Part shown: positions 1-64,000 of the stretch, in pieces
Numbering within the stretch: position 1 is the stretch's first letter
Layout: every line of letters begins with the position of its first letter
Origin: Oscillatoriophycideae cyanobacterium NC_groundwater_1537_Pr4_S-0.65um_50_18
GTDB taxonomy: Bacteria; Cyanobacteriota; Cyanobacteriia; Elainellales; Elainellaceae
Length of the DNA: 64,000 bases
Reading direction: 5' to 3'
Assembly: GCA_016208305.1 (NCBI GenBank)
Contig: JACQYI010000022.1
Location: forward strand, 62,001 to 126,000
The notes under the pieces: generated by a model
What the model was told of the DNA's origin: nothing
The model's input: only the letters and a program-made list of their open reading frames with translations
Databases searched by the model: none
Program-made: the position numbers and the translations under genes

Positions 1-3000
1 CCTGCTTCTAGGCAACGCTGGCGATCGCCCTGCATCGCATTGGCTGTCATTGCCACAATGTAAGGGCGAATAGGCCGCTGGCAAATCCGTCTAGTAGCCG
101 TAAGTCCATCCATTTCAGGCATTTGCACATCCATCAGTACCACATCGTAAGATTGGTGCTGTAAAGCCGCCAAAACCTCTAGCCCATTGCCCGCGACATC
201 AGCCCGGTATCCTAAACGCTGCAAAATCAAGAGCGCCATTTTTTGATTCACTGGGTGATCTTCTGCCAGCAAAATCTTTAGGGGATGTTGTTCTCCTAGC
301 CGCGTGGCCTTAGCTACGGTCTCAGGTCGCTGCACAAGAGCAGCCTGGCCTCTTAAAGCCTGAACAAAGACCTGAGCAATTTGAGTATGCTTTAGGGGCT
401 TACTTAGGTAGGCAGCGATCTGGAGACCCTTTAAACCAAGGCTAGCTTCAGATTTACCGATCGAGGTGAGAAGAATGATAGGCGTATTTTGGCAGTTGGG
501 CTGTTTGCCAATCTCTAGCGCCAAGGCCGGACTGTCTGGCCGTTGCATATCGAGCACTACAAGATTGAACCTTTGCTGCTGAAGTATTTGTAGCGCTTCT
601 TGCCCAGACTCAGCTACTTGAGGCAGCATTCCCAAAAACTGCGATTGCAGCATCAAAATTTTGGCGTGAGTCGAATTGTTCTCTACAATTAATAGCCGCT
701 TGTCTTGCAGTTGCGCTTTCCAGACGGGAGGTGGCTCTGGGGCTGGGGCAGCCGTCACCACAATCGAAAAGTAAAATGTTGAACCTTTCCCTATTTCGCT
801 ATCGACCCAGATGCGTCCGCCCATGAGTTCGCTGAGACGTTGGCTAATCACCAAACCTAGCCCCGTGCCGCCATAGTTGCGGGTAATGGAAGAATCGATC
901 TGAGTGAACGGGCGAAAAAGGCGATCGAGGCGATCTGGCAGAATACCAATCCCGGTGTCTTTGACAGCAAAGCGTAGCGCATAGAGCGGCACAAGTTGTT
1001 CTAGCCCTTCATCTGTTTTACTGATCTTTCCCTCTTGTAGCGGGCGGACTGTTACAGAAACAGTAACTTCACCCTTAAGGGTGAATTTGACAGCATTGCT
1101 GAGGAGGTTAACCAGAATTTGACGGAGGCGTGTAATGTCTCCTCCATAGATGTCAGGCGTTTGGGGATCGATAAGATAGGCTAAATCTAGCCCTTTTGCG
1201 GTGGCTTTAGATACCACTAGATCCAGTGATTCTTCAATACAGGTGCGTAAGCTAAAAGGCTGTTGCTCTAGCTCTAGCTTGCCCGACTCAATTTTTGAGA
1301 AGTCAAGAATATCGTTAATAATCGTCAGCAGCGCATCACCACTGGTGCGGATGGTTTCAACAAAGCCGGTTTGCTCTGGGTCGAGGGGCGTATCTAGCAG
1401 TAAATCCGTCATGCCGATGACGGCATTCATGGGCGTGCGAATCTCATGGCTCATCATGGCTAAAAATTCACTCTTAGCCCGGTTTGCGGCTTCAGCCGTA
1501 CGCCGCTCTTTCTCTAAAATAAAATTTTGAGTGGTGAGCTGCTCTCGCTGTTGAATTTCCTGATCGAGTAGGCGAGCTTGCGCCAAGGCAATGCCTACCT
1601 GATCGGCAACGGCTTCTAGCAGCTCAATTTCGTCTTCTGTCCATTGCCGAAAGCGATCGCACTGGTGCAGACCCAAAATGCCGTTGGGCTGATGCTGGTA
1701 AGAGGTGCGAATCGCCAACATGGACTTCAAACCGATCTGGTCACAGATCAACGACACAGGAGCCAGCAGAGGATCAGTGTACACATCAGCCGAGGCAATG
1801 GCGCGATCCTGTGCCAAAATGGCTCTGCTGTGGGGATTATTGGAGATCGGTATTTCCCAATCCAGCATCGAGCAATAGCCCGATTCCAAATACTCTGCTA
1901 CACAGGGAATTTGAGGAAAAGCGGCATCTAGCTTGCGGCCTGAGATCAGCACCTCTGCTTCACTCCCAATATAGGTGTGCAGCAGACAGCGATTGACTCC
2001 AAATGCTTTGCCCAACTGCGTTACGGTAGTCTGAAAAACTTCTTGGGAATTTAAACTCTGCCGAATTTCTTGGGTAATTTGCTTGATCAGCAAGCCCCGC
2101 TGGAGCTGCTGTTGCAAAATAGCCTGAGAGCGTTCTAAAGCCGCAGCTTGCTCCATCAAAGTGGCTTCCGCCTGCTGCCGCTTGATAAATTGCCCAATTT
2201 GGCTGCCGATCGCCTTCATCATCGTGATCAGCTCAGGGTCAGGAGGCTGCATCTGCTGACCCAAAAAAGTCATGACGCCCAAGGCTTCTGTTCTCAAGAT
2301 TGGAAAAGCGATCGCGCTCGTTAGTCCAATTTCAGCTTCAACCTCAGCCTGGATTTCAGGCTCCATCTCCCTTGTCTTCTGAGCGCATAGCTGGAGATCT
2401 TGCAGCATGTCTGCTATCCACAGCGGTTCTCCCGTCTGACAAACTAACTTTGACAGTTCTGCACTATAGGCAAGCGTCCATCTAGCAAAATCTGGACTCT
2501 TTGGCGGTTCGTACCAAGTCTCGATACAGCGCAAAGCGCAAGATGGCTCTGCTAGCCAGAGTGTGCCGAGATACCAACCCATAGGCTCACAGAGAATCGG
2601 TAAAATTTGCTGAATTGCAATGTCCAAATTTTTTGCTTCTGCCAAAATGCGGGCGATCGCATGTTCTACATGCAGCCGTTCTTCTGCAAGGCTGGCTGTT
2701 GCGAGGCTGGCTGTACTTGTGCCAGAAACACAAGCCGCTGAAACGGGCTTGTCGCTATGTCGCGTTACCTCTTCAAGCAAAATTACCAGCGATATGGGAC
2801 TAGAGCAAGCTTGATTGTGATCGAGTTGATCAACTTGAGCTTCTAAGACAGGTTGATCCTTAAGAACAGAGAGCTTCAGGTGCAGTACAGTTCCATTCTT
2901 GAAGGTATGAATTGCCTGTAGTTCTAGCGGCAAATCATGAAGCTGCTGTACCTCTACAGAGGCCAAGTCTGGAAACGCCAACCGACAATCGGTATCCAGA

Positions 3001-3122
3001 ATCAAGGGTTCGAGCGCCAACCGAGTAGAACCCGCAGAGAATTCTACCAATGTCCAGTTCGGCCTCACAATCAGATACTCCGTTTGGCGCAGGGTAAGGA
3101 GGGTTCTAAGCAGCGAGTTCAT
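1..3122 (-). CDS. Hybrid sensor histidine kinase/response regulator, GAF-type (3' end cut by window edge)
   Basis: The reading frame is open from an ATG at 3122 to the left edge (1,040 codons), so the C-terminus is missing. Order of parts: an N-terminal region of about 150 residues without a recognised domain, a first GAF-like region (roughly 165-330), a second GAF-like region (roughly 375-530, containing a phytochrome-like [11 protein letters not shown] stretch), then a HisKA box [12 protein letters not shown] with the phospho-acceptor His at residue 559. An HATPase domain follows (N box, DTGIGI, GGTGLGL), then two receiver domains with likely acceptor Asp at about residues 858 and 998. The second receiver is nearly complete at the edge, so only a short tail should be missing. 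No membrane segment is evident, so a soluble sensor is likely. The ligand cannot be told from sequence; the GAF domains lack an obvious bilin-binding Cys-His pair that I could confirm. Confidence 0.93.
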
Positions 3123-3876
3123 AGCGTGCAATCAACCTACAGACAAGAGAGAATAACGGGTTAAGACCTTGCAGCGTTTCAGAGATAGTTTGAGTAAAGC
3201 TTGGGTAGAGAGAGCCGACTATAGTTGTAGCGTTCCCCAAGGAGGGCTTTTAGTCTCAGCCTAATCGAGTGTTCTTAGCTCTACTTGCAAAGTTTAAGCA
3301 TTTGTTTTTAATCTGGCTTTTCGCATTGAAAACGAATGCTCTCCACTTCCTTAAAAACACGCTCTAGTTGAGAGATTAGGAGGGATTGACTTTGTAAGTT
3401 TTCCCAAAACCAGCTTTTTGCATGAATGCTTTTTGAAAACGTGAATTATTGTATGACTCCTCTGCACCCTGACTGATGCGAGAGTTGCAAGAGATTTATA
3501 AATTGATCGAAGGTGGAAGGAACCTGTTAGGTTTTCTAGTTGAAATATATTCGCTTTAGCCGGATTAGGTCTGAACTGAACCGTATTATGTTCAAAGAGA
3601 TACAGTCAAACTGACTCCATAGCCTGAGCCAAATCACCTCAGCCATCTAGCTTAAGATTGCCTCTGCTAAATGTGATGCTTATTTCTTTCCATCAACTAA
3701 AACTCAGCTATTATGCATAAAACAACTTATTCCACTATTTGTCTACCGATTCATATCTAAAACATAATTAATAAATCAGCCCATCATCAGATTAAATTTC
3801 AGCTTTACTATCAGGGGAAATCTACCGCTCTCAAGAAAAATTCGTCCTTCTAACAGCGATTTTGGAGCGGCTAGAC
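3123..3876. other. Intergenic region, divergent promoters
   Basis: About 750 bases lie between the histidine kinase start and the next plus-strand gene. The stretch is AT-richer than its neighbours and must hold the two divergent promoters. I see no convincing ORF, long inverted repeat or RNA gene in it. Confidence 0.5.
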
Positions 3877-4788
3877 ATGCAACGATTTCGGATGAGAAAT
3901 GTCATACTTCCCGCCGTTCTGGTATCAAGCGGCGTTTTTTCAATTCTCACGCTTCCCTTTATTCTCGATAAAACTGAAGTGCTTGGGTTTACACCTCCTC
4001 CCTTTTTGGAAGACACTCCTCAAACCTTTTTAGATCGCGAAAACAAGAGCACGGCTATCCGCTATGTGGGGGGTGCAATTGTGGTTAGCGTTAGCGCTGG
4101 AGTCGCCACGATTGAAATTCTCAGGCGAATGCATCCGGCCAATCAGCTTTCTAAGACTCAGAAAGATGCCCTCAATTCTCAAATTCGTCAGCTAGAAGCT
4201 GAAGGAAAATCTGATCCCTTGTTGCTTACCGAAAATGTAGAAACAGCCATCGCAGAATTTTTGAGCGAACAAGAGGGAATGCCATCCGGCTTGCCCACTC
4301 AGAAAGTAAAGCTCTCTCAGTCCTATGCTCCGACATCAGAGTTTGAGACAAACAATCGACGCAGAGATTTGAGCGAATTTCCCTTAGAAGAATCAGCGGC
4401 AACCCATGTCACGTTCGGCTCGATTATCGATTCCGATTGGGTTAGCCCAGAGCCTCATCCTCCTCAAAATGGCAGCCCAACGCTAACAACATCAGACTTC
4501 TATCAACCCTTTGAGCCGATCAATCTTTCCACAGATTCTTTAGGCCAATCTAATCAATCTTATGAAACCTATCGAATTCGGGTGCCCCATCGCCAAGATA
4601 CGCTGTTGGCCATTCTTGTAGAGGGTGATTATTACAGCTTGGTGCGCTCTCACACCAATCAGGAGAAAGTCATGGAACTTGCTACCCGCCTCTATCAACT
4701 TGGCGATCGCGTCATCATTACGTTTGTCGATCAAAAATATGCGGTGTGGGTTTTGCAGCCAGAGGCGTATTTGGAGTGGATGTCCTAA
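3877..4788 (+). CDS. Conserved hypothetical membrane-anchored protein
   Basis: A 303-residue protein of unknown function. The ATG at 3877 is preferred over the in-frame TTG at 3862 because GGAG at 3864-3867 sits nine bases before it. There are two hydrophobic segments: residues about 8-25 near the N-terminus and about 60-75 (a Gly/Val/Ala-rich helix). The middle (about 80-215) is polar and low in recognisable structure. The last 75 residues form a compact alpha/beta-looking module with aromatic positions (Tyr-Tyr-Ser-Leu-Val and a Tyr-Ala-Val-Trp segment), probably the conserved part. The next gene starts 39 bases downstream, so the two are likely co-transcribed. I recognise no family name. 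Confidence 0.75.
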   Translation: MQRFRMRNVILPAVLVSSGVFSILTLPFILDKTEVLGFTPPPFLEDTPQTFLDRENKSTAIRYVGGAIVVSVSAGVATIEILRRMHPANQLSKTQKDALNSQIRQLEAEGKSDPLLLTENVETAIAEFLSEQEGMPSGLPTQKVKLSQSYAPTSEFETNNRRRDLSEFPLEESAATHVTFGSIIDSDWVSPEPHPPQNGSPTLTTSDFYQPFEPINLSTDSLGQSNQSYETYRIRVPHRQDTLLAILVEGDYYSLVRSHTNQEKVMELATRLYQLGDRVIITFVDQKYAVWVLQPEAYLEWMS

Positions 4789-4827
4789 ATTTTGGTGCGA
4801 TTCAGCAATATCGCAAAGGCAGTGGGT

Positions 4828-5901
4828 ATGGATGCAAATGAGCTGGTGCAAAGATATAAGGCAGGCGAAAAAGACTTTAGTGGCGCAACCTTGAGCCAGG
4901 TTGATCTCCATCAAGTCGATTTGCGCCAAGTTGACCTATGGGGCGCTGACCTTTTTGAGGCAAACTTGAGTCACGCGGATTTACGCAGTGTTGATTTGCG
5001 AGGTGCAACGCTAGAAGCGGCAAATCTCGACCATGCCGACTTGCGAGGTGCCGACTTGCGAGGAACCAACTTATCGCAAGCCAGTCTGCACCAGGTCAAT
5101 CTCAAAGGCGCAATGATCGATGAAACGACTCAGTTTCCTATTGGCTTTGAGATAGATGGCGCTGAGCTGTATCAGATTATGCCTAACACAACCTTAATCG
5201 GGAGCGATCTAAGCAACAAAGATTTGAGCGGTGTTGACTTGAGCAATGCTGATTTGAGCGAGGCTAATTTGGCAGGTGCTAATTTGTTTGGAGCCGATCT
5301 CACTCAAGCCAACCTCAGCCGCACCAACTTAAGCTTTGCAGAGCTGATAGATGCCAACCTGGATCGCGCCAATCTCAATGGTGCCAGACTGAACCAGACT
5401 AACCTCAGCCGCACTCATTTGCGGGCAGCAAACTTATTTGACACAGATTTACGCTTTGCTCATTTCCAAGCCACCCACCTCCAGGGCGCGCTCTGCAATG
5501 CCAAAACTCAGTTTCCTGAAGAGCTAGATCCCTCAGACCTTCAAGTCTACTGGATCATGCCTGGCAGCTCTCTGCAAGAGGCTGACCTCAGCCAAATGAA
5601 CCTCATCGGAGCCGATCTACGCAATGCTAATCTGGTCGGTGCCAGACTCGTAGGAGCCGATCTTTGGGGTGCAAACTTAAGTGAGGCCAACTTAACAGGC
5701 GCAGACCTGACAGAGGCTAATCTCTGGGGCGCTAGTTTAGTAGGCGCTATCCTAGATGCGGCTATTCTGACTGGGGCAAATTTGGATGCGGCTGATCTGA
5801 GTGATACAGGTTGGGTGATGCAAGAATCTGGCGAAACAGCATCAGAGATAAGGGCACCCGAAGCTTACGAGCAGAAGATTCAGATAAAGCCCATTCTTTG
5901 A
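4828..5901 (+). CDS. Pentapeptide-repeat protein
   Basis: A 357-residue protein made mostly of A(D/N)LXX five-residue repeats, which fold as a right-handed quadrilateral beta-helix. I chose the ATG at 4828 because the N-terminus then reads MDANELVQRYKAGEKDF, a usual opening for cyanobacterial members of this family; TTG 4792 and GTG 4795 are in-frame alternatives. The repeat runs are broken twice by related 25-residue inserts (around residues 112-135 and 230-255, each containing a TQFP motif and an IMPG/IMPN motif), giving three helix blocks. The C-terminal 30 residues are not repetitive. There is no signal peptide or catalytic domain, and the molecular role is unknown. It follows the membrane protein gene closely. 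Confidence 0.92.
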   Translation: MDANELVQRYKAGEKDFSGATLSQVDLHQVDLRQVDLWGADLFEANLSHADLRSVDLRGATLEAANLDHADLRGADLRGTNLSQASLHQVNLKGAMIDETTQFPIGFEIDGAELYQIMPNTTLIGSDLSNKDLSGVDLSNADLSEANLAGANLFGADLTQANLSRTNLSFAELIDANLDRANLNGARLNQTNLSRTHLRAANLFDTDLRFAHFQATHLQGALCNAKTQFPEELDPSDLQVYWIMPGSSLQEADLSQMNLIGADLRNANLVGARLVGADLWGANLSEANLTGADLTEANLWGASLVGAILDAAILTGANLDAADLSDTGWVMQESGETASEIRAPEAYEQKIQIKPIL

Positions 5902-5932
5902 GGGTCAGCCCCAGATTGACCCCTGCCAAGCG

Positions 5933-6667
5933 CTATCGCAAAAACTCGCCAGGTAAGGGTGGCGCATTGGTCTGCCGCTCGCGCGGAAACTCTAAATCAT
6001 AAGGATTTTGAGGCTCTTGCGGAATCAGATAGCGATCGCCCCAGCCAAAGTTAGCTTCATTGGCCTGTGGCCCCGGTGGAGTGGTTGACCCGGTCGGCAA
6101 AGCCAATGCCAAAGATTGGTTCACTTGGGCATAGCGCTGCCCTTCTGGTGTGCTGCGAACAGCTCCACTAGCTAGCCGCTGCCCCAGTCCTGCCAACTGC
6201 CGCTCTAGCGCAGACAGATTATCTACCGGAGTCAGCGTTGCCAAAAAGACAATGTCTTCAGAGGGTTTCAGTGATAGCCCTAGACGAGCCTGCTCTAGCT
6301 GCCAGCTTTCCTGATATCGCCCATCGGCAGCGACTTGCCAAAGATTAAGCTGGGTTTGCCACTTGCCCTTTGCCACTTTGACGGGCTGATACGCCAAGAT
6401 GGAGTAGGTGGGAGTGGGATTAAATTGAGCCGCATCTGCATCTACAGAGGCATCTATTGTTAAATAGCGCACGGCAACTACGGTGAGCTGAGTTCCCTGA
6501 GGCAGACGAGTTTCACCCGATATTCCATAGAGACCTGATCCCAAAGGTGCTACGCGAATATTGAGGGGCACATCTGACAATTGACTCGATGACCATAATC
6601 CTTTGCAGCCTGTAATGCAGAGCAGCAAGGGCAACATGAGGCACAGAAAAGCGCGGCGGAACGACAT
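5933..6667 (-). CDS. Predicted lipoprotein, conserved hypothetical
   Basis: A 244-residue protein beginning with a classical lipoprotein signal: Arg-Arg, a Leu-rich core, then the lipobox ITGC with Cys about 20 residues in. The ATG at 6667 is chosen because it places that signal at the N-terminus; an upstream in-frame start at 6787 would add 40 unconvincing residues. After the lipid anchor the protein looks like a beta-rich periplasmic domain (about residues 35-160) followed by a Pro/Asn-rich tail. It is the third of three minus-strand genes. It converges with the pentapeptide gene. No function is recognised. Confidence 0.78.
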   Translation of the reverse strand: MSFRRAFLCLMLPLLLCITGCKGLWSSSQLSDVPLNIRVAPLGSGLYGISGETRLPQGTQLTVVAVRYLTIDASVDADAAQFNPTPTYSILAYQPVKVAKGKWQTQLNLWQVAADGRYQESWQLEQARLGLSLKPSEDIVFLATLTPVDNLSALERQLAGLGQRLASGAVRSTPEGQRYAQVNQSLALALPTGSTTPPGPQANEANFGWGDRYLIPQEPQNPYDLEFPRERQTNAPPLPGEFLR

Positions 6668-6795
6668 TAAGGGCAAGGGGCAAGTCCTCAGACAGTAGAA
6701 CGCTATTGATGCTTTCAGGTTCTCTTGTCTCTGATCAGGAGCATTCCCTATCAAATTTGCTGTTCTTCCTTTCTGAGGAACACCCAAACAATTCT

Positions 6796-7311
6796 CTAGA
6801 TGCCATAGACCTGTGGCCAGGTAGTGAACAGAAAAACACAGACCGTGGCGATCGCCAGCATCATCTGAATCAAATTACCAATCAGCGAACCGACCACAAT
6901 GCCAACGCCCGCCCGCAAAGCCAACTTAAAATCCTTGCGATAGAGATATTCTCCAACGATCGCTCCCAGCAGAGGGCCAAGCAATAGCCCTAGCAATGGC
7001 CCCCCAAAGGGAAGCGCAGGCAGGAGGCCAAACACGCCCAGCAGTAAGCCCACAACTGCGCCAATTTGTCCCCATTTACTTGCCCCGGCTTTCTGTGCCC
7101 CCCAGTAGGTCGCCAGAAAATCAATGCCGATGCTGCATAGCAGCACTGCGATCGCCACCCCTAGCGGAACGGTTAATCCTGCAAAACCGTGAACCACGCC
7201 CCAAATGACGATCGCTGCCACAATCAGACTGGTTCCAGGTATACCGGGAATCACAGCGCCAATGACTCCTACAACCATAAGGGCAATTAAAATCCAATAC
7301 AGAGCGACCAT
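6796..7311 (-). CDS. DUF456 family integral membrane protein
   Basis: A 171-residue, very hydrophobic protein with about five to six membrane segments and abundant Gly/Pro, including IPGIPGT near residue 25 and a GPLLGLLLGP repeat around 105-118, features that mark the DUF456 family. The role of this family is not known. GGA lies five bases before the ATG. It starts 31 bases after the end of the complex C assembly gene, so they are likely co-transcribed. Confidence 0.88.
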   Translation of the reverse strand: MVALYWILIALMVVGVIGAVIPGIPGTSLIVAAIVIWGVVHGFAGLTVPLGVAIAVLLCSIGIDFLATYWGAQKAGASKWGQIGAVVGLLLGVFGLLPALPFGGPLLGLLLGPLLGAIVGEYLYRKDFKLALRAGVGIVVGSLIGNLIQMMLAIATVCVFLFTTWPQVYGI

Positions 7312-7342
7312 GTTATTCCACTGGGGTTAAAGAATAAGGAGT

Positions 7343-8068
7343 TCAAGAATTGGGGGCTAGAGAAGCTGGGGCTGGAGAAACTGGGGTGAGAGAATTTGGC
7401 AAGCCAGAGTTTGCCGAGATTTCATCCGTCAGAGTCCCAAGCGTGTTATCTAACTTGTCCGCGATGCCAGCCACCCAATTTTCATCCTGGCGGGTGTAGC
7501 TACGAGGAGCATTGGCTCCCAAGATTAGGACACCCCGATCGCCAATAGGCTGACAGATTAAACCCTGGGTATTTTCGGGCAAATAGTCAAACTCAATCCG
7601 ACCTGGATATAGACTGAGCTTAACGAGATAAACAGGTTTCTGGGTGGTCATCACCCGTTGCACGATCGCCCCTGGCTTGATCATAGGGTTAGCGCCCAAA
7701 ATGCCGCGACGCAGCAGCACCTGACCGTCATACCAAACCAGCAGCGATCGCGTTACGGTATTGGTAAGCAGCAAATGCGAAGCCCAAGCAAGTTCAGTCT
7801 TGAGGGCATCAGGCAAGGTGGGAGACAGTTCGAAGCCTTCTTCGCCTATCAACTCCACAGCATCAGGAAGCTGGGGCTGGATACGCTGCCACAGTAACCC
7901 TGTCAAAATCAACAGTGCGCTCAAAATGATGCCCAAAGCGTCCGATCGCGCCTGAGAAGCAGTTAGGTCAGGCGTTAGCAGCCGATTCAGCATCAGGAGC
8001 GAACCTGCGATCGCGCCTACCGCGATCGGTAGCTGTCTAAGAACTTGATTTTGATCAGGTTTAGCCAT
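7343..8068 (-). CDS. Cofactor assembly of complex C subunit B (CCB-type)
   Basis: A 241-residue protein resembling the cyanobacterial/plastid CCB proteins, which help attach haem c(i) to cytochrome b6 of the b6f complex in the thylakoid membrane. Two hydrophobic segments lie near residues 12-30 and 45-60, followed by a soluble domain with an LLVWYDGQVLLRRG stretch and a GVLILGANAPRSYT stretch typical of the family. The C-terminus is a Pro/Ser/Ala-rich tail. The start is only about 50 bases from the divergent carboxypeptidase gene. The assignment rests on recalled similarity, and the specific CCB paralogue is not resolved. Confidence 0.8.
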   Translation of the reverse strand: MAKPDQNQVLRQLPIAVGAIAGSLLMLNRLLTPDLTASQARSDALGIILSALLILTGLLWQRIQPQLPDAVELIGEEGFELSPTLPDALKTELAWASHLLLTNTVTRSLLVWYDGQVLLRRGILGANPMIKPGAIVQRVMTTQKPVYLVKLSLYPGRIEFDYLPENTQGLICQPIGDRGVLILGANAPRSYTRQDENWVAGIADKLDNTLGTLTDEISANSGLPNSLTPVSPAPASLAPNS

Positions 8069-8121
8069 TTTTGAGCCAGGTATGTACTATATCTACTGAG
8101 ATCGTTTTAAAGGCGGTACTT

Positions 8122-9426
8122 GTGCAAGATTTATTGGGCGGGCTGCTCTCCCTATTTTTTAATGGTACACCTGACACTGAAGCCTTGCGGGTCGCAAATT
8201 GGTCGGGTTGGCTCGATCCCAGTCTGGTGCAAACGTTGACCACCCCGATTCCTGATCCGGCGGCTGAGGCGATCGTGCAACAGCACCTAGATGCGCTTAA
8301 ATCTCTAGGCTTTTTGGAGAGCAATCAGGCGGTCTTGCTGCAGGTTGGCAATCAAACTTTGGCAGCACACCAAGACACGACCCCTCTTTCGGCGGCATCT
8401 CTGACCAAAATTGCCACAACGCTGGCAGCGCTGACAACTTGGGGAACCGACTACCAGTTTGAGACCTTGGTCAGTACGAATGGCACTTTGCAAAATGGCA
8501 TACTGAATGGCGATTTAATCGTTTCTGGGACAGGCGATCCATTTTTTGTTTGGGAAGAGGCGATCGCTCTAGGCAATGCGTTGAATCAGGCAGGTATTCG
8601 GCAGGTCACTGGAGATTTGGTGATTACAGGCAGCTTTGCCATGAACTTTGAGCCAGATTTGGCAACTTCTGGTAGCCTGCTCAAACAAGGGTTAGACAAC
8701 AGCCTGTGGCTTGGAGAAGCCGCTGCTCAGTATGAAAAACTGCCTGAGGGCACGCCCCGTCCGCAGGTAGCAATTATGGGAAATGTGCGGGTGGCAACAG
8801 CAACGCTGGACAATCTTCGACCGCTGGTGCGGCATCAGTCGATGCCGTTAGCCACCCTTCTTAAGTCCATGAATATCTACAGCAACAACGCCATGTCGGA
8901 GATGCTGGCGACCTCTTTAGGCGGAGCGCAGGCAGTGGCGCAAAAGGCTGCTGAGGCGACAAAAGTGCCGATCGCTGAAATTCAGATCGATCGCGGTTCA
9001 GGGTTGGGGATGGAAAATCGCATTTCGCCTAGAGCCGTAGTAGCCATGCTGATTGCCATCCAAGGCTATTTGCAAGCGCAGCAAATGGGAATTGCCGATC
9101 TGTTTCCCATTGCCGGACGGGATGGGGGAACGCTAGAAGGTCGCCATACGCCAGCGTCTGCCGTTGTCAAAACAGGCACGCTGAATGAAGTCAGCGCTTT
9201 GGCAGGGGTATTGCCTACTCGCGATCGCGGCCTTGTCTGGTTTGCCATCATTAACTTAGGCGCAGGCGACATTGGCACTTTTCACGATCAGCAAGATCGC
9301 CTATTAGAGAATCTCCAAGCTGCTTGGGGCAAACCTTCACCGCTGCCCACAGCCGTTACACCGGGCGATCGTAGCCGTGACCCCATCAACTGGCTGGGCA
9401 ATGCCAGCCGCAATCAGGTGCTTTAG
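8122..9426 (+). CDS. dacB: D-alanyl-D-alanine carboxypeptidase/endopeptidase, S13 (PBP4) family
   Basis: A serine penicillin-binding-type enzyme acting on peptidoglycan peptides. All three active-site motifs are present: SLTK (Ser about residue 93), SNN (in IYSNNAMSEM) and KTG (in VVKTGTLNE). The length of 434 residues fits the family. The start is uncertain: GTG at 8122 has AAGGCGG upstream and leaves room for a divergent promoter, whereas a TTG at 8071 would leave two bases to the opposite gene. With either start the signal peptide is poor (a short LLGGLLSLFF segment), which is unusual for a periplasmic enzyme. Expected location is the periplasm. Confidence 0.9.
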   Translation: MQDLLGGLLSLFFNGTPDTEALRVANWSGWLDPSLVQTLTTPIPDPAAEAIVQQHLDALKSLGFLESNQAVLLQVGNQTLAAHQDTTPLSAASLTKIATTLAALTTWGTDYQFETLVSTNGTLQNGILNGDLIVSGTGDPFFVWEEAIALGNALNQAGIRQVTGDLVITGSFAMNFEPDLATSGSLLKQGLDNSLWLGEAAAQYEKLPEGTPRPQVAIMGNVRVATATLDNLRPLVRHQSMPLATLLKSMNIYSNNAMSEMLATSLGGAQAVAQKAAEATKVPIAEIQIDRGSGLGMENRISPRAVVAMLIAIQGYLQAQQMGIADLFPIAGRDGGTLEGRHTPASAVVKTGTLNEVSALAGVLPTRDRGLVWFAIINLGAGDIGTFHDQQDRLLENLQAAWGKPSPLPTAVTPGDRSRDPINWLGNASRNQVL

Positions 9427-9459
9427 AACTTGTCTGAATGGGGCTTTATGGAGATTAAT

Positions 9460-9477
9460 AGGGCTTAATTAAGCCCT
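9460..9477. terminator. 18-bp perfect palindrome between convergent genes
   Basis: AGGGCTTAATTAAGCCCT lies between the carboxypeptidase stop and the end of the LptC-like gene, and includes the latter's stop codon. It could serve as a small bidirectional hairpin, but there is no T-run and the loop must open at the centre. Confidence 0.35.
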
Positions 9478-10634
9478 TCAGGCACAATTTCAGTGACGAC
9501 TCTATTGTCGCCGCCTGGGCCACCCGTCACCACCATCGTTTTGTTATCCAGTCTGCCCAAGGCTCTCGCACCGCGCAGCGTAGCAGGTGGATCGTTCTGG
9601 TTATAGGTAATGTTGCCTTCCGCATCCATTCGCTGTGTTGGCATGTTCCAAACGAGGCGATCGGTAAATAGCTCAGACTGGTTTTGGGGATCAACAGCGT
9701 GAACGCTGCCATTCATGCGGCCAATCTTAGACTTCAAGTCCATTTGCCCCTGGTTAGCGGTAATCGTGATCTGCTGCTGCCGATGCACAACAGTCACGGG
9801 TTGATCAGCAATCAGCGTTTGCTGATTCATATCCCAATTCAAAGAGTTTCCGGCAATTTGCAGCGGCGGATCAAGCAGAATCAGGTTGGCATTTTGCTGT
9901 AGTTTGACAACTTTGCTGGCGAGGTTAACTTCGGCTTGCTTGCCCTCCGCCTGATCAATCGCGCGATCGCCTTGAATGCGTTGCACTTGAACTGGACGAT
10001 CGATCGTGACCAGATCCTTATCCATACTCCAAATCAAATGCTCAGACTGCATGCGCGCCTTAGGCTCTTGCTGCGTCAGGGCAATCACCTTGCCTGTCAG
10101 CTCCATCCGGCGCTGTTTGTTCATCACTCTGGCTTGATCAGCCGACATTTTGAGCTTGACATGGGTTCCACGCAAATTTCCCCGAACAATCATCACATCG
10201 GGTTTGGGTCGCCACTCTAGCTCATCGCCCCGCAGAATAGCTCCGGTCTTTAGATCGGTGGCAACCACCTGACCCCGCAGAAAGATTCGATCGCCGTTCC
10301 TTAAAACCTCTCCCTTTTGAGCCTGCACATGATAGATAGGTTTGCCATCTTGGTAAATATCGCCATCTGGACTCATTACCGTAGCAACCTTTTGGTCAGG
10401 GCTGTAAATGGCTTGCTTTGCCTTTACCTTCCAGAGCGTCTGACCATTTTCGGCAGCTTGCTCTAGAGTGATATTGTCAAACGTCAGATTGCTGCTGGCT
10501 TGCTGCGCTGCGCTGCTATCCTCTGCAAGTTTCTTAGCGGCCTGGTTACTTTGCTTGCAGCCTGTGTTGGCCACAAAGAGGATTAGCAGCAGCAGCAAGA
10601 TAGCGGGCTTTCCTGCAGACTTCTTTTCAGCCAT
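9465..10634 (-). CDS. lptC: LPS export periplasmic protein LptC-like, with OstA-like repeats
   Basis: A 389-residue protein. The ATG at 10634 puts a lipoprotein-like signal at the N-terminus (ILLLLLILFVANTGC); a start at 10727 would prepend 31 residues. After the anchor comes an LptC-type beta-jellyroll (about residues 45-190; NITLEQAAENGQTLWKVKA opening and the YSPD/GDIY/GEVLRNGDRIFLRG pattern), then further beta-strand repeats like OstA/LptA out to the end. LptC links the inner-membrane LptBFG pump to the periplasmic bridge that carries lipopolysaccharide. The protein is about twice the length of proteobacterial LptC, as is common in cyanobacteria, where the bridge domains seem fused. Confidence 0.85.
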   Translation of the reverse strand: MAEKKSAGKPAILLLLLILFVANTGCKQSNQAAKKLAEDSSAAQQASSNLTFDNITLEQAAENGQTLWKVKAKQAIYSPDQKVATVMSPDGDIYQDGKPIYHVQAQKGEVLRNGDRIFLRGQVVATDLKTGAILRGDELEWRPKPDVMIVRGNLRGTHVKLKMSADQARVMNKQRRMELTGKVIALTQQEPKARMQSEHLIWSMDKDLVTIDRPVQVQRIQGDRAIDQAEGKQAEVNLASKVVKLQQNANLILLDPPLQIAGNSLNWDMNQQTLIADQPVTVVHRQQQITITANQGQMDLKSKIGRMNGSVHAVDPQNQSELFTDRLVWNMPTQRMDAEGNITYNQNDPPATLRGARALGRLDNKTMVVTGGPGGDNRVVTEIVPEGLN

Positions 10635-10953
10635 ATCTTTACTCAATTTAAATAAACATCTCAACTTAAAGACGGCAAATTTAATAGAACCAAAGACTGC
10701 TTTGAAAAAGAGAGGCTGCTTTTTCAAAACATTTTTAGGTTAATTTCTCTCCCAATCCTTAACCAGCAAACTAGACAACCAGATGCGGCTCAAGCCATAT
10801 AGGTCAGACACAAAATATCAGACGCAAAAGCAATGAAAATCCTTCCCTAACTCTAACCTTTTAGAGGCAGGGACTCTTTCTTAATATGACCTTGGCTTTA
10901 GCGCCAGCAAGCAGCTGGCCGATCGTTAGATGCTTACCGATCGGCGGTTAACC
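10635..10953. promoter_or_regulatory. Intergenic region with hairpin at 10918-10945
   Basis: This stretch holds the promoter of the LptC-like gene and the end of the NYN gene, both on the minus strand. GCCGATCG (10918-10925) pairs perfectly with CGATCGGC (10938-10945). It sits just after the NYN stop codon and may be its terminator, although no T-run follows on the minus strand. Confidence 0.45.
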
Positions 10954-11565
10954 TTAATCGTCCACCACTTCTTCCACTAGCCCAATGCTTGACAAGGGTC
11001 TGTAGGTATAGCCTTGGCGCGGTGTTTTCTGAATGTCTTCCTTGATAAAGTCCAAATCAATGTAGCGATCGGCAACGTTAATCAAGCTATCGCTGGTCAT
11101 CGATCGCAAACTCACGACCTCTACCCGCACACCTCTATAGCTGACAGCATCGACGGCATAGGCCAAGTCGCCATCCCCACTCACCAGCACTGCCGTATCA
11201 TAAGCGCCCACGAGCGCCATCATATCCACTGCAATCTCTACATCCAAATTGGCTTTTTTAGAGCCGTCTGGAAGCTGCACCAAGTCTTTAGAAATGACGC
11301 GGTAACCGTTGCGCCGCATCCACAGTAGAAAACCTTGCTGCTTTTCATTCGTGCGATCGACCCCCGTATAAAAGAACGATCGCAGCAGCCGCGATCCCGC
11401 AGTCAAGCGGCAAAGCAGTTTTGTGTAGTCAATCTCAATTCCCAACTGAAGCGCAGCATAAAACAGGTTAGAGCCATCAATAAAGATAGCTACTCGACCC
11501 CGATTCTCTAAGACCTGCTCAGGCGTAAACAGAGAATCGCCTTCTATGGGGTGATTGCTAAACAT
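10954..11565 (-). CDS. NYN domain protein, LabA-like
   Basis: A 203-residue predicted nuclease of the PIN-like NYN superfamily. The acidic catalytic motifs are visible: IFIDGSNL near residue 28, KANLDVEIAVDMM near residue 108 and VLVSGDGDL near residue 128. LabA of Synechococcus elongatus, a member of this family, affects circadian output; whether this protein does so is unknown, though a kai cluster lies 47 kb away. The start at ATG 11565 is preferred over TTG 11574 because GAGG is ten bases upstream of the ATG and only two of the TTG. It lies 144 bases downstream of metG's end in the opposite reading sense of coordinates, that is, it is transcribed after metG on the same strand. Confidence 0.88.
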   Translation of the reverse strand: MFSNHPIEGDSLFTPEQVLENRGRVAIFIDGSNLFYAALQLGIEIDYTKLLCRLTAGSRLLRSFFYTGVDRTNEKQQGFLLWMRRNGYRVISKDLVQLPDGSKKANLDVEIAVDMMALVGAYDTAVLVSGDGDLAYAVDAVSYRGVRVEVVSLRSMTSDSLINVADRYIDLDFIKEDIQKTPRQGYTYRPLSSIGLVEEVVDD

Positions 11566-11709
11566 GATTTTCAAACCTCATTTTTATGATAGAAATATTA
11601 AACAAAAAATCAAAAGCTTACGCCATCCTAACGAACATTAGGGAAACTACCAGAGGTAGAAATACCCCTCACCCCCGACGGTGCAACGCTTGCGCCCCGT
11701 TTAGCTGAG

Positions 11710-13311
11710 CTAAATCGGTGGGGTAGGCAACTCAAGACGCTGAAAGATGGGCATAGCCTCTCCTAAGGTCTGACCAACAGGCAGTGACCCCCACAGCGCA
11801 TGAATTTCAAAAGGGGCAACTTCTGCGACATCGGGGTGATTAAAATCAACGCTGTAGCCCAGCTGTTGATAAATCGCGTTGCTGATATTGGGGATCAGGG
11901 GAGAGAGCAGGTAAGCCGCCAACCGAACAGACTCCAGCACTGCATATAGCACCACCTCTAGCTCTGCGCGTTTGCCCTGCTTGTAGAGCGTCCAAGGAGC
12001 CTGCTCATCTACATATTTATTGCTGGCTCTGACCAAAGCTAGAATAGCTTCGCAGGCTTGGCTAAAGGCCAAAACTTCATAGGCTTGAGCCACTTGTGCT
12101 CCCAGAGTTTTGCCCTTAGAGCGCAGGATATCTTCGGTCGAGATATCAGCGATCGCTACAGTAGGAACTTGGCGATCGCAGTATTTATAGACCATTTTCA
12201 GGGTGCGATTGAGCAAGTTCCCCAGATCGTTGGCCAAATCGGCATTCAGAATATTGACGAAACGCACCTCGCTAAAATCGCCGTCGCGCCCAAACTCAAT
12301 CTCTTTGAGGAAATAGTAGCGAATGGCATCAGAGCCGTAGCGCGCGACCAAATCCACGGGATCGATCACATTTCCTAAACTCTTGCCCATTTTTTGACCA
12401 TCTTTGGTCAAAAATCCATGCCCGTAAACCTGTTGAGGCAGAGGTAAGCCTGCTGACATTAGCATCGCTGGCCAGTAGACGGCATGAAACCGCAGAATAT
12501 CTTTGCCGATCAGATGTAGATTGACAGGCCAGCCACCGCTTAGGGCGTTTGCCAATGTTGGCTCTGCTTCGGGATCAACACAGGCGGTTACATAGTAGAC
12601 CAGAGCATCAAACCAGACGTAGATCGTATGGTCAGGATTAACCGGTAGCGGCAGTCCCCACTCGACATTTATCCGAGAGATAGAAAAATCTTGCAGCCCT
12701 TGGCTGACAAAGCTCAGAACTTCATTCCGGCGACTTTCGGGCTGGATAAAGTCAGGGCGATCGCTATAGAGCTGCTCCAGAGCTGACTGGTACTTAGAGA
12801 GGCGGAAAAAATAGTTTTGCTCATCTCGCCATTCAGCAGCCTTGTTAGGGTGCAAAGGGCAATGGTGTTCTTCGAGCAGCTCCCGCTCTTCTTTAAACTC
12901 CTCGCAAGAGACGCAGTACCAGCCCTGCTGCTGTCCCATGTAAATATCGCCATTGTCCCAAACGCGCTGAAAGAACTCATAGACGATCGCTTCGTGCCGC
13001 GCCGATGTCGTGCGAATAAAGCGATCGGGCTGGATGTTCATTTTCTCCCAGAGGGCAGCGAAGGCGGCAGAGTAGTAATCACAGTGCGCCTGGGGCGACT
13101 GACCTGCGGCTTCTGCCGTCCGCTGAATCTTTTGCCCATGCTCGTCTGTGCCTGTGATCATCAGGACAGACTGATTCTGCAATCTGTGAAATCGGGCTAT
13201 GGCATCAGCAGCAATAGTCGTGTACGCACTGCCCATGTGGGGCAGGTCATTAACGTAGTAGATCGGTGTAGCAACTGAAAATCGGTTTTGATCTGTAGTT
13301 TTAAAACTCAT
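11710..13311 (-). CDS. metG: Methionyl-tRNA synthetase
   Basis: Charges tRNA-Met with methionine using ATP. The class I signature HIGH appears as HMGS near residue 25 and the KMSKS loop as KMGKS near residue 310. A zinc-type insert with CVSC and a further Cys (HHCPLH) lies around residues 130-155. The 533 residues end with the anticodon-binding helical domain and there is no C-terminal tRNA-binding (dimerisation) extension. This is a single-copy housekeeping gene in most bacteria. Confidence 0.96.
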   Translation of the reverse strand: MSFKTTDQNRFSVATPIYYVNDLPHMGSAYTTIAADAIARFHRLQNQSVLMITGTDEHGQKIQRTAEAAGQSPQAHCDYYSAAFAALWEKMNIQPDRFIRTTSARHEAIVYEFFQRVWDNGDIYMGQQQGWYCVSCEEFKEERELLEEHHCPLHPNKAAEWRDEQNYFFRLSKYQSALEQLYSDRPDFIQPESRRNEVLSFVSQGLQDFSISRINVEWGLPLPVNPDHTIYVWFDALVYYVTACVDPEAEPTLANALSGGWPVNLHLIGKDILRFHAVYWPAMLMSAGLPLPQQVYGHGFLTKDGQKMGKSLGNVIDPVDLVARYGSDAIRYYFLKEIEFGRDGDFSEVRFVNILNADLANDLGNLLNRTLKMVYKYCDRQVPTVAIADISTEDILRSKGKTLGAQVAQAYEVLAFSQACEAILALVRASNKYVDEQAPWTLYKQGKRAELEVVLYAVLESVRLAAYLLSPLIPNISNAIYQQLGYSVDFNHPDVAEVAPFEIHALWGSLPVGQTLGEAMPIFQRLELPTPPI

Positions 13312-13344
13312 GAATCGCTAAAAGTTTTCCTTAAGCGCTGATGG

Positions 13345-13410
13345 CTTTGGACAATAAGGCTTTAGACAATAGAGCTTCAGGTAATAGAGCTTTAGGCAAT
13401 AGGGCTTTGG
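13345..13410. repeat. 15-bp tandem repeat, about 4.4 degenerate copies
   Basis: Units at 13345-13359, 13360-13374, 13375-13389 and 13390-13404, then a partial copy. The consensus is CTTTAGRCAATAGAG. It lies directly upstream of metG's start, which is at 13311 on the minus strand, so it could fall in the metG promoter or leader. Confidence 0.85.
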
Positions 13411-13727
13411 AAGCAGTGTATGGGCGATCGCTTTTTGGAAATTTTTCCTTCAAAACTGACCCCAAGAAAACGGCTGAGAAACAGCAGTCTCTTTAAATTG
13501 CTCCATAACCCTTGGATATTTTTCAAAAATCCCTAAAAAACTCCTAAATGATTTAGATTACCCAAAGCGAGCTGATTTTTAATATGCGTACCTTAAATGG
13601 ATGCAGACATTTGTTATTCAGTCAGTGCAACCTAACTCAATAAAACACTAGAACAGCCTTTCGGAATAATTCTATAGTTAGCCTCAGTATAGATAAACCT
13701 GACGGTCTTTGACCAACTGAATCGGCC

Positions 13728-13747
13728 TGAATGAAGTGGTTCATTCA
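13728..13747. repeat. Perfect 8-bp inverted repeat
   Basis: TGAATGAA, loop GTGG, then TTCATTCA. The core AATGAAGTG recurs as a half-site at 13893-13901 and 14150-14158 in the same orientation. It could be an operator, but no known regulator is recognised. Confidence 0.5.
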
Positions 13748-14434
13748 TCTGCACTACTTATCTATTCGTTAAGTTCTTGTTAAGTTTTGAGGCTCTGGTT
13801 TAACCAAGTACAGCCCAAGCCGGTATAGATTCAAATCATCTCTTTGCAAATCTCAGAAAAAAATTGAGGGTGCTGCACGCAGCTTTGCGCCTAATGAAGT
13901 GGGAAACCAATTTCTAGCCACCTTGCAGTACAAAGCTGAGTTAAACCCGCTGCGATTTGCACGACTCATCTTCACCTCTACAAATTGCTACAGATATTCC
14001 AAATTAGCTCTAGGTTTAATAAATATTCGTGCTCAAGTATCTATAAAAGTCTATCCATCACCTGACATTTCACGATTAAATCAACCTGATTTTGTATGCT
14101 AGATTGCATTTTTTAGGAGTCTATAAGTTTTTGGATTTAAGCTACACCGAATGAAGTGTTTTGAGACTAGCATCTAGTTGCTCTAATTCTAGGTTCAACC
14201 AAAAATTTCTTAAGATTCTCTCTACTCACTCCTCCAGCACAAAAATGGACATAGCCTGGGTGTAAGCAAGAGTCCAGGGTCAATCTGCCCGATCCCATAC
14301 TGAAGCAGCCGTGGGATTTTGCTGAATTCTGCAACAATTTCCTCCATAAGGCAGAGAAATACAGGAGCGATCGCCAGCAATGCAGCCTAAGATTAAGAAA
14401 GGTTACGGTTAAGGTATATGAGAGACAAGGGTTA

Positions 14435-15148
14435 ATGCAGAGTCCGCTGTTTATTTCTCAGCAGTTGCTGCGCTTGCTGGGGACTCGTATGTTCTGTCAT
14501 CACCAAGATAGAGTTCCGCGTCAAGGCGCAGTGGTAGTAGTGAGCAATCATCGCAGTTTTATGGATGCTCCTTTACTCATGGCAGCCATCGATCGCCCGA
14601 TTCGCTTTGCCTGCCATCATTACATGGGGCAGGTGCCTCTAATGCGTGACTTCGTAACGCGTCTGGGCTGTTTTCCCCTAGACACCCCTGATCAACGCCA
14701 GCAGAGCTTTTTTCATCAAGCCATCAATCTTCTGCAAGCCCATCAAATTGTTGGGCTATTCCCAGAAGGGGCAGAGCCAATGATTCAGCCCACTTGTCCT
14801 AGTGAAATGGGTGAATTTCAGCGTGGGTTTGCCCACTTAGCATTGCGTGCCCCTGTACAAGATTTGGCAATTTTGCCCGTGGCGATCGCTTCTTCGACAG
14901 AAACGACTAGCTCGGCTGTACCCTTGCAGCTTTTGAGCCTGTTTGACCCCTCAGAGCCGCTCTTTCAACAATCAGGGTGGCATCCTATGGTCGTCTACCA
15001 GCGGGTAAATGTGCTGATCGGCCATCCTATTTGGCTCACTTCAGCTCAACGCAGCAGTTATCAAGGTAAGCAGGCCCGATCAGTTGTGGCTGATTTAAAG
15101 GCTCAGTGTCAATCTGAAATCTCTGATTTACTTCGTTACGGGCAATAA
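14435..15148 (+). CDS. PlsC-like lysophospholipid acyltransferase (LPLAT family)
   Basis: A 237-residue acyltransferase that should move an acyl chain to a glycerolipid or another alcohol at the membrane. The catalytic H(X4)D motif is NHRSFMD (about residues 38-44), and the substrate-binding block appears as LFPEGAEP (about 108-115). No strong transmembrane helix is seen. The ATG at 14435 follows AAGGG. The stop codon is only five bases before the next gene, an alpha/beta-hydrolase resembling the N-terminal half of plant phytyl ester synthases, whose C-terminal half is an LPLAT domain. The pair may therefore act together. A role as ordinary 1-acylglycerol-3-phosphate acyltransferase is the alternative. 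Confidence 0.85.
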   Translation: MQSPLFISQQLLRLLGTRMFCHHQDRVPRQGAVVVVSNHRSFMDAPLLMAAIDRPIRFACHHYMGQVPLMRDFVTRLGCFPLDTPDQRQQSFFHQAINLLQAHQIVGLFPEGAEPMIQPTCPSEMGEFQRGFAHLALRAPVQDLAILPVAIASSTETTSSAVPLQLLSLFDPSEPLFQQSGWHPMVVYQRVNVLIGHPIWLTSAQRSSYQGKQARSVVADLKAQCQSEISDLLRYGQ

Positions 15149-15153
15149 CTCGA

Positions 15154-16032
15154 ATGCGCGATGCTCAGTCTTCTCCCTATTTTCGTGTGCCTCGTCCTCT
15201 CAATCCCCATGCACCTCTCCTCTTTTATCTGCCTGGAATGGATGGTACAGGGCAGCTTTTGAGCAGACAACTCGCAGGACTAGAGCAAGCCTTCGATATT
15301 CGTTGTTTAACCCTTCCTCCCGATGATTTGACGCCTTGGGAGACGCTCACCACTCAAGTTGTCAATTTGATTGAGGCTGAGCTAGCGCATGGCACCCAGC
15401 AGCCGACCTATCTTTGCGGGGAGTCGTTTGGAGGATGCTTGGCCTTAAAAGTGATGGAGCGATCGCCTCACCTGTTCGATCGGTTGATTTTGCTCAATCC
15501 TGCCACCTCTTTCAAACAATCGTTTTGGATTTATTGGGGATCATATCTTGTCCAGCCCTTGCCCGATCCGATTTACCAAACCTCTTGCGTGGGCTTCTTA
15601 CCTTTTTTGGCGGCTTTAGAACGGATTGAGGCCAGCGATCGTCGTGCCTTGCTAGATGCAATGCAGTCTGTTACGCAAAAGGCTTCGCTCTGGCGCATGT
15701 CTTTATTGCGAGAGTTTGAACTCCCCGATGCAGTCATCCGCAGTCTGCAAAAACCAGCCTTGCTTATAGCCAGCCAGCGCGATCGCCTCTTACCTTCTGT
15801 AAATGAAGCGAGCCGCTTAGCCAGCCTGTTGCCCAATGCTCAGATTCAGCTCTTACCCCAGAGTGGTCATGCCTGCCTTCTAGAAGCAGATGTCGATCTC
15901 TACGACATCCTAAAGGTCAACCAGTTTCTCCAACCTTCTCACCTGGCAGACACAACCCGCCGACAGAACACGCCTCAGCCCCCAGCCCCTAGTGCCGAGC
16001 ACAAAGCTGAGCAAAAGAACGTTATGGCCTGA
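15154..16032 (+). CDS. Alpha/beta-hydrolase resembling the N-terminal domain of phytyl ester synthase
   Basis: A 292-residue alpha/beta-hydrolase. It shows an oxyanion-type FYLPGMDGTG segment (about residues 26-35), the nucleophile elbow GESFGG (Ser about residue 91), a NPATSF segment (about 115) and a GHACLL segment carrying the catalytic His (about 237). LPGxDGTG, the F(D/E)xRCL stretch and NPATSF are, from memory, hallmarks of the PES/ELT-type acyltransferases that make phytyl esters and triacylglycerol in chloroplasts. It is tightly coupled (five bases) to the upstream acyltransferase gene. The C-terminus carries a 30-residue Pro/Ala/Lys-rich tail. The true reaction, whether hydrolase, lipase or acyl transfer, is not decided by sequence. 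Confidence 0.85.
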   Translation: MRDAQSSPYFRVPRPLNPHAPLLFYLPGMDGTGQLLSRQLAGLEQAFDIRCLTLPPDDLTPWETLTTQVVNLIEAELAHGTQQPTYLCGESFGGCLALKVMERSPHLFDRLILLNPATSFKQSFWIYWGSYLVQPLPDPIYQTSCVGFLPFLAALERIEASDRRALLDAMQSVTQKASLWRMSLLREFELPDAVIRSLQKPALLIASQRDRLLPSVNEASRLASLLPNAQIQLLPQSGHACLLEADVDLYDILKVNQFLQPSHLADTTRRQNTPQPPAPSAEHKAEQKNVMA

Positions 16033-16043
16033 AGCCTTGCCCT

Positions 16044-17027
16044 TTAGATCTCCGCAAATCGATCGGTCGCTTGAATCAGGGCACTCCGAATGCCTGGCTC
16101 GGTCATAGAATGTCCGGCATCTGGTACCACAATGAATTCTGCTTCAGGCAATGCCTGATGGAGTTCCCAAGCCGAAACCATTGGGCAAACTACGTCGTAG
16201 CGCCCCTGGACTATCACCGTTGGAATATGCCGAATGCGATCGCAGTTTCGTAAAAGCTGATCTTCGGTTTCTAAAAATCCTTTATTTACAAAATAATGGC
16301 ATTCAATCCGGGCAAACGCATCGGCAAACTGGCTCTCGCCAAACCGCTGTCGCAATCCCGTATCCGGCAAGAGCTTGCTGGTGCTGCCTTCCCAAATGGA
16401 CCAGGCTCTTGCCGCTTCTGATCGCACGGTGCGATCGTCGCTGGTCAATCGTTTGTAATAGGCACCAATCAGGTCATGTCGTTCTGCCACCGGAATGGGC
16501 TGTAGGTAAGATTCCCAAGCATCAGGAAAAATGTAGCTGGTTCCTTCCTGATAAAACCACTGTAATTCCTTCTGGCGTAGCAAAAAAATTCCTCGCAGAA
16601 TCAGCCCTTGACAAGAGGTGGGGTGGGTCTGGCTGTAGGCCAGCGATAACGTGCTGCCCCAGCTCCCGCCAAAAACCACCCAATGGTCAATACCCAGATG
16701 GATACGGATCTGCTCTATATCGCTGACCAAGCTCCAGGTGTCGTTTTCACGCAGCTCGGCATGGGGGGTGCTGCGTCCACAGCCCCGTTGGTCAAACAAG
16801 ATAATCCGCCATTTTTGGGGATCAAAGTATTGCCGATAGATGGGGTCAATGCCGCCACCAGGGCCACCATGAAGAAACACAACAGGCTTGCCTACCGGAT
16901 TACCCGCTTGCTCAAAATAGAGGGTATGGAGGTCAGAAACCTGAAGGGTGCCCGTGGCGTAAGGGGCGATCGCTGGATACAGCTCTCTTAAAGCACTATT
17001 TTGAGGAGATATTTCTTGAGGGGGCAT
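16044..17027 (-). CDS. pip: Proline iminopeptidase (S33 family)
   Basis: A 327-residue alpha/beta-hydrolase that releases N-terminal proline from peptides in the cytoplasm. It shows the HGGPGGG oxyanion segment (about residues 53-59), DQRGCGRS (about 79-86), the nucleophile elbow GGSWGS (about 118-123) and the C-terminal catalytic GHS (about 305), all characteristic of the Pip subfamily. No signal peptide is seen. The gene converges with the preceding hydrolase gene, with 11 bases between the stops. Confidence 0.94.
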   Translation of the reverse strand: MPPQEISPQNSALRELYPAIAPYATGTLQVSDLHTLYFEQAGNPVGKPVVFLHGGPGGGIDPIYRQYFDPQKWRIILFDQRGCGRSTPHAELRENDTWSLVSDIEQIRIHLGIDHWVVFGGSWGSTLSLAYSQTHPTSCQGLILRGIFLLRQKELQWFYQEGTSYIFPDAWESYLQPIPVAERHDLIGAYYKRLTSDDRTVRSEAARAWSIWEGSTSKLLPDTGLRQRFGESQFADAFARIECHYFVNKGFLETEDQLLRNCDRIRHIPTVIVQGRYDVVCPMVSAWELHQALPEAEFIVVPDAGHSMTEPGIRSALIQATDRFAEI

Positions 17028-17453
17028 GACAAGGTAGTTGGGATAGCTCTCTCAAACGCTACCTCAAAATCGCCTTCAGACGACACTTCAAGCCGCAAAC
17101 TCAGCTCAATGATATTTCAACGCTGCTGATAGCGAAGGTTGATTAGACAGTTATCGCTATAGTCACAAGTGTCAGGACGGAGATATTTTTGTGAGTGCGC
17201 ACTTGCACGTCCATAAAAATGTCCTGCGCATCATCGCTACGGCTTATACCCGCCAGATTGCTACAAGACCTACACTACAATTGAGGATAGAAGGGGCTTG
17301 TGCCAAATCTGTGCCTAAACCTTCACCTAATTTGTCAAAAGAGCTTTGTTGAAAGCAGCTTCATCAAAAGCAAACCACAGAAAAAGTACAGCACAGAGCT
17401 AAGCCAACTGCATCACCATTCTGCCCTTAAAGCTGAACTTGCCTAACCTAAGC
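17028..17453. promoter_or_regulatory. Intergenic region with imperfect inverted repeat (17174-17225)
   Basis: Divergent promoter region between pip and a small conserved gene. Within it AGGAC...ATTTTTGTG (17174-17193) faces CATAAAAATGTCCT (17212-17225), around a perfect AGTGCGCACT palindrome at 17194-17203. The arms resemble the terminator hairpin at 37782-37814 and may be a decayed relative. No RNA gene is recognised. Confidence 0.45.
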
Positions 17454-17894
17454 ATGAGCTTCCAAGCAAACTTTCAACCCTCTCAAATCGTTTGCTTGGA
17501 GTGTCAAGCAGCTTATCTTTATGCAGAGGTTATTCAGGTCGTAGAGCAGCGTCAGCTTTGCTGGGTACGACCCATCGCCTTGGTAGAGGATTTTAAGGGC
17601 AAACCTGTCTCAAATCAACAGTCCTGGAATCAGGGCAATGCTTCATACAATCGCCCTGGCACTTCTGACATCCTCTATGACTTACGCGAAGGGTCTGATT
17701 TACTCTGTCCTGCATCTCTTTTTCGCCCTGCCCTAGATACAGAAGTCATCCCGATTCTGACCGAGCTTGAAAGTCATCAAGCCAAGGGAGAAGAACCCGA
17801 AGCAGGCGCTCTACCCATCTCAAGCTCCCGTCATCAGCTCCAGGCGTTCATTCGGCGTGTCTGGCAAGCCTACCCTCAAGCTTTCCAATCCTAA
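17454..17894 (+). CDS. Conserved hypothetical protein
   Basis: A 146-residue protein with no recognised domain. ATG 17454 is preferred to TTG 17439, though neither has a strong ribosome site. It contains an early CLECQAAYLYAEVIQV segment with two Cys, a Trp-Val-Arg-Pro motif, a Ser/Asn-rich middle (about 50-70), and an ending FIRRVWQAYPQAF that looks like a conserved helix. It is likely cytoplasmic. I have an impression of similar small proteins across cyanobacteria but cannot name the family. Confidence 0.68.
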   Translation: MSFQANFQPSQIVCLECQAAYLYAEVIQVVEQRQLCWVRPIALVEDFKGKPVSNQQSWNQGNASYNRPGTSDILYDLREGSDLLCPASLFRPALDTEVIPILTELESHQAKGEEPEAGALPISSSRHQLQAFIRRVWQAYPQAFQS

Positions 17895-17936
17895 AAATTA
17901 GGCTGAATCCCAAGGCTCACTCAATGAAACCCAGGT

Positions 17937-18131
17937 TTAGGGATTGGGAACGAGTCGAATGCGGCCTGCATCCATTTCAGACATCAGCAGCTCCAGAGCC
18001 TCATAGTCCGTATCAGAAATGTGGCCTAGGCGAGTCAGTTCGTAGTTGATCTCGTTTTCAATATCGGGAGTGAGTTGCTTAATGTGTAAGGCTTTAGCGA
18101 CGAGCTGCCGAATCACATAGGAAGGTTTCAT
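17937..18131 (-). CDS. Small conserved hypothetical protein (64 aa)
   Basis: A 64-residue, mostly helical, acidic protein beginning MKPSYVIRQLVAKAL. Codon use and HIP1-free sequence look like a true short gene, and the arrangement converges with the preceding gene. A GAGG-like site is not clear before the ATG, but GAAAGTCC lies upstream on the minus strand. The function is unknown; I believe related small proteins occur in many cyanobacteria. Confidence 0.62.
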   Translation of the reverse strand: MKPSYVIRQLVAKALHIKQLTPDIENEINYELTRLGHISDTDYEALELLMSEMDAGRIRLVPNP

Positions 18132-18889
18132 ATTAAATCGCGCTGCGATCAGCGAAGAGGACTTTCTTTAGTCCCAATCTTCTTGTAGTTGAAGCAAGTT
18201 GCACATGATCCAGAACGTCTGTCAGGAGTGATCCTAATCACACTTAAGATTACTCTTTTGGCATCAGCTAGGCGAAATTGCTAAAGTGTCACGTCCAAAA
18301 CATAAAGAAATGTGACCCGGTGGTAGTGTCTATACACTTGGCGATCGTAAGTCATCCAATAGACTGAGTTAAAAAGTAGCCTTGAGTGCAAATTACTTAC
18401 GTAAATCTACGGATAAGTACTCTGATTTGCATGGACTGCTGAAAAATTTACCCCCTCCGAGCACAATTTATTCCTAATTTATTCCTATAGAGGCATAGGC
18501 GATCGTGATCGCTTATGCCTCTATAGTGTTTGTGTGTCAATGACCTACAATGTTGACCTTAGTAAGGTTCTAGGCCAATAGCTTTGAATTTAAGAGAGGA
18601 AGTTATCAAACGCACTTTAAGTAAAGTTAAGGTAATGTAAAGTTAAGAGTAAGTAAGTAATCAAACCTAAATTTGAAGATTGTATTCAAGAGATTTGTGT
18701 TCTTGGATACCCTAACGTGGAATTACTTACTGAAATCTTTAAATAAAAAGGCTCACTTAGTAAAGATTTCGCAAAATCATCCGGACTAACTAGTCGCCGA
18801 GAGAAATTCAAGGCTATGTTCAGTTACATTCCGGACTCAGTTACCTCGCTACTCGCAGTCATTCGCTGATATACACAAGGATTCGGACA
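18132..18889. promoter_or_regulatory. 760-bp regulatory region upstream of the STAS gene
   Basis: No ORF of note. It contains a 42-bp near-perfect palindrome (18485-18526), three ATTACTTAC motifs (18392-18400, inverted inside 18649-18661, and 18722-18730), and an 11-bp direct repeat GTAAAGTTAAG at 18621-18631 and 18637-18647. AGGA lies eight bases before the STAS start. The density of repeats suggests a complex promoter. Confidence 0.55.
18485..18526. repeat. 42-bp palindrome, 20-bp arms with one mismatch
   Basis: Left arm 18485-18504 (opens CTATAGAGGCATAGGC) and right arm 18507-18526 (GATCGCTTATGCCTCTATAG) pair over 20 bases with a single G/A change and a two-base centre. No T-run follows on either strand, so it is not a typical terminator. 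It could form a cruciform, be a dimeric operator or be a remnant of a small mobile repeat. Confidence 0.75.
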
Positions 18890-19228
18890 ATGCAAAGCAC
18901 ACTCGCTCATTCCACAACAACGGTTGTTCAGCCTTCTGGTCACATCAATTCAGGGAACGCAGAAACATTGAAGCAGCACCTGACGGAAACAGTCTCGTCG
19001 AAAGATTCTTCCTCTCTGCTGGTGGACATGAGCCGAGTAGAATCCTTGGATAGTCACGGTTTGATGGCTTTGGTCTCCACCTTGACCTTGGCTCAGCGCA
19101 TGAATAAGCAGTTCGGTCTATTTGGAATTTCCCCATCGGTGCGGATTGTATTTGAGCTGACTCAGCTCGATCGCGTATTTGAAATCTTTGATCGCCACCC
19201 ATCAGAGCTGGAAGCAGCAGCTGCGTAA
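18890..19228 (+). CDS. STAS-domain protein, anti-sigma-factor antagonist family
   Basis: A 112-residue single STAS domain like SpoIIAA/RsbV. The usual phosphorylation loop appears as MSRVESLDSHGLMAL (about residues 47-61), with Ser in the DSxG position that partner-switching kinases phosphorylate. Such proteins release or bind anti-sigma factors or other partners in the cytoplasm. No cognate kinase or phosphatase gene is adjacent. A strong terminator follows, and an unusually long repeat-rich upstream region precedes, so this appears to be a monocistronic and tightly regulated gene. Confidence 0.9.
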   Translation: MQSTLAHSTTTVVQPSGHINSGNAETLKQHLTETVSSKDSSSLLVDMSRVESLDSHGLMALVSTLTLAQRMNKQFGLFGISPSVRIVFELTQLDRVFEIFDRHPSELEAAAA

Positions 19229-19280
19229 AGATTAGATAAAGAAACTCATTCGTTCAAGCAAGTTAATCCAATTGAGTTAA

Positions 19281-19332
19281 GGCAGTGCTGTGAATTGCTC
19301 GTTTAGGAGCATGATGGTGCTGCCTTGTTTTT
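19281..19332 (+). terminator. Rho-independent terminator after the STAS gene
   Basis: GGCAG (from 19281) pairs with CTGCC (to 19324), with an inner TGCTC/GAGCA stem, giving a long interrupted hairpin followed by TTGTTTTTT. Confidence 0.75.
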
Positions 19333-19493
19333 TGGAGACAGCCGCTAAGCTTTCGCAGCGCTTTTCTGCCTGAAAGCTCCTGCGATCGCGAGCAAAAGTC
19401 AGTTGCCGCTAGGCTTTATACTTTTAGACTGTGCGCAATTTGGATTGTGCGTGGTTTAGATTGTGTGTAATTGCTTAACCCTGAGGTCAGTCT

Positions 19494-20954
19494 ATGGCAT
19501 CCATCCGCGAGTTACATCAACAGCTCACTACTAAAGAACGATCTGCTGTTGAAATTGCTCAAGCAGCGCTCGATCGTATTCAGCTTTTAGAGCCAAAGAT
19601 TCGCAGTTTTCTCCACATCACTGCCGATCGCGCCCTCGCCCAGGCACAACAAGTGGATGCCCAAATCGCCGCAGGGCAAGAGATTAGCCTGCTGGCTGGA
19701 ATTCCCATTGGTGTCAAAGACAATATGTGCACGAAAGGAATTCCGACGACCTGTGGCTCCCGGATTCTGCAAAATTTTGTGCCTCCGTATGAGTCCACCG
19801 TGACTGAGAAACTTGCAGCCACTGGAGCTGTAATGGTGGGCAAGACTAACTTAGACGAGTTTGCGATGGGCAGCTCTACTGAGAATTCTGCCTATCAAGT
19901 CACTGCAAACCCCTGGGATTTGGAGCGGGTGCCAGGTGGATCTTCAGGGGGATCGGCAGCAGCCGTCGCAGCAGCAGAATGTACAGTTGCACTTGGTTCT
20001 GATACTGGAGGCTCCATTCGGCAGCCTGCTGCTTTGTGCGGTGTTGTGGGAATGAAGCCCACCTATGGTCTTGTGTCTCGCTATGGGCTGGTTGCCTATG
20101 CCTCATCGCTCGATCAAATCGGCCCCTTTGGGCGATCGGTTGAAGATGCCGCCATCTTGCTAGAGGCGATCGCAGGCTATGATCCCAAAGATTCTACGAG
20201 CCTCAAAGTCGATATTCCTAACTACGCCAGCCTCTTGAAGCCTGATTTGAAAAAGTCTCAGGGAAAGTTTCGGGTGGGCGTGATTAAAGAAACCTTTGGA
20301 GAAGGGCTAGATGGAGTTGTGGCAGATGCCGTCCTAAAGGCCGTTGAGCAATTCAAAGCTTTAGGGGCTGAAGTTCAGGAAATCTCCTGTCCGCAGTTTC
20401 GCTATGGCTTACCGACCTACTACATCATTGCGCCTTCGGAAGCTTCGGCCAATTTAGCTCGTTATGACGGGGTCAAGTTTGGCTACCGTAGCGAGTCACC
20501 CGACAATTTGATGACGATGTACACCCAAACCCGCGCTCAAGGATTTGGGGCAGAGGTGAAGCGCCGCATCATGATTGGCACCTACACCCTATCAGCCGGA
20601 TATTACGATGCTTACTACCTCAAAGCGCAAAAGGTAAGGACGCTGATTAAGCAAGATTTTGAGCAGGCTTTTGCGCAGGTCGATGTCTTGGTTTGTCCCA
20701 CATCACCCACAACTGCATTTAAGGCAGGCGAAAAAACAGATGATCCCTTAAGCATGTACTTGTCTGACTTAATGACCATTCCGGTTAATCTGGCAGGGTT
20801 GCCAGGTCTTAGCTTACCCTGCGGTTTTGATGCTCAAGGGCTACCGATCGGGCTGCAAATCATTGGCAATGTGCTGAGAGAAGATCTCGTTTTGCAAGCA
20901 GCTTACGCCTATGAACAAGCGACCGACTGGCACAAGCAAGCACCTAAGCTGTAG
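19494..20954 (+). CDS. gatA: Asp-tRNA(Asn)/Glu-tRNA(Gln) amidotransferase subunit A
   Basis: The glutaminase/amidase subunit of GatCAB, which converts misacylated Glu-tRNA(Gln) (and Asp-tRNA(Asn)) to the amidated form. Amidase-signature features are present: GVKDN with the catalytic Lys (about residue 77), the [13 protein letters not shown] signature (about 152-164) and [12 protein letters not shown] with the cis-Ser and nucleophile Ser (about 172-183). The 486 residues match the family. The ATG follows GAGGTC by six bases. gatB and gatC are not nearby, which is common in cyanobacteria. Confidence 0.97.
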
Positions 20955-21007
20955 AAAGTTTGGCGTTGCTGATTTTATAGCGCTACGCGCTTAGATCCAA
21001 ACGAGCT

Positions 21008-21045
21008 ATTTCTGAAAGCCGCGCAGAGTAACGGCTTTCAGAAAT
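21008..21045. terminator. Bidirectional terminator between gatA and recJ
   Basis: A perfect 14-bp stem (ATTTCTGAAAGCCG, 21008-21021, against 21032-21045) with a ten-base loop, placed between the two convergent genes. The A/T ends of the stem give a short U-run in either direction. Confidence 0.75.
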
Positions 21046-21060
21046 GGAGAGCGTGCGTAG

Positions 21061-23499
21061 CTATGTAGTGGAATGGTGAGTAGTGGGATGGTGGGTAGTG
21101 GGATGGTGAAACCATGCTGCTGTCGTAGCTTGTAGGGTTTCTAGAGAAGTTTCATAAAAATATCGTTGGTTAAACCGCTCTTCCTGTAATGCTGTTAAAA
21201 ATTGAGTCCTGTTAGTGTCTAAAGATCCATCAGGGCAGAAAGACCCATCAGAACAGAAAGACCCATCGGGGCAGGCTGCATCGACTGTCTTGTCCCCCCA
21301 AACCTGCTGTTTAATCCACAGGTTCTCACCTATAGAGTGAACTGCAAAGCCACAGCCCGATAGACTTTGCAAGCCGATCGCTAAGGTACGATCGCTCACG
21401 CCCAATTTTTGACAGAGGTCTGTTTGGGTAACGGGTTGCTCCGTCCGGCTGAGGTATTTAGCAATTCCTATGAGGCGCAGCCAAATCGCGGTCGGGGTTT
21501 CTTCTGAAGGTGGGCCATAGGCGATCGCCAATTTTTTCTGCGCCTGCATTGCCTGACAGACCCAATGTTGCAACTCAGCCCAACTGCTGGGGCATTGGTT
21601 AAGCCGTAAGACATCCTCGGCCTGAGCGGGATTCTTTTCATGCCGCCAGTCTAGGAGCCAGTCTTCTGAAGATTCTGCCTGCGGAACTTCCTCAAGATTT
21701 CGAGGACGCACTGCTATTAGCCGAACTTCATAGTGCATCTGGCGCTTGGCATCTTGGTAGCTATTGAAGTCAAGCTCAACGATCGCATCACAACGCCCTT
21801 CAGGAATCTCGTCTTTGTAGTGGCCCCACCAAATACCCGGAAAGCCGCGATCGCTTGATTCATCCCAAATCTCAAATTCGGTCTTGATATAACCCTCCTG
21901 ATCGGCAGAGGAAGCCTTCATCTTGCGATGCCAAAGGCGGGTAAACCAACAGTTCTGAATCAACAGCTTGGGAGTAGAATTGCCCATCCCGCAAGGTTCT
22001 AAAAGGCTTAGCTCTGCAAATAAATCTTTGCCCTCCGCTTGCACCAGATCAGCCACAGTAATGCCTAAGTCTGCTTGGATTGCGCCTGCAGCCACCGACT
22101 GTTGACGTAACTGCCGATTTAGAGCTTCAGCCAATAATGGGATATTTTCTACAGGCAAACTCATCCCTAAAGCAAAGGGATGCCCCCCCATGCGGTGCAA
22201 AAGATGCGATTGCTGATTCATCAATTGATACAGATCGATTTGAGCAACCGAACGGGCAGACCCTCTAGCCAGATTGTTTTGCCCATCTTCCGCTTCGTCG
22301 CTCTCCTCAAAGCTCAGTAGAACTGTCGGGCGATCGTAGGTTTGGGCAATCTGCCCTGCAACCAAGCCTAAAACTCCTACTGCCCACTGAGAGTCTGCCA
22401 AAACGATAACGCGAGTCGTTGACAGATCCAGCTTTGCTAGCTTTGCTTGCGCCTGTCGCATGAGATCTCGCTGCAACATTTTACGACGAGCATTTGCCAA
22501 CTCTGTCTCAGTAGCGAGGTGATGGCAGCGACGTTTGTCTTGGCTAGTCAATAGCTCTACGCAAAATCGGGCATCTCCCTGAATGCGGCTAATGGCATTG
22601 ATGCGAGGGCCTAACCCAAAGGAAACATCTGTAGGGCGATCGCCACTCTTGCGACAGAGTTCTAGTAGCTTGGCTACCCCAGGGCGAGGTGGCGTGTCAC
22701 CCCGATTCTTTTGCAGCTGAGCAATCCCCACTTGAGCCAGATAGCGGCAGTCTCCTTTTAGCTCTACTAAGTCGGAAATCAGACCGATCGCTACCAGATC
22801 CAGCAGGGCTTCTAGCGGCTGTTGCGGAATATCTGGCAAGGTTTGATATAGCGCCTCAACAAGTTTATAGGCGACTGCCACCCCTGATAGGTGAGCTAAA
22901 GGATGCTCGATGGGCAGAGAGCGCGGATTGATCAGAGCAACAACTTCAGGACGTTGACGAGACAGCGTATGGTGATCGGTAACAATCACATCCAAACCCA
23001 AACGTTGCGCATGAAGAATCTCGTCTAGATTTGTGCTGCCCGTATCACAGGTAACGACCAGATGGTAGCCCTGCTCTGCCAATGCGTTTAGACCTGCGAT
23101 CGATAAACCATGAGACTCTGTTAGGCGGTTGGGCAAGTGGTAGGTCAACTGCTCTGGAGGAAAAAATTGCCCCAAGCCTTCCCAGAGTAAAGCAGTTGCC
23201 GTAATGCCATCGGCATCGAAATCTCCCCAAATTGCCACTTTCTGCTGCTGCTGACGAGCCAGCAAGATCCGATCGATCGCCAGTTTCATCTCTTGCCCAA
23301 AGGCAAAAGGGCTAGTCGGCTGATAGCATTGGGGCGACAAAAAACCCAAGAGCTGTTGGCGATCGCAAATGCCCCGCTGCCAGAGTAATTGAGCCGCATG
23401 CTGAGCCGATGCACCCCCCAGGTATTGGCTAACGATTTCAACAAACCACTCTGGTAATTCAAAGCTAGGCTGAATCTGCCATTGAAGCTGCTCAGGCAT
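21061..23499 (-). CDS. recJ: Single-stranded-DNA-specific exonuclease RecJ
   Basis: A DHH-superfamily 5'-3' nuclease used in recombination and mismatch repair. Motifs in order: GDFDADG (about residues 91-97), CDTGSTN (about 150), VTDHHTL with the DHH triad (about 172-178), and the DHHA1 motif GGHPFALG (about 440-447). At 812 residues it is longer than E. coli RecJ (577); the extra part is a cyanobacterial-type C-terminal region beyond about residue 580, including a possible winged-helix segment (about 670-730). The end is odd: two in-frame tandem repeats encode DGSFC(P/S) hexapeptides and HHPTT pentapeptides as the last residues, probably disordered and recently expanded. Confidence 0.95.
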   Translation of the reverse strand: MPEQLQWQIQPSFELPEWFVEIVSQYLGGASAQHAAQLLWQRGICDRQQLLGFLSPQCYQPTSPFAFGQEMKLAIDRILLARQQQQKVAIWGDFDADGITATALLWEGLGQFFPPEQLTYHLPNRLTESHGLSIAGLNALAEQGYHLVVTCDTGSTNLDEILHAQRLGLDVIVTDHHTLSRQRPEVVALINPRSLPIEHPLAHLSGVAVAYKLVEALYQTLPDIPQQPLEALLDLVAIGLISDLVELKGDCRYLAQVGIAQLQKNRGDTPPRPGVAKLLELCRKSGDRPTDVSFGLGPRINAISRIQGDARFCVELLTSQDKRRCHHLATETELANARRKMLQRDLMRQAQAKLAKLDLSTTRVIVLADSQWAVGVLGLVAGQIAQTYDRPTVLLSFEESDEAEDGQNNLARGSARSVAQIDLYQLMNQQSHLLHRMGGHPFALGMSLPVENIPLLAEALNRQLRQQSVAAGAIQADLGITVADLVQAEGKDLFAELSLLEPCGMGNSTPKLLIQNCWFTRLWHRKMKASSADQEGYIKTEFEIWDESSDRGFPGIWWGHYKDEIPEGRCDAIVELDFNSYQDAKRQMHYEVRLIAVRPRNLEEVPQAESSEDWLLDWRHEKNPAQAEDVLRLNQCPSSWAELQHWVCQAMQAQKKLAIAYGPPSEETPTAIWLRLIGIAKYLSRTEQPVTQTDLCQKLGVSDRTLAIGLQSLSGCGFAVHSIGENLWIKQQVWGDKTVDAACPDGSFCSDGSFCPDGSLDTNRTQFLTALQEERFNQRYFYETSLETLQATTAAWFHHPTTHHPTTHHSTT
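21065..21109. repeat. 15-bp tandem repeat, 3 copies, in the 3' end of recJ
   Basis: Copies at 21065-21079, 21080-21094 and 21095-21109 (unit GTAGTGGGATGGTGR) run in frame and encode the HHPTT-type C-terminal tail, ending just before the stop codon. Confidence 0.9.
21221..21274. repeat. 18-bp tandem repeat, 3 copies, in the 3' part of recJ
   Basis: Copies at 21221-21238, 21239-21256 and 21257-21274 (unit AAAGACCCATCRGRRCAG) encode a repeated DGSFC(P/S) hexapeptide. Confidence 0.9.
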
Positions 23500-23688
23500 A
23501 GATACAAAACAGACTACATTCTGATTTTAGAAACTCCAGAGCTAGACAAAGATTTCACCGATTTGGGAAACCCGATCGCTCTGGCTGAAGTCAATAACTG
23601 GAGTCACTCACGAGTGGAATTCAAACCCATACCATTCAAACTTAAACTCTAAAACTCTAACGCCTTTAGCTTTAGACGATCATTAATT

Positions 23689-23715
23689 ATGCAAATTAAA
23701 AACTATGCAAATTAA
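23689..23715 (+). promoter_or_regulatory. Tandem duplication of the start region making an overlapping upstream ORF
   Basis: ATGCAAATTAAAA occurs at 23689 and again at 23705, 16 bases apart. The first copy opens a frame of eight sense codons (MQIKNYAN) that ends at 23715, overlapping the true start at 23705 in another frame. Ribosomes starting at the first copy would miss the gene. Whether this is regulatory or a chance duplication is open. Confidence 0.6.
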
Positions 23716-24412
23716 AACCTTGGGAAAACAGGCAAGCCTCTTGGCTGCTGCCCTAACAATCGGCGGACTGCCTCTAGCATTTGGCCCCGCTGCTTTCAGT
23801 CAATCGCTGCTGGAGCAACGAGGAACATTGCAACCCATGCGGCAAGAGTACACCTTTGCAGGACAAAAGGGTCAGGCTATCCTGATTTCGATGTCTAGCG
23901 ACGAGTTTGATGCCGCCCTCTCGCTGCTTGATCCCGAAGGAAAAGAAATTGCAACGAATGACGACTATGCTCGCACAGTCAACGCTGCGATCGTCATCAC
24001 GCTACCCAGTGCAGGAACCTATAAAATTTTGGCGCGCTCCTTTTCGGGTGAAGGGGGCAACTATACCGTTACAGTAAAGCCAGCTACGGCCTACGATCAA
24101 GCTTACGCTCAAGCCGCAGCTCTCTATACCGAAGGCAAGCTTGAGGCAGCAGCCATTGCCTATAGCGCAGTAATTCAAATGGATGTTAACCAGCCGATCG
24201 CTTATCTCGATCGGGGTGATGTCGCCTATGCTCAAGGCAATGTGCAAGGGCTGATTGCTGATTATCAAAAGGCGATCGAGCTGTATCAAAAGGCTGGAGA
24301 CACTGAAACCGCTCAAATGCTGCAAGAACAGCTGCAATATATTCAGGATATGCCTGAGCAGCAGTCTATCAACCTGTCCTATCCTGAACACACAGCATCA
24401 ATGATGCCTTAG
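23705..24412 (+). CDS. Secreted protein with pre-peptidase C-terminal (PPC)-like domain and TPR repeats
   Basis: A 235-residue protein with a cleavable signal peptide (Lys-rich start, hydrophobic core LLAAALTIGGLPLAFG, likely cleaved after AFS). Residues about 37-125 form a PPC-like beta-sandwich with the family's YTFAGQKGQAI, FDAALSLLDPEGKEIATNDD and AGTYKILARSF pattern. Residues about 128-205 carry two TPR-like helix pairs (AAALYTEGKLEAAAIAYS; DRGDVAYAQGNVQGLIADY). It is expected in the periplasm or outside the cell as a binding protein. No enzyme domain is present. Confidence 0.85.
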   Translation: MQIKTLGKQASLLAAALTIGGLPLAFGPAAFSQSLLEQRGTLQPMRQEYTFAGQKGQAILISMSSDEFDAALSLLDPEGKEIATNDDYARTVNAAIVITLPSAGTYKILARSFSGEGGNYTVTVKPATAYDQAYAQAAALYTEGKLEAAAIAYSAVIQMDVNQPIAYLDRGDVAYAQGNVQGLIADYQKAIELYQKAGDTETAQMLQEQLQYIQDMPEQQSINLSYPEHTASMMP

Positions 24413-24500
24413 CTCAACAACTTAAAGAGATTTCAAGAACTCTAGCGTGAATTGCTATCCGTGGAGCCGCGCCTTCAAAACAGGCTCAGTTCATGAATTT

Positions 24501-24558
24501 AGGGATAATTTTTGTGGGGAGATAGACCAAGCGTGCCTCTCCGCAAAAATTATCCCTT
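24501..24558. terminator. Bidirectional terminator hairpin
   Basis: AGGGATAATTTTTG at 24501-24514 pairs with CAAAAATTATCCCTT at 24544-24558, extended inward by GGAGA/TCTCC. It separates the convergent PPC/TPR gene and the acetyltransferase gene. Confidence 0.75.
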
Positions 24559-24572
24559 GAAATGAGAATGCT

Positions 24573-25175
24573 CTAATCGGCCGTATCCTTAGGCTTGAGA
24601 ATCTTAGCCGGAATGCCAACAGCCGTCTGCCCTGCTGGAATATCATTCAGTACAACTGCATTCGCGCCAACGCTAGCACCATCTCCCAAAGTCACTTTAC
24701 CTAAAATTTTGGCTCCAGCTCCCACATTTACGCGAGCGCCCAGCTTGGGTGCATCAAAGGGGCGATCGAGATAGCGATTGCCCAACGTGACGCCCTGCCG
24801 AATGATGCTATCATCGCCAATCTCGCTGTAGCCATGAATAATGATGCCGTTTTGGTGCTCAATCACAACCCGTCGCCCAAGTTTGACGGTATAGGGTAGA
24901 TCAATGCCATAGCCATTCCGCATCTTGCGATAAAGCGATTTGTACAAAAGGCTGAGCGGAGCGCGGAGAAGCTTGGGTTTCTGCATCCGCCAAACTCCAA
25001 AACGGTAGACGGCGATCGCTCGAAACCCAGGCTTGGTCCAATCGCGCCCATGAGCCTGCCAATCTTCTTTAATCTGTTGCCAGAGCGTTAAAGCAGTCTC
25101 TCCTGTCACGTTAGAAGCACTGCCTGCCTCAGGAAGCGGTGGCTGATCAGTCGTTATGGCTTTAAGAACGCTCAA
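24573..25175 (-). CDS. Serine-acetyltransferase-like O-acetyltransferase (left-handed beta-helix)
   Basis: A 200-residue acetyl-CoA-dependent acyltransferase. The C-terminal half shows hexapeptide repeats (IIRQGVTLGNR, LGARVNVGAGAKILG, VTLGDGASVGANAVVLND, then AVGIPAKIL), the left-handed parallel beta-helix fold of the CysE/WcaB type. It is shorter than true CysE and its start overlaps the glycosyltransferase stop by four bases (ATGA), so translation is coupled. This context argues for O-acetylation of a polysaccharide sugar rather than cysteine synthesis, which is inference. Confidence 0.85.
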   Translation of the reverse strand: MSVLKAITTDQPPLPEAGSASNVTGETALTLWQQIKEDWQAHGRDWTKPGFRAIAVYRFGVWRMQKPKLLRAPLSLLYKSLYRKMRNGYGIDLPYTVKLGRRVVIEHQNGIIIHGYSEIGDDSIIRQGVTLGNRYLDRPFDAPKLGARVNVGAGAKILGKVTLGDGASVGANAVVLNDIPAGQTAVGIPAKILKPKDTAD

Positions 25176-26179
25176 ATTTCTGCCCCCTTTAACAGCACGC
25201 TGTTCAGCAAAAAGTCAGTCAACATTTGAGGCGGATCAGTGTCGGGTTTGCGCTGTATGGCGCGTCGCAGCCGCCAAACTGCAAAGCTTGACGCCCAAGA
25301 AAGCTCTGTCAAAATGGCATAGGGCCAGCCATAATTTTTAACAAAAAACCGCCGCCGTGAGTCAAACCAGTAGGTGGGTCGCCGCTTAGCTTGTCGCTTG
25401 GTATCAGTCACGCCAGAACTCTGTCCCACAAAATGTACGACTCGGCTTTCAGGCACATACCAGCAGGGCCAACCCGCTCGATTTGCCGCTAGACAAAAAT
25501 CAACCTCTTCAAAATAGAGAAAATATTTCTCATCCATTAAGCCCGCTGTGTCAAACACCTCGCGTCGGACAATCATGCTGGCTCCTGCGACCCAATCTGT
25601 TTGGCAGTTGACTTCAGATACTGGCGGCGCGATTACCCAAGGAGAGAGCAGACGAGAGACAACGCCCAAGCGTAGCCCCTCATTTAATTCACTCAACGCC
25701 GATGGAAACCGAAAGGCCGATCGCTGGGGTGTCCCGTCCAGATCTTCTAGGCGGCTGCCAGCAATTCCTACAGCAGGGTTGGCATCCATGAAATCAACCA
25801 ATGCCTTAATCGCCTGAGGGCGCACCACCGTATCAGGATTGAGTAATAAAACGTAGGGAGGAGGAGTAGGGGAGGCCAAAATTGGGCGAATGGCAGCATT
25901 GTTGCCAGAGGCATATCCACCGTTCTGCTCTAGCGGCATGAACGTTACCCAGCTCTCCCAGGCTTCAGAGGCGATCGCGCTTTGAATTTTTTCAACTGAC
26001 CCATCGCCCGAAGCGTTATCCACGACAGTGACATGGGTTCCTGCTAATTCCTTAACCTGGTCAACTAAGGAATGGAGGCAATCGATTGTCAACTCAGGGG
26101 TGCGGTAGTTAAGCACAACAATCCCGAGACGGGGCGAGGCCCCCAGATGAGATGAAGTCTCTCGAGTTTCGTCAGACAT
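25172..26179 (-). CDS. Family 2 glycosyltransferase (rhamnosyltransferase-like)
   Basis: A 335-residue GT-A enzyme that adds a sugar from an NDP donor to a growing glycan on the cytoplasmic face of the membrane. Visible features are IVVLNYRTPELTIDCL (about residues 20-35), VTVVDNASGDGS (about 50-60), a GGYASGNNAAI segment (about 88-98), LLNPDTVV as the DxD-type metal site (about 112-119), and EEVDFCLAANRAGW (about 223). AGGGAAA precedes the ATG. It is coupled to the downstream acetyltransferase and diverges from the Wza-like export gene, so it belongs to a polysaccharide locus. Confidence 0.92.
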   Translation of the reverse strand: MSDETRETSSHLGASPRLGIVVLNYRTPELTIDCLHSLVDQVKELAGTHVTVVDNASGDGSVEKIQSAIASEAWESWVTFMPLEQNGGYASGNNAAIRPILASPTPPPYVLLLNPDTVVRPQAIKALVDFMDANPAVGIAGSRLEDLDGTPQRSAFRFPSALSELNEGLRLGVVSRLLSPWVIAPPVSEVNCQTDWVAGASMIVRREVFDTAGLMDEKYFLYFEEVDFCLAANRAGWPCWYVPESRVVHFVGQSSGVTDTKRQAKRRPTYWFDSRRRFFVKNYGWPYAILTELSWASSFAVWRLRRAIQRKPDTDPPQMLTDFLLNSVLLKGAEI

Positions 26180-26737
26180 ATATTTTCCCTGGCTGTTCAG
26201 AAGCTCAAGTGTAAGTAAGGCAGCAAAGATAGATTTCTATAACTCTCCTACCAGACTAGTCAGAATCTCGGGAGAAATCCATAAAAGCTTGTTCAACAGA
26301 TGCACAACTTCAAGAAGATTTGAAAAAGATGGATACGAAGTTTTCGAGAAGAAATAGTTTGGACTTAATGAAAACCCTGTATTACGGGTTGTTTTTGCCG
26401 TAAGTTCAAAAAATATGTGATAGCGTGAACGCATAATTTGAAAGCTGAATCTTGCAGCTGCAAATGACCTCCCAAGGATCTGTCCCGAAAGTTTCCGGAT
26501 TTTTTGATTTAGGGCAAGGAACAGGAGATTAACAGAAGTTTGCAAGGTTCGCGTAACTGGCTCAGATTAACTCCAGAAGCTACATTGAGGCCAGAAGCTA
26601 TTGTCGCAACTATACGTTTGGATTTCTAGCAACATATGAGAGCTATGGTGAACAGGGTTCAAACCACTTTAAAGAGAAAGCGTATCGGGCATACCCGACT
26701 GCAAGAGCTTGCCTCTCCTTGCAACCCCACCCTAACA
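26180..26737. promoter_or_regulatory. Divergent promoter region of the polysaccharide locus
   Basis: About 560 AT-rich bases between the glycosyltransferase and the exporter gene. A weak hairpin AACCC/GGGTT (26373-26390) followed by GTTTTT could act as an attenuator. A 102-codon minus-strand frame (26237-26545) has no family features and I do not treat it as a gene. Confidence 0.45.
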
Positions 26738-28021
26738 ATGTCATTCGAGAAGGCACTTCGACCTGTCTTGGGGTTAACGATCGCTGCCTTGGCCACAGTC
26801 ACTTGCATCGCTCCTAGCTCTGCACAAGATTCGGTCAGCCAAACATCAACGACTCCGGGCGCAACCCAGATACCCGTTACCCCCCCTACGCCAGGTTCAC
26901 CCGCAGCACAATCGGAGGAAACAATACCGACTCCGGAAGGCGGCGCTTCTGCAACACCGGTGCCCGCCCCTGGACTTGCGCCTAGTGTTGTACCTAATCG
27001 GACATTAATTGCTCCCTCTCCAGCTTCCACGGCTTCTGGTGAAGATACTTACTTATTGGGAGCCGGCGATCAAATTGGTCTTGACATTTTTGATGTGCCT
27101 GAGCTGAGTGGCGCAAACGGCAGATATACCATTCTGGTAGATGGCTCCATTAACCTTCCTTGGGTTGGCCGAATTTCGCTTCAAGGACTCAGCCTTGAGC
27201 AAGCGTCGAGCAAAGTGACTACGGCCTATGCGCCCTACATTCGGAATCCCCTGATTACCGTCAATTTGCTGACGGCTCGGACGCTCAGAATTAGCGTGGT
27301 CGGCGAGGTGAAGCGTCCAGGTTCGTACATCATTAGTCCAGCAGGCACCACTAATCAAATTTTGGTAGGCGATGCTGCCGTTGCCGGAGCCGGAGCGGCG
27401 AGTCAATGGCCAACCGTGACGCAGGCCATTCAGTCAGCAGGTGGAATTACGCAGCTTGCAAACCTGCGGCAAATTCAAATTCGTCGTCCTATTCCCAATG
27501 GCTCAGAGCAGCTCATTGACCTCAACCTATGGGAACTGCTGCGGACAGGCCGGATTAGCCAAGACATTACGCTACGGGATAGAGATACGCTGATTATCCC
27601 TAAGGCAGAAACCATTAGTTCCGACGAGGCGTTGCTGATCGGTTCGGCAAGCTTTGCCCCTGCCACCATTCGAGTCAGCGTGGTTGGAGAAGTTGCAGAG
27701 CCTGGAATTGTTGAGGTGTCTCCCAATACTTCCCTCAATCAAGCTTTACTATCAGCCGGAGGGTTTGACAAACGCAGAGCTAGAACTAGCAGAGTCGATT
27801 TGATTCGGCTTAACACAGACGGTACAGCAGTCAGGCGAACGGTTCCCATTGACTTGGCATCTGGCATCAACGAAGAAAATAACCCTTCGCTACGAGATGG
27901 TGACACGATTATTGTGGGACGCTCTGGAATCACAGGAGTCAGGGACTTCCTGGATGACGTGTTTGGCCCTCTAGACGGGGTTGTGGGCAGAATATTCGAT
28001 ATCTTTAATGTTGGAGACTAG
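26738..28021 (+). CDS. Polysaccharide export outer-membrane protein (Wza/SLBB family)
   Basis: A 427-residue periplasmic/outer-membrane exporter of capsule or exopolysaccharide. The ATG at 26738 is chosen because it places a signal peptide (LGLTIAALATVTCIAPSSAQ) at the N-terminus; the longer frame from 26636 adds 34 non-hydrophobic residues. A Pro/Thr-rich linker (about 35-100) precedes the Poly_export domain (YLLGAGDQIGLDIFDV, about 112-190) and two SLBB domains (RISVVGEVKRPGSYIIS, about 195; IRVSVVGEVAEPGIVEVS, about 315). The wzz/kinase-like gene follows, as is usual for such pairs. Confidence 0.92.
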   Translation: MSFEKALRPVLGLTIAALATVTCIAPSSAQDSVSQTSTTPGATQIPVTPPTPGSPAAQSEETIPTPEGGASATPVPAPGLAPSVVPNRTLIAPSPASTASGEDTYLLGAGDQIGLDIFDVPELSGANGRYTILVDGSINLPWVGRISLQGLSLEQASSKVTTAYAPYIRNPLITVNLLTARTLRISVVGEVKRPGSYIISPAGTTNQILVGDAAVAGAGAASQWPTVTQAIQSAGGITQLANLRQIQIRRPIPNGSEQLIDLNLWELLRTGRISQDITLRDRDTLIIPKAETISSDEALLIGSASFAPATIRVSVVGEVAEPGIVEVSPNTSLNQALLSAGGFDKRRARTSRVDLIRLNTDGTAVRRTVPIDLASGINEENNPSLRDGDTIIVGRSGITGVRDFLDDVFGPLDGVVGRIFDIFNVGD

Positions 28022-28379
28022 AAAAACATTGACGCTCTGGGCTGTGCCACCTTAATACTGAATTTAATGGATGAGAGTCAACTGAATAAAGTAATTGTTG
28101 TCTTGAGAGTTGCATTTTACACGTTAAAGTTTAGGAACAGGGGCGCACTACCAGCAAATTTCCCAAGGGTAGCCAGTCAAAAAGAGGGCTGCTTCCGTGG
28201 AGATAGATGCTGAGAGAAGATAAAGTCACCACCAAAGATTTGGCAATATTGGGCTACACAGCTTTTCCCCCAAAGAGCTACTCGCTCTTCTGAATGATTA
28301 GACCTGGGTTTATGACGGCAACTCATCTTTTCTTGGCGTGAGTTGTTTAAGCGATATACAGAGCGATACAGAGGTCAAC
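28022..28379. other. Intergenic region before the Wzz/kinase gene
   Basis: About 360 bases without a plausible gene. The only clear signal is AGAGG five bases before the ATG at 28380. I see no strong hairpin, so the two polysaccharide genes may share a transcript or have separate promoters. Confidence 0.4.
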
Positions 28380-30671
28380 ATGGAGACAGAACAGACATCT
28401 CAAGCCTTGTCACCTAAGCGGAGTCGGTTGCCGATTCAGTTGCCGCAGGCTGAAACGGAGGACATGGACAATCCGCCTAATAAGGGGCTGAATCTGCGAT
28501 CGCTAGGCAGAACGATACAACGCCAATCCCTGCTGATTGCTGGGGTTGCGACTGTGGTAGCTGGCGCGGCGGCTCTCAATGCCATTAATATTCCGCCCTC
28601 TTATGAAGGAGACTTCCAGCTTCTTGTTGAACCTGTAACCAATGCAGCGAGAAGTGTCGATCCGGTGACGGTGACACGTGCGGATGGTGCTGTGCCAGGT
28701 CGGGATACCTTCACTCTGGACTATTCTACTCAGCTCCAGATTTTACAAAGCCCGCAACAGCTAGATGCCATAACCCAGGAAGTTCAAAAGAAATATCCTG
28801 ACTTCTCTTATGAGGAATTGCGCGCTGGCTTATCGGTAGAGCGCTTGGTCAGTGAGGATTCCCCCGATCCAACCAAGATCATCCAAATCACCTATCAGGG
28901 AGATGATCCTGTTCGGGTACAAACGGTTTTACAAGTCACTGCTGACCGATACTTGCAGTACAGCTTGGAAGATCGCAAAACAAGCTATAGCCAAGGGATC
29001 AAATTTATTGACGATCAGCTGCCTGAAATTCAGCAGCGGGTCAGCAAAATTCAGGATGGCTTGCAACAGCTGCAACAGCAGTACGACATTATCGATCCAG
29101 CTACGCAAGGTGGGCAGATCTCTGGGCAGATTGAGGATATTTCGGCTCAACAGTTGGACAGTCAGCGAGAGCTGAGAGAACAGCGGACTCTCTACGACAG
29201 CCTTCAGCGTCAGCTTCAGCTATCCCCGTCAGAAGCGCTAGCCGCTTCGGTTGTCAGCCAAGATCCAAACTACCAAGCCACATTGGCTACGATGCAAGAG
29301 CTGGAAGGTCAGTTGGCGATCGAAAGAGCTAGGTTTAACGACAGTAGCCCTGTGGTGGCCTCGTTACTAGAGCGCAAAAAGAATTTAGAAACGCTGCGAG
29401 ATCAGCAGATCGGCGTGATCCTAAGGCAAAACCTGCCAGGGGGTTCGCAAGATAGAGTAACTCCTTATCAAAATGCAATTCGCTTAGGGCTGATTGAGCA
29501 GCTTGTAACAGCCGCTAACCAGATTCAAATTCTGGAGGTTCGTAATCAAGAAATCAATCGATTTAGAGGCGATGCAGAGCGTAAGCTTCAGCAATTCCCT
29601 GCGGTGGCTCGACGCTATGCAGACCTGACCAGAGAGCTGGAAATTGCGACTCAAACTCTGAATCGTCTGCAAACGCAGCGAGAAACATTGCGGGTTGAGG
29701 CGGCTCAAACTGAGACACCCTGGGAAATCATCTCTAGACCCTCGATTCCTCGAAACGCCGACGGCACTCCTCAGCCAGTGCCTAGCAAAGCCTCTAACCT
29801 AATTATTGCTGGAGCAGGATTGGGGCTACTTTTGGGAACGCTGCTGGCGTTATTCCGGGAAAAATCACGCAACGTCTTCTATACCGTTGAAGATGTCCAA
29901 GAGGGTATGCAAATGCCGCTGATTGGCATCATTCCTTTCTCACGCGGGGCGAAACAGTCGCTTGATTTCCCGGTGGGTTTCGATACGGTCAGGGAGGAAG
30001 AAAGCCGATTGGAGACGGCTTCTTTCCGTGAAGCCTTTAGTGACCTGTATTCCAATATTCGTCTGGCCGAGCCGCCCATTCGCTCGCTCATGGTGTGCTC
30101 AGCTCAGGAGGGAGATGGCAAAACGACGATCGCGCTCTATCTGGCTCAAACCGCAGCCGGAGCTAATCAGAAGGTGCTGCTGGTTGATACCAACATGCGA
30201 TCGCCTCAAATCCATACTCGGCTGAATCTCCAAAATAAAGAGGGTTTGAGTGATCTGTTAACGAGCAATCGCAACCCCGATGATTTGAAACTGGTGACGC
30301 TGTCTGAAAATCTATTTGTCCTTCCGGCTGGGCCTTCTGTCTCTGGCGCGGCTCGCTTGCTGGGAAGCGATCGCATGCAGTTCATCATGGAGCAGTTTCA
30401 ATCTAAATATGACCTCGTCATTTATGACACCTCTCATCTGTTTGGGTTAACAGATGCTAGTTTCTTGACAACCCATGTCGATGAAATCCTGATGGTGATT
30501 GCAGCAGGCAAGACAAACCGCACGGCTGTTGAGCGCGTGATCAACAAGCTGATCGCGCTGCGCGCCCCTGGCGTTAACCTTGTCACTAACTATCTGAGGG
30601 AGTACAACAGTCCGACCAATACGTATGGTAGCTACACGCCTGCCATTAGCCAAAGTCGAGGAGAGGGTTAG
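28380..30671 (+). CDS. Polysaccharide chain-length determinant fused to a BY-kinase-like domain (Wzc/GumC type)
   Basis: A 763-residue inner-membrane protein controlling polysaccharide polymerisation and export. ATG 28380 has AGAGG five bases upstream; a GTG at 28338 is an unneeded alternative. Order: Wzz domain with a first membrane helix (about 58-78), a long periplasmic coiled-coil region rich in Gln (about 190-440), a second helix (about 473-495), then a P-loop kinase-type ATPase with Walker A QEGDGKTT (about 573-580), Walker A' LLVDTNMRSP (about 601-610) and Walker B-like LVIYDTS (about 677). The A' motif has Asn where a second acidic residue is usual. The C-terminus has four Tyr within 17 residues (REYNSPTNTYGSYTP), consistent with an autophosphorylation tail. 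Confidence 0.9.
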   Translation: METEQTSQALSPKRSRLPIQLPQAETEDMDNPPNKGLNLRSLGRTIQRQSLLIAGVATVVAGAAALNAINIPPSYEGDFQLLVEPVTNAARSVDPVTVTRADGAVPGRDTFTLDYSTQLQILQSPQQLDAITQEVQKKYPDFSYEELRAGLSVERLVSEDSPDPTKIIQITYQGDDPVRVQTVLQVTADRYLQYSLEDRKTSYSQGIKFIDDQLPEIQQRVSKIQDGLQQLQQQYDIIDPATQGGQISGQIEDISAQQLDSQRELREQRTLYDSLQRQLQLSPSEALAASVVSQDPNYQATLATMQELEGQLAIERARFNDSSPVVASLLERKKNLETLRDQQIGVILRQNLPGGSQDRVTPYQNAIRLGLIEQLVTAANQIQILEVRNQEINRFRGDAERKLQQFPAVARRYADLTRELEIATQTLNRLQTQRETLRVEAAQTETPWEIISRPSIPRNADGTPQPVPSKASNLIIAGAGLGLLLGTLLALFREKSRNVFYTVEDVQEGMQMPLIGIIPFSRGAKQSLDFPVGFDTVREEESRLETASFREAFSDLYSNIRLAEPPIRSLMVCSAQEGDGKTTIALYLAQTAAGANQKVLLVDTNMRSPQIHTRLNLQNKEGLSDLLTSNRNPDDLKLVTLSENLFVLPAGPSVSGAARLLGSDRMQFIMEQFQSKYDLVIYDTSHLFGLTDASFLTTHVDEILMVIAAGKTNRTAVERVINKLIALRAPGVNLVTNYLREYNSPTNTYGSYTPAISQSRGEG

Positions 30672-30785
30672 ACGCGTCGATGAGTTTTTACAGAACCTTA
30701 TCTATGGCAATCTTGCGAGATTGCGATCTGCTGCGCTGTATAGTTTTCAGCCCAGTAGATTGAGACGTTAGCGTTTATTGGGACT

Positions 30786-30816
30786 GGTGATGAACCTGCG
30801 GAGCAGGTTCATCACC
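30786..30816. terminator. Bidirectional terminator hairpin with GGA loop
   Basis: A perfect 14-bp stem GGTGATGAACCTGC (30786-30799), loop GGA, then its complement (30803-30816), between the convergent Wzz/kinase and metallophosphoesterase genes. It lacks a long T-run. Confidence 0.65.
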
Positions 30817-30825
30817 ATGCGTAAA

Positions 30826-31716
30826 CTAGCTTTGGCTCACCAGCGCTGAAGAGCGCCGAGATGAGGCAGCGGTTAGAGCACTAGGCTTTGCCACCAGCGT
30901 AATGACGGTCACTTCAGGAGGGCAAAATAGCCTGCCAGGAGGATAAGTGCCCAATCCTCGATTGATATACAAACCGTTGGCTCCAACATAGTGAAATCCT
31001 TGTGCCCATTCCCAATGCCGCACGACCTTACATTGTCCTTCGCGCATATAAGGAACCCAGCCCCGAAGCGGTTTAGGAACAGAGCGGCGAAGGGTCTGAT
31101 ACCAGGTGGGAACAGGGCCTAAGCCAGGGATAACAATCTGGCCTCCGTGGGTATGTCCTGAAAGCTGCAAATCGACTCGCCAGTTCTGAAGTTTCACCGC
31201 ACTGTCCGGATTATGGGACAAGACAATTCGAGGGACAGAAGCTTCGATTTGAGGCATCACGATCGCAGGATTAAATTCCCGAGACCAGAAATCAGCTAGA
31301 CCCACGATCGGCAGATCTTCTCCTAACGGATAGGCAATTTGGTTCCATAACACTTGAATACCCGCCTGCACCAGAGCCGAACTCACTCTATCTTTAGCGC
31401 CACTGGGGTAGATGTCATGGTTGCCCAGTACCGCGTAGACGCCCCAACGGCTTTGCAATTGCTGTAATCGCCTTGCCAGCTCCTCGATCGGGCTGGGATC
31501 ATCTGTAACATAGTCTCCCGTAAGAGCAACAAGATCAGGCTGAATGTGATTAGAGGCAACGATCGCAGCTTCCAGCATTTGATCGGACAATCGCAGCCCA
31601 TCAAAGTGTAGATCTGAGAGTTGGACGATCGTCGTTCCGCTTAAACGAGCAGGTAGGTCTGCAATTTCAACGGACAGGCGATCGACCCTCAAAGCTCCTG
31701 AGAATAATTTATGCAT
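30826..31716 (-). CDS. Metallophosphoesterase (YkuE-like)
   Basis: A 296-residue binuclear metal phosphoesterase. All metal-binding blocks are present: SDLHFDG (about 38-44), GDYVTDD (about 75-81), GNHD (about 109-112), SHNPD (about 186) and GHTHGG (about 208-213). The ATG at 31716 is preferred; a frame extending to 31800 adds residues lacking family likeness. No clear signal peptide follows from this start. Members of this family act on phospholipid headgroups such as UDP-diacylglucosamine-like or other phosphoesters; the substrate here is unknown. Confidence 0.9.
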   Translation of the reverse strand: MHKLFSGALRVDRLSVEIADLPARLSGTTIVQLSDLHFDGLRLSDQMLEAAIVASNHIQPDLVALTGDYVTDDPSPIEELARRLQQLQSRWGVYAVLGNHDIYPSGAKDRVSSALVQAGIQVLWNQIAYPLGEDLPIVGLADFWSREFNPAIVMPQIEASVPRIVLSHNPDSAVKLQNWRVDLQLSGHTHGGQIVIPGLGPVPTWYQTLRRSVPKPLRGWVPYMREGQCKVVRHWEWAQGFHYVGANGLYINRGLGTYPPGRLFCPPEVTVITLVAKPSALTAASSRRSSALVSQS

Positions 31717-32215
31717 GATGCAGAGTCTTCTCCTAGGCGGCTCCTTCAGCCTAGCAAAGGAAGTAGCCTTGCCAAGTGTTATCCAGACGACACCCGCCAA
31801 CTTGAAATACTGATGAAACCCTCAATAGAAGGTCAATAGATGTGAAGTTTATTTGCTTTGTGGGGCGATCGTTTCTGGATTCTTTTTCAAGAGTGCTGGG
31901 CTTATGCATAATTGATGGATGAAGCCCTGAACATTACAATAGGTCTGGCAAATTTTGACACTATAAATTTGACAATATAGACCCATTCAATAAGTTAGCC
32001 CTGAGGCGCTGTGGCACGATCAAATGATGGATCAAGGTGTTTTGGGAGAGGCACTCATTAAGCCACTAGCGCATAGATCAAGCAAAGTCACTCTATTAAG
32101 TCAGTGATGGGCAGGCTACAGAGGTTGTTGAGTTGCCAACAAATCAGGGCAGAGTAGTAACGTAGCTCATATCTGAACTGCTGGGGAACCTGTTTCAAGA
32201 GGAATACACTTTAAA
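31717..32215. promoter_or_regulatory. Promoter region of the type I secretion operon
   Basis: Divergent region between the metallophosphoesterase and the parvulin gene. Two TTGACA hexamers stand at 31955-31960 and 31969-31974, 14 bases apart, each followed by TATA-like sequence. GAGG lies before the parvulin ATG at 32216. No RNA gene is seen. Confidence 0.4.
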
Positions 32216-32971
32216 ATGTCTGTCGTTTTACAAATAGCGGGGCGCTCCATCACGGCTGAAGAAATGTTGCCTTTAATGGCAGGCTATCAAATGCTGCCAC
32301 AGTTTGTGCAAGAGATACTGATTGACCAAGCTATCGCCAACGTTGAGTGTACTCCAGAAGAAGGCGCGAGTGCCGCCCAGCAGTTCTATACTCAAAACCA
32401 AATTACGAATGAGGAAGAACTTAAAAACTGGCTAGGGCGATATGGCATGGTTCAGCCTCAGCTAGAGGCTCTAGCAACCCGCGAACTGAGAGTGGAAAAG
32501 TTTAAACAAGCCACCTGGGGATCTAAGTTAGAGTCCTATTTTCTCAGCCGCAAAAATCAGCTCGATCGCGTCATTTATTCTCTCATTCGCACCCAAGATG
32601 TAGGCATTGCCCAAGAGCTGTACTTCCGCATTCTAGAAAGCGAGCAGTCTTTTGCCGAACTGGCTCGAACCTATTCTCAAGGGCCAGAAGCCCAAACCGA
32701 TGGCCTCATTGGGCCTGTCGAGCTGAGCGTGCCTCATCCTGTTTTGGCGCAGCTCCTATCTTTAAGCCAGCCTGGACAGATTAATCCTCCGACTCGGGTA
32801 GGGGAGTGGTTAGTTTTGGTGCGTCTCGAAAAATTTATCCCAGCCCAAATGGACGATGCGATGCGTCGCCGTCTGTTAAATGAATGCTTTAATACCTGGC
32901 TGCAAGAGCAGCTTGGTCAAATTGGTTCTCTTGCCCCCGGTGGTTCTGCTGCAATTCCTACTGCCCCATGA
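32216..32971 (+). CDS. Parvulin-type peptidylprolyl isomerase of a type I secretion operon
   Basis: A 251-residue protein with an N-terminal SurA/PrsA-like helical region (about 1-110) and a parvulin domain (about 120-215; QELYFRILESEQSFAELARTYS and GLIGPVELSVPHPVLAQLLSL patterns). Parvulins turn prolyl peptide bonds and act as folding helpers. It has no signal peptide, so it should act in the cytoplasm, presumably on an export substrate or the exporter itself. Its stop overlaps the exporter start by four bases (ATGA at 32968-32971), so the two are translationally coupled. Similar pairings occur in other cyanobacteria as far as I recall. Confidence 0.88.
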   Translation: MSVVLQIAGRSITAEEMLPLMAGYQMLPQFVQEILIDQAIANVECTPEEGASAAQQFYTQNQITNEEELKNWLGRYGMVQPQLEALATRELRVEKFKQATWGSKLESYFLSRKNQLDRVIYSLIRTQDVGIAQELYFRILESEQSFAELARTYSQGPEAQTDGLIGPVELSVPHPVLAQLLSLSQPGQINPPTRVGEWLVLVRLEKFIPAQMDDAMRRRLLNECFNTWLQEQLGQIGSLAPGGSAAIPTAP

Positions 32972-35949
32972 CTTATACCAAATCTACGGTTCAAGATTTT
33001 CTCGCGACGATCGCCCCCTTCGATCAACTGGCTCCTGCCGCATTAACTCAACTTACTGAGCAGTTTCAGCTCTTGCGCTATCGCATGGGGCAAGCGGTTG
33101 TGGTTCGAGACAAAATGCCCGCACAGGTTTCGATTCTCTATGAAGGGCAAGTGCGGCTACTGGCCTATGATCCACGGACTCAAAAACCTGTGACTCTCGC
33201 TTTGCAGCAGCCAGGAACGGTTCTGGGCTGGGTAGGACTGATGCGAGGCGTACCTTGCGAAACGGCGATCGCCTCTCAAGAGACCATTTGCCTCACGCTA
33301 GAGGCCGCAGATTTTTTGGCGCTGCTGGAGCGTGAACCCAAGCTGGCTGCGGCCTTTAGCAATCAAGCACCCTTAATTGAGCTGTTTGATCTGCTGGGCA
33401 CCGAGCTACATCGGCAGGCGATCGGAGATGTTGATCTCAAGGAGATTTCGCTTCAGGCAGAATCTCAGGCCGTAGTTTGCAACTTGCCACCTGGTCAAAC
33501 GCCGATTAGCCAACTAGAGCGCGATCGCGTCTGGCTGGTGAGCGGCGGTGGAGAAATCAATGGCTATCCCGTTGGCAGTCGAATTGATCCAGGCATATCT
33601 GGGTTTGAGACTTTGGAAGTCTTGGGCAATAAACCCGCTCGCGTCATTGGCTTTCCTGGCTTTGTGGAGGAAGAAGCCGTAGCAGACGCAGAAACTTCTT
33701 CGGTAGCAGCGCCAACCCATACCGATACAGATATTCCCTTTGCGCCCGATCGCCCGCCAGCCCTCGATCCGGCCATTCTGGCTCAGCCCACTGGCTCTAG
33801 CAAAAATTATCCTTTTGTCCGAGGCAAAGGGCAGCTAGAGGAGTCTATGGCCTGCCTCCAAATGCTTTGCCAGCACTTAAATATGCCCTTCCGCCGAGAC
33901 GTGATCAAACGGGTGCTCGTCAACCAGGTAGAACGAAATGGCAGTATTTCTTTGGAACTCTGTGGTGCAGTCGCAGAAATGATGGGGCTACATGCCCAGC
34001 TGGTGACGGTTCCTGCCAGCGCAGTGGGACGGCTAGAGGCTCCGGCGATCGTTCAGTGGCAAAACTCTTTTGCCTTGCTCTACGAAATTAGCGAGCGAGA
34101 GATGGTGATTGCGGTTCCAGAGCTAGGGCTAGTCCGCCGTAAGCCTGCCGACTTTATAGAAACCTGGGGAGAGCAAGGCGAGGTTTTGCTGCTCAAAGCA
34201 ACCCGCCAAACGCCTCAAAAACGGTTCGGGCTAGACTGGTTCCTGCCTTCTATCAAACGTCATCGCCGAGTGCTGATCGAAGTCTTCGTTGCTTCATTCT
34301 TCGTACAGCTGTTTAATTTGGCGAATCCGCTGATGATTCAGGTGATTATCGACAAGGTAATCATTCAAAAGAGCGCTGACACTCTGCATGTCTTGGGCAT
34401 TCTCCTGCTGGTACTGGCCGTTTTTGAGGCGATCCTCAGCAGTTTGCGAACGTACCTGTTCGTAGACACGACCAACCGCATTGACATGACGCTGGGTTCT
34501 GAGATCATCGATCACTTGCTACGGCTGCCCCTGCGCTACTACGAACGGCGACCCGTGGGTGAACTAGCAACCCGAATTAATGAGCTGGAGAATATTCGCT
34601 CCTTCTTGACCGGGACGGCGCTAACCGTGGTGCTAGATGCCATCTTCTCGGTGATCTACATTGTGGTCATGTTTATCTACAGCTGGCTGCTGTCGCTGGT
34701 TTCGCTGGTGACGATTCCCTTTTTCGTGCTGCTGGCAATGGTGGCTTCGCCGATCATTCGCGATCAGCTCCGGGTCAAGGCAGAGCGAAATGCTGAAACG
34801 CAGTCTTATCTGGTGGAAGTCGTGGGCGGTATCCAAACCGTCAAAGCTCAAAACATGGAGCTGCGTGCCCGGTGGCAGTGGCAACAGCGCTATGCCAGAT
34901 ACGTGAGTGCAGGCTTTAAGACTGTTCTAACTTCTACCACGGCTGGCTCGGCCAGTAATTTCTTGAACCAGCTTTCAGGTTTGCTGGTGCTGTGGGTCGG
35001 AGCCTATCTGGTGCTAGAGAACAAGCTGACCCTGGGTCAACTGATTGCTTTCCGAATTATTGCGGGCTACGTCACCAGTCCTTTGCTCCGTCTGGCGCAG
35101 CTTTGGCAAAATTTCCAGGAAGTGGGGCTATCGATCGAACGTTTGAGCGACATTGTAGACTCGGCTCCAGAGGCGGATGAACTCGATCGCCAAAATATTC
35201 CCATGCCGACCATTCAAGGTTTGGTCAAATACGATGATGTCTCTTTCCGATTCGGCACCAGCGGGCCGCTTCAGCTCAGTAGCGTCAGTCTAGAGTTTCC
35301 CTCTGGGGCGTTTGTTGGCATCGTCGGGCAGAGTGGTTCTGGTAAGAGTACGATGATGAAACTTTTGCCGCGCCTCTACGATTTAGAATCTGGGCGCATC
35401 TTGATTGATGGCTATGACATTGGCAAAGTTGAGCTGTATTCTCTGCGCCGCCAAATTGGCATTGTGCCCCAAGATCCGCTGCTGTTTGAGGGCACCGTTC
35501 AGGAAAATATCTCCATTACCTGTCCTGATGCTTCACCAGAGGAAATTATTCGGGCTGCTCAGGTAGCGGTTGCCCATGAATTCATCATGAGTTTGCCCAA
35601 TGGCTACAATACACGAGTAGGGGAGCGGGGCGCTTCGCTCTCTGGGGGGCAGCGGCAGCGGGTGGCGATCGCTCGGACAGTGCTCCAAAACCCCCGGATG
35701 CTGATTTTGGATGAAGCCACGAGTGCTCTAGATTATGATACGGAGCGGCGCGTTTGCCTGAATTTGGCAGAAGCCTTTGACGATCGCACCGTCTTCTTTA
35801 TTACTCACCGCCTCACCACGATCCGCAATGCCGACATCATCCTCTTGATGGATAAAGGCTCCCCCGTAGAGCAGGGCACCCATGAAGAACTCATGGCGCT
35901 CCGAGGACGATACTATTGTCTCTATCATCAACAGGAAGCCGAGCTGTGA
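32968..35949 (+). CDS. Type I secretion ABC transporter with cyclic-nucleotide-binding-like and degenerate C39 domains
   Basis: A 993-residue exporter subunit. Order: a cyclic-nucleotide-binding-like domain (about 8-135), a linker, a C39 peptidase-like domain (about 285-412), six membrane helices (about 435-720), and an ABC ATPase (about 750-993) with Walker A GQSGSGKST, signature LSGGQRQR, Walker B MLILDEATSALD and the switch His in FFITHRL. In the C39 region the catalytic Cys position (usually DCG) reads EES, the His position reads Ser (QNSFALL), and the Asp is also lost, so it should bind rather than cleave substrate, as in HlyB. It would export an unknown protein together with the HlyD protein downstream and an outer-membrane TolC-like channel not seen here. 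Confidence 0.93.
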   Translation: MTYTKSTVQDFLATIAPFDQLAPAALTQLTEQFQLLRYRMGQAVVVRDKMPAQVSILYEGQVRLLAYDPRTQKPVTLALQQPGTVLGWVGLMRGVPCETAIASQETICLTLEAADFLALLEREPKLAAAFSNQAPLIELFDLLGTELHRQAIGDVDLKEISLQAESQAVVCNLPPGQTPISQLERDRVWLVSGGGEINGYPVGSRIDPGISGFETLEVLGNKPARVIGFPGFVEEEAVADAETSSVAAPTHTDTDIPFAPDRPPALDPAILAQPTGSSKNYPFVRGKGQLEESMACLQMLCQHLNMPFRRDVIKRVLVNQVERNGSISLELCGAVAEMMGLHAQLVTVPASAVGRLEAPAIVQWQNSFALLYEISEREMVIAVPELGLVRRKPADFIETWGEQGEVLLLKATRQTPQKRFGLDWFLPSIKRHRRVLIEVFVASFFVQLFNLANPLMIQVIIDKVIIQKSADTLHVLGILLLVLAVFEAILSSLRTYLFVDTTNRIDMTLGSEIIDHLLRLPLRYYERRPVGELATRINELENIRSFLTGTALTVVLDAIFSVIYIVVMFIYSWLLSLVSLVTIPFFVLLAMVASPIIRDQLRVKAERNAETQSYLVEVVGGIQTVKAQNMELRARWQWQQRYARYVSAGFKTVLTSTTAGSASNFLNQLSGLLVLWVGAYLVLENKLTLGQLIAFRIIAGYVTSPLLRLAQLWQNFQEVGLSIERLSDIVDSAPEADELDRQNIPMPTIQGLVKYDDVSFRFGTSGPLQLSSVSLEFPSGAFVGIVGQSGSGKSTMMKLLPRLYDLESGRILIDGYDIGKVELYSLRRQIGIVPQDPLLFEGTVQENISITCPDASPEEIIRAAQVAVAHEFIMSLPNGYNTRVGERGASLSGGQRQRVAIARTVLQNPRMLILDEATSALDYDTERRVCLNLAEAFDDRTVFFITHRLTTIRNADIILLMDKGSPVEQGTHEELMALRGRYYCLYHQQEAEL

Positions 35950-36019
35950 TCGCTACGGCAATCTGCAAGGCCAACGCTCAATCTCAACGCATATCTCCCA
36001 CTGATGAAGGAATCTCGCT

Positions 36020-37618
36020 ATGAATGGACACAACAGCGCTAACGGTGCCCAGAATGGCTCCAATGGCAAGTCTAATGGTAAATCTGACGGCAAAGCTAGA
36101 GGGGGCTTGGTCAAGCTAGCGCTGGGCAACAAGCCTGTCTCAGCTCCCGCTGAAGAACTTCCTGACAAAATCAACCGAGCTGAGACGTTTGATCAGCCTG
36201 TGATCTTGCAGCAGACGAATCAGTGGTCGCAGGGCATTGTCTGGGCGATTGTGGGCGTTACCTCTTTTGTGATTATTTGGGCTTCCATATTCCAAATTGA
36301 AGAAGCCATTCCAGCCCAGGGAGAGTTGAAACCTCAAGGACAAGTTCAGCCTGTGCAGGCTCCGGTGGGCGGTGTTATCCAAGAAATTTATGTCAAAGAC
36401 GGTCAGACTGTAAAGCAAGGCGACTTGCTAGCGCGGCTTGACCCAACGGCTGCCGCAGCACAGCAGGAGTCACTTCAGCAGGTTAAAGACTCGTTGCAAA
36501 GGCAAAACCAGTTTTATCGATCGCAGCTCTCAGGGGCAACCATCCCTTCACTGACCCAAGCACAGCAGCTCAGGCTACCGCCAGAGATTCTGTCTTTGAC
36601 AGCCAATCGTGCTTCTTTAATCTCTGAGAATCAACTGTATGTAGCACAGCTCAATGGCTCAACGGCAGGTCTAACGGCTGATCAAACTGCTCGTGTTGAG
36701 TCTGGGCTGCAAGAATCAAACTCTAGAGCTGCTGCTGCTCGCCTAGAAACATCTCAGCTTCAAGAGCAGCTTAATCAAACGATTTCTCAGCTAGAGTCTG
36801 CAAGAAAGACCTTGGAAATTGATCAACGCGTCTACGCTGATTTGGCGACACTGCTAGAAGAAGGTGGCATTCAGCGTCTGCAAGTCACCCGGCAGCAGCA
36901 GCAAGTGATTGCGTCTCAGGCTGAGGTTGATAAACAGATTCTGGAGAAACAAAGATTAGAGTTTGCGATCGCTCAAGCTCAGCAACAGATGACCAACACA
37001 GTTGCCCTATCAGACAATGATCTGCGCAACAAAATGGCTGAAAACGACAAGCAAATTGCTTCTTTAGACACCCAGTTGAATAAGGCGATTATTGATAACG
37101 AAAACCAAATTGCTGATATTAATAGTAGGCTGAGCGAGACTAGCGTTACCTTAAAGTATCAAGAGCTACGTTCTCCAGTAGACGGCATCATCTTTGATCT
37201 GCAAGCCAAAGGGCCAGGATTTGTGGCAACGACGACTGAGCCGATCTTGAAAGTCGTTCCGACTAGCGCCCTCATTGCAGAGGTTTACATCACAAATCAG
37301 GACATTGGTTTTGTCAGAACAGGAATGCCCGTTGATGTGCGGGTTGATTCTTTCCCATTCAGCGAATTCGGTGATGTCCAGGGCAAGTTAGTCAATATCG
37401 GCTCTGATGCCTTACCGCCCGATCAAATCCATCCCTACTCCCGTTTTCCAGCTAAGGTAGAGCTTGAAAAACAGAATGTGGCCGTAGGGGGGAAAGAAGT
37501 GCCGCTCCAGTCTGGCATGTCTGTGACCACTAACATCATTACCCGCAAGCGAACCATCATGAGCATCTTTACCGATATGTTTACCCGCAAGATCGACAGT
37601 GTTCGCACGGTTCGTTAG
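36020..37618 (+). CDS. HlyD-family membrane fusion (adaptor) protein
   Basis: A 532-residue adaptor that bridges the ABC exporter to an outer-membrane channel. The N-terminus is unusual: about 35 residues rich in Asn, Gly, Ser and Lys (repeats of NG/KS). One membrane helix follows (about 77-97), then a split lipoyl-type half-motif (VQAPVGGVIQEIYVKDGQTVKQGDLLARLDP, given here by key residues Pro-Val-Gly-Gly and Gly-Asp-Leu-Leu, about 112-145), long coiled coils rich in Gln/Glu (about 150-390), and the returning beta domain with LRSPVDG (about 392). AAGGA is nine bases before the ATG. It is the third gene of the secretion operon, 70 bases after the ABC gene. Confidence 0.92.
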   Translation: MNGHNSANGAQNGSNGKSNGKSDGKARGGLVKLALGNKPVSAPAEELPDKINRAETFDQPVILQQTNQWSQGIVWAIVGVTSFVIIWASIFQIEEAIPAQGELKPQGQVQPVQAPVGGVIQEIYVKDGQTVKQGDLLARLDPTAAAAQQESLQQVKDSLQRQNQFYRSQLSGATIPSLTQAQQLRLPPEILSLTANRASLISENQLYVAQLNGSTAGLTADQTARVESGLQESNSRAAAARLETSQLQEQLNQTISQLESARKTLEIDQRVYADLATLLEEGGIQRLQVTRQQQQVIASQAEVDKQILEKQRLEFAIAQAQQQMTNTVALSDNDLRNKMAENDKQIASLDTQLNKAIIDNENQIADINSRLSETSVTLKYQELRSPVDGIIFDLQAKGPGFVATTTEPILKVVPTSALIAEVYITNQDIGFVRTGMPVDVRVDSFPFSEFGDVQGKLVNIGSDALPPDQIHPYSRFPAKVELEKQNVAVGGKEVPLQSGMSVTTNIITRKRTIMSIFTDMFTRKIDSVRTVR

Positions 37619-37698
37619 GCTCAGTCGATCGAGATCACCCTTCGAAGTTTTGTAGGCACGCTCCGCGCGGCACGAAATTCCAAAGGGCAATCTACTAA

Positions 37699-37743
37699 GC
37701 CATTGATGTCGAGGCCATTGATGTTGAGGCTATTGATGTTGAG
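37699..37743. repeat. 15-bp tandem repeat, 3 copies
   Basis: Copies at 37699-37713, 37714-37728 and 37729-37743 (unit GCCATTGATGTTGAG) in the space between hlyD and cpcG, next to the shared terminator. Confidence 0.9.
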
Positions 37744-37781
37744 TGAGACGGCGGCAGCGTCCCCCTCTCACTCAAGAAAGA

Positions 37782-37814
37782 TTTTTGTGGGTGCGCGGAG
37801 CGCACCCACAAAAA
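37782..37814. terminator. Bidirectional terminator between the secretion operon and cpcG
   Basis: A perfect 15-bp stem TTTTTGTGGGTGCGC (37782-37796), loop GGA, and its complement to 37814. The A/T ends give U-runs on both strands, a classic two-way terminator. Confidence 0.85.
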
Positions 37815-37850
37815 GTCATGTTCTGCACAGCTTTTAAAAAATTAATGGGG

Positions 37851-38603
37851 CTAACGAGAGCGGTAAGGTACAGCTTTGTCAATGTCAATGTCAAAGACCG
37901 AAGCTCTGCTAGGGGTAGCGGCTGCCGGACTGAGACTCCTAGCCATCTCCCTGAATAAAGTAGGATCGCCAGTTTTGGGCTGTCTGTCATAAGAGCGGAA
38001 GCTACGCACCATCTCTTGCCAGATCGTTTGAGGGAAGCCCAATTGAGCGCGATGATAGGCATCGTAGCGAGGAGAGGTGATGTTGAAAGGGATTTCACCT
38101 GTGGCGCGGCTGGGTAAAAGACGACGACGGTGATAGGGAACGGTGTTTTCCCCAAAGTTCTCGATGTACTCATCGCTGTTGAGCAGTTCATCTACAAACC
38201 CTTTAACGCCTTTGGTCATCACTACGGCTGACCAAGCAATCTTCTCCCGCTGATTGTAGACTCGCCGTCCCAGAACCTTTTCGACACAGTGCTCTACAAA
38301 GCGATAATTACTGTTTTTATCGTAGAAGCTATCAATAAAGGTTTTAGAGAGCAACAGCCCCCGGATAAAGTCCCGCACCGTGATCTGTCTGTTGCGAAGC
38401 TGAGATTCTAGAGCAATTTCACGATCCGACTGAAACGCATGGAAAAAAATCTGGCGATATGCAGCATTAATCAAATCTCCTACTTCTGTGGGGGAGAATA
38501 AATTGTCGGTTGAGTAAACGATAGCTTCGTCGTCCGGCGCACCCAGCGGAGCTACACGCTGATTTGGACAGGAAGGCAAATAAGTTAATAGAGGAATTGC
38601 CAC
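37851..38603 (-). CDS. cpcG: Phycobilisome rod-core linker polypeptide CpcG
   Basis: A 250-residue linker that joins phycocyanin rods to the allophycocyanin core. The GTG at 38603 is chosen because the protein then begins (M)[10 protein letters not shown], the canonical CpcG start, and GGGAG lies ten bases upstream; an ATG at 38675 would add 24 foreign residues. A single PBS linker domain spans about 30-170 ([62 protein letters not shown]). The C-terminus ([14 protein letters not shown]) is soluble, without the hydrophobic tail of CpcL/CpcG2, so this is the conventional form. It is transcribed away from cpcB. Confidence 0.95.
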
Positions 38604-39279
38604 GCTTATATAACTCCCATCTTGTGAGACTTCAAAAGGGTATCCGATCATCATAAAGGGGGGAGGGATTTTCAATCTGCATCAGCCCAATAAAACGTTA
38701 CATTCAATATTGAAACTCAGAAAAAAACGGCTTTCAAAAAGTCTGGTTTTCTTTTTATTCAACAATTAGAGCAGTTTTAAAACACCTCTAAATTTATAAG
38801 CAAATGGCTTAATTCTAAGAGAAGATTTATAATCCTAGAGATCAAAACTATCTCTAAGAAGCATGCTAAGAGAGGCTTTTGACTTTTAGGTATGTTGCAA
38901 ATTACGATTTATTAACATCCTTTAACTGCACAAGTTTTGCACAAATAGACTGTTTTAATTCAGAGATAATCCAATAACCACTAAACCTCTAACTCTTGCA
39001 GTTAAGGTTTAGACTTCTCAAATTCCTCTGATGGAGTTGGCATAGTTAATAGGCACAGCTCATATCTGAGTCTCTTAGCTTGAATGACAGACTTTCCTTT
39101 GCGAAAGTTTGGTATTTTATGCAATCTATCTGCTTAGTAATTAGGGGAATTTGTTGGAGTCAAGATGGTTTGTATAAGTACCTTCTTGGATTACTTCGAT
39201 GGTTACATTTCAAGCTGATGCTATTCAGTTTTGAAAAAACATGAATTCTTAATTGAGCCAATTTTAGGAGATTGAATCA
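38604..39279. promoter_or_regulatory. Divergent cpcG/cpcB promoter region
   Basis: About 680 AT-rich bases, typical of the long leaders of cpc operons. A candidate -10 TATTTT occurs near 39111-39118 and ACTTTC/GAAAGT forms a short hairpin just before it. AGGAG lies nine bases upstream of the cpcB ATG. Light and nutrient control are expected from family knowledge but not shown by the sequence. Confidence 0.5.
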
Positions 39280-39801
39280 ATGCTAGACGCGTTTACTAAG
39301 GTGGTATCTCAAGCGGATACGCGGGGTGAGTTGGTTGGCAATGCTCAGATTGACGCTCTGATGGCTGTGGTTAAAGAAGGTGCAAAGCGCACCGATGTGG
39401 TTAACCGCATTACTAGCAATGCGTCTAAGATTGTTGCTGATGCAGCTCGCGCCTTGTTCGCTGAACAACCTCAGCTGATTGCACCGGGTGGTAACGCCTA
39501 TACCAACCGTCGCGTTTCGGCCTGTGTGCGTGACATGGAAATCATCTTGCGCTACGTCACCTATGCAGTGTTCCTAGGAGACTCCAGTGTGCTTGACGAT
39601 CGCTGCCTCAATGGTCTGCGGGAAACCTATCTAGCGCTGGGCGTTCCAGGCGGTTCGATGGCCACCAGCATCCTCAAGATGAAAGAGGCCGCGATTGCCA
39701 TTGCAAACGATCGCAATAACATTCAGCCGGGTGATTGCAGTTCTTTGATGGCTGAATTGTCTAGCTATTTCGATCGTGCCGCTGTTGCCGTTGGAGGCTG
39801 A
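39280..39801 (+). CDS. cpcB: C-phycocyanin beta subunit
   Basis: A 173-residue light-harvesting phycobiliprotein. The two bilin-binding cysteines are present: in [12 protein letters not shown] (about residue 84) and in QPGDCSSLM (about 155). The Asn methylated in beta subunits lies in GGNAYTNRR. Together with CpcA it builds the (alpha-beta)6 discs of phycobilisome rods. Phycoerythrocyanin beta is similar, but the neighbouring alpha subunit and linkers fit phycocyanin better. The VSACV variant is less common than MAACL. AGGAG precedes the ATG by nine bases. Confidence 0.95.
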
Positions 39802-39888
39802 GTCGGGTGCGATGTTTTAGCACCGCTCAATTCGACTAGACCGCACTCTAAACCAGATTTAATCAAACAATAGGGAGAGATTACGCCG

Positions 39889-40377
39889 ATGAAAACTCAA
39901 TTGACTGAAGCGGTTTCAACTGCTGATTCCCAAGGCCGTTTCTTGGGCAACGCTGAACTGCAAGTAGCTTTTGGTCGCCTGCGGCTGGCTACTGCTGATT
40001 TGGAAGCAGCCAAGGCGTTGGGCGCTAAAGCGTCACAGTTGACCGAAGCCGCTGCCAATGCGGTTTACCAAAAGTTTCCATACACCACCCAAATGCAGGG
40101 CAACAACCATGCTGCGGATGGTCGGGGTAAGGGCAAGTGTGCGCGGGACATTGGCTACTATGTGCGGATGATTCAGTACTGCCTGATTGCTGGTGGTACA
40201 GGACCTGCGGATGATTATCTGTTGGCGGGTCTGGCAGAAATGCATAGAACCTTTGAACTATCACCTAGCTGGTATGTTGAGGCGCTCAAGTACATCAAGG
40301 CGAACCACGGTTTGTCGGGTGATCCTGCACTGGAAGCCAATTCCTACATCGACTACATCATCAACGCTCTGAGCTAA
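39889..40377 (+). CDS. cpcA: C-phycocyanin alpha subunit
   Basis: A 162-residue partner of CpcB. The N-terminus [19 protein letters not shown], the bilin-binding Cys in [10 protein letters not shown] (about residue 84), CLIAGGTGP and the ending [13 protein letters not shown] are characteristic of CpcA. GGGAGAG lies nine bases before the ATG. It follows cpcB by 87 bases and is followed by a strong hairpin that probably ends most transcripts. The lyase genes cpcE and cpcF, needed for bilin attachment, are not in this window. Confidence 0.95.
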
Positions 40378-40388
40378 GCGGGGATTTT

Positions 40389-40443
40389 GCCCGGAAAGGT
40401 AAACAGCTCTATCTCTAGCTAGCTGTTGTTTACCTTTCCGGGC
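40389..40443 (+). terminator. Strong intercistronic hairpin after cpcBA (partial terminator)
   Basis: GCCCGGAAAGGTAAACA...GCT (40389-40408) pairs with AGCTGTTGTTTACCTTTCCG and on to 40443, a stem of about 20 bp with a three-base bulge. A short TATTTATT follows, so some transcripts may read on into the linker genes, as in other cpc operons where the cpcBA message is in excess. Confidence 0.75.
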
Positions 40444-40783
40444 TATTTATTATGAACAGTCCTTACAGCCAATTGCATTGGCATAGGGAGAAGAAAGGGT
40501 TGAGATAAAACCCGGATTAGCCGACACATTTTCCCCTCATCCCTTAATCTCTTTTTCCACAGAGAGCGAAGGGATTTCAGACAAGAGTTGCGGCTTAAAG
40601 TCCCCTCGTTTGCTCTGAGAAGTTGGAGTGAGGGCGGTTCTTTGTCAGTCAATCAGGCTAAAGCCTCTTGCAGGGTTAACAAACTCCGCATCCCTATGTT
40701 TACTGGTTTATTGATCTAAAAACTGCTGTAAGAATCGCTGAAAAGAGTTGTCTATATTATTGAGTTGATGGGGAAAAACAACT
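40444..40783. other. Spacer between cpcA and the first rod-linker gene
   Basis: About 340 bases. A 69-codon minus-strand frame here has no coding support. GGGG lies before the linker ATG. I see no other structure. Confidence 0.4.
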
Positions 40784-41599
40784 ATGGCTGGCTTACAAGA
40801 AGCAGGCAAATTGGGAATTAGACCTTTTGAAGAAGCGGAGCCCGTTGAATTGCGTCCGAACTGGACTCCAGAGGATGTCAAGGCGGTGATCCGAGCAGCC
40901 TATCGTCAGGTGTTAGGCAATGAGTATTTAATGCAGAATGAGCGGTTAGTCGGGCCGGAATCCCTCTTACTTCAGGGCAATCTTTCGGTGCGAGATTTTG
41001 TCCGGGCGATCGCCCAATCAGAAATTTATCGCCAAAAGTTTTTGTATCCCAACTTTCATGTGCGCTTTATTGAGTTGAACTATAAACACCTTTTGGGGCG
41101 AGCTCCTTACGATCAGTCTGAGATTGCCTACCATTTGGATTTGTATACCTCCCAGGGGTATGAAGCTGAGATCAGTTCCTATATTGACTCGCAGGAATAT
41201 CAGCAGAGTTTTGGGAATGACATTGTTCCCTATCATCGGGATTTTCAAGTCGATCACCCTGGACAGCGGGCGATTGGCTTTAGCCGTTTGCTGCATCTCT
41301 ATCGGGGCTATGCCAATAGCGATCGCTCTCAGGGACAAAAACAGCCCAAGCTCACCTGGGAAGTTGCCAGAAATTTAGCCACCCCAGTGAGTACTCCCAG
41401 TTCCAAGTCTCTATCCGGTGGGGTAGGCGGCAGTCGGGGAAATGTATACCGGATCAGGGTACTGAAGTCAGCCACTCCTAACGCAACCGTTGTCCGGCGG
41501 AGTGTAACGGAAGTGGTTGTTGCCTATGACCAACTGACGAACAAGTTACAGCAGCTGAGCCGTGCTGGAAATAAGGTGATTAGCGTGACATCTGTATAA
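40784..41599 (+). CDS. cpcC: Phycobilisome rod linker with CpcD-like C-terminal domain (first copy)
   Basis: A 271-residue rod linker that sets disc stacking and energy flow in the phycocyanin rod. The PBS linker domain lies at about 20-150 ([62 protein letters not shown]), and a CpcD-like domain at about 220-271 ([33 protein letters not shown]). No separate cpcD gene is present nearby, so these domains may supply the capping function. It shares clear similarity along its length with the next gene, so the two arose by duplication. Confidence 0.93.
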
Positions 41600-41633
41600 G
41601 CGGGTGGGATTATACCCCTCGCTATTTTGCTTA

Positions 41634-41674
41634 GGACATTTTGGGTAAAGCGAAGAGCGCTAGCCAAAATGTCC
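41634..41674 (+). terminator. Hairpin between the two rod-linker genes
   Basis: GGACATTTTGG (41634-41644) pairs perfectly with CCAAAATGTCC (41664-41674). No T-run follows, so it may set mRNA stability or partial termination between the two cistrons. Confidence 0.6.
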
Positions 41675-41734
41675 TTGCCCTCACCGCCTTAATGGTCGAT
41701 ATACATTATTAAAGGAATTAAAGGAGATTTTCAG

Positions 41735-42604
41735 GTGGGTATTACAACAGCAGCCTCTCGCCTTGGAACATCCGCGTTTAAGGATGCCGCTCCATTAGAA
41801 TTACGCCCAAATGCCACTCAAGGAGAGATTGAAGCAGTGATTCTGGCCGTCTATCGGCAGGTACTAGGGAATCCTCATCTCCTTACATCGGAACGTCTGG
41901 TGATTGCAGAGTCTCTCTTGCGGGATGGCAAGATTACAGTGCGGGAATTTGTCCGTCAAGTTGCTAAGTCAGATTTGTACAAGCAAAGCTTTTTTCACAA
42001 CAGCTTTCAAAGCCGAACCATTGAACTCAATTACAAGCACCTGCTGGGGCGGGCTCCCTATGCTCAGTCTGAAATCACAGACCACATGAATCTATATCAG
42101 AGTCAGGGATACGCAGCTGACATCGACTCCTATATTGATTCAGCTGAGTATGATACCTACTTTGGTGAAAATACTGTGCCCTACTATCGCGATCTGGTGA
42201 CTACAGGCATAGGTCAGAAATCGGCTGGCTTTACCCGTCTGCTTCAGATGTATCGGGGCTATGCCAACAGCGATCGGGCTCAGCTGGTCGGTAATGCGCC
42301 TCGATTGGTGAAAGATCTGGCTCGTAATACTGCTTCGGCGATCGTGCCTCCTTCCGGGAGCGGAGGGGGATTTGCTTTCATGCCTGCCCTCAAAGGGGAG
42401 GCAGCCGTCAGCGCCTTCGGGGGATCAAAGGCATTCGGCTCCGGTCGTTTGTTCCGGGTGGAAGTAGCTGCCATTAGCGGGCCTGGCTATCCCAAGGTGC
42501 GCCGAGTCAATAAGGCTGTAGTGATTCCCTATGAGGAATTGACGCCTCACATGCAAAGAGTCCAGCGTCAGGGCGGTAAGATCGCCAGCATTACGCCTCT
42601 TTAA
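41735..42604 (+). CDS. cpcC: Phycobilisome rod linker with CpcD-like C-terminal domain (second copy)
   Basis: A 289-residue rod linker, paralogous to the preceding gene. It starts with GTG; AAGGAG lies nine bases upstream, which decides the start. The PBS linker domain is at about 20-150 ([43 protein letters not shown]), then a Gly/Ala-rich spacer with a GSGGGF run (about 207-215), then the CpcD-like domain at about 235-289 ([34 protein letters not shown]). Two such linkers usually occupy successive positions in the rod. Confidence 0.93.
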
Positions 42605-42656
42605 ACCTAAGATCAGATTTTGAAAACCTTGCACCACGAAGCTTTCAAAAATAAAT

Positions 42657-42690
42657 AAAAATAGCGCTGTCGCAAGACAGCGCTATTTTT
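42657..42690. terminator. Bidirectional terminator between the cpc and atp operons
   Basis: AAAAATAGCGCTGTC (42657-42671), loop GCAA, then the perfect complement to 42690. It gives a U-run on both strands and separates two strongly expressed convergent operons. Confidence 0.9.
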
Positions 42691-42708
42691 GATAACTCAC
42701 AAGAATGC

Positions 42709-43659
42709 CTAGCCTAACGCTTCAGCACCGCCAACGACCTCAAGGATTTCTTGAGTAATCGCCGCTTGGCGAGCCTTGTTGTAAGACAGCGTTAGAGACT
42801 TGATCAGTTCTTTCGCATTTTCACTCGCGTTATTCATAGCCGTCATTCGAGCAGCCAATTCGCTGGCAGACGCTTCTTGCAGCGCGCGCAGCAGTTGGTT
42901 ATTCAAATACAGAGGCAAAAGCGCATCGAGAATTTGCACAGGATCTTGTTCAAAAATCATGTCTTTGGGCAGCGGATCGCCCGTAGGGGCAGCGACCTTC
43001 TGCCGCTCAACTTGAAAAGTTCCATCTCTGGAAGTCAGTCGGAAGATTTCGTCTTCTGCATTTTCGATACCCTGTGGATCAAGCGGCAGCAGGGTTTGAA
43101 TCACGGGACGAGAGCTGATCAGCGACACAAACTTTGTGTAGATTAGCTCTACATCGTCTACTGTTTCAGAAAGGAACAGGGACAATAGCTCATCTGCAAT
43201 TTGCCCAGCCTCATCAGCAGAAGGAATCTGGTTGAGATTGGCAAAGGTAGCCGCGATCGGTTGATTGCGACGCTGAAAGTACTGAATTGCCTTGCGTCCA
43301 ATCAGAACAAGCTGGTAATCTAGTCCGGCATCCTTCAGTTCTTTAATGCGAGTTTCCACTCGCTTGATGACGCTAGCATTGTAACCCCCGCACAGGCCCC
43401 GATCGCCCGATACGACTAGCAGACCCACCGTTTTGACTTGGCGCTGCTTCAACAAAGGCAAGTCTGCTTCTTCAAATTTCAGGCGAGACTGCAAGCCATA
43501 CAGCACTTGAGCGAGGCGATCGGCAAAAGGACGAGTTGCCGTGACTTGCTCTTGAGCGCGCCGCACCTTTGCTGCAGCCACGAGCCGCATCGCTTCTGTA
43601 ATCTTCCGCGTATTTTTGACCGACTGAATGCGATCGCGGATTTCCTTTAAGTTAGCCAT
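42709..43659 (-). CDS. atpG: ATP synthase F1 gamma subunit
   Basis: The 316-residue central rotor stalk of the thylakoid ATP synthase. The N-terminal [24 protein letters not shown] and C-terminal ASENAKELI...[23 protein letters not shown] helices are canonical. It carries the cyanobacterial/chloroplast-type insert around residues 195-235, without the dithiol Cys pair of chloroplasts, as expected for cyanobacteria. Last gene of the atp operon, 77 bases after atpA. Some authors name this gene atpC. Confidence 0.96.
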
Positions 43660-43736
43660 AAATAGAAGGAATAGAGGGACAGGAAATCGAGGGAGGCAGG
43701 CTTAGCGCAATGCCAAACCTAACCTCCCAGACTCTT

Positions 43737-45257
43737 CTATGCAGACGCCATCATTGTCTTTTTCACTTCAGCGATCGCTTCCTTCAGCAGACCCTCAGCT
43801 TCCTCACTCAGAACCTTCTGAGTAGCCATGATTTCTACATAGCGAGGCTTGCTGTTCTTCAGGTAGCTGCGTAGCTCTTGCGTGTAAGCCGTGACCTTTT
43901 CTACAGGTAGATCATCTAGGTAGCCATTGATACCCGAATAGATGATAGCCACCTGCTCACCCACTGAAAGCGGCGAGTATTGGGGCTGCTTGAGAATTTC
44001 CCGCAGACGCTGACCCCGAGAGAGCTGGTTGCGAGTTGCCTGATCCAAGTCCGAAGCAAACTGGGCAAAGGCCTGAAGTTCATCAAACTGAGCCAGTTCC
44101 AGCTTCACCTTACCCGCAACTTTCTTCATGGCCTTGGTCTGTGCTGCGGAACCCACGCGAGACACCGAGATACCGGGGTTAACCGCCGGACGCTGACCTG
44201 AGTTAAACAGGCTAGAGGTCAAGAAGATTTGACCATCGGTGATGGAAATTACGTTCGTCGGAATATAGGCCGATACGTCACCTGCCTGAGTTTCTACGAT
44301 CGGCAGAGCTGTCATACTGCCTTCACCCAGCTCAGGGCTAAGCTTTGCTGCCCGCTCTAGCAAGCGCGAGTGGAGGTAGAACACGTCGCCAGGATAGGCT
44401 TCACGACCGGGCGGACGACGCAGCAGCAGCGACATTTGGCGATAAGCCTGAGCCTGCTTCGACAAATCATCATAGATCACCAGGGTATGCCGACCCTTGT
44501 ACATAAAGTATTCTGCCAGGGTCGCACCTGTATAGGGCGCAAGATACTGGAGTGCTGCCGGATCGTTCGCGTTGGCTGCAACGACGATCGTATAGTCCAG
44601 AGCACCTTTTTCCCGCAGAGTTTCAACGACCTGAGCCACCGTAGAGGCTTTTTGGCCGATCGCCACATAGACGCAGATCACGTTCTCGCTTTTTTGGTTG
44701 AGGATCGTGTCTACTGCGATCGTCGTCTTGCCAGTTTGACGGTCGCCAATGATCAACTCTCGCTGACCTCGACCGATGGGAATCATGGCATCGATCGCCG
44801 TAATTCCTGTCTGCATCGGCTCATAAACCGATTTACGCTCAATGATTCCAGGCGCTGGAGACTCAATCAAGCGAGTCTCAGAAGAGGAAACATCGCCCTT
44901 GCCGTCGAGCGGACGTGCCAAGGCATCCACCACACGCCCAATCATGGCATCACCCACTGGAATTGAGGCAATTTTACCTGTGGAGGTTACAGAGCTGCCT
45001 TCTTGAATTCCTAAGCCAGTGCCCATCAGCACCACGCCGACGTTGTCTTCTTCAAGGTTGAGGGCAATACCAACAGTGCCATCTTCAAATTCCAGCAGCT
45101 CACCCGACATGGCTTGTTCCAAGCCGTAAACACGAGCGATCCCGTCTCCGACTTGCAAAACCGTTCCCACATTAGTGGTCTTTACATCTTGATCATATTG
45201 CTCGATCTGCTGGCGAATAATGCTACTAATTTCGTCAGGTCTGATACTGATTGACAT
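43737..45257 (-). CDS. atpA: ATP synthase F1 alpha subunit
   Basis: A 506-residue nucleotide-binding subunit of the F1 head. It has the P-loop GDRQTGKT (about residues 170-177), the [19 protein letters not shown]-terminal barrel and the [20 protein letters not shown]-terminal segment typical of AtpA. The beta and epsilon subunits are encoded elsewhere, as usual in cyanobacteria. Confidence 0.98.
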
Positions 45258-45329
45258 TTGTAGTTCTCTCTAGTTAAACAATGGAGGACAAAGAATATTT
45301 GCGCCTAAGCTCAGCACTCAAAACCTGCG

Positions 45330-45881
45330 CTAGGCACCCAATTTCATGCCAATCCGGCGAAGCTGAGTGCGAAGGCTAGCATCAACTACCTGAGAGCCAA
45401 CCTTGATAATCACCCCACCCATTAGGTCAGGATCAACACGCAGTGCTAGCTCAACCTGCTCTGCCTGAGTCATGCTCAGTACCTTTTGGCGAATCCCATT
45501 TTGCTGCTCTTCATTCAGCGCCACTGCCGAAGTAACCTCTGCCAGTACAGCCTTGCGGAGCTGGCGAAGCAGCACTTGGAACTGCTGGAAAATATCTTCG
45601 ACAAAGAGAATGCGGCCGCGATCGACCAGCAACAAAATAAAATTCAGCGTGAAGGAGTGCAGCTGATCGCCAAAAACCTGCCGAATCACCCGCTTCTTGA
45701 CCTCTGCCTCAAACAATGGGCTAGCCAGACAAGTCCTCAAATCTTGAGATTCAGAAAGAACCGATAAAACCGAACCCACATCTTCGCCGATGCGATCGAC
45801 CTGATCGCTCGACTGCGCTACTGACATCAGCGCTTGGGCATAAGGCTCAGAAATTTCGGCTGCAACCAAACTAGACTTCAT
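45330..45881 (-). CDS. atpH: ATP synthase F1 delta subunit
   Basis: A 183-residue subunit that fixes the peripheral stalk to the top of F1. It begins with the helical domain (EISEPYAQALMSVA) and ends with the conserved DPDLMGGVIIKVGSQVVDASLRTQLRRI motif region, of which the key part is Gly-Gly-x-x-Ile-Lys-Val-Gly. Its start overlaps the atpF stop by one base (TGATG), so translation is coupled. Also called atpD in some cyanobacteria. Confidence 0.95.
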   Translation of the reverse strand: MKSSLVAAEISEPYAQALMSVAQSSDQVDRIGEDVGSVLSVLSESQDLRTCLASPLFEAEVKKRVIRQVFGDQLHSFTLNFILLLVDRGRILFVEDIFQQFQVLLRQLRKAVLAEVTSAVALNEEQQNGIRQKVLSMTQAEQVELALRVDPDLMGGVIIKVGSQVVDASLRTQLRRIGMKLGA

Positions 45882-46411
45882 CAGCTTCCTCCCATTGTGG
45901 CTATGCTGCGATCAATCAACTGCTGCTGCGTGTCTGCATTCAAGCCCGATCGCAGTTGAGACTCAGCCTGTTGAACCGCCAGTGCTGCGATCCGCTGTCT
46001 GACTTCGCCAATGATTTTTTCTTGCTGCGTGTTCAAATCTTGAGCCGCAGAAGCCCTCATCCGCTCAATGTCTTCCTGTGCCTGAGCGAGAACCTCACCT
46101 CTGACTGCTTCAGCCCGTCCCTCAGCTTCAGTACGAATTCGAGCCGCCTCAGTCTGAGCCTGAGCCAGCTTTTGCTGCTGGTCTGCCAAAGCTGCTGCCG
46201 CCTGCTGCTTCCGCTGCTCAGCATCTTTAATAGCTGCCTCAATCTTCGACCGCCGCTCTGAAAGGGTTTTGCCCAAGACGCCCCGGCCAAAGTAGAGCAG
46301 CACACCAATAATGATGGCCAAGTTAATAATGTTAGATTCGAGAAGATCGAGGTTCAACCCGAACCCGCCTCTCTCTGCCGTTTCAGCAGCCAGTAATATG
46401 AAGCTCTCCAT
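45881..46411 (-). CDS. atpF: ATP synthase F0 b subunit
   Basis: A 176-residue peripheral-stalk subunit with one membrane helix (about residues 25-45, NIINLAIIIGVLLYFGRGVLG) and a long charged coiled coil with heptads of Ala, Gln and Glu. ATG 46411 is preferred because GGTGAG lies nine bases upstream; ATG 46420 directly abuts that site. Pairs with b' as a heterodimer in photosynthetic bacteria. Confidence 0.93.
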   Translation of the reverse strand: MESFILLAAETAERGGFGLNLDLLESNIINLAIIIGVLLYFGRGVLGKTLSERRSKIEAAIKDAEQRKQQAAAALADQQQKLAQAQTEAARIRTEAEGRAEAVRGEVLAQAQEDIERMRASAAQDLNTQQEKIIGEVRQRIAALAVQQAESQLRSGLNADTQQQLIDRSIATMGGS

Positions 46412-46472
46412 AATTCTCATCTCACCATAACTCTTGTCTCAAAAGCTCTTGTCCCAAAAGTAATCGCCTTGC

Positions 46473-46961
46473 TCAGCCAGCCAATGGCGCGCCCAAGAGC
46501 TTCTCTAAGATCTGCCGACTCAGAGTTTCCACCTGCTGCTCTAAAGACTGCATCGCTTCTTGCTTTTGCTGGTCTAATTGCTGTTGTACCTGCTCACGCT
46601 GTACTTGAGCTTCCTGTTGTACTGCTGCCATCTGCTGAGCAGCAGTTTGCTGCGCTTCAGCTTGAGCATCAGCAATCACCTTCTGAGCCTGACGGCGAGT
46701 ATCCGCTAGCTCCTGCTCATATTGCTTTGCCATGGCTTCAGCTTTCGCCAAACGCTCTTTCGCTTCAGCTTGATTGGAACGGATGAGGGCATCCCGATCA
46801 TCGATCGCCTTGCCAATGGGCTTGTAGAACAAAGCATTGAGAACAGCGACCAGCACCAAAAACTGAATTGCCATAATAGGCAGGGTAGCGTCAATATCGA
46901 ACAGCCCACCTTTGCCCTCGGCAGCCGCTTCAGCAGCTAGCAAGATCGTTGAATGAATCAT
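46473..46961 (-). CDS. atpF2: ATP synthase F0 b' subunit
   Basis: A 162-residue second stalk subunit, found with b in phototrophs. It has one membrane helix (about 28-48, [22 protein letters not shown]), the [14 protein letters not shown] entry and a Gln/Ala-rich coiled coil. It is also named atpG or atpX in the cyanobacterial literature. It lies between atpE and atpF, as expected. Confidence 0.93.
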
Positions 46962-47034
46962 ATCTAGTTACCCCCTTGACACTGGAGGGGTTAAACAACA
47001 AGTGAAAAGATCAAAAATAAGGGACGATACTTGT

Positions 47035-47070
47035 GGCTGTAGAGGTACCGCAATGAGCACCTCTACAGCC
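47035..47070 (-). terminator. Intercistronic hairpin downstream of atpE
   Basis: GGCTGTAGAGGT (47035-47046) pairs perfectly with ACCTCTACAGCC (47059-47070), a 12-bp stem just past the atpE stop on the minus-strand transcript. No T-run follows, so a role in mRNA stability or partial termination is more likely than full termination. Confidence 0.65.
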
Positions 47071-47081
47071 GGAAACCGAAA

Positions 47082-47360
<279 letters not shown>

Positions 47361-47505
47361 TCAAACGAACGTTATCAGCGTCAGCAAGCGCTTTCGCGCC
47401 GCATACAGTTTCAGGGTGCAGACGCTCGGATGAGCACATCTAGCAGCCGAAACACTTAACGGACTAGGGATACTGCTATCCCGTGAGAGCTAACCTCCGA
47501 ATGGA

Positions 47506-48264
47506 TTAGTGCTCTTCGTGTCCCTCACCGTGATCCTCCATGGCTTCCCCGATATAAGAGGCTGCCAGCGTCGCAAAAATCAACGCTTGGATCGCGCTCG
47601 TAAACAAACCCAACGCCATAACGGGCAGCGGAATAAACAAGGGAACCAGGAGAACCAACACCGCTACCACTAGCTCATCTGCCAGGATGTTGCCAAACAG
47701 ACGGAAGCTCAGGGAAAGCGGCTTAGTGAAATCTTCAATAATTTTGAACGGCAACATAAACGCAACAGGTTGCACGTAGTTGCCAAAGTAGCCCAAACCC
47801 TTCTTCTTGAAGCCAGCGTAAAAATACGCCAGGGAGGTGAGCAGCGCCAGAGCGATCGTCGTATTGATATCGCCTGTTGGAGCAGCCAACTCGCCCTCTG
47901 GAATGCGAATGAGCTTCCAGGGAATCAGCGCACCTGACCAGTTGCTGATGAAAATGAACAAAAACAGCGTACCAATGAAAGGAACCCAAGGACGATATTC
48001 CTTTTCACCAATCTGCGTTTTGGTCAAATCCCGGATGAATTCCAGCGCATATTCCATCAAGTTCTGGGTGCCCGCCGGAACCATTTGAATTTTGCGCGTA
48101 GCCAGAATGGAGGCAATCACCAGCACCCCAATGACAAACCAGGAGGTCAGCAAGATCTGACCATGAATTTCTAGATTGCCTAAGTGCCAGTAAAACTGCT
48201 TGCCCACCTCTAGCTCAGCCAGCGGGAAGGCATTGAGGGTAGTGAGAGCGTTCAACGTTTCCAT
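47506..48264 (-). CDS. atpB: ATP synthase F0 a subunit
   Basis: A 252-residue membrane subunit forming the proton channels with the c-ring. Five to six membrane helices are visible, and the essential Arg lies in [14 protein letters not shown] (about residue 188). The C-terminal tail is rich in Glu and His. GGGAAA precedes the ATG by 11 bases. Also called atpI in older cyanobacterial naming. Confidence 0.96.
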
Positions 48265-48313
48265 GCGAAGAAAATTTCCCAGAATCTTAGAGGAGTGCTA
48301 GGATATCCTGAAC

Positions 48314-48832
48314 CTATTGGGAATCAGGCAAGATAGTCGTTTGCAGCATGTAAAAAATGATGGCAGCCTTGTAGGTAAGAAATCCGAGGAAGATTGGCAT
48401 GATTTTTAGGTCGTGCAATTGAGATGCAACAATAATCACTCCAATCAAGATGGCAAGCCGAGAGCTTCCCAACTGTTTCCTTTGTCTACCTAGCTGTGCA
48501 ACATTTCTTGCCAACATCCTCAAGTAAACCACACCTGTGCACGCTCCAAGCAGGTAATTGAGCGCAATGTTAAGAGAATAAAAAATCCAGACAGGAATAA
48601 AGATTGCTCCTGTTAGGATCAGAGTCAGCTTTAACAGTTGCTCCTGTAGCTGATAGTACTCTTGCATAGATGCATCTGGCTCTGGAGATAGAGCGATCGG
48701 CGCACCATCTACAGGCTGTATCTCTACAGGTGCTACGTCGGGGGTGCCGACGGCTAGAGATTCCTGCGACTGAGAACTTGATTCGGCTGCGGTTTCGAGA
48801 GAGGGTTCTGGCGAGTTCACAATGTCTTGCAA
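48314..48832 (-). CDS. atpI: ATP synthase subunit I (Atp1)
   Basis: A 172-residue first gene of the operon, thought to aid assembly of the c-ring. The start is uncertain: TTG at 48832 or GTG at 48820, neither with a strong ribosome site; the first 55 residues are acidic and poorly conserved. Four membrane helices follow ([65 protein letters not shown]). Older cyanobacterial papers call it atp1. Confidence 0.85.
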
Positions 48833-52994
<4,162 letters not shown>

Positions 52995-53003
52995 GGTTTT
53001 ATC

Positions 53004-53038
53004 GCTTGCATGGGTAGAGTCTTCTATCCATGCAAAGC
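53004..53038 (+). terminator. Hairpin immediately after apcE
   Basis: GCTTGCATGGGTAGA (53004-53018) pairs with TCTATCCATGCAAAGC (53023-53038), with a single-base bulge. No T-run, so probably a 3'-end stabilising hairpin. Confidence 0.5.
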
Positions 53039-53122
53039 CACATTAAACGGTTCAGACAGGCCACTCATGATCTGTCTGGTTGAAACTGGCCAGCGAAAAG
53101 ACCAGCGAAAATGTTAAGTCTG

Positions 53123-53158
53123 TCCCTCTGATCTGTCAGCAAATCAGAGGGATTTTTT
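53123..53158 (+). terminator. Rho-independent terminator after apcE
   Basis: TCCCTCTGAT (53123-53132) pairs with ATCAGAGGGA (53143-53152), followed by TTTTT. This ends the apcE transcript before smc. Confidence 0.85.
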
Positions 53159-53409
53159 ATGGAATTTTTGTGAGAGGGCGATCGCCTCAGCGCAACCTGC
53201 GCCAAAATCTGAAATTGCTTATATGATCCCGGAGTGGGCAATCCCAAGAGCCTCGCTCTAAAAATCTTGAGCTATCTTGAGGGGTGAAGCTCGATCAATC
53301 CAGTTTTGCTCTAAATTAAACTTGGCAAACCCTAGAATATTCAGTACTTTTGTACTAAATTGTAGGTTGTAGTGAATTATGTTTTTGCCCATTCGCCAGT
53401 TTTAGCCGA

Positions 53410-56400
53410 GTGTACATCAAACGCGTTGAACTCACCCACTTCAAATCTTTTGGCGGCACAACGCAGGTTCCCCTGCTGCCGGGGTTTACCGTGGTTTCTG
53501 GCCCCAATGGTTCCGGCAAGTCTAATATTTTAGATGCTTTGTTGTTTGCCCTCGGACTTTCAAGCTCTAAAGGAATGCGCGCCGAGCGCCTCCCCGATCT
53601 GGTGAATCAAAATCAAACTAGCCGAGGGCGATCGACCGTTGAGGCCAGCGTCACTGTAACGTTTGATTTGGGCGAGGCGATCGATAGCCAAGATCAAGAT
53701 AGCCCCGACCCAAAGGGTCAAGAGAGCGCTGAGGCCGAAGCCGTCACCCATGCATGCGAGGTCAGCAGTAGCGCTTTGCCGATCTCTGAAGCACAAGACG
53801 ATGAGCCGTTGCCCCGGATGGAATCATCTGGTAACGGCACAGGCCGCCGACAAGCGCCACATGAATGGACAGTCACCCGCAAACTGCGCGTGACTCAGCA
53901 AGGAACCTATACCTCCAACTATTTCATCAATGATCAGTCTTGCACCCTGACTGAACTGCATGAACAGCTCCATAAGCTGCGGATCTATCCCGAAGGCTAC
54001 AACGTCGTGCTGCAAGGGGATGTCACCAGCATTATTTCCATGAATCCGCGAGAGCGGCGGGAAATCATTGATGAGCTGGCTGGTGTGGGGGCCTTCGATC
54101 GCAAAATTCATCAGGCAAAAGACAAGCTAGATGCCGTCAAAGAGCGAGAAGAGAAGTTTCGCATTGTCGAAAAAGAGCTGATTACCCAGCGCGATCGCTT
54201 GGCTCAAGATCGCCTCAAGGCCGAAAAATATCAGCGCCTTAAGCTAGAATTTCAGACAAAGACCCAGTGGGAGGCTGTCTTACTCTGGCGCGCTCAAGCC
54301 CAGCAGGTGCAGCAAATGCAGGTGCAAATTGAGGCGGGCGAACGTACCCATGCCGAACTCAATAGCCAGCTAATCGCGCTTAACCAGGTGATTCAGGCGG
54401 CGATCGCCGAGCTAGAGCTGCTCAATGCCAAAGTTAAAGCGCTGGGTGAAGATGAACTGCTGGCTTTTCAGTCTACGCTAGCCACCCGTGAAGCCGAACT
54501 CCGTCAGGTGCAGCGGCAAGAGCAGGAGCTAGCCACGGCTCAAAGAGAAATTGCCTCTGCCATCGATCGAACTCAGCGAGAGATTCAAGAGCAGATGCAG
54601 GCGTTACAACGTCTGTCTGAGGAAAGTCAGTCGGTTGAGATGCGAGATCTGGCTCAGTTGCGCAGCGCTAGAGATCAGGCTAAGCAATCCCTTGATCAGC
54701 AGCGAGAAGCCGCAACCGCAACTGCTGCTGCATCCGATGCCTGGGTGCAAGAACAGGCAGTGGTCAGACAGCGAATGGAGGCTTTGCTTCAATCTCTAGA
54801 ACCTCAACGAACTGAGCAGGCCAAGCTGCAAGAGCGCGTCGAACAGCTCCGGCAAAAAATCCAGGAGCAGAATGGAGCTGTGCAGGCGATCGCCGAAGAA
54901 GTTGCGTCAAAGCAGGGGCAGTATACCCAGATTGTCGGCACGTTGAGTGCGTCGCTGCGACAGGTAGACTCCTGCCAAAAAGCTTTGACTGCTGCCGAGC
55001 AAGAGCTGCAAATTCAGCAGGAAACCCAAACAAGGCTGATTCAAGAGCAGCGAGACAAGCAGCGGCAGCTCGACAAATTAGAGGCTCAGGCTCAGGCCAT
55101 TCAAGAGACTCAGGGCACCGGGGTCATTGAAGTCTTGCAGCGTGCCAAGCTTTCTGGCATCTGTGGTCTGGTGGCGCAGCTCGGTAAAGTTGAGCCTCAG
55201 TATCAGCTCGCCCTAGAGATTGCGGCAGGGGCGCGCCTCAGCTATCTAGTCGTAGAGGACGATCGGGTTGCTGCTGCGGGTATCCAAACGCTCAAGCAAC
55301 AGCGAGGCGGGCGGGCTACGTTTCTACCGCTCACCAAAATTCGCGCAGCCAACTTCAACCCCATTGCTGTGTGGAACCGTCCTGATGGCTTTGTAGACTA
55401 TGCCGTCAATTTGATTGAGTGCGACGATCGCTACCAGGCAGTTTTTTCCTACGTCTTTGCCAACACGGTCGTCTTTAGCTCACTGCAAGCTGCCCGTAAG
55501 GAAATGGGGCAATACCGCATTGTCACCCTAGAGGGCGAGCTGCTAGAAACCAGTGGCGCAATGACAGGCGGCAGCATCAGCACCCGGCAGGGAACTCTGC
55601 ACTTTGGCACTGTTGAGCCAGGCGAATCTTCAGAAGCCCTTGCCTTGCGCGATCGCCTCCAGGAACTCGATCGCATCCTCAACCGCTGTCAGCAGGCCAT
55701 AGCTGATGCGGTCATTGCCGTCAAAACGCGATCGCAAGCTCTGGTGGAAGCGCGGCAGCAGCATCGAGAAGTGCAGATGCAAGCTGAGCAAATTCAAACC
55801 CAGATTGTCGGCTTTACGGCACAAGAAGGTCAGCTGCGAACTCAACTTTCTCAAAACATGCAGGAATTTTCTACGGCTCAGCAGCGGTTGCAAACCTTTG
55901 AGCAAGAGCTGCCCCTGCGAGAATCTGAGCTACAGCAGCAGCGACAAACCCTGACCGATTTAGAGCAATCTCAAACCCATAGTGAATGGCAACAGATTCA
56001 GGCGGCCATTCGAGCGCAAGAATCACAGCTGAGCGATCGCCAGCTCTCTCTCCAGACGGCAGAGCAGCGCCTTCAAGACTTAAAAAATCAGCAGCAAAGG
56101 TTTCAAGAAAAAGTCGAACAGTCTCAGCAGCGGCTGCAAGACCAACGTACCCAGCAAACGACTCAGCTCAACCAAGCTTCAACGCTGGGCGCTCAGCAGG
56201 CTGAACTAACGGGTCAGATTGCGCAGATTCAAGCCAGCCTTGCCGCTCTAGAGCAAACCCTAGCCTCCGAAAAGCAGGAGCGCGATCGTGCTGAGCGGCA
56301 GCTGCGAGAGCAGCAAACCCAACAGCAGCAGCTAGAGTGGCAGCGGCAAAAGCTGCTAGAAACTCAGCAGACCCGACGACAAGAACTGATCGCCCTCCAA

Positions 56401-57129
56401 GAGCAGCTTGCGGCGCAGCAGGCCGAACTGCCTGAGCCTCTACCCGAAATCCCTGAAGAAACCAAAGATTTAGCCACCTTGCAGCATGAATTGCGATCGC
56501 TGCAAAAGCGGCTCCAGGCCATGGAGCCTGTCAATATGCTGGCTTTAGAGGAATACGATCGGACTCAAGCGCGTCTAGAGGAGCTGAGTCAAAAGCTGGG
56601 CACATTGGATGAAGAACGGACTGAGCTACTGCTGCGAATCGAGAACTTTACGACCCTGCGACAGCGTGCCTTTAAGGAAGCCTTTGATGCCGTTAATGAA
56701 AATTTCCAGACCATCTTTGCAGAACTCTCGGATGGCGATGGCTACCTGCAACTTGATCTGCCGCATGATCCCTTTGGCAGCGGACTCAACCTTGTGGCTC
56801 ATCCTAAAGGCAAGCCCGTTCGGCGTTTAGCTTCAATGTCGGGTGGCGAAAAATCTCTCACGGCACTCAGCTTTATCTTTGCTCTTCAACGCTACCGCCC
56901 TTCACCGTTTTACGCCTTTGATGAAGTGGATATGTTCCTAGATGGGGCAAACGTGGAGCGATTAGCTAGAATGATTAAACATCAAACGCAGCAAGCTCAA
57001 TTTATTGTGGTTAGCCTACGCCGACCCATGATTGAAGCTGCCGAGCGCACGATTGGGGTGACGCAGGCACGTGGTGCCTACACGCAGGTTCTGGGGCTAA
57101 ACTTGCAGCCTCAGAGTGCTTCTGTATGA
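53410..57129 (+). CDS. smc: Chromosome segregation ATPase SMC
   Basis: A 1,239-residue structural-maintenance-of-chromosomes protein that loops DNA. It starts with GTG (MYIKRVELTHFKSFGG). Features: Walker A GPNGSGKS (about 32-39), long coiled coils rich in Gln, the hinge (about 570-700; TGVIEVLQ to GRATFLPL), the ABC signature SMSGGEKSL (about 1141) and Walker B FYAFDEVDMFL (about 1166). An acidic, Ser/Asp/Glu-rich insert of about 55 residues (about 95-150) splits the N-terminal ATPase lobe. ScpA and ScpB partners are not adjacent. Confidence 0.97.
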   Translation: MYIKRVELTHFKSFGGTTQVPLLPGFTVVSGPNGSGKSNILDALLFALGLSSSKGMRAERLPDLVNQNQTSRGRSTVEASVTVTFDLGEAIDSQDQDSPDPKGQESAEAEAVTHACEVSSSALPISEAQDDEPLPRMESSGNGTGRRQAPHEWTVTRKLRVTQQGTYTSNYFINDQSCTLTELHEQLHKLRIYPEGYNVVLQGDVTSIISMNPRERREIIDELAGVGAFDRKIHQAKDKLDAVKEREEKFRIVEKELITQRDRLAQDRLKAEKYQRLKLEFQTKTQWEAVLLWRAQAQQVQQMQVQIEAGERTHAELNSQLIALNQVIQAAIAELELLNAKVKALGEDELLAFQSTLATREAELRQVQRQEQELATAQREIASAIDRTQREIQEQMQALQRLSEESQSVEMRDLAQLRSARDQAKQSLDQQREAATATAAASDAWVQEQAVVRQRMEALLQSLEPQRTEQAKLQERVEQLRQKIQEQNGAVQAIAEEVASKQGQYTQIVGTLSASLRQVDSCQKALTAAEQELQIQQETQTRLIQEQRDKQRQLDKLEAQAQAIQETQGTGVIEVLQRAKLSGICGLVAQLGKVEPQYQLALEIAAGARLSYLVVEDDRVAAAGIQTLKQQRGGRATFLPLTKIRAANFNPIAVWNRPDGFVDYAVNLIECDDRYQAVFSYVFANTVVFSSLQAARKEMGQYRIVTLEGELLETSGAMTGGSISTRQGTLHFGTVEPGESSEALALRDRLQELDRILNRCQQAIADAVIAVKTRSQALVEARQQHREVQMQAEQIQTQIVGFTAQEGQLRTQLSQNMQEFSTAQQRLQTFEQELPLRESELQQQRQTLTDLEQSQTHSEWQQIQAAIRAQESQLSDRQLSLQTAEQRLQDLKNQQQRFQEKVEQSQQRLQDQRTQQTTQLNQASTLGAQQAELTGQIAQIQASLAALEQTLASEKQERDRAERQLREQQTQQQQLEWQRQKLLETQQTRRQELIALQEQLAAQQAELPEPLPEIPEETKDLATLQHELRSLQKRLQAMEPVNMLALEEYDRTQARLEELSQKLGTLDEERTELLLRIENFTTLRQRAFKEAFDAVNENFQTIFAELSDGDGYLQLDLPHDPFGSGLNLVAHPKGKPVRRLASMSGGEKSLTALSFIFALQRYRPSPFYAFDEVDMFLDGANVERLARMIKHQTQQAQFIVVSLRRPMIEAAERTIGVTQARGAYTQVLGLNLQPQSASV

Positions 57130-57141
57130 TCCCCTCTGTAT

Positions 57142-57250
57142 AATCTAGGTAATTACAATCTAGGTAATTTGGTAATCTTGATCAAGCCGGATATTGTAGG
57201 TGCTCGTATTTCAAATTCATATTTCAAATATGGTGATTTCAAATATGGCG
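57142..57250. repeat. Two neighbouring 15-bp tandem duplications
   Basis: AATCTAGGTAATT occurs at 57142 and 57157 (period 15), and ATTTCAAATATGGYG at 57221-57235 and 57236-57250 (period 15). Both lie in the short spacer between smc and the PRC-barrel gene. Confidence 0.85.
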
Positions 57251-57319
57251 TATCTCGAATATTGTGGTTATCTGAACGATTGCTAGTGCATTAAGTTCCT
57301 TCGAGATTGGGACTCGAAA

Positions 57320-58285
57320 ATGACAACTGAACAATATTGCCAACGTGCTGATCTGATTGGAACACAGGTGATTACCCGCAATACGGGCAAGCGCCTAGGC
57401 GTAGTAAGCCAGCTTTGGGCGGATGTCGATCGCCGAGAAGTCGTAGTGATTGGCGTTCGACAAAATATGCTGTCTGGCGTGCTGTCGCAGGAGCAGCAGA
57501 CGCTCTTGCTCAAGAGCGTGCGTCAGATTGGCGATGTGGTTTTGGTGGATGATGATTCCGTTTTGGATGAAGACATTACCCTAGATAGCTACAGCAACTT
57601 GATCAACAGCGAAGTTATTACCGAGACGGGTGAGCTTCTAGGTAAAGTGCGCGGCTTTAAGTTTGAAGCCAACTCTGGCCGAGTTGAATCGATCGTGCTG
57701 GCCTCGATCGGGCTTCCCCAAATTCCTGATCAGGTGCTTAGCACCTATGAGCTGTCGATGGACGAAGTGGTCAGCAGTGGTCCCGATCGCCTGATTGTGT
57801 TTGAGGGTTCAGAAGAGAAGATGAACCAACTCACCGTAGGGCTGCTAGAGCGGTTAGGCATTGGCAAACCGCCTTGGGATCGGGATGAAGATACAGCCTA
57901 TATGACCCCAACGGCTACCACCAATCAGCTCCCTTCCGGCATCAAAACTCCCGTCGAGCCGATGCGAGCCAAAATTCCAGTGGCTCAGGAAACCTGGGAT
58001 GATGATCACTGGCAAGAAGTCCAGCCCCGGCAGCAGCCTAAAGCCATGCGCCAAGAGCTTCCCTATGAGGAACCCGAAGACAATTGGGGCGGTCAGGCTG
58101 ATGTCTATGACGATGTGGAGTATGAGGAAATACCCAATGTGACCTACCCAGCGGCTACGCGTGATGAAGATGTCACGAATGATGCCTGGGCAGATGATGA
58201 CAATCCCACCCCTTACCGAGCACCTGAGGTCAATATTCCTGAGCGCAAGCGGGTTGTGGAATATGAAGAAGAAACTGATTACTAA
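57320..58285 (+). CDS. PRC-barrel domain protein
   Basis: A 321-residue protein with two PRC-barrel-like beta domains: about 8-80 (LIGTQVITRNTGKRLGVVSQLWADVDRREVVVIGV by key residues Gly-Thr-Gln-Val and Arg-Leu-Gly-Val) and about 92-175 (LINSEVITETGELLGKVRGFKFEANSGRV). The remaining 130 residues are strongly acidic, Asp/Glu/Tyr-rich and probably disordered. PRC barrels bind partner proteins or RNA-processing and photosynthetic complexes; the specific partner is unknown. The gene converges with the SH3 protein gene across a terminator. Confidence 0.88.
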   Translation: MTTEQYCQRADLIGTQVITRNTGKRLGVVSQLWADVDRREVVVIGVRQNMLSGVLSQEQQTLLLKSVRQIGDVVLVDDDSVLDEDITLDSYSNLINSEVITETGELLGKVRGFKFEANSGRVESIVLASIGLPQIPDQVLSTYELSMDEVVSSGPDRLIVFEGSEEKMNQLTVGLLERLGIGKPPWDRDEDTAYMTPTATTNQLPSGIKTPVEPMRAKIPVAQETWDDDHWQEVQPRQQPKAMRQELPYEEPEDNWGGQADVYDDVEYEEIPNVTYPAATRDEDVTNDAWADDDNPTPYRAPEVNIPERKRVVEYEEETDY

Positions 58286-58298
58286 AAATTCAGTGCTT

Positions 58299-58321
58299 AG
58301 GGTGGAAACCTTCCACCCTTT
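58299..58321. terminator. Bidirectional terminator
   Basis: AGGGTGGAA, loop ACC, TTCCACCCT, then TT, between the convergent PRC-barrel and SH3 genes. Confidence 0.75.
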
Positions 58322-58350
58322 CAGCAAATAGGCTTGAGCCTAGATTCGCT

Positions 58351-58650
58351 TCAGCCTCTATAGCTGACAAAATCTCCTCGTACCCAGCCCTCTGCTCCTG
58401 AGCTAAACCTGACATAACACCAGATATATCCGTCTTCGTCACTCCGCATTTCGCTGAGCACTTCAACAGAGTCTCCGACTAGCCCATAGTGCGGGGAAGA
58501 GGATGCGGTGCTTGGAGCTGAACGCACATTAACCCGTGATCCAGGCTGTGAACCCACTAAAACGGCAGGGCGTGCCCAAGAGGGCAAGGCTAGAGCGATC
58601 GTCATCGTAGTGGCGGCGATCGCTACCACTACAAGATTTCTCATCTTCAT
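58351..58650 (-). CDS. Secreted bacterial SH3 (SH3b) domain protein
   Basis: A 99-residue protein with a signal peptide (Lys-Met-Arg start, VVVAIAATTMTIALAL, cleavage after SWA) and one SH3b domain (about 38-98; RVNVRSAPSTAS, VEVLSEM, WCYVRFSSGAEGWVRGDFVSY). The ATG at 58650 has GGGAG seven bases upstream; the frame extends five residues further to 58665. SH3b domains often bind peptidoglycan or peptides in the periplasm. Confidence 0.85.
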   Translation of the reverse strand: MKMRNLVVVAIAATTMTIALALPSWARPAVLVGSQPGSRVNVRSAPSTASSSPHYGLVGDSVEVLSEMRSDEDGYIWCYVRFSSGAEGWVRGDFVSYRG

Positions 58651-58905
58651 CAGGTATTCTCCCAATAGCGACAGGTTTCAGACCTATGGGATCAGGGAGC
58701 AATTGACCTGAAAGATTTTTCAACAATAATCTTTGGGTTTGCTATAGCCACAGATCTCGGTCATGTCAGTCATATCCGCTAGCGTCAGAATTGCGCACCC
58801 CTAAACCTACGGAAAGAGGCGGCAAGACTCTGAGAGAACTACTGATGTCATGTTCAATCGCGATCGCTTAGGCCGTAATTCTATGTGGGGCAGAGCGATC
58901 GGGCG

Positions 58906-60465
58906 CTAGGCATCCCCTTCCGCCTTTTCCTGAAAGCCCCGGACGATACGGGATAGTTCATTCTTCTCATCTACCGCAATTCGAGACGGCGAACCGCTAA
59001 TAATCCCTTCAAAATTGCGGAAAGACTCTTTGATTTCTGGCCCATTATCGCTAATGGTGTATTCGCGAATGCCTTTGTCATGCCAAGAACCACGCATTTT
59101 AAACACGTTGATAGCCCGCGCCATCTCACCGCGAATTTCAACATATTGCAGCATCAAAATCGTGTCGGTGATCGTAGAAATATGGGAGTCTGTAATAGAA
59201 TTTGACCCCATAAACTGATCGGTGGTGTTGGTAAAAAAGCCCGTGATTTCTTCCTGCTTGGCAAATCCCGTTACCCCAATGACAAACTGGCGGAAAGCGT
59301 TGTTGCTCACGCCCCGCGCCAGTGCCGAAAGCGAGTCGATCGCAATGCGAGACGGCTTAAATTCTGAAATTTCAGACTTAATAATTTGCAGATGATCTTC
59401 TAGCCCAGCCGATTCAGGATAGGCGCAGAGGATTTTAAGCAGACCCTTTTGCTCCAAGTCTTCAAAATCAATGCCCCAAGAATAGGCATTCCGCGACAGC
59501 TGAGCGCGCGACTCTTCGTAGGCAAACAAAATAGCTCGTTCGCCAACGTTGCACGCGTCTTGAAGGAATTTGCTAACCAACAGCGTTTTGCCTGTACCCG
59601 TTGCGCCCGTTGCCAAAATGATGGAGTCTTTGAAAAAACCGCCGCCGCACATGCCGTCTAGCGTTTTGACCCCAGAAGAAACCCGGATATTGGACGATCG
59701 CTGGGTTAGCTGCATTGCCCCCAACGGGAAAATATTCACGCCTTGATTGGTAATCGTAAACGGATACTCGCCCTTCATATGGGTCGTGCCGCGCAGCTTC
59801 AGGATTTCGATCGTGCGCCGTCGGCGTTCACCCTCAAGCACGTTACGCACAATCACCACATTATCTGAAACAAATTCTTCAACACCAAATCGCGCAACTG
59901 GCCCATATTCCTCAACCCGCTCAGTGGTCATGATGGTCGTTACGCCCACCTGTTTTAGACGGGCTACCAGACGAAAGATTTCTCGTCGCACTACTCCAGC
60001 CGCGTCATATTGTTGGAAAACAGCCGTGATCGAGTCTATGGAAACCCGTCTGGCTTTATATTTACGAATAGCGTACTGAATCCGCTCAATCAGCGCTGAC
60101 AGGTCAAAATTGCCAATGACATCTTGCCCTTCTGGGTCAGGAGAAGCGTCTAGGATAAACAGCATTCCTTCGTCAATCAACCTTTGCAGATCCCAGCCGA
60201 AGCTTTGAGCATTCTTAATCACATCTGTAGGCGATTCCTCAAAGGTGACAAAAATACCTGGCTCGTCAAATTGGGTGATGCCATGATAGAGAAACTGTAC
60301 GGCAAATAGTGTTTTGCCTGTTCCAGAAGTGCCGCTGACAAGAGTACTTCTGCCTATGGGTATCCCTCCATGACTAATGTCATCGAAGCCTTCAATCATG
60401 GTGCGAATTTTTTGAACCCCAGTCGGCGATCGATGTAGCGGTCCGTCCTGATTTACCTGGGTCAT
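58906..60465 (-). CDS. kaiC: Circadian clock protein KaiC
   Basis: A 519-residue double-domain RecA-like ATPase, autokinase and autophosphatase, the central oscillator component. The CI domain has Walker A GTSGTGKT and CII has GATGTGKT. The CII phosphorylation pair is Ser430-Thr431 (in DSHISTITDT), and the CII catalytic Glu pair lies in FAYEESRAQLS. The Ser-Thr pair and length are those of the standard KaiC1 type rather than a KaiC3. AAGGTGA lies six bases before the ATG. It is 237 bases downstream of kaiB on the same strand. Confidence 0.98.
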   Translation of the reverse strand: MTQVNQDGPLHRSPTGVQKIRTMIEGFDDISHGGIPIGRSTLVSGTSGTGKTLFAVQFLYHGITQFDEPGIFVTFEESPTDVIKNAQSFGWDLQRLIDEGMLFILDASPDPEGQDVIGNFDLSALIERIQYAIRKYKARRVSIDSITAVFQQYDAAGVVRREIFRLVARLKQVGVTTIMTTERVEEYGPVARFGVEEFVSDNVVIVRNVLEGERRRRTIEILKLRGTTHMKGEYPFTITNQGVNIFPLGAMQLTQRSSNIRVSSGVKTLDGMCGGGFFKDSIILATGATGTGKTLLVSKFLQDACNVGERAILFAYEESRAQLSRNAYSWGIDFEDLEQKGLLKILCAYPESAGLEDHLQIIKSEISEFKPSRIAIDSLSALARGVSNNAFRQFVIGVTGFAKQEEITGFFTNTTDQFMGSNSITDSHISTITDTILMLQYVEIRGEMARAINVFKMRGSWHDKGIREYTISDNGPEIKESFRNFEGIISGSPSRIAVDEKNELSRIVRGFQEKAEGDA

Positions 60466-60702
60466 ACTTCGTCACCTTAAATTTAAGAAAATCGCGCTCT
60501 TCTAGAAGGGCTACCCATTGGCGCTGGGCACAAAGACCTTGTGCGTTTAAACACAAAGAATTCTGAACCTAGAGCTATATTACGTTGCAGGTTAAAATCT
60601 TATCGCATCAAGACATCCAGAAATCCACAAATCTCTGCTATCTGCGGCGTAGGGCTTGGGCAAAAAATCTCTAACGCGCTGAATTTGATTCCGTTCTAAT
60701 GC

Positions 60703-61020
60703 TCAAAGATTCAAAGACTCATCTTCCTGTAATTCATCGTAAAGAAGATCAAGCCCAATTAAAACCCGTTCGCGATCGCTCAAATCACCAATGATTTTTC
60801 GTACAGGCGGCGGCAGAATCTTAGCCAGCGTTGGCGTCGCCAAAATTTTGTCTTCTTCGGCAAGCTGAGGATTCTTTAAAACATCAATGACTTTGAGCGC
60901 ATATACGCCCTGGAACTCTTTTTCCAAAATATTGTTCAGCGTCTTAAGCGCACGCACGGAATTGGGTGTGTTTCCCGCAACGTAGAGCTTAAGAATGTAG
61001 GTTTTTTTAAGCGGACTCAT
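60703..61020 (-). CDS. kaiB: Circadian clock protein KaiB
   Basis: A 105-residue fold-switching, thioredoxin-like clock protein that binds phosphorylated KaiC and captures KaiA. The N-terminus [21 protein letters not shown] and the [20 protein letters not shown] segment (key Ala-Thr-Pro-Thr-Leu) are canonical, with an acidic C-terminal tail. GGTGA lies ten bases before the ATG. Confidence 0.97.
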
Positions 61021-61289
61021 AAACTCAATTCACCATAATTCAGGTTCTACAGGGAAAGTGAGGATTTCAAAGATATCCTCAATCTATTGTGCAGCTCTGC
61101 TACATTGCTTCTGCTACATTGCTATAGTCTCGCAGGGTATCAAACTAGAAGCATTATCATACTGTTCCTCTACGGCTATTGTGACTTATTTACTAATATT
61201 CAGTAGATCCACAGATAGATTTTTGTATTGTGCTTCTCGCCACACAAAACTTACTGTGCTGCGATCGCAACGAAACGTGAGTCTGCGGA
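61021..61289 (-). promoter_or_regulatory. Spacer between kaiA and kaiB (likely kaiBC promoter)
   Basis: About 270 bases upstream of kaiB on the minus strand. By analogy with Synechococcus elongatus, where kaiA and kaiBC have separate promoters, the kaiBC promoter should be here. I see no strong terminator hairpin after kaiA, so read-through is possible. Confidence 0.4.
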
Positions 61290-62216
61290 CTAAGACTCCC
61301 TTGGAATCGAGCGTCGGTACATTTCGCAGAGGTGAGCCAGCGTATCAATTAAAGTCAAGCGATAGTCCTGCAAAATTTCATCACTGCGCCCTTCTAGCTT
61401 GAGCTGTTTTGAAAACTCATCCATTAGTCCCATGTGAATTTCAACGATTTGAGAAACGGGGACATCAGCGAAGAAAACGATATTGACAAAATTATCTATT
61501 TTTTGGTTGAGACCTGACTCGTCAGAGAAATAAGACAAGATAATTTCACGGTAGTCAGCCTTAAGCTCTTGAAGCAACTCTTCTCGCTGAGGCAGAGACA
61601 TATGGCGAAGAAAGTTTTGGGGGCTACGCTTGTAGTAAACACCTAGATAGCCAAGCCGCTCCTTTAATCTTTCGGCTAGGCGCATCTGCTGGGATATGAG
61701 GGACTTCTGGGTGAGCTGCGTTTTGTCGGAGCCTAGAGGGAGAGATGCAGAGCTTTCAATTTGGCTAATCGGTAAAAGTTGAATAAATTTATTAATTGCC
61801 GCCTCGATCGCCCGCTCAATTTGGTCAAGCTGCTCCCAAGGAAGCTCTAACATGGCGGTATGGTAGACCCATCGAGAAGGAGAGAAATCTGCTGCCAGCT
61901 CGGCTGTAGGTGTATTTGCTGCGGGTACATTTTCAGAGGCAGACCCTTTGGGCATAAGAACAACGGCAGGAAAGAAAATAGCCTGCTGCTGCAATTGATC
62001 TAGAAGCTTTTGTGAGATGGAAGCCTCGTAAAAAATAAAGCAGTCTACATGAAAATTTTCCTGACTTATAACCTGAAGAAATTGCGTTTCTGAGCTAATT
62101 TGGGTTAGCTTGTAGCGACCCATTTTCTGGCTTGAGCCATTTTCCAGATACTGCTCAAGAAGCTGAGCTAAAGCATCCGAAAAATCAGCGATGTAAATTG
62201 CCAGTGGAGAACGCAA
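61290..62216 (-). CDS. kaiA: Circadian clock protein KaiA (full length)
   Basis: A 308-residue activator of KaiC autophosphorylation. The N-terminal part (about 1-140) is a degenerate receiver-like domain; the C-terminal four-helix dimer (about 185-300) shows the conserved RLAERLKERLGYLGVYYKR, IDNFVNIVFFADVP and AHLCEMYRRSIPRE segments (key residues Gly-Val-Tyr-Tyr-Lys-Arg and Cys-Glu-Met-Tyr-Arg-Arg). The start is TTG at 62216, without a clear ribosome site. Its full length is notable, since many filamentous cyanobacteria have a short KaiA lacking the N-terminal domain. Confidence 0.96.
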   Translation of the reverse strand: MRSPLAIYIADFSDALAQLLEQYLENGSSQKMGRYKLTQISSETQFLQVISQENFHVDCFIFYEASISQKLLDQLQQQAIFFPAVVLMPKGSASENVPAANTPTAELAADFSPSRWVYHTAMLELPWEQLDQIERAIEAAINKFIQLLPISQIESSASLPLGSDKTQLTQKSLISQQMRLAERLKERLGYLGVYYKRSPQNFLRHMSLPQREELLQELKADYREIILSYFSDESGLNQKIDNFVNIVFFADVPVSQIVEIHMGLMDEFSKQLKLEGRSDEILQDYRLTLIDTLAHLCEMYRRSIPRES

Positions 62217-62720
62217 GATCTTGAAGGGTTACTAAATTTAAAATGATGATTAAGGCGAATGACCCAGAGGTATTCAAGCATGACCGGGGAGCAGGCTCAG
62301 GGCTAGTAAAAGCGCCAGTCTAGCCCTTGGGGGCAACAGCTTTTTACAGTCTCGTCAAGTTTCATAAAAATACTTAACGATTATTGTAATTGAAAATGGC
62401 TTGGCTTCTACAGCGATGTCGTCATAATTAAGATAATGGCTGGCGATCGCTTTCCTTAGCCTTTACTGTTCCCTTTTGTCCCGGACAACCTGCGACGCAT
62501 TAGCGGATTTTTTTGAGCAGTTTATCCAAAGCAATTCTGCAATTGACCTCTACGACCTCTCTCTGGCCTTTCAAGCTCGATTGTGCTTGAGATCTCTGTT
62601 GTAATAAGGGAACCAGGCCATCTCAGCCTCTCGTTCCGAAAGCAGCAGATGTTAAAACATAGTCACAACGCCCTTGTCTACTGCTCTCTAACTTGTGGGA
62701 ACTTACCCTCTTAACTGCGA
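62217..62720. promoter_or_regulatory. Divergent promoter region of kaiA and the histidine kinase gene
   Basis: About 500 bases. It should hold the kaiA promoter and that of the divergent kinase. I see no hairpin, tandem repeat or RNA gene that I can support. Confidence 0.4.
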
Positions 62721-64000
62721 ATGGATACTGTTTCCCTCAGAGATTTTTTAATCGATGTTCCGGCTTGTCCCGTAACAGAGTCTCTGTCACAGGTCTGGCA
62801 GATATTTCAGCAGACAAATTGCTCTCGAATTGTTGTCGTGGATGGACAGCAGATTGCTCTAGGAACTTTGAGTTTGCATCACTTCATGCCTTACGGTCTG
62901 AAGCCGCAGACCTCTGATCACAGCCAGCAATCTATCCAAACCCTACTCAGCTCAAAGGCAGCTAAAAACCTGCTAGAACCGATCGCCTCTTTCCCATCTG
63001 AAGCAACATTACGGCAGCTTCAGCCCTATTTAGATCGCGCATCTCAGCAAAACTGGGGGCTTGTAGATGACCAGGGGCGATATGTTGGATTGCTCGATCG
63101 CCTAGCTCTACTGCAACGGCTGGCCACTGATCCGCATCTGGCCTCAGACCAGCCCAATGCACAACCAAATGCACTGCCAGAACCCGAATGCTTTTCCTCG
63201 GTGCCCTTGCTTGATCCACTGGTTGACCTATTAGAACGGCTGCCGATTCCGCTGATGTTGCAAACCAGCACAGGGCAAATTATCACTCAAAATTGGGTGT
63301 GGCGTCGGCAGGTAGGAGAGCTGGCCGATCCGGGGCAACTTCGCCAGGAAGCCGCTTTGATCTTAGAAACGATCGCCTCAACAGAGGAATATACTGCTGT
63401 CAGCAGCAGATACCCTTCGGCTGACGCAGCTTTGGCTCAACGACATGCCGATAGTTCAGAACTTCCCGGATTTTACACGGGCAGTTGGGATCATGCCAGC
63501 AGCTTACTAGAAGGATCTCGCTACACTGGAGCCTGCCGCCTCAGTGCTGAAGCGGGTGCATGCGTTTGCACTTGCCCGATGAAAAGCGGACAAGAGCGGG
63601 TTTGGCAGTTTGTCAAAATTTCTATGGGGACTGTTCCCTCCCAGCTCAACACTTCGGCGCATGATGCATCAGAAGCAGGGTTTTCAGATCTCTTAACGAC
63701 ATCAGGTGCGGCGTCAGATGCGGCGTCAGAGATACCCTCGATCTTTAAGCTGGCGACTTTAAATTTTCATCCTGACCCTGAGTGGCGATCGCTGATGCAA
63801 ACTGAGTCTCTTTGGCTCGTGCTGGCTCAAGATATGACCGAACAGCACCAAGTTGCCAAAGAACTCTCTGCAAAAAATGCTGATCTGGTACAGCTTAACC
63901 GCCTCAAAGATGAATTTTTAGCCTGCATTAGCCACGAATTGAAGACTCCCCTGACGGCCGTTTTGGGGTTGTCAAGCTTGCTCAAAGATAAGATGCTGGG
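62721..64000 (+). CDS. Sensor histidine kinase (3' end cut by window edge)
   Basis: The frame is open from ATG 62721 to the right edge (426 codons). The N-terminal 130 residues resemble a pair of CBS-like modules (VSLRDFLIDVPACPVTESLSQVWQIF, key Pro-Val-x-Glu-Ser; then SRIVVVDG and a later WGLVDDQGRYVGLLDRLALL). A PAS-like middle (about 165-390) ends with LVLAQDMTEQHQ, the usual exit of a PAS domain. The HisKA box is FLACISHELKTPLTAVLG (His about residue 407). HATPase and any receiver lie outside the window. It is divergent from kaiA. Whether it takes part in clock input or output is unknown; it lacks the KaiB-like domain of SasA. Confidence 0.88.
   Translation, partial: MDTVSLRDFLIDVPACPVTESLSQVWQIFQQTNCSRIVVVDGQQIALGTLSLHHFMPYGLKPQTSDHSQQSIQTLLSSKAAKNLLEPIASFPSEATLRQLQPYLDRASQQNWGLVDDQGRYVGLLDRLALLQRLATDPHLASDQPNAQPNALPEPECFSSVPLLDPLVDLLERLPIPLMLQTSTGQIITQNWVWRRQVGELADPGQLRQEAALILETIASTEEYTAVSSRYPSADAALAQRHADSSELPGFYTGSWDHASSLLEGSRYTGACRLSAEAGACVCTCPMKSGQERVWQFVKISMGTVPSQLNTSAHDASEAGFSDLLTTSGAASDAASEIPSIFKLATLNFHPDPEWRSLMQTESLWLVLAQDMTEQHQVAKELSAKNADLVQLNRLKDEFLACISHELKTPLTAVLGLSSLLKDKML

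Follow-up and report, generated by a model that had tools for sequence, protein, structure and literature searches.

Conserved gene pair of a putative PlsC-fold acyltransferase and an alpha/beta-hydrolase in cyanobacteria, with a possible role in acyl-plastoquinol metabolism

Sections of PMC12526585 assign phytyl ester synthase (PES) to the DAGAT superfamily and describe two Chlamydomonas PES proteins with the hydrolase region ahead of a C-terminal acyltransferase, i.e., in the reverse of the gene order studied here, as an earlier reading of the sequence alone had stated. In cyanobacteria, the acyltransferase domain of PES has its counterpart in slr2103/MFAT, which according to passages of PMC12048435 is the sister of plant ELT acyltransferase domains. 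The same passages list plastoquinol, diacylglycerol and phytol as MFAT substrates, with triacylglycerol (TAG), phytyl esters and acylated plastoquinols as products, and report that Synechocystis 6803 and Synechococcus 7002 need MFAT for TAG and phytyl esters.

Descriptions of acylated plastoquinol in cyanobacteria date from 2023 onward, and there are also reports from algae and a plant. A commentary questions the algal and plant data (PMC12174987), and the authors have answered it, judging by an excerpt of the exchange. G. violaceus PCC 7421 lacks MFAT but nevertheless makes acyl-PQH; its TAG and FAPE are very low, acyl-PQC is absent, and the acyltransferase behind its acyl-PQH is described as still being sought, while PCC 7942 has neither MFAT nor acyl-PQH (sections of PMC12048435). 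Two strains without slr2103 orthologues are stated in part of PMC11973298 to make acyl-plastoquinol, and not PQB, via unknown genes. Among two MFAT-free producers of acyl-plastoquinol, Gloeobacter is the one that is named (PMC12174987).

The window analyzed here is the whole stretch of 64,000 nucleotides. It contains a gene for an LPLAT-superfamily acyltransferase (AT), followed on the same strand after five bases by a gene for an alpha/beta-hydrolase (HY), which bears out the arrangement given in the sequence-only reading (Table 1). From the short gap, AT and HY would be expected on one transcript. Between window positions 13300 and 16200, 4 promoter-like sites were found where 3.1 are expected, with nothing above chance before AT, and there was no Rfam match within 13000-17500. 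A 15-base tandem repeat of 4.4 copies (13343-13408) lies between metG and AT. The block that diverges from AT (9465-13311, minus strand) consists of metG, a NYN-domain gene and an LptC/LptA-type gene, and the respective clusters were seen at 22, 22 and 18 of the 40 loci fetched. metG is a marker of the conserved locus and stands outside the AT-HY module. On the other side, a second alpha/beta-hydrolase gene (16044-17027, minus strand; PF00561 6.9e-35), which we take to be proline iminopeptidase-like by its sequence, ends head-on against HY.

Table 1. Features of the AT-HY locus, with positions counted in the window.
Feature	Position	Strand	Description
metG, methionyl-tRNA synthetase	11710..13311	-	PF09334 1.2e-103; divergent neighbour of AT
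Intergenic stretch, metG (divergent) to AT	13312..14434	none	promoter presumed here, none identified
AT, LPLAT-superfamily acyltransferase	14435..15148	+	ORF, 237 aa; PF01553 1.6e-25
Gap from AT stop to HY start	15149..15153	+	5 bases, from sequence
HY, alpha/beta-hydrolase	15154..16032	+	ORF, 292 aa; PF00561 3.4e-10

Orthologues were counted in a phylum sample of 146 genomes, with HY accepted at E < 1e-50 (next match 1.2e-11) and AT at E < 1e-70 (next match 2e-26). HY was found in 47 of these genomes and AT in 26, all of them within the 47, and AT adjoins HY in 23 of the 26, with AT first. A class sample of 242 genomes, which overlaps the phylum sample and was searched with profiles at E <= 1e-30, contained HY in 138 genomes, AT in 121 and MFAT in 91. 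HY is present in every one of the 121 AT genomes. The two genes are adjacent in the order AT then HY in 117 of them, and in the remaining four they lie on different contigs of draft assemblies. The gap between the matches of the 117 adjacent pairs has a median of 51 bases and is below 100 bases in 87. Additionally, named genomes were scanned, which gave 474 confirmed HY relatives, and AT stands beside HY in 76 of the closest 80. The closest pair among these best 80 of 474 is that of Drouetiella hepatica (HY 84%, AT 88%). An adjacency confined to this genome, which the sequence-only reading had allowed for, is refuted by these surveys, and AT-HY is a conserved cyanobacterial pair.

The exceptions also center on the same locus. 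HY stands alone at the metG-side locus in nine of 21 AT-less loci, and in three genomes AT is found there with HY elsewhere; we read both as losses or moves from an ancestral AT-HY locus. No fused AT-HY form was apparent by open frames in the 138 HY genomes of the class sample. Open frames at HY are about 500 aa long in three Gloeobacter-type genomes. In the three loci that were read (L211, L212 and L223), the frame of HY continues without a stop through the AT gene, which lies in a different frame, and automated annotation may predict too long a protein there.

AT has the features of the LPLAT superfamily, namely the HX4D motif (H39 and D44, within NHRSFMD at residues 38-44), the EG motif (FPEG at 109-112, within FPEGAEP at 109-115) and, in its predicted model, the PlsC fold. 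All 26 AT orthologues of the phylum sample keep H39, D44 and FPEG without variation. PF01553 was the sole Pfam match of AT and is matched by 26 of 26 of these orthologues, none of which matches DAGAT (PF03982) at E <= 1. The best VIA match of the AlphaFold model (pLDDT 83.1) is the Thermotoga PlsC 5kym_A (Z 17.8, 2.8 A over 188 residues), with GPATs next. However, AT reaches 60.3 bits against the PlsC model TIGR00530, which has a curated cut-off of 102.95, and no NCBIfam model reached its cut-off for either AT or HY.

In a tree of 40 rows, the 18 AT rows fall on one side of a branch that is only moderately supported (71/87 support, present in 70% of 200 bootstrap trees). MFAT forms a clade with 100/100 support and with AT outside it, and the PlsC-like groups PlsCa and PlsCb are also separate from AT. 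The sequence-only reading had considered that the acyltransferase might cluster with ordinary PlsC, and this is not where the tree puts it. A housekeeping PlsC is ruled out by the TIGR00530 score together with the tree, in which the AT branch has moderate support, and MFAT or the acyltransferase half of PES is ruled out by the tree together with the matches to PF01553 as opposed to DAGAT. By its sequence and predicted structure, AT is a PlsC-fold enzyme of PF01553 in a clade of its own and not a DAGAT-type LPLAT like that of PES. A profile comparison of AT with MFAT gave a distant similarity (E 1.7e-5 over 109 columns), and the MFAT profile, compared with 21 LPLAT proteins, matched only two Gloeobacter-type ATs, weakly (9.1e-6 and 1.5e-5). 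AT-like LPLATs with 28-35% identity (E 2e-26 to 7e-22) were seen in L057, L058 and L060, which belong to other classes of the phylum. These proteins form their own clade in the 40-row tree, and HY was not found in the three genomes.

HY carries the motifs LPGMDGTG (residues 26-33), GESFGG (89-94) and NPATSF (115-120), so that all motifs quoted for the two proteins in the sequence-only reading have been located. The catalytic residues are probably S91 (in GESFG), D210 and H239, which are invariant in the 26 rows of an alignment of 26 of the 47 phylum-sample HY orthologues. General alpha/beta-hydrolase models match HY in Pfam, with Abhydrolase_1 as the best (3.4e-10). The AlphaFold model of HY (pLDDT 86.3) resembles many esterases in VIA, at Z values of about 22-24 (top 24.0), and these predicted-model matches, together with those from Foldseek, point to a common fold and not to a substrate. 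No HY relative was confirmed in viral contigs. Another alpha/beta-hydrolase, alr1709/sll0553, is contained in a table of Anabaena cyanoglobule proteins (PMC12923008). Both the kept motifs and the kept order of AT then HY argue that the pair is more than chance. As for the proposal that the two genes match the two halves of PES, the module of an acyltransferase and a hydrolase stands, but AT belongs to PF01553 (26/26) and not to DAGAT (0/26). The PES parallel is therefore half right at most, and the half in question is the hydrolase, in that HY may correspond to the hydrolase half of PES.

The cyanobacterial DAGAT family was taken as MFAT/slr2103 on the basis of its Pfam match and because it is missing where publications report no MFAT; DAGAT is matched by 21 of 21 MFAT proteins. 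Among the 138 HY genomes of the class sample, 56 have AT and MFAT, 65 have AT only, 16 have MFAT only and one, G325, has neither and gives a partial HY match. MFAT is accordingly found in 72 of the 138, and HY is accompanied by AT or MFAT in 137. Without AT, HY genomes have MFAT in 16 of 17 cases, the 17th being the partial HY match, while the 104 class genomes without HY contain MFAT in 19 and AT in none. In the phylum sample, a DAGAT match is present in all 21 genomes that have HY but not AT, and in none of them does it adjoin HY. The 137 of 138 in one sample and the 21 of 21 in the other therefore indicate that HY has AT or MFAT as its companion.

Uncorrected Fisher tests give extreme values for the class counts, though they ignore genome kinship. 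A 60-row HY tree shows seven changes of AT, with only two independent pairs on well-supported branches. A relatedness-corrected sign test of AT against MFAT, from which G097 was left out (its DAGAT match is below the cut-off), was not significant, the pairs being too few for significance. In none of the pairings of this tree does MFAT change in the same direction as AT. Mutual replacement of AT and MFAT is thus suggestive in plain counts and not significant once relatedness is allowed for. Additionally, the presence of both in 56 genomes means that they are not simply interchangeable. In the source genome of the window, a profile search did not find MFAT.

The distribution of the pair can be compared with the strains that lack MFAT. 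We take G156 to be G. violaceus PCC 7421, and G179, G168 and G220 are presumably G. kilaueensis, G. morelensis and Anthocerotibacter panamensis. G166 is assumed to be S. elongatus PCC 6301, which is closely related to PCC 7942 and stands in for it here, and G089 to be Thermosynechococcus vestitus BP-1. In profile searches, the AT-HY pair is present and an MFAT match absent in G156, G179, G168 and G220, whereas AT, HY and MFAT are all absent from G166 and G089. A separate MFAT search of six genomes was empty and had no control of its own; the same profile matches 91 of the 242 class genomes, and neither the five of those six that belong to the class sample (G156, G179, G168, G166 and G220) nor G089 are among the 91. 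When the MFAT-free producer of acyl-plastoquinol is set against the non-producer, AT and HY are both present in G156 and both missing from G166, with the identities of the two genomes as assumed here. G156 contains four PF01553 genes, three of which have close relatives in G166 (two share the same one), while AT has none. A search for WS/DGAT enzymes gave no match in six genomes, but no control gave a match either and this is not evidence of absence.

These observations lead us to a tentative proposal, for which we would put the chances at clearly below even, that AT acylates plastoquinol and HY deacylates acyl-plastoquinol. AT-HY would be an old cyanobacterial module for lipid acylation and deacylation. 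We infer that AT, as an O-acyltransferase of its own subfamily with a predicted PlsC fold, would transfer a fatty acyl group to a neutral lipid alcohol, with acyl-ACP as the probable donor and 16:0 or 18:0 as the probable chain, and that HY, as a serine hydrolase, would work in the other direction and remove the same acyl group. The most likely alcohol would be plastoquinol, in which case the pair would make and break acyl-plastoquinol and AT would be the MFAT-independent acyl-plastoquinol synthase of Gloeobacter. We favor plastoquinol because the lipid data given for two MFAT-free strains in passages of PMC12048435 match the presence of the pair, and because HY accompanies AT or MFAT and the published activities of MFAT include plastoquinol acylation. 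If plastoquinol is the substrate, the second MFAT-free producer of acyl-plastoquinol would be expected to carry AT.

The alternative that survives best, although we consider it rather unlikely, is acyl editing of membrane lipids of the Lands type, in which HY deacylates a glycerolipid (e.g., phosphatidylglycerol or a galactolipid) and the resulting lyso-lipid is acylated again by AT, as part of repair or of acclimation to temperature. Such editing needs no special substrate. The PF01553 match and the PlsC fold of AT agree with it, its best structural match (5kym_A, Z 17.8) is a glycerolipid acyltransferase, which suits editing at least as well, and HY resembles lipases and esterases. From structure alone, i.e., from predicted models, membrane-lipid editing would be nearly as likely as the plastoquinol reading. 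However, the only other regular partner of HY by presence is MFAT, which acylates diacylglycerol, phytol and plastoquinol. In addition, the genomes taken for S. elongatus and Thermosynechococcus are without AT and HY, even though strains of these types have the same membrane lipid classes.

It is unlikely that the pair acts on another hydroxylated lipid, such as a carotenoid glycoside, a hopanoid, tocopherol or another isoprenoid alcohol, or that HY is itself an O-acyltransferase with AT acting upstream of it. There is a precedent for the latter in OlsI, an alpha/beta-hydrolase that acts as an O-acyltransferase according to part of PMC12493201, and the OlsI model does match HY, although at 33.4 bits this is weak against a cut-off of 385. 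The conserved neighbors, the metG, NYN and LptC genes, point to no pathway of this kind.

The sequence-only reading had suggested that the pair esterifies phytol or diacylglycerol, so that, as a PES-like system without fusion, it would form triacylglycerol or phytyl esters of fatty acids, perhaps in chlorophyll turnover. The two enzyme classes are indeed both those of PES, the adjacency is conserved, and the hydrolase motifs are as quoted. Against this, AT is not of the DAGAT type and groups apart from MFAT, and TAG and phytyl esters are MFAT-dependent in Synechocystis 6803 and Synechococcus 7002. Furthermore, G. violaceus, which by our genome assignment carries the pair, holds acyl-plastoquinol with very low TAG and FAPE in the sections of PMC12048435 that describe it. 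Esterification of phytol or diacylglycerol is therefore disfavored, and we regard it as quite improbable. Least probable of all is that the Gloeobacter acyl-plastoquinol synthase is an MBOAT protein and AT-HY is unrelated: one MBOAT match in G156 and none in G166 fit the same subtraction, which therefore does not single out AT, but O-acetylation of sugars is a frequent function of bacterial MBOAT proteins of similar size.

As its presence agrees with the lipid data of the two MFAT-free strains under the genome identities assumed here, AT-HY is a direct candidate for acyl-plastoquinol synthesis where MFAT is missing. If AT does acylate plastoquinol, a conserved gene pair would be tied to control of the plastoquinone pool, and the hydrolase half of plant PES would gain a possible origin in bacteria. 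A broader and doubtful extension of the plastoquinol proposal is that AT-HY represents an ancestral acyl-plastoquinol cycle, that HY could serve MFAT in place of AT once MFAT had arisen, which allowed the loss of AT in several lineages, and that the chloroplast PES family arose as an HY-type hydrolase joined to an MFAT-type acyltransferase. We found no description of the AT-HY pair in the open-access literature searched, and Tanikawa 2025 may already include AT.

Compared with known systems, AT-HY resembles plant and algal PES/ELT in that one genetic unit supplies both an alpha/beta-hydrolase and an acyltransferase of the LPLAT superfamily, as described in sections of PMC12526585, and in that HY is an alpha/beta-hydrolase domain with a predicted catalytic serine. 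It differs in that AT and HY are separate genes in the reverse order, with a stop codon and five bases between them and no fusion, and in that AT belongs to PF01553 while the PES acyltransferase is of the DAGAT type. MFAT (slr2103, A0918) is, like AT, a cyanobacterial acyltransferase that co-occurs with HY, but it belongs to the DAGAT family, forms a separate and fully supported clade, and does not adjoin HY in any of the 21 phylum-sample genomes that have HY without AT. Bacterial PlsC (1-acylglycerol-3-phosphate acyltransferase) shares PF01553 and the HX4D and EG motifs with AT and is its best fold match, whereas AT lies below the TIGR00530 cut-off and apart from two PlsC-like groups. In the OlsH/OlsI ornithine lipid pathway, an alpha/beta-hydrolase has a role in lipid acylation, which recalls HY, but passages of PMC12493201 describe its partner as a GH3-like enzyme and not an LPLAT, and HY scores far below the OlsI cut-off. 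The role proposed for HY is that of APL, the acylplastoquinol lipase of Synechocystis (Jimbo et al. 2024), which in part of PMC11973298 frees plastoquinol from its acyl ester, and the two enzymes are likened here by this described role only.
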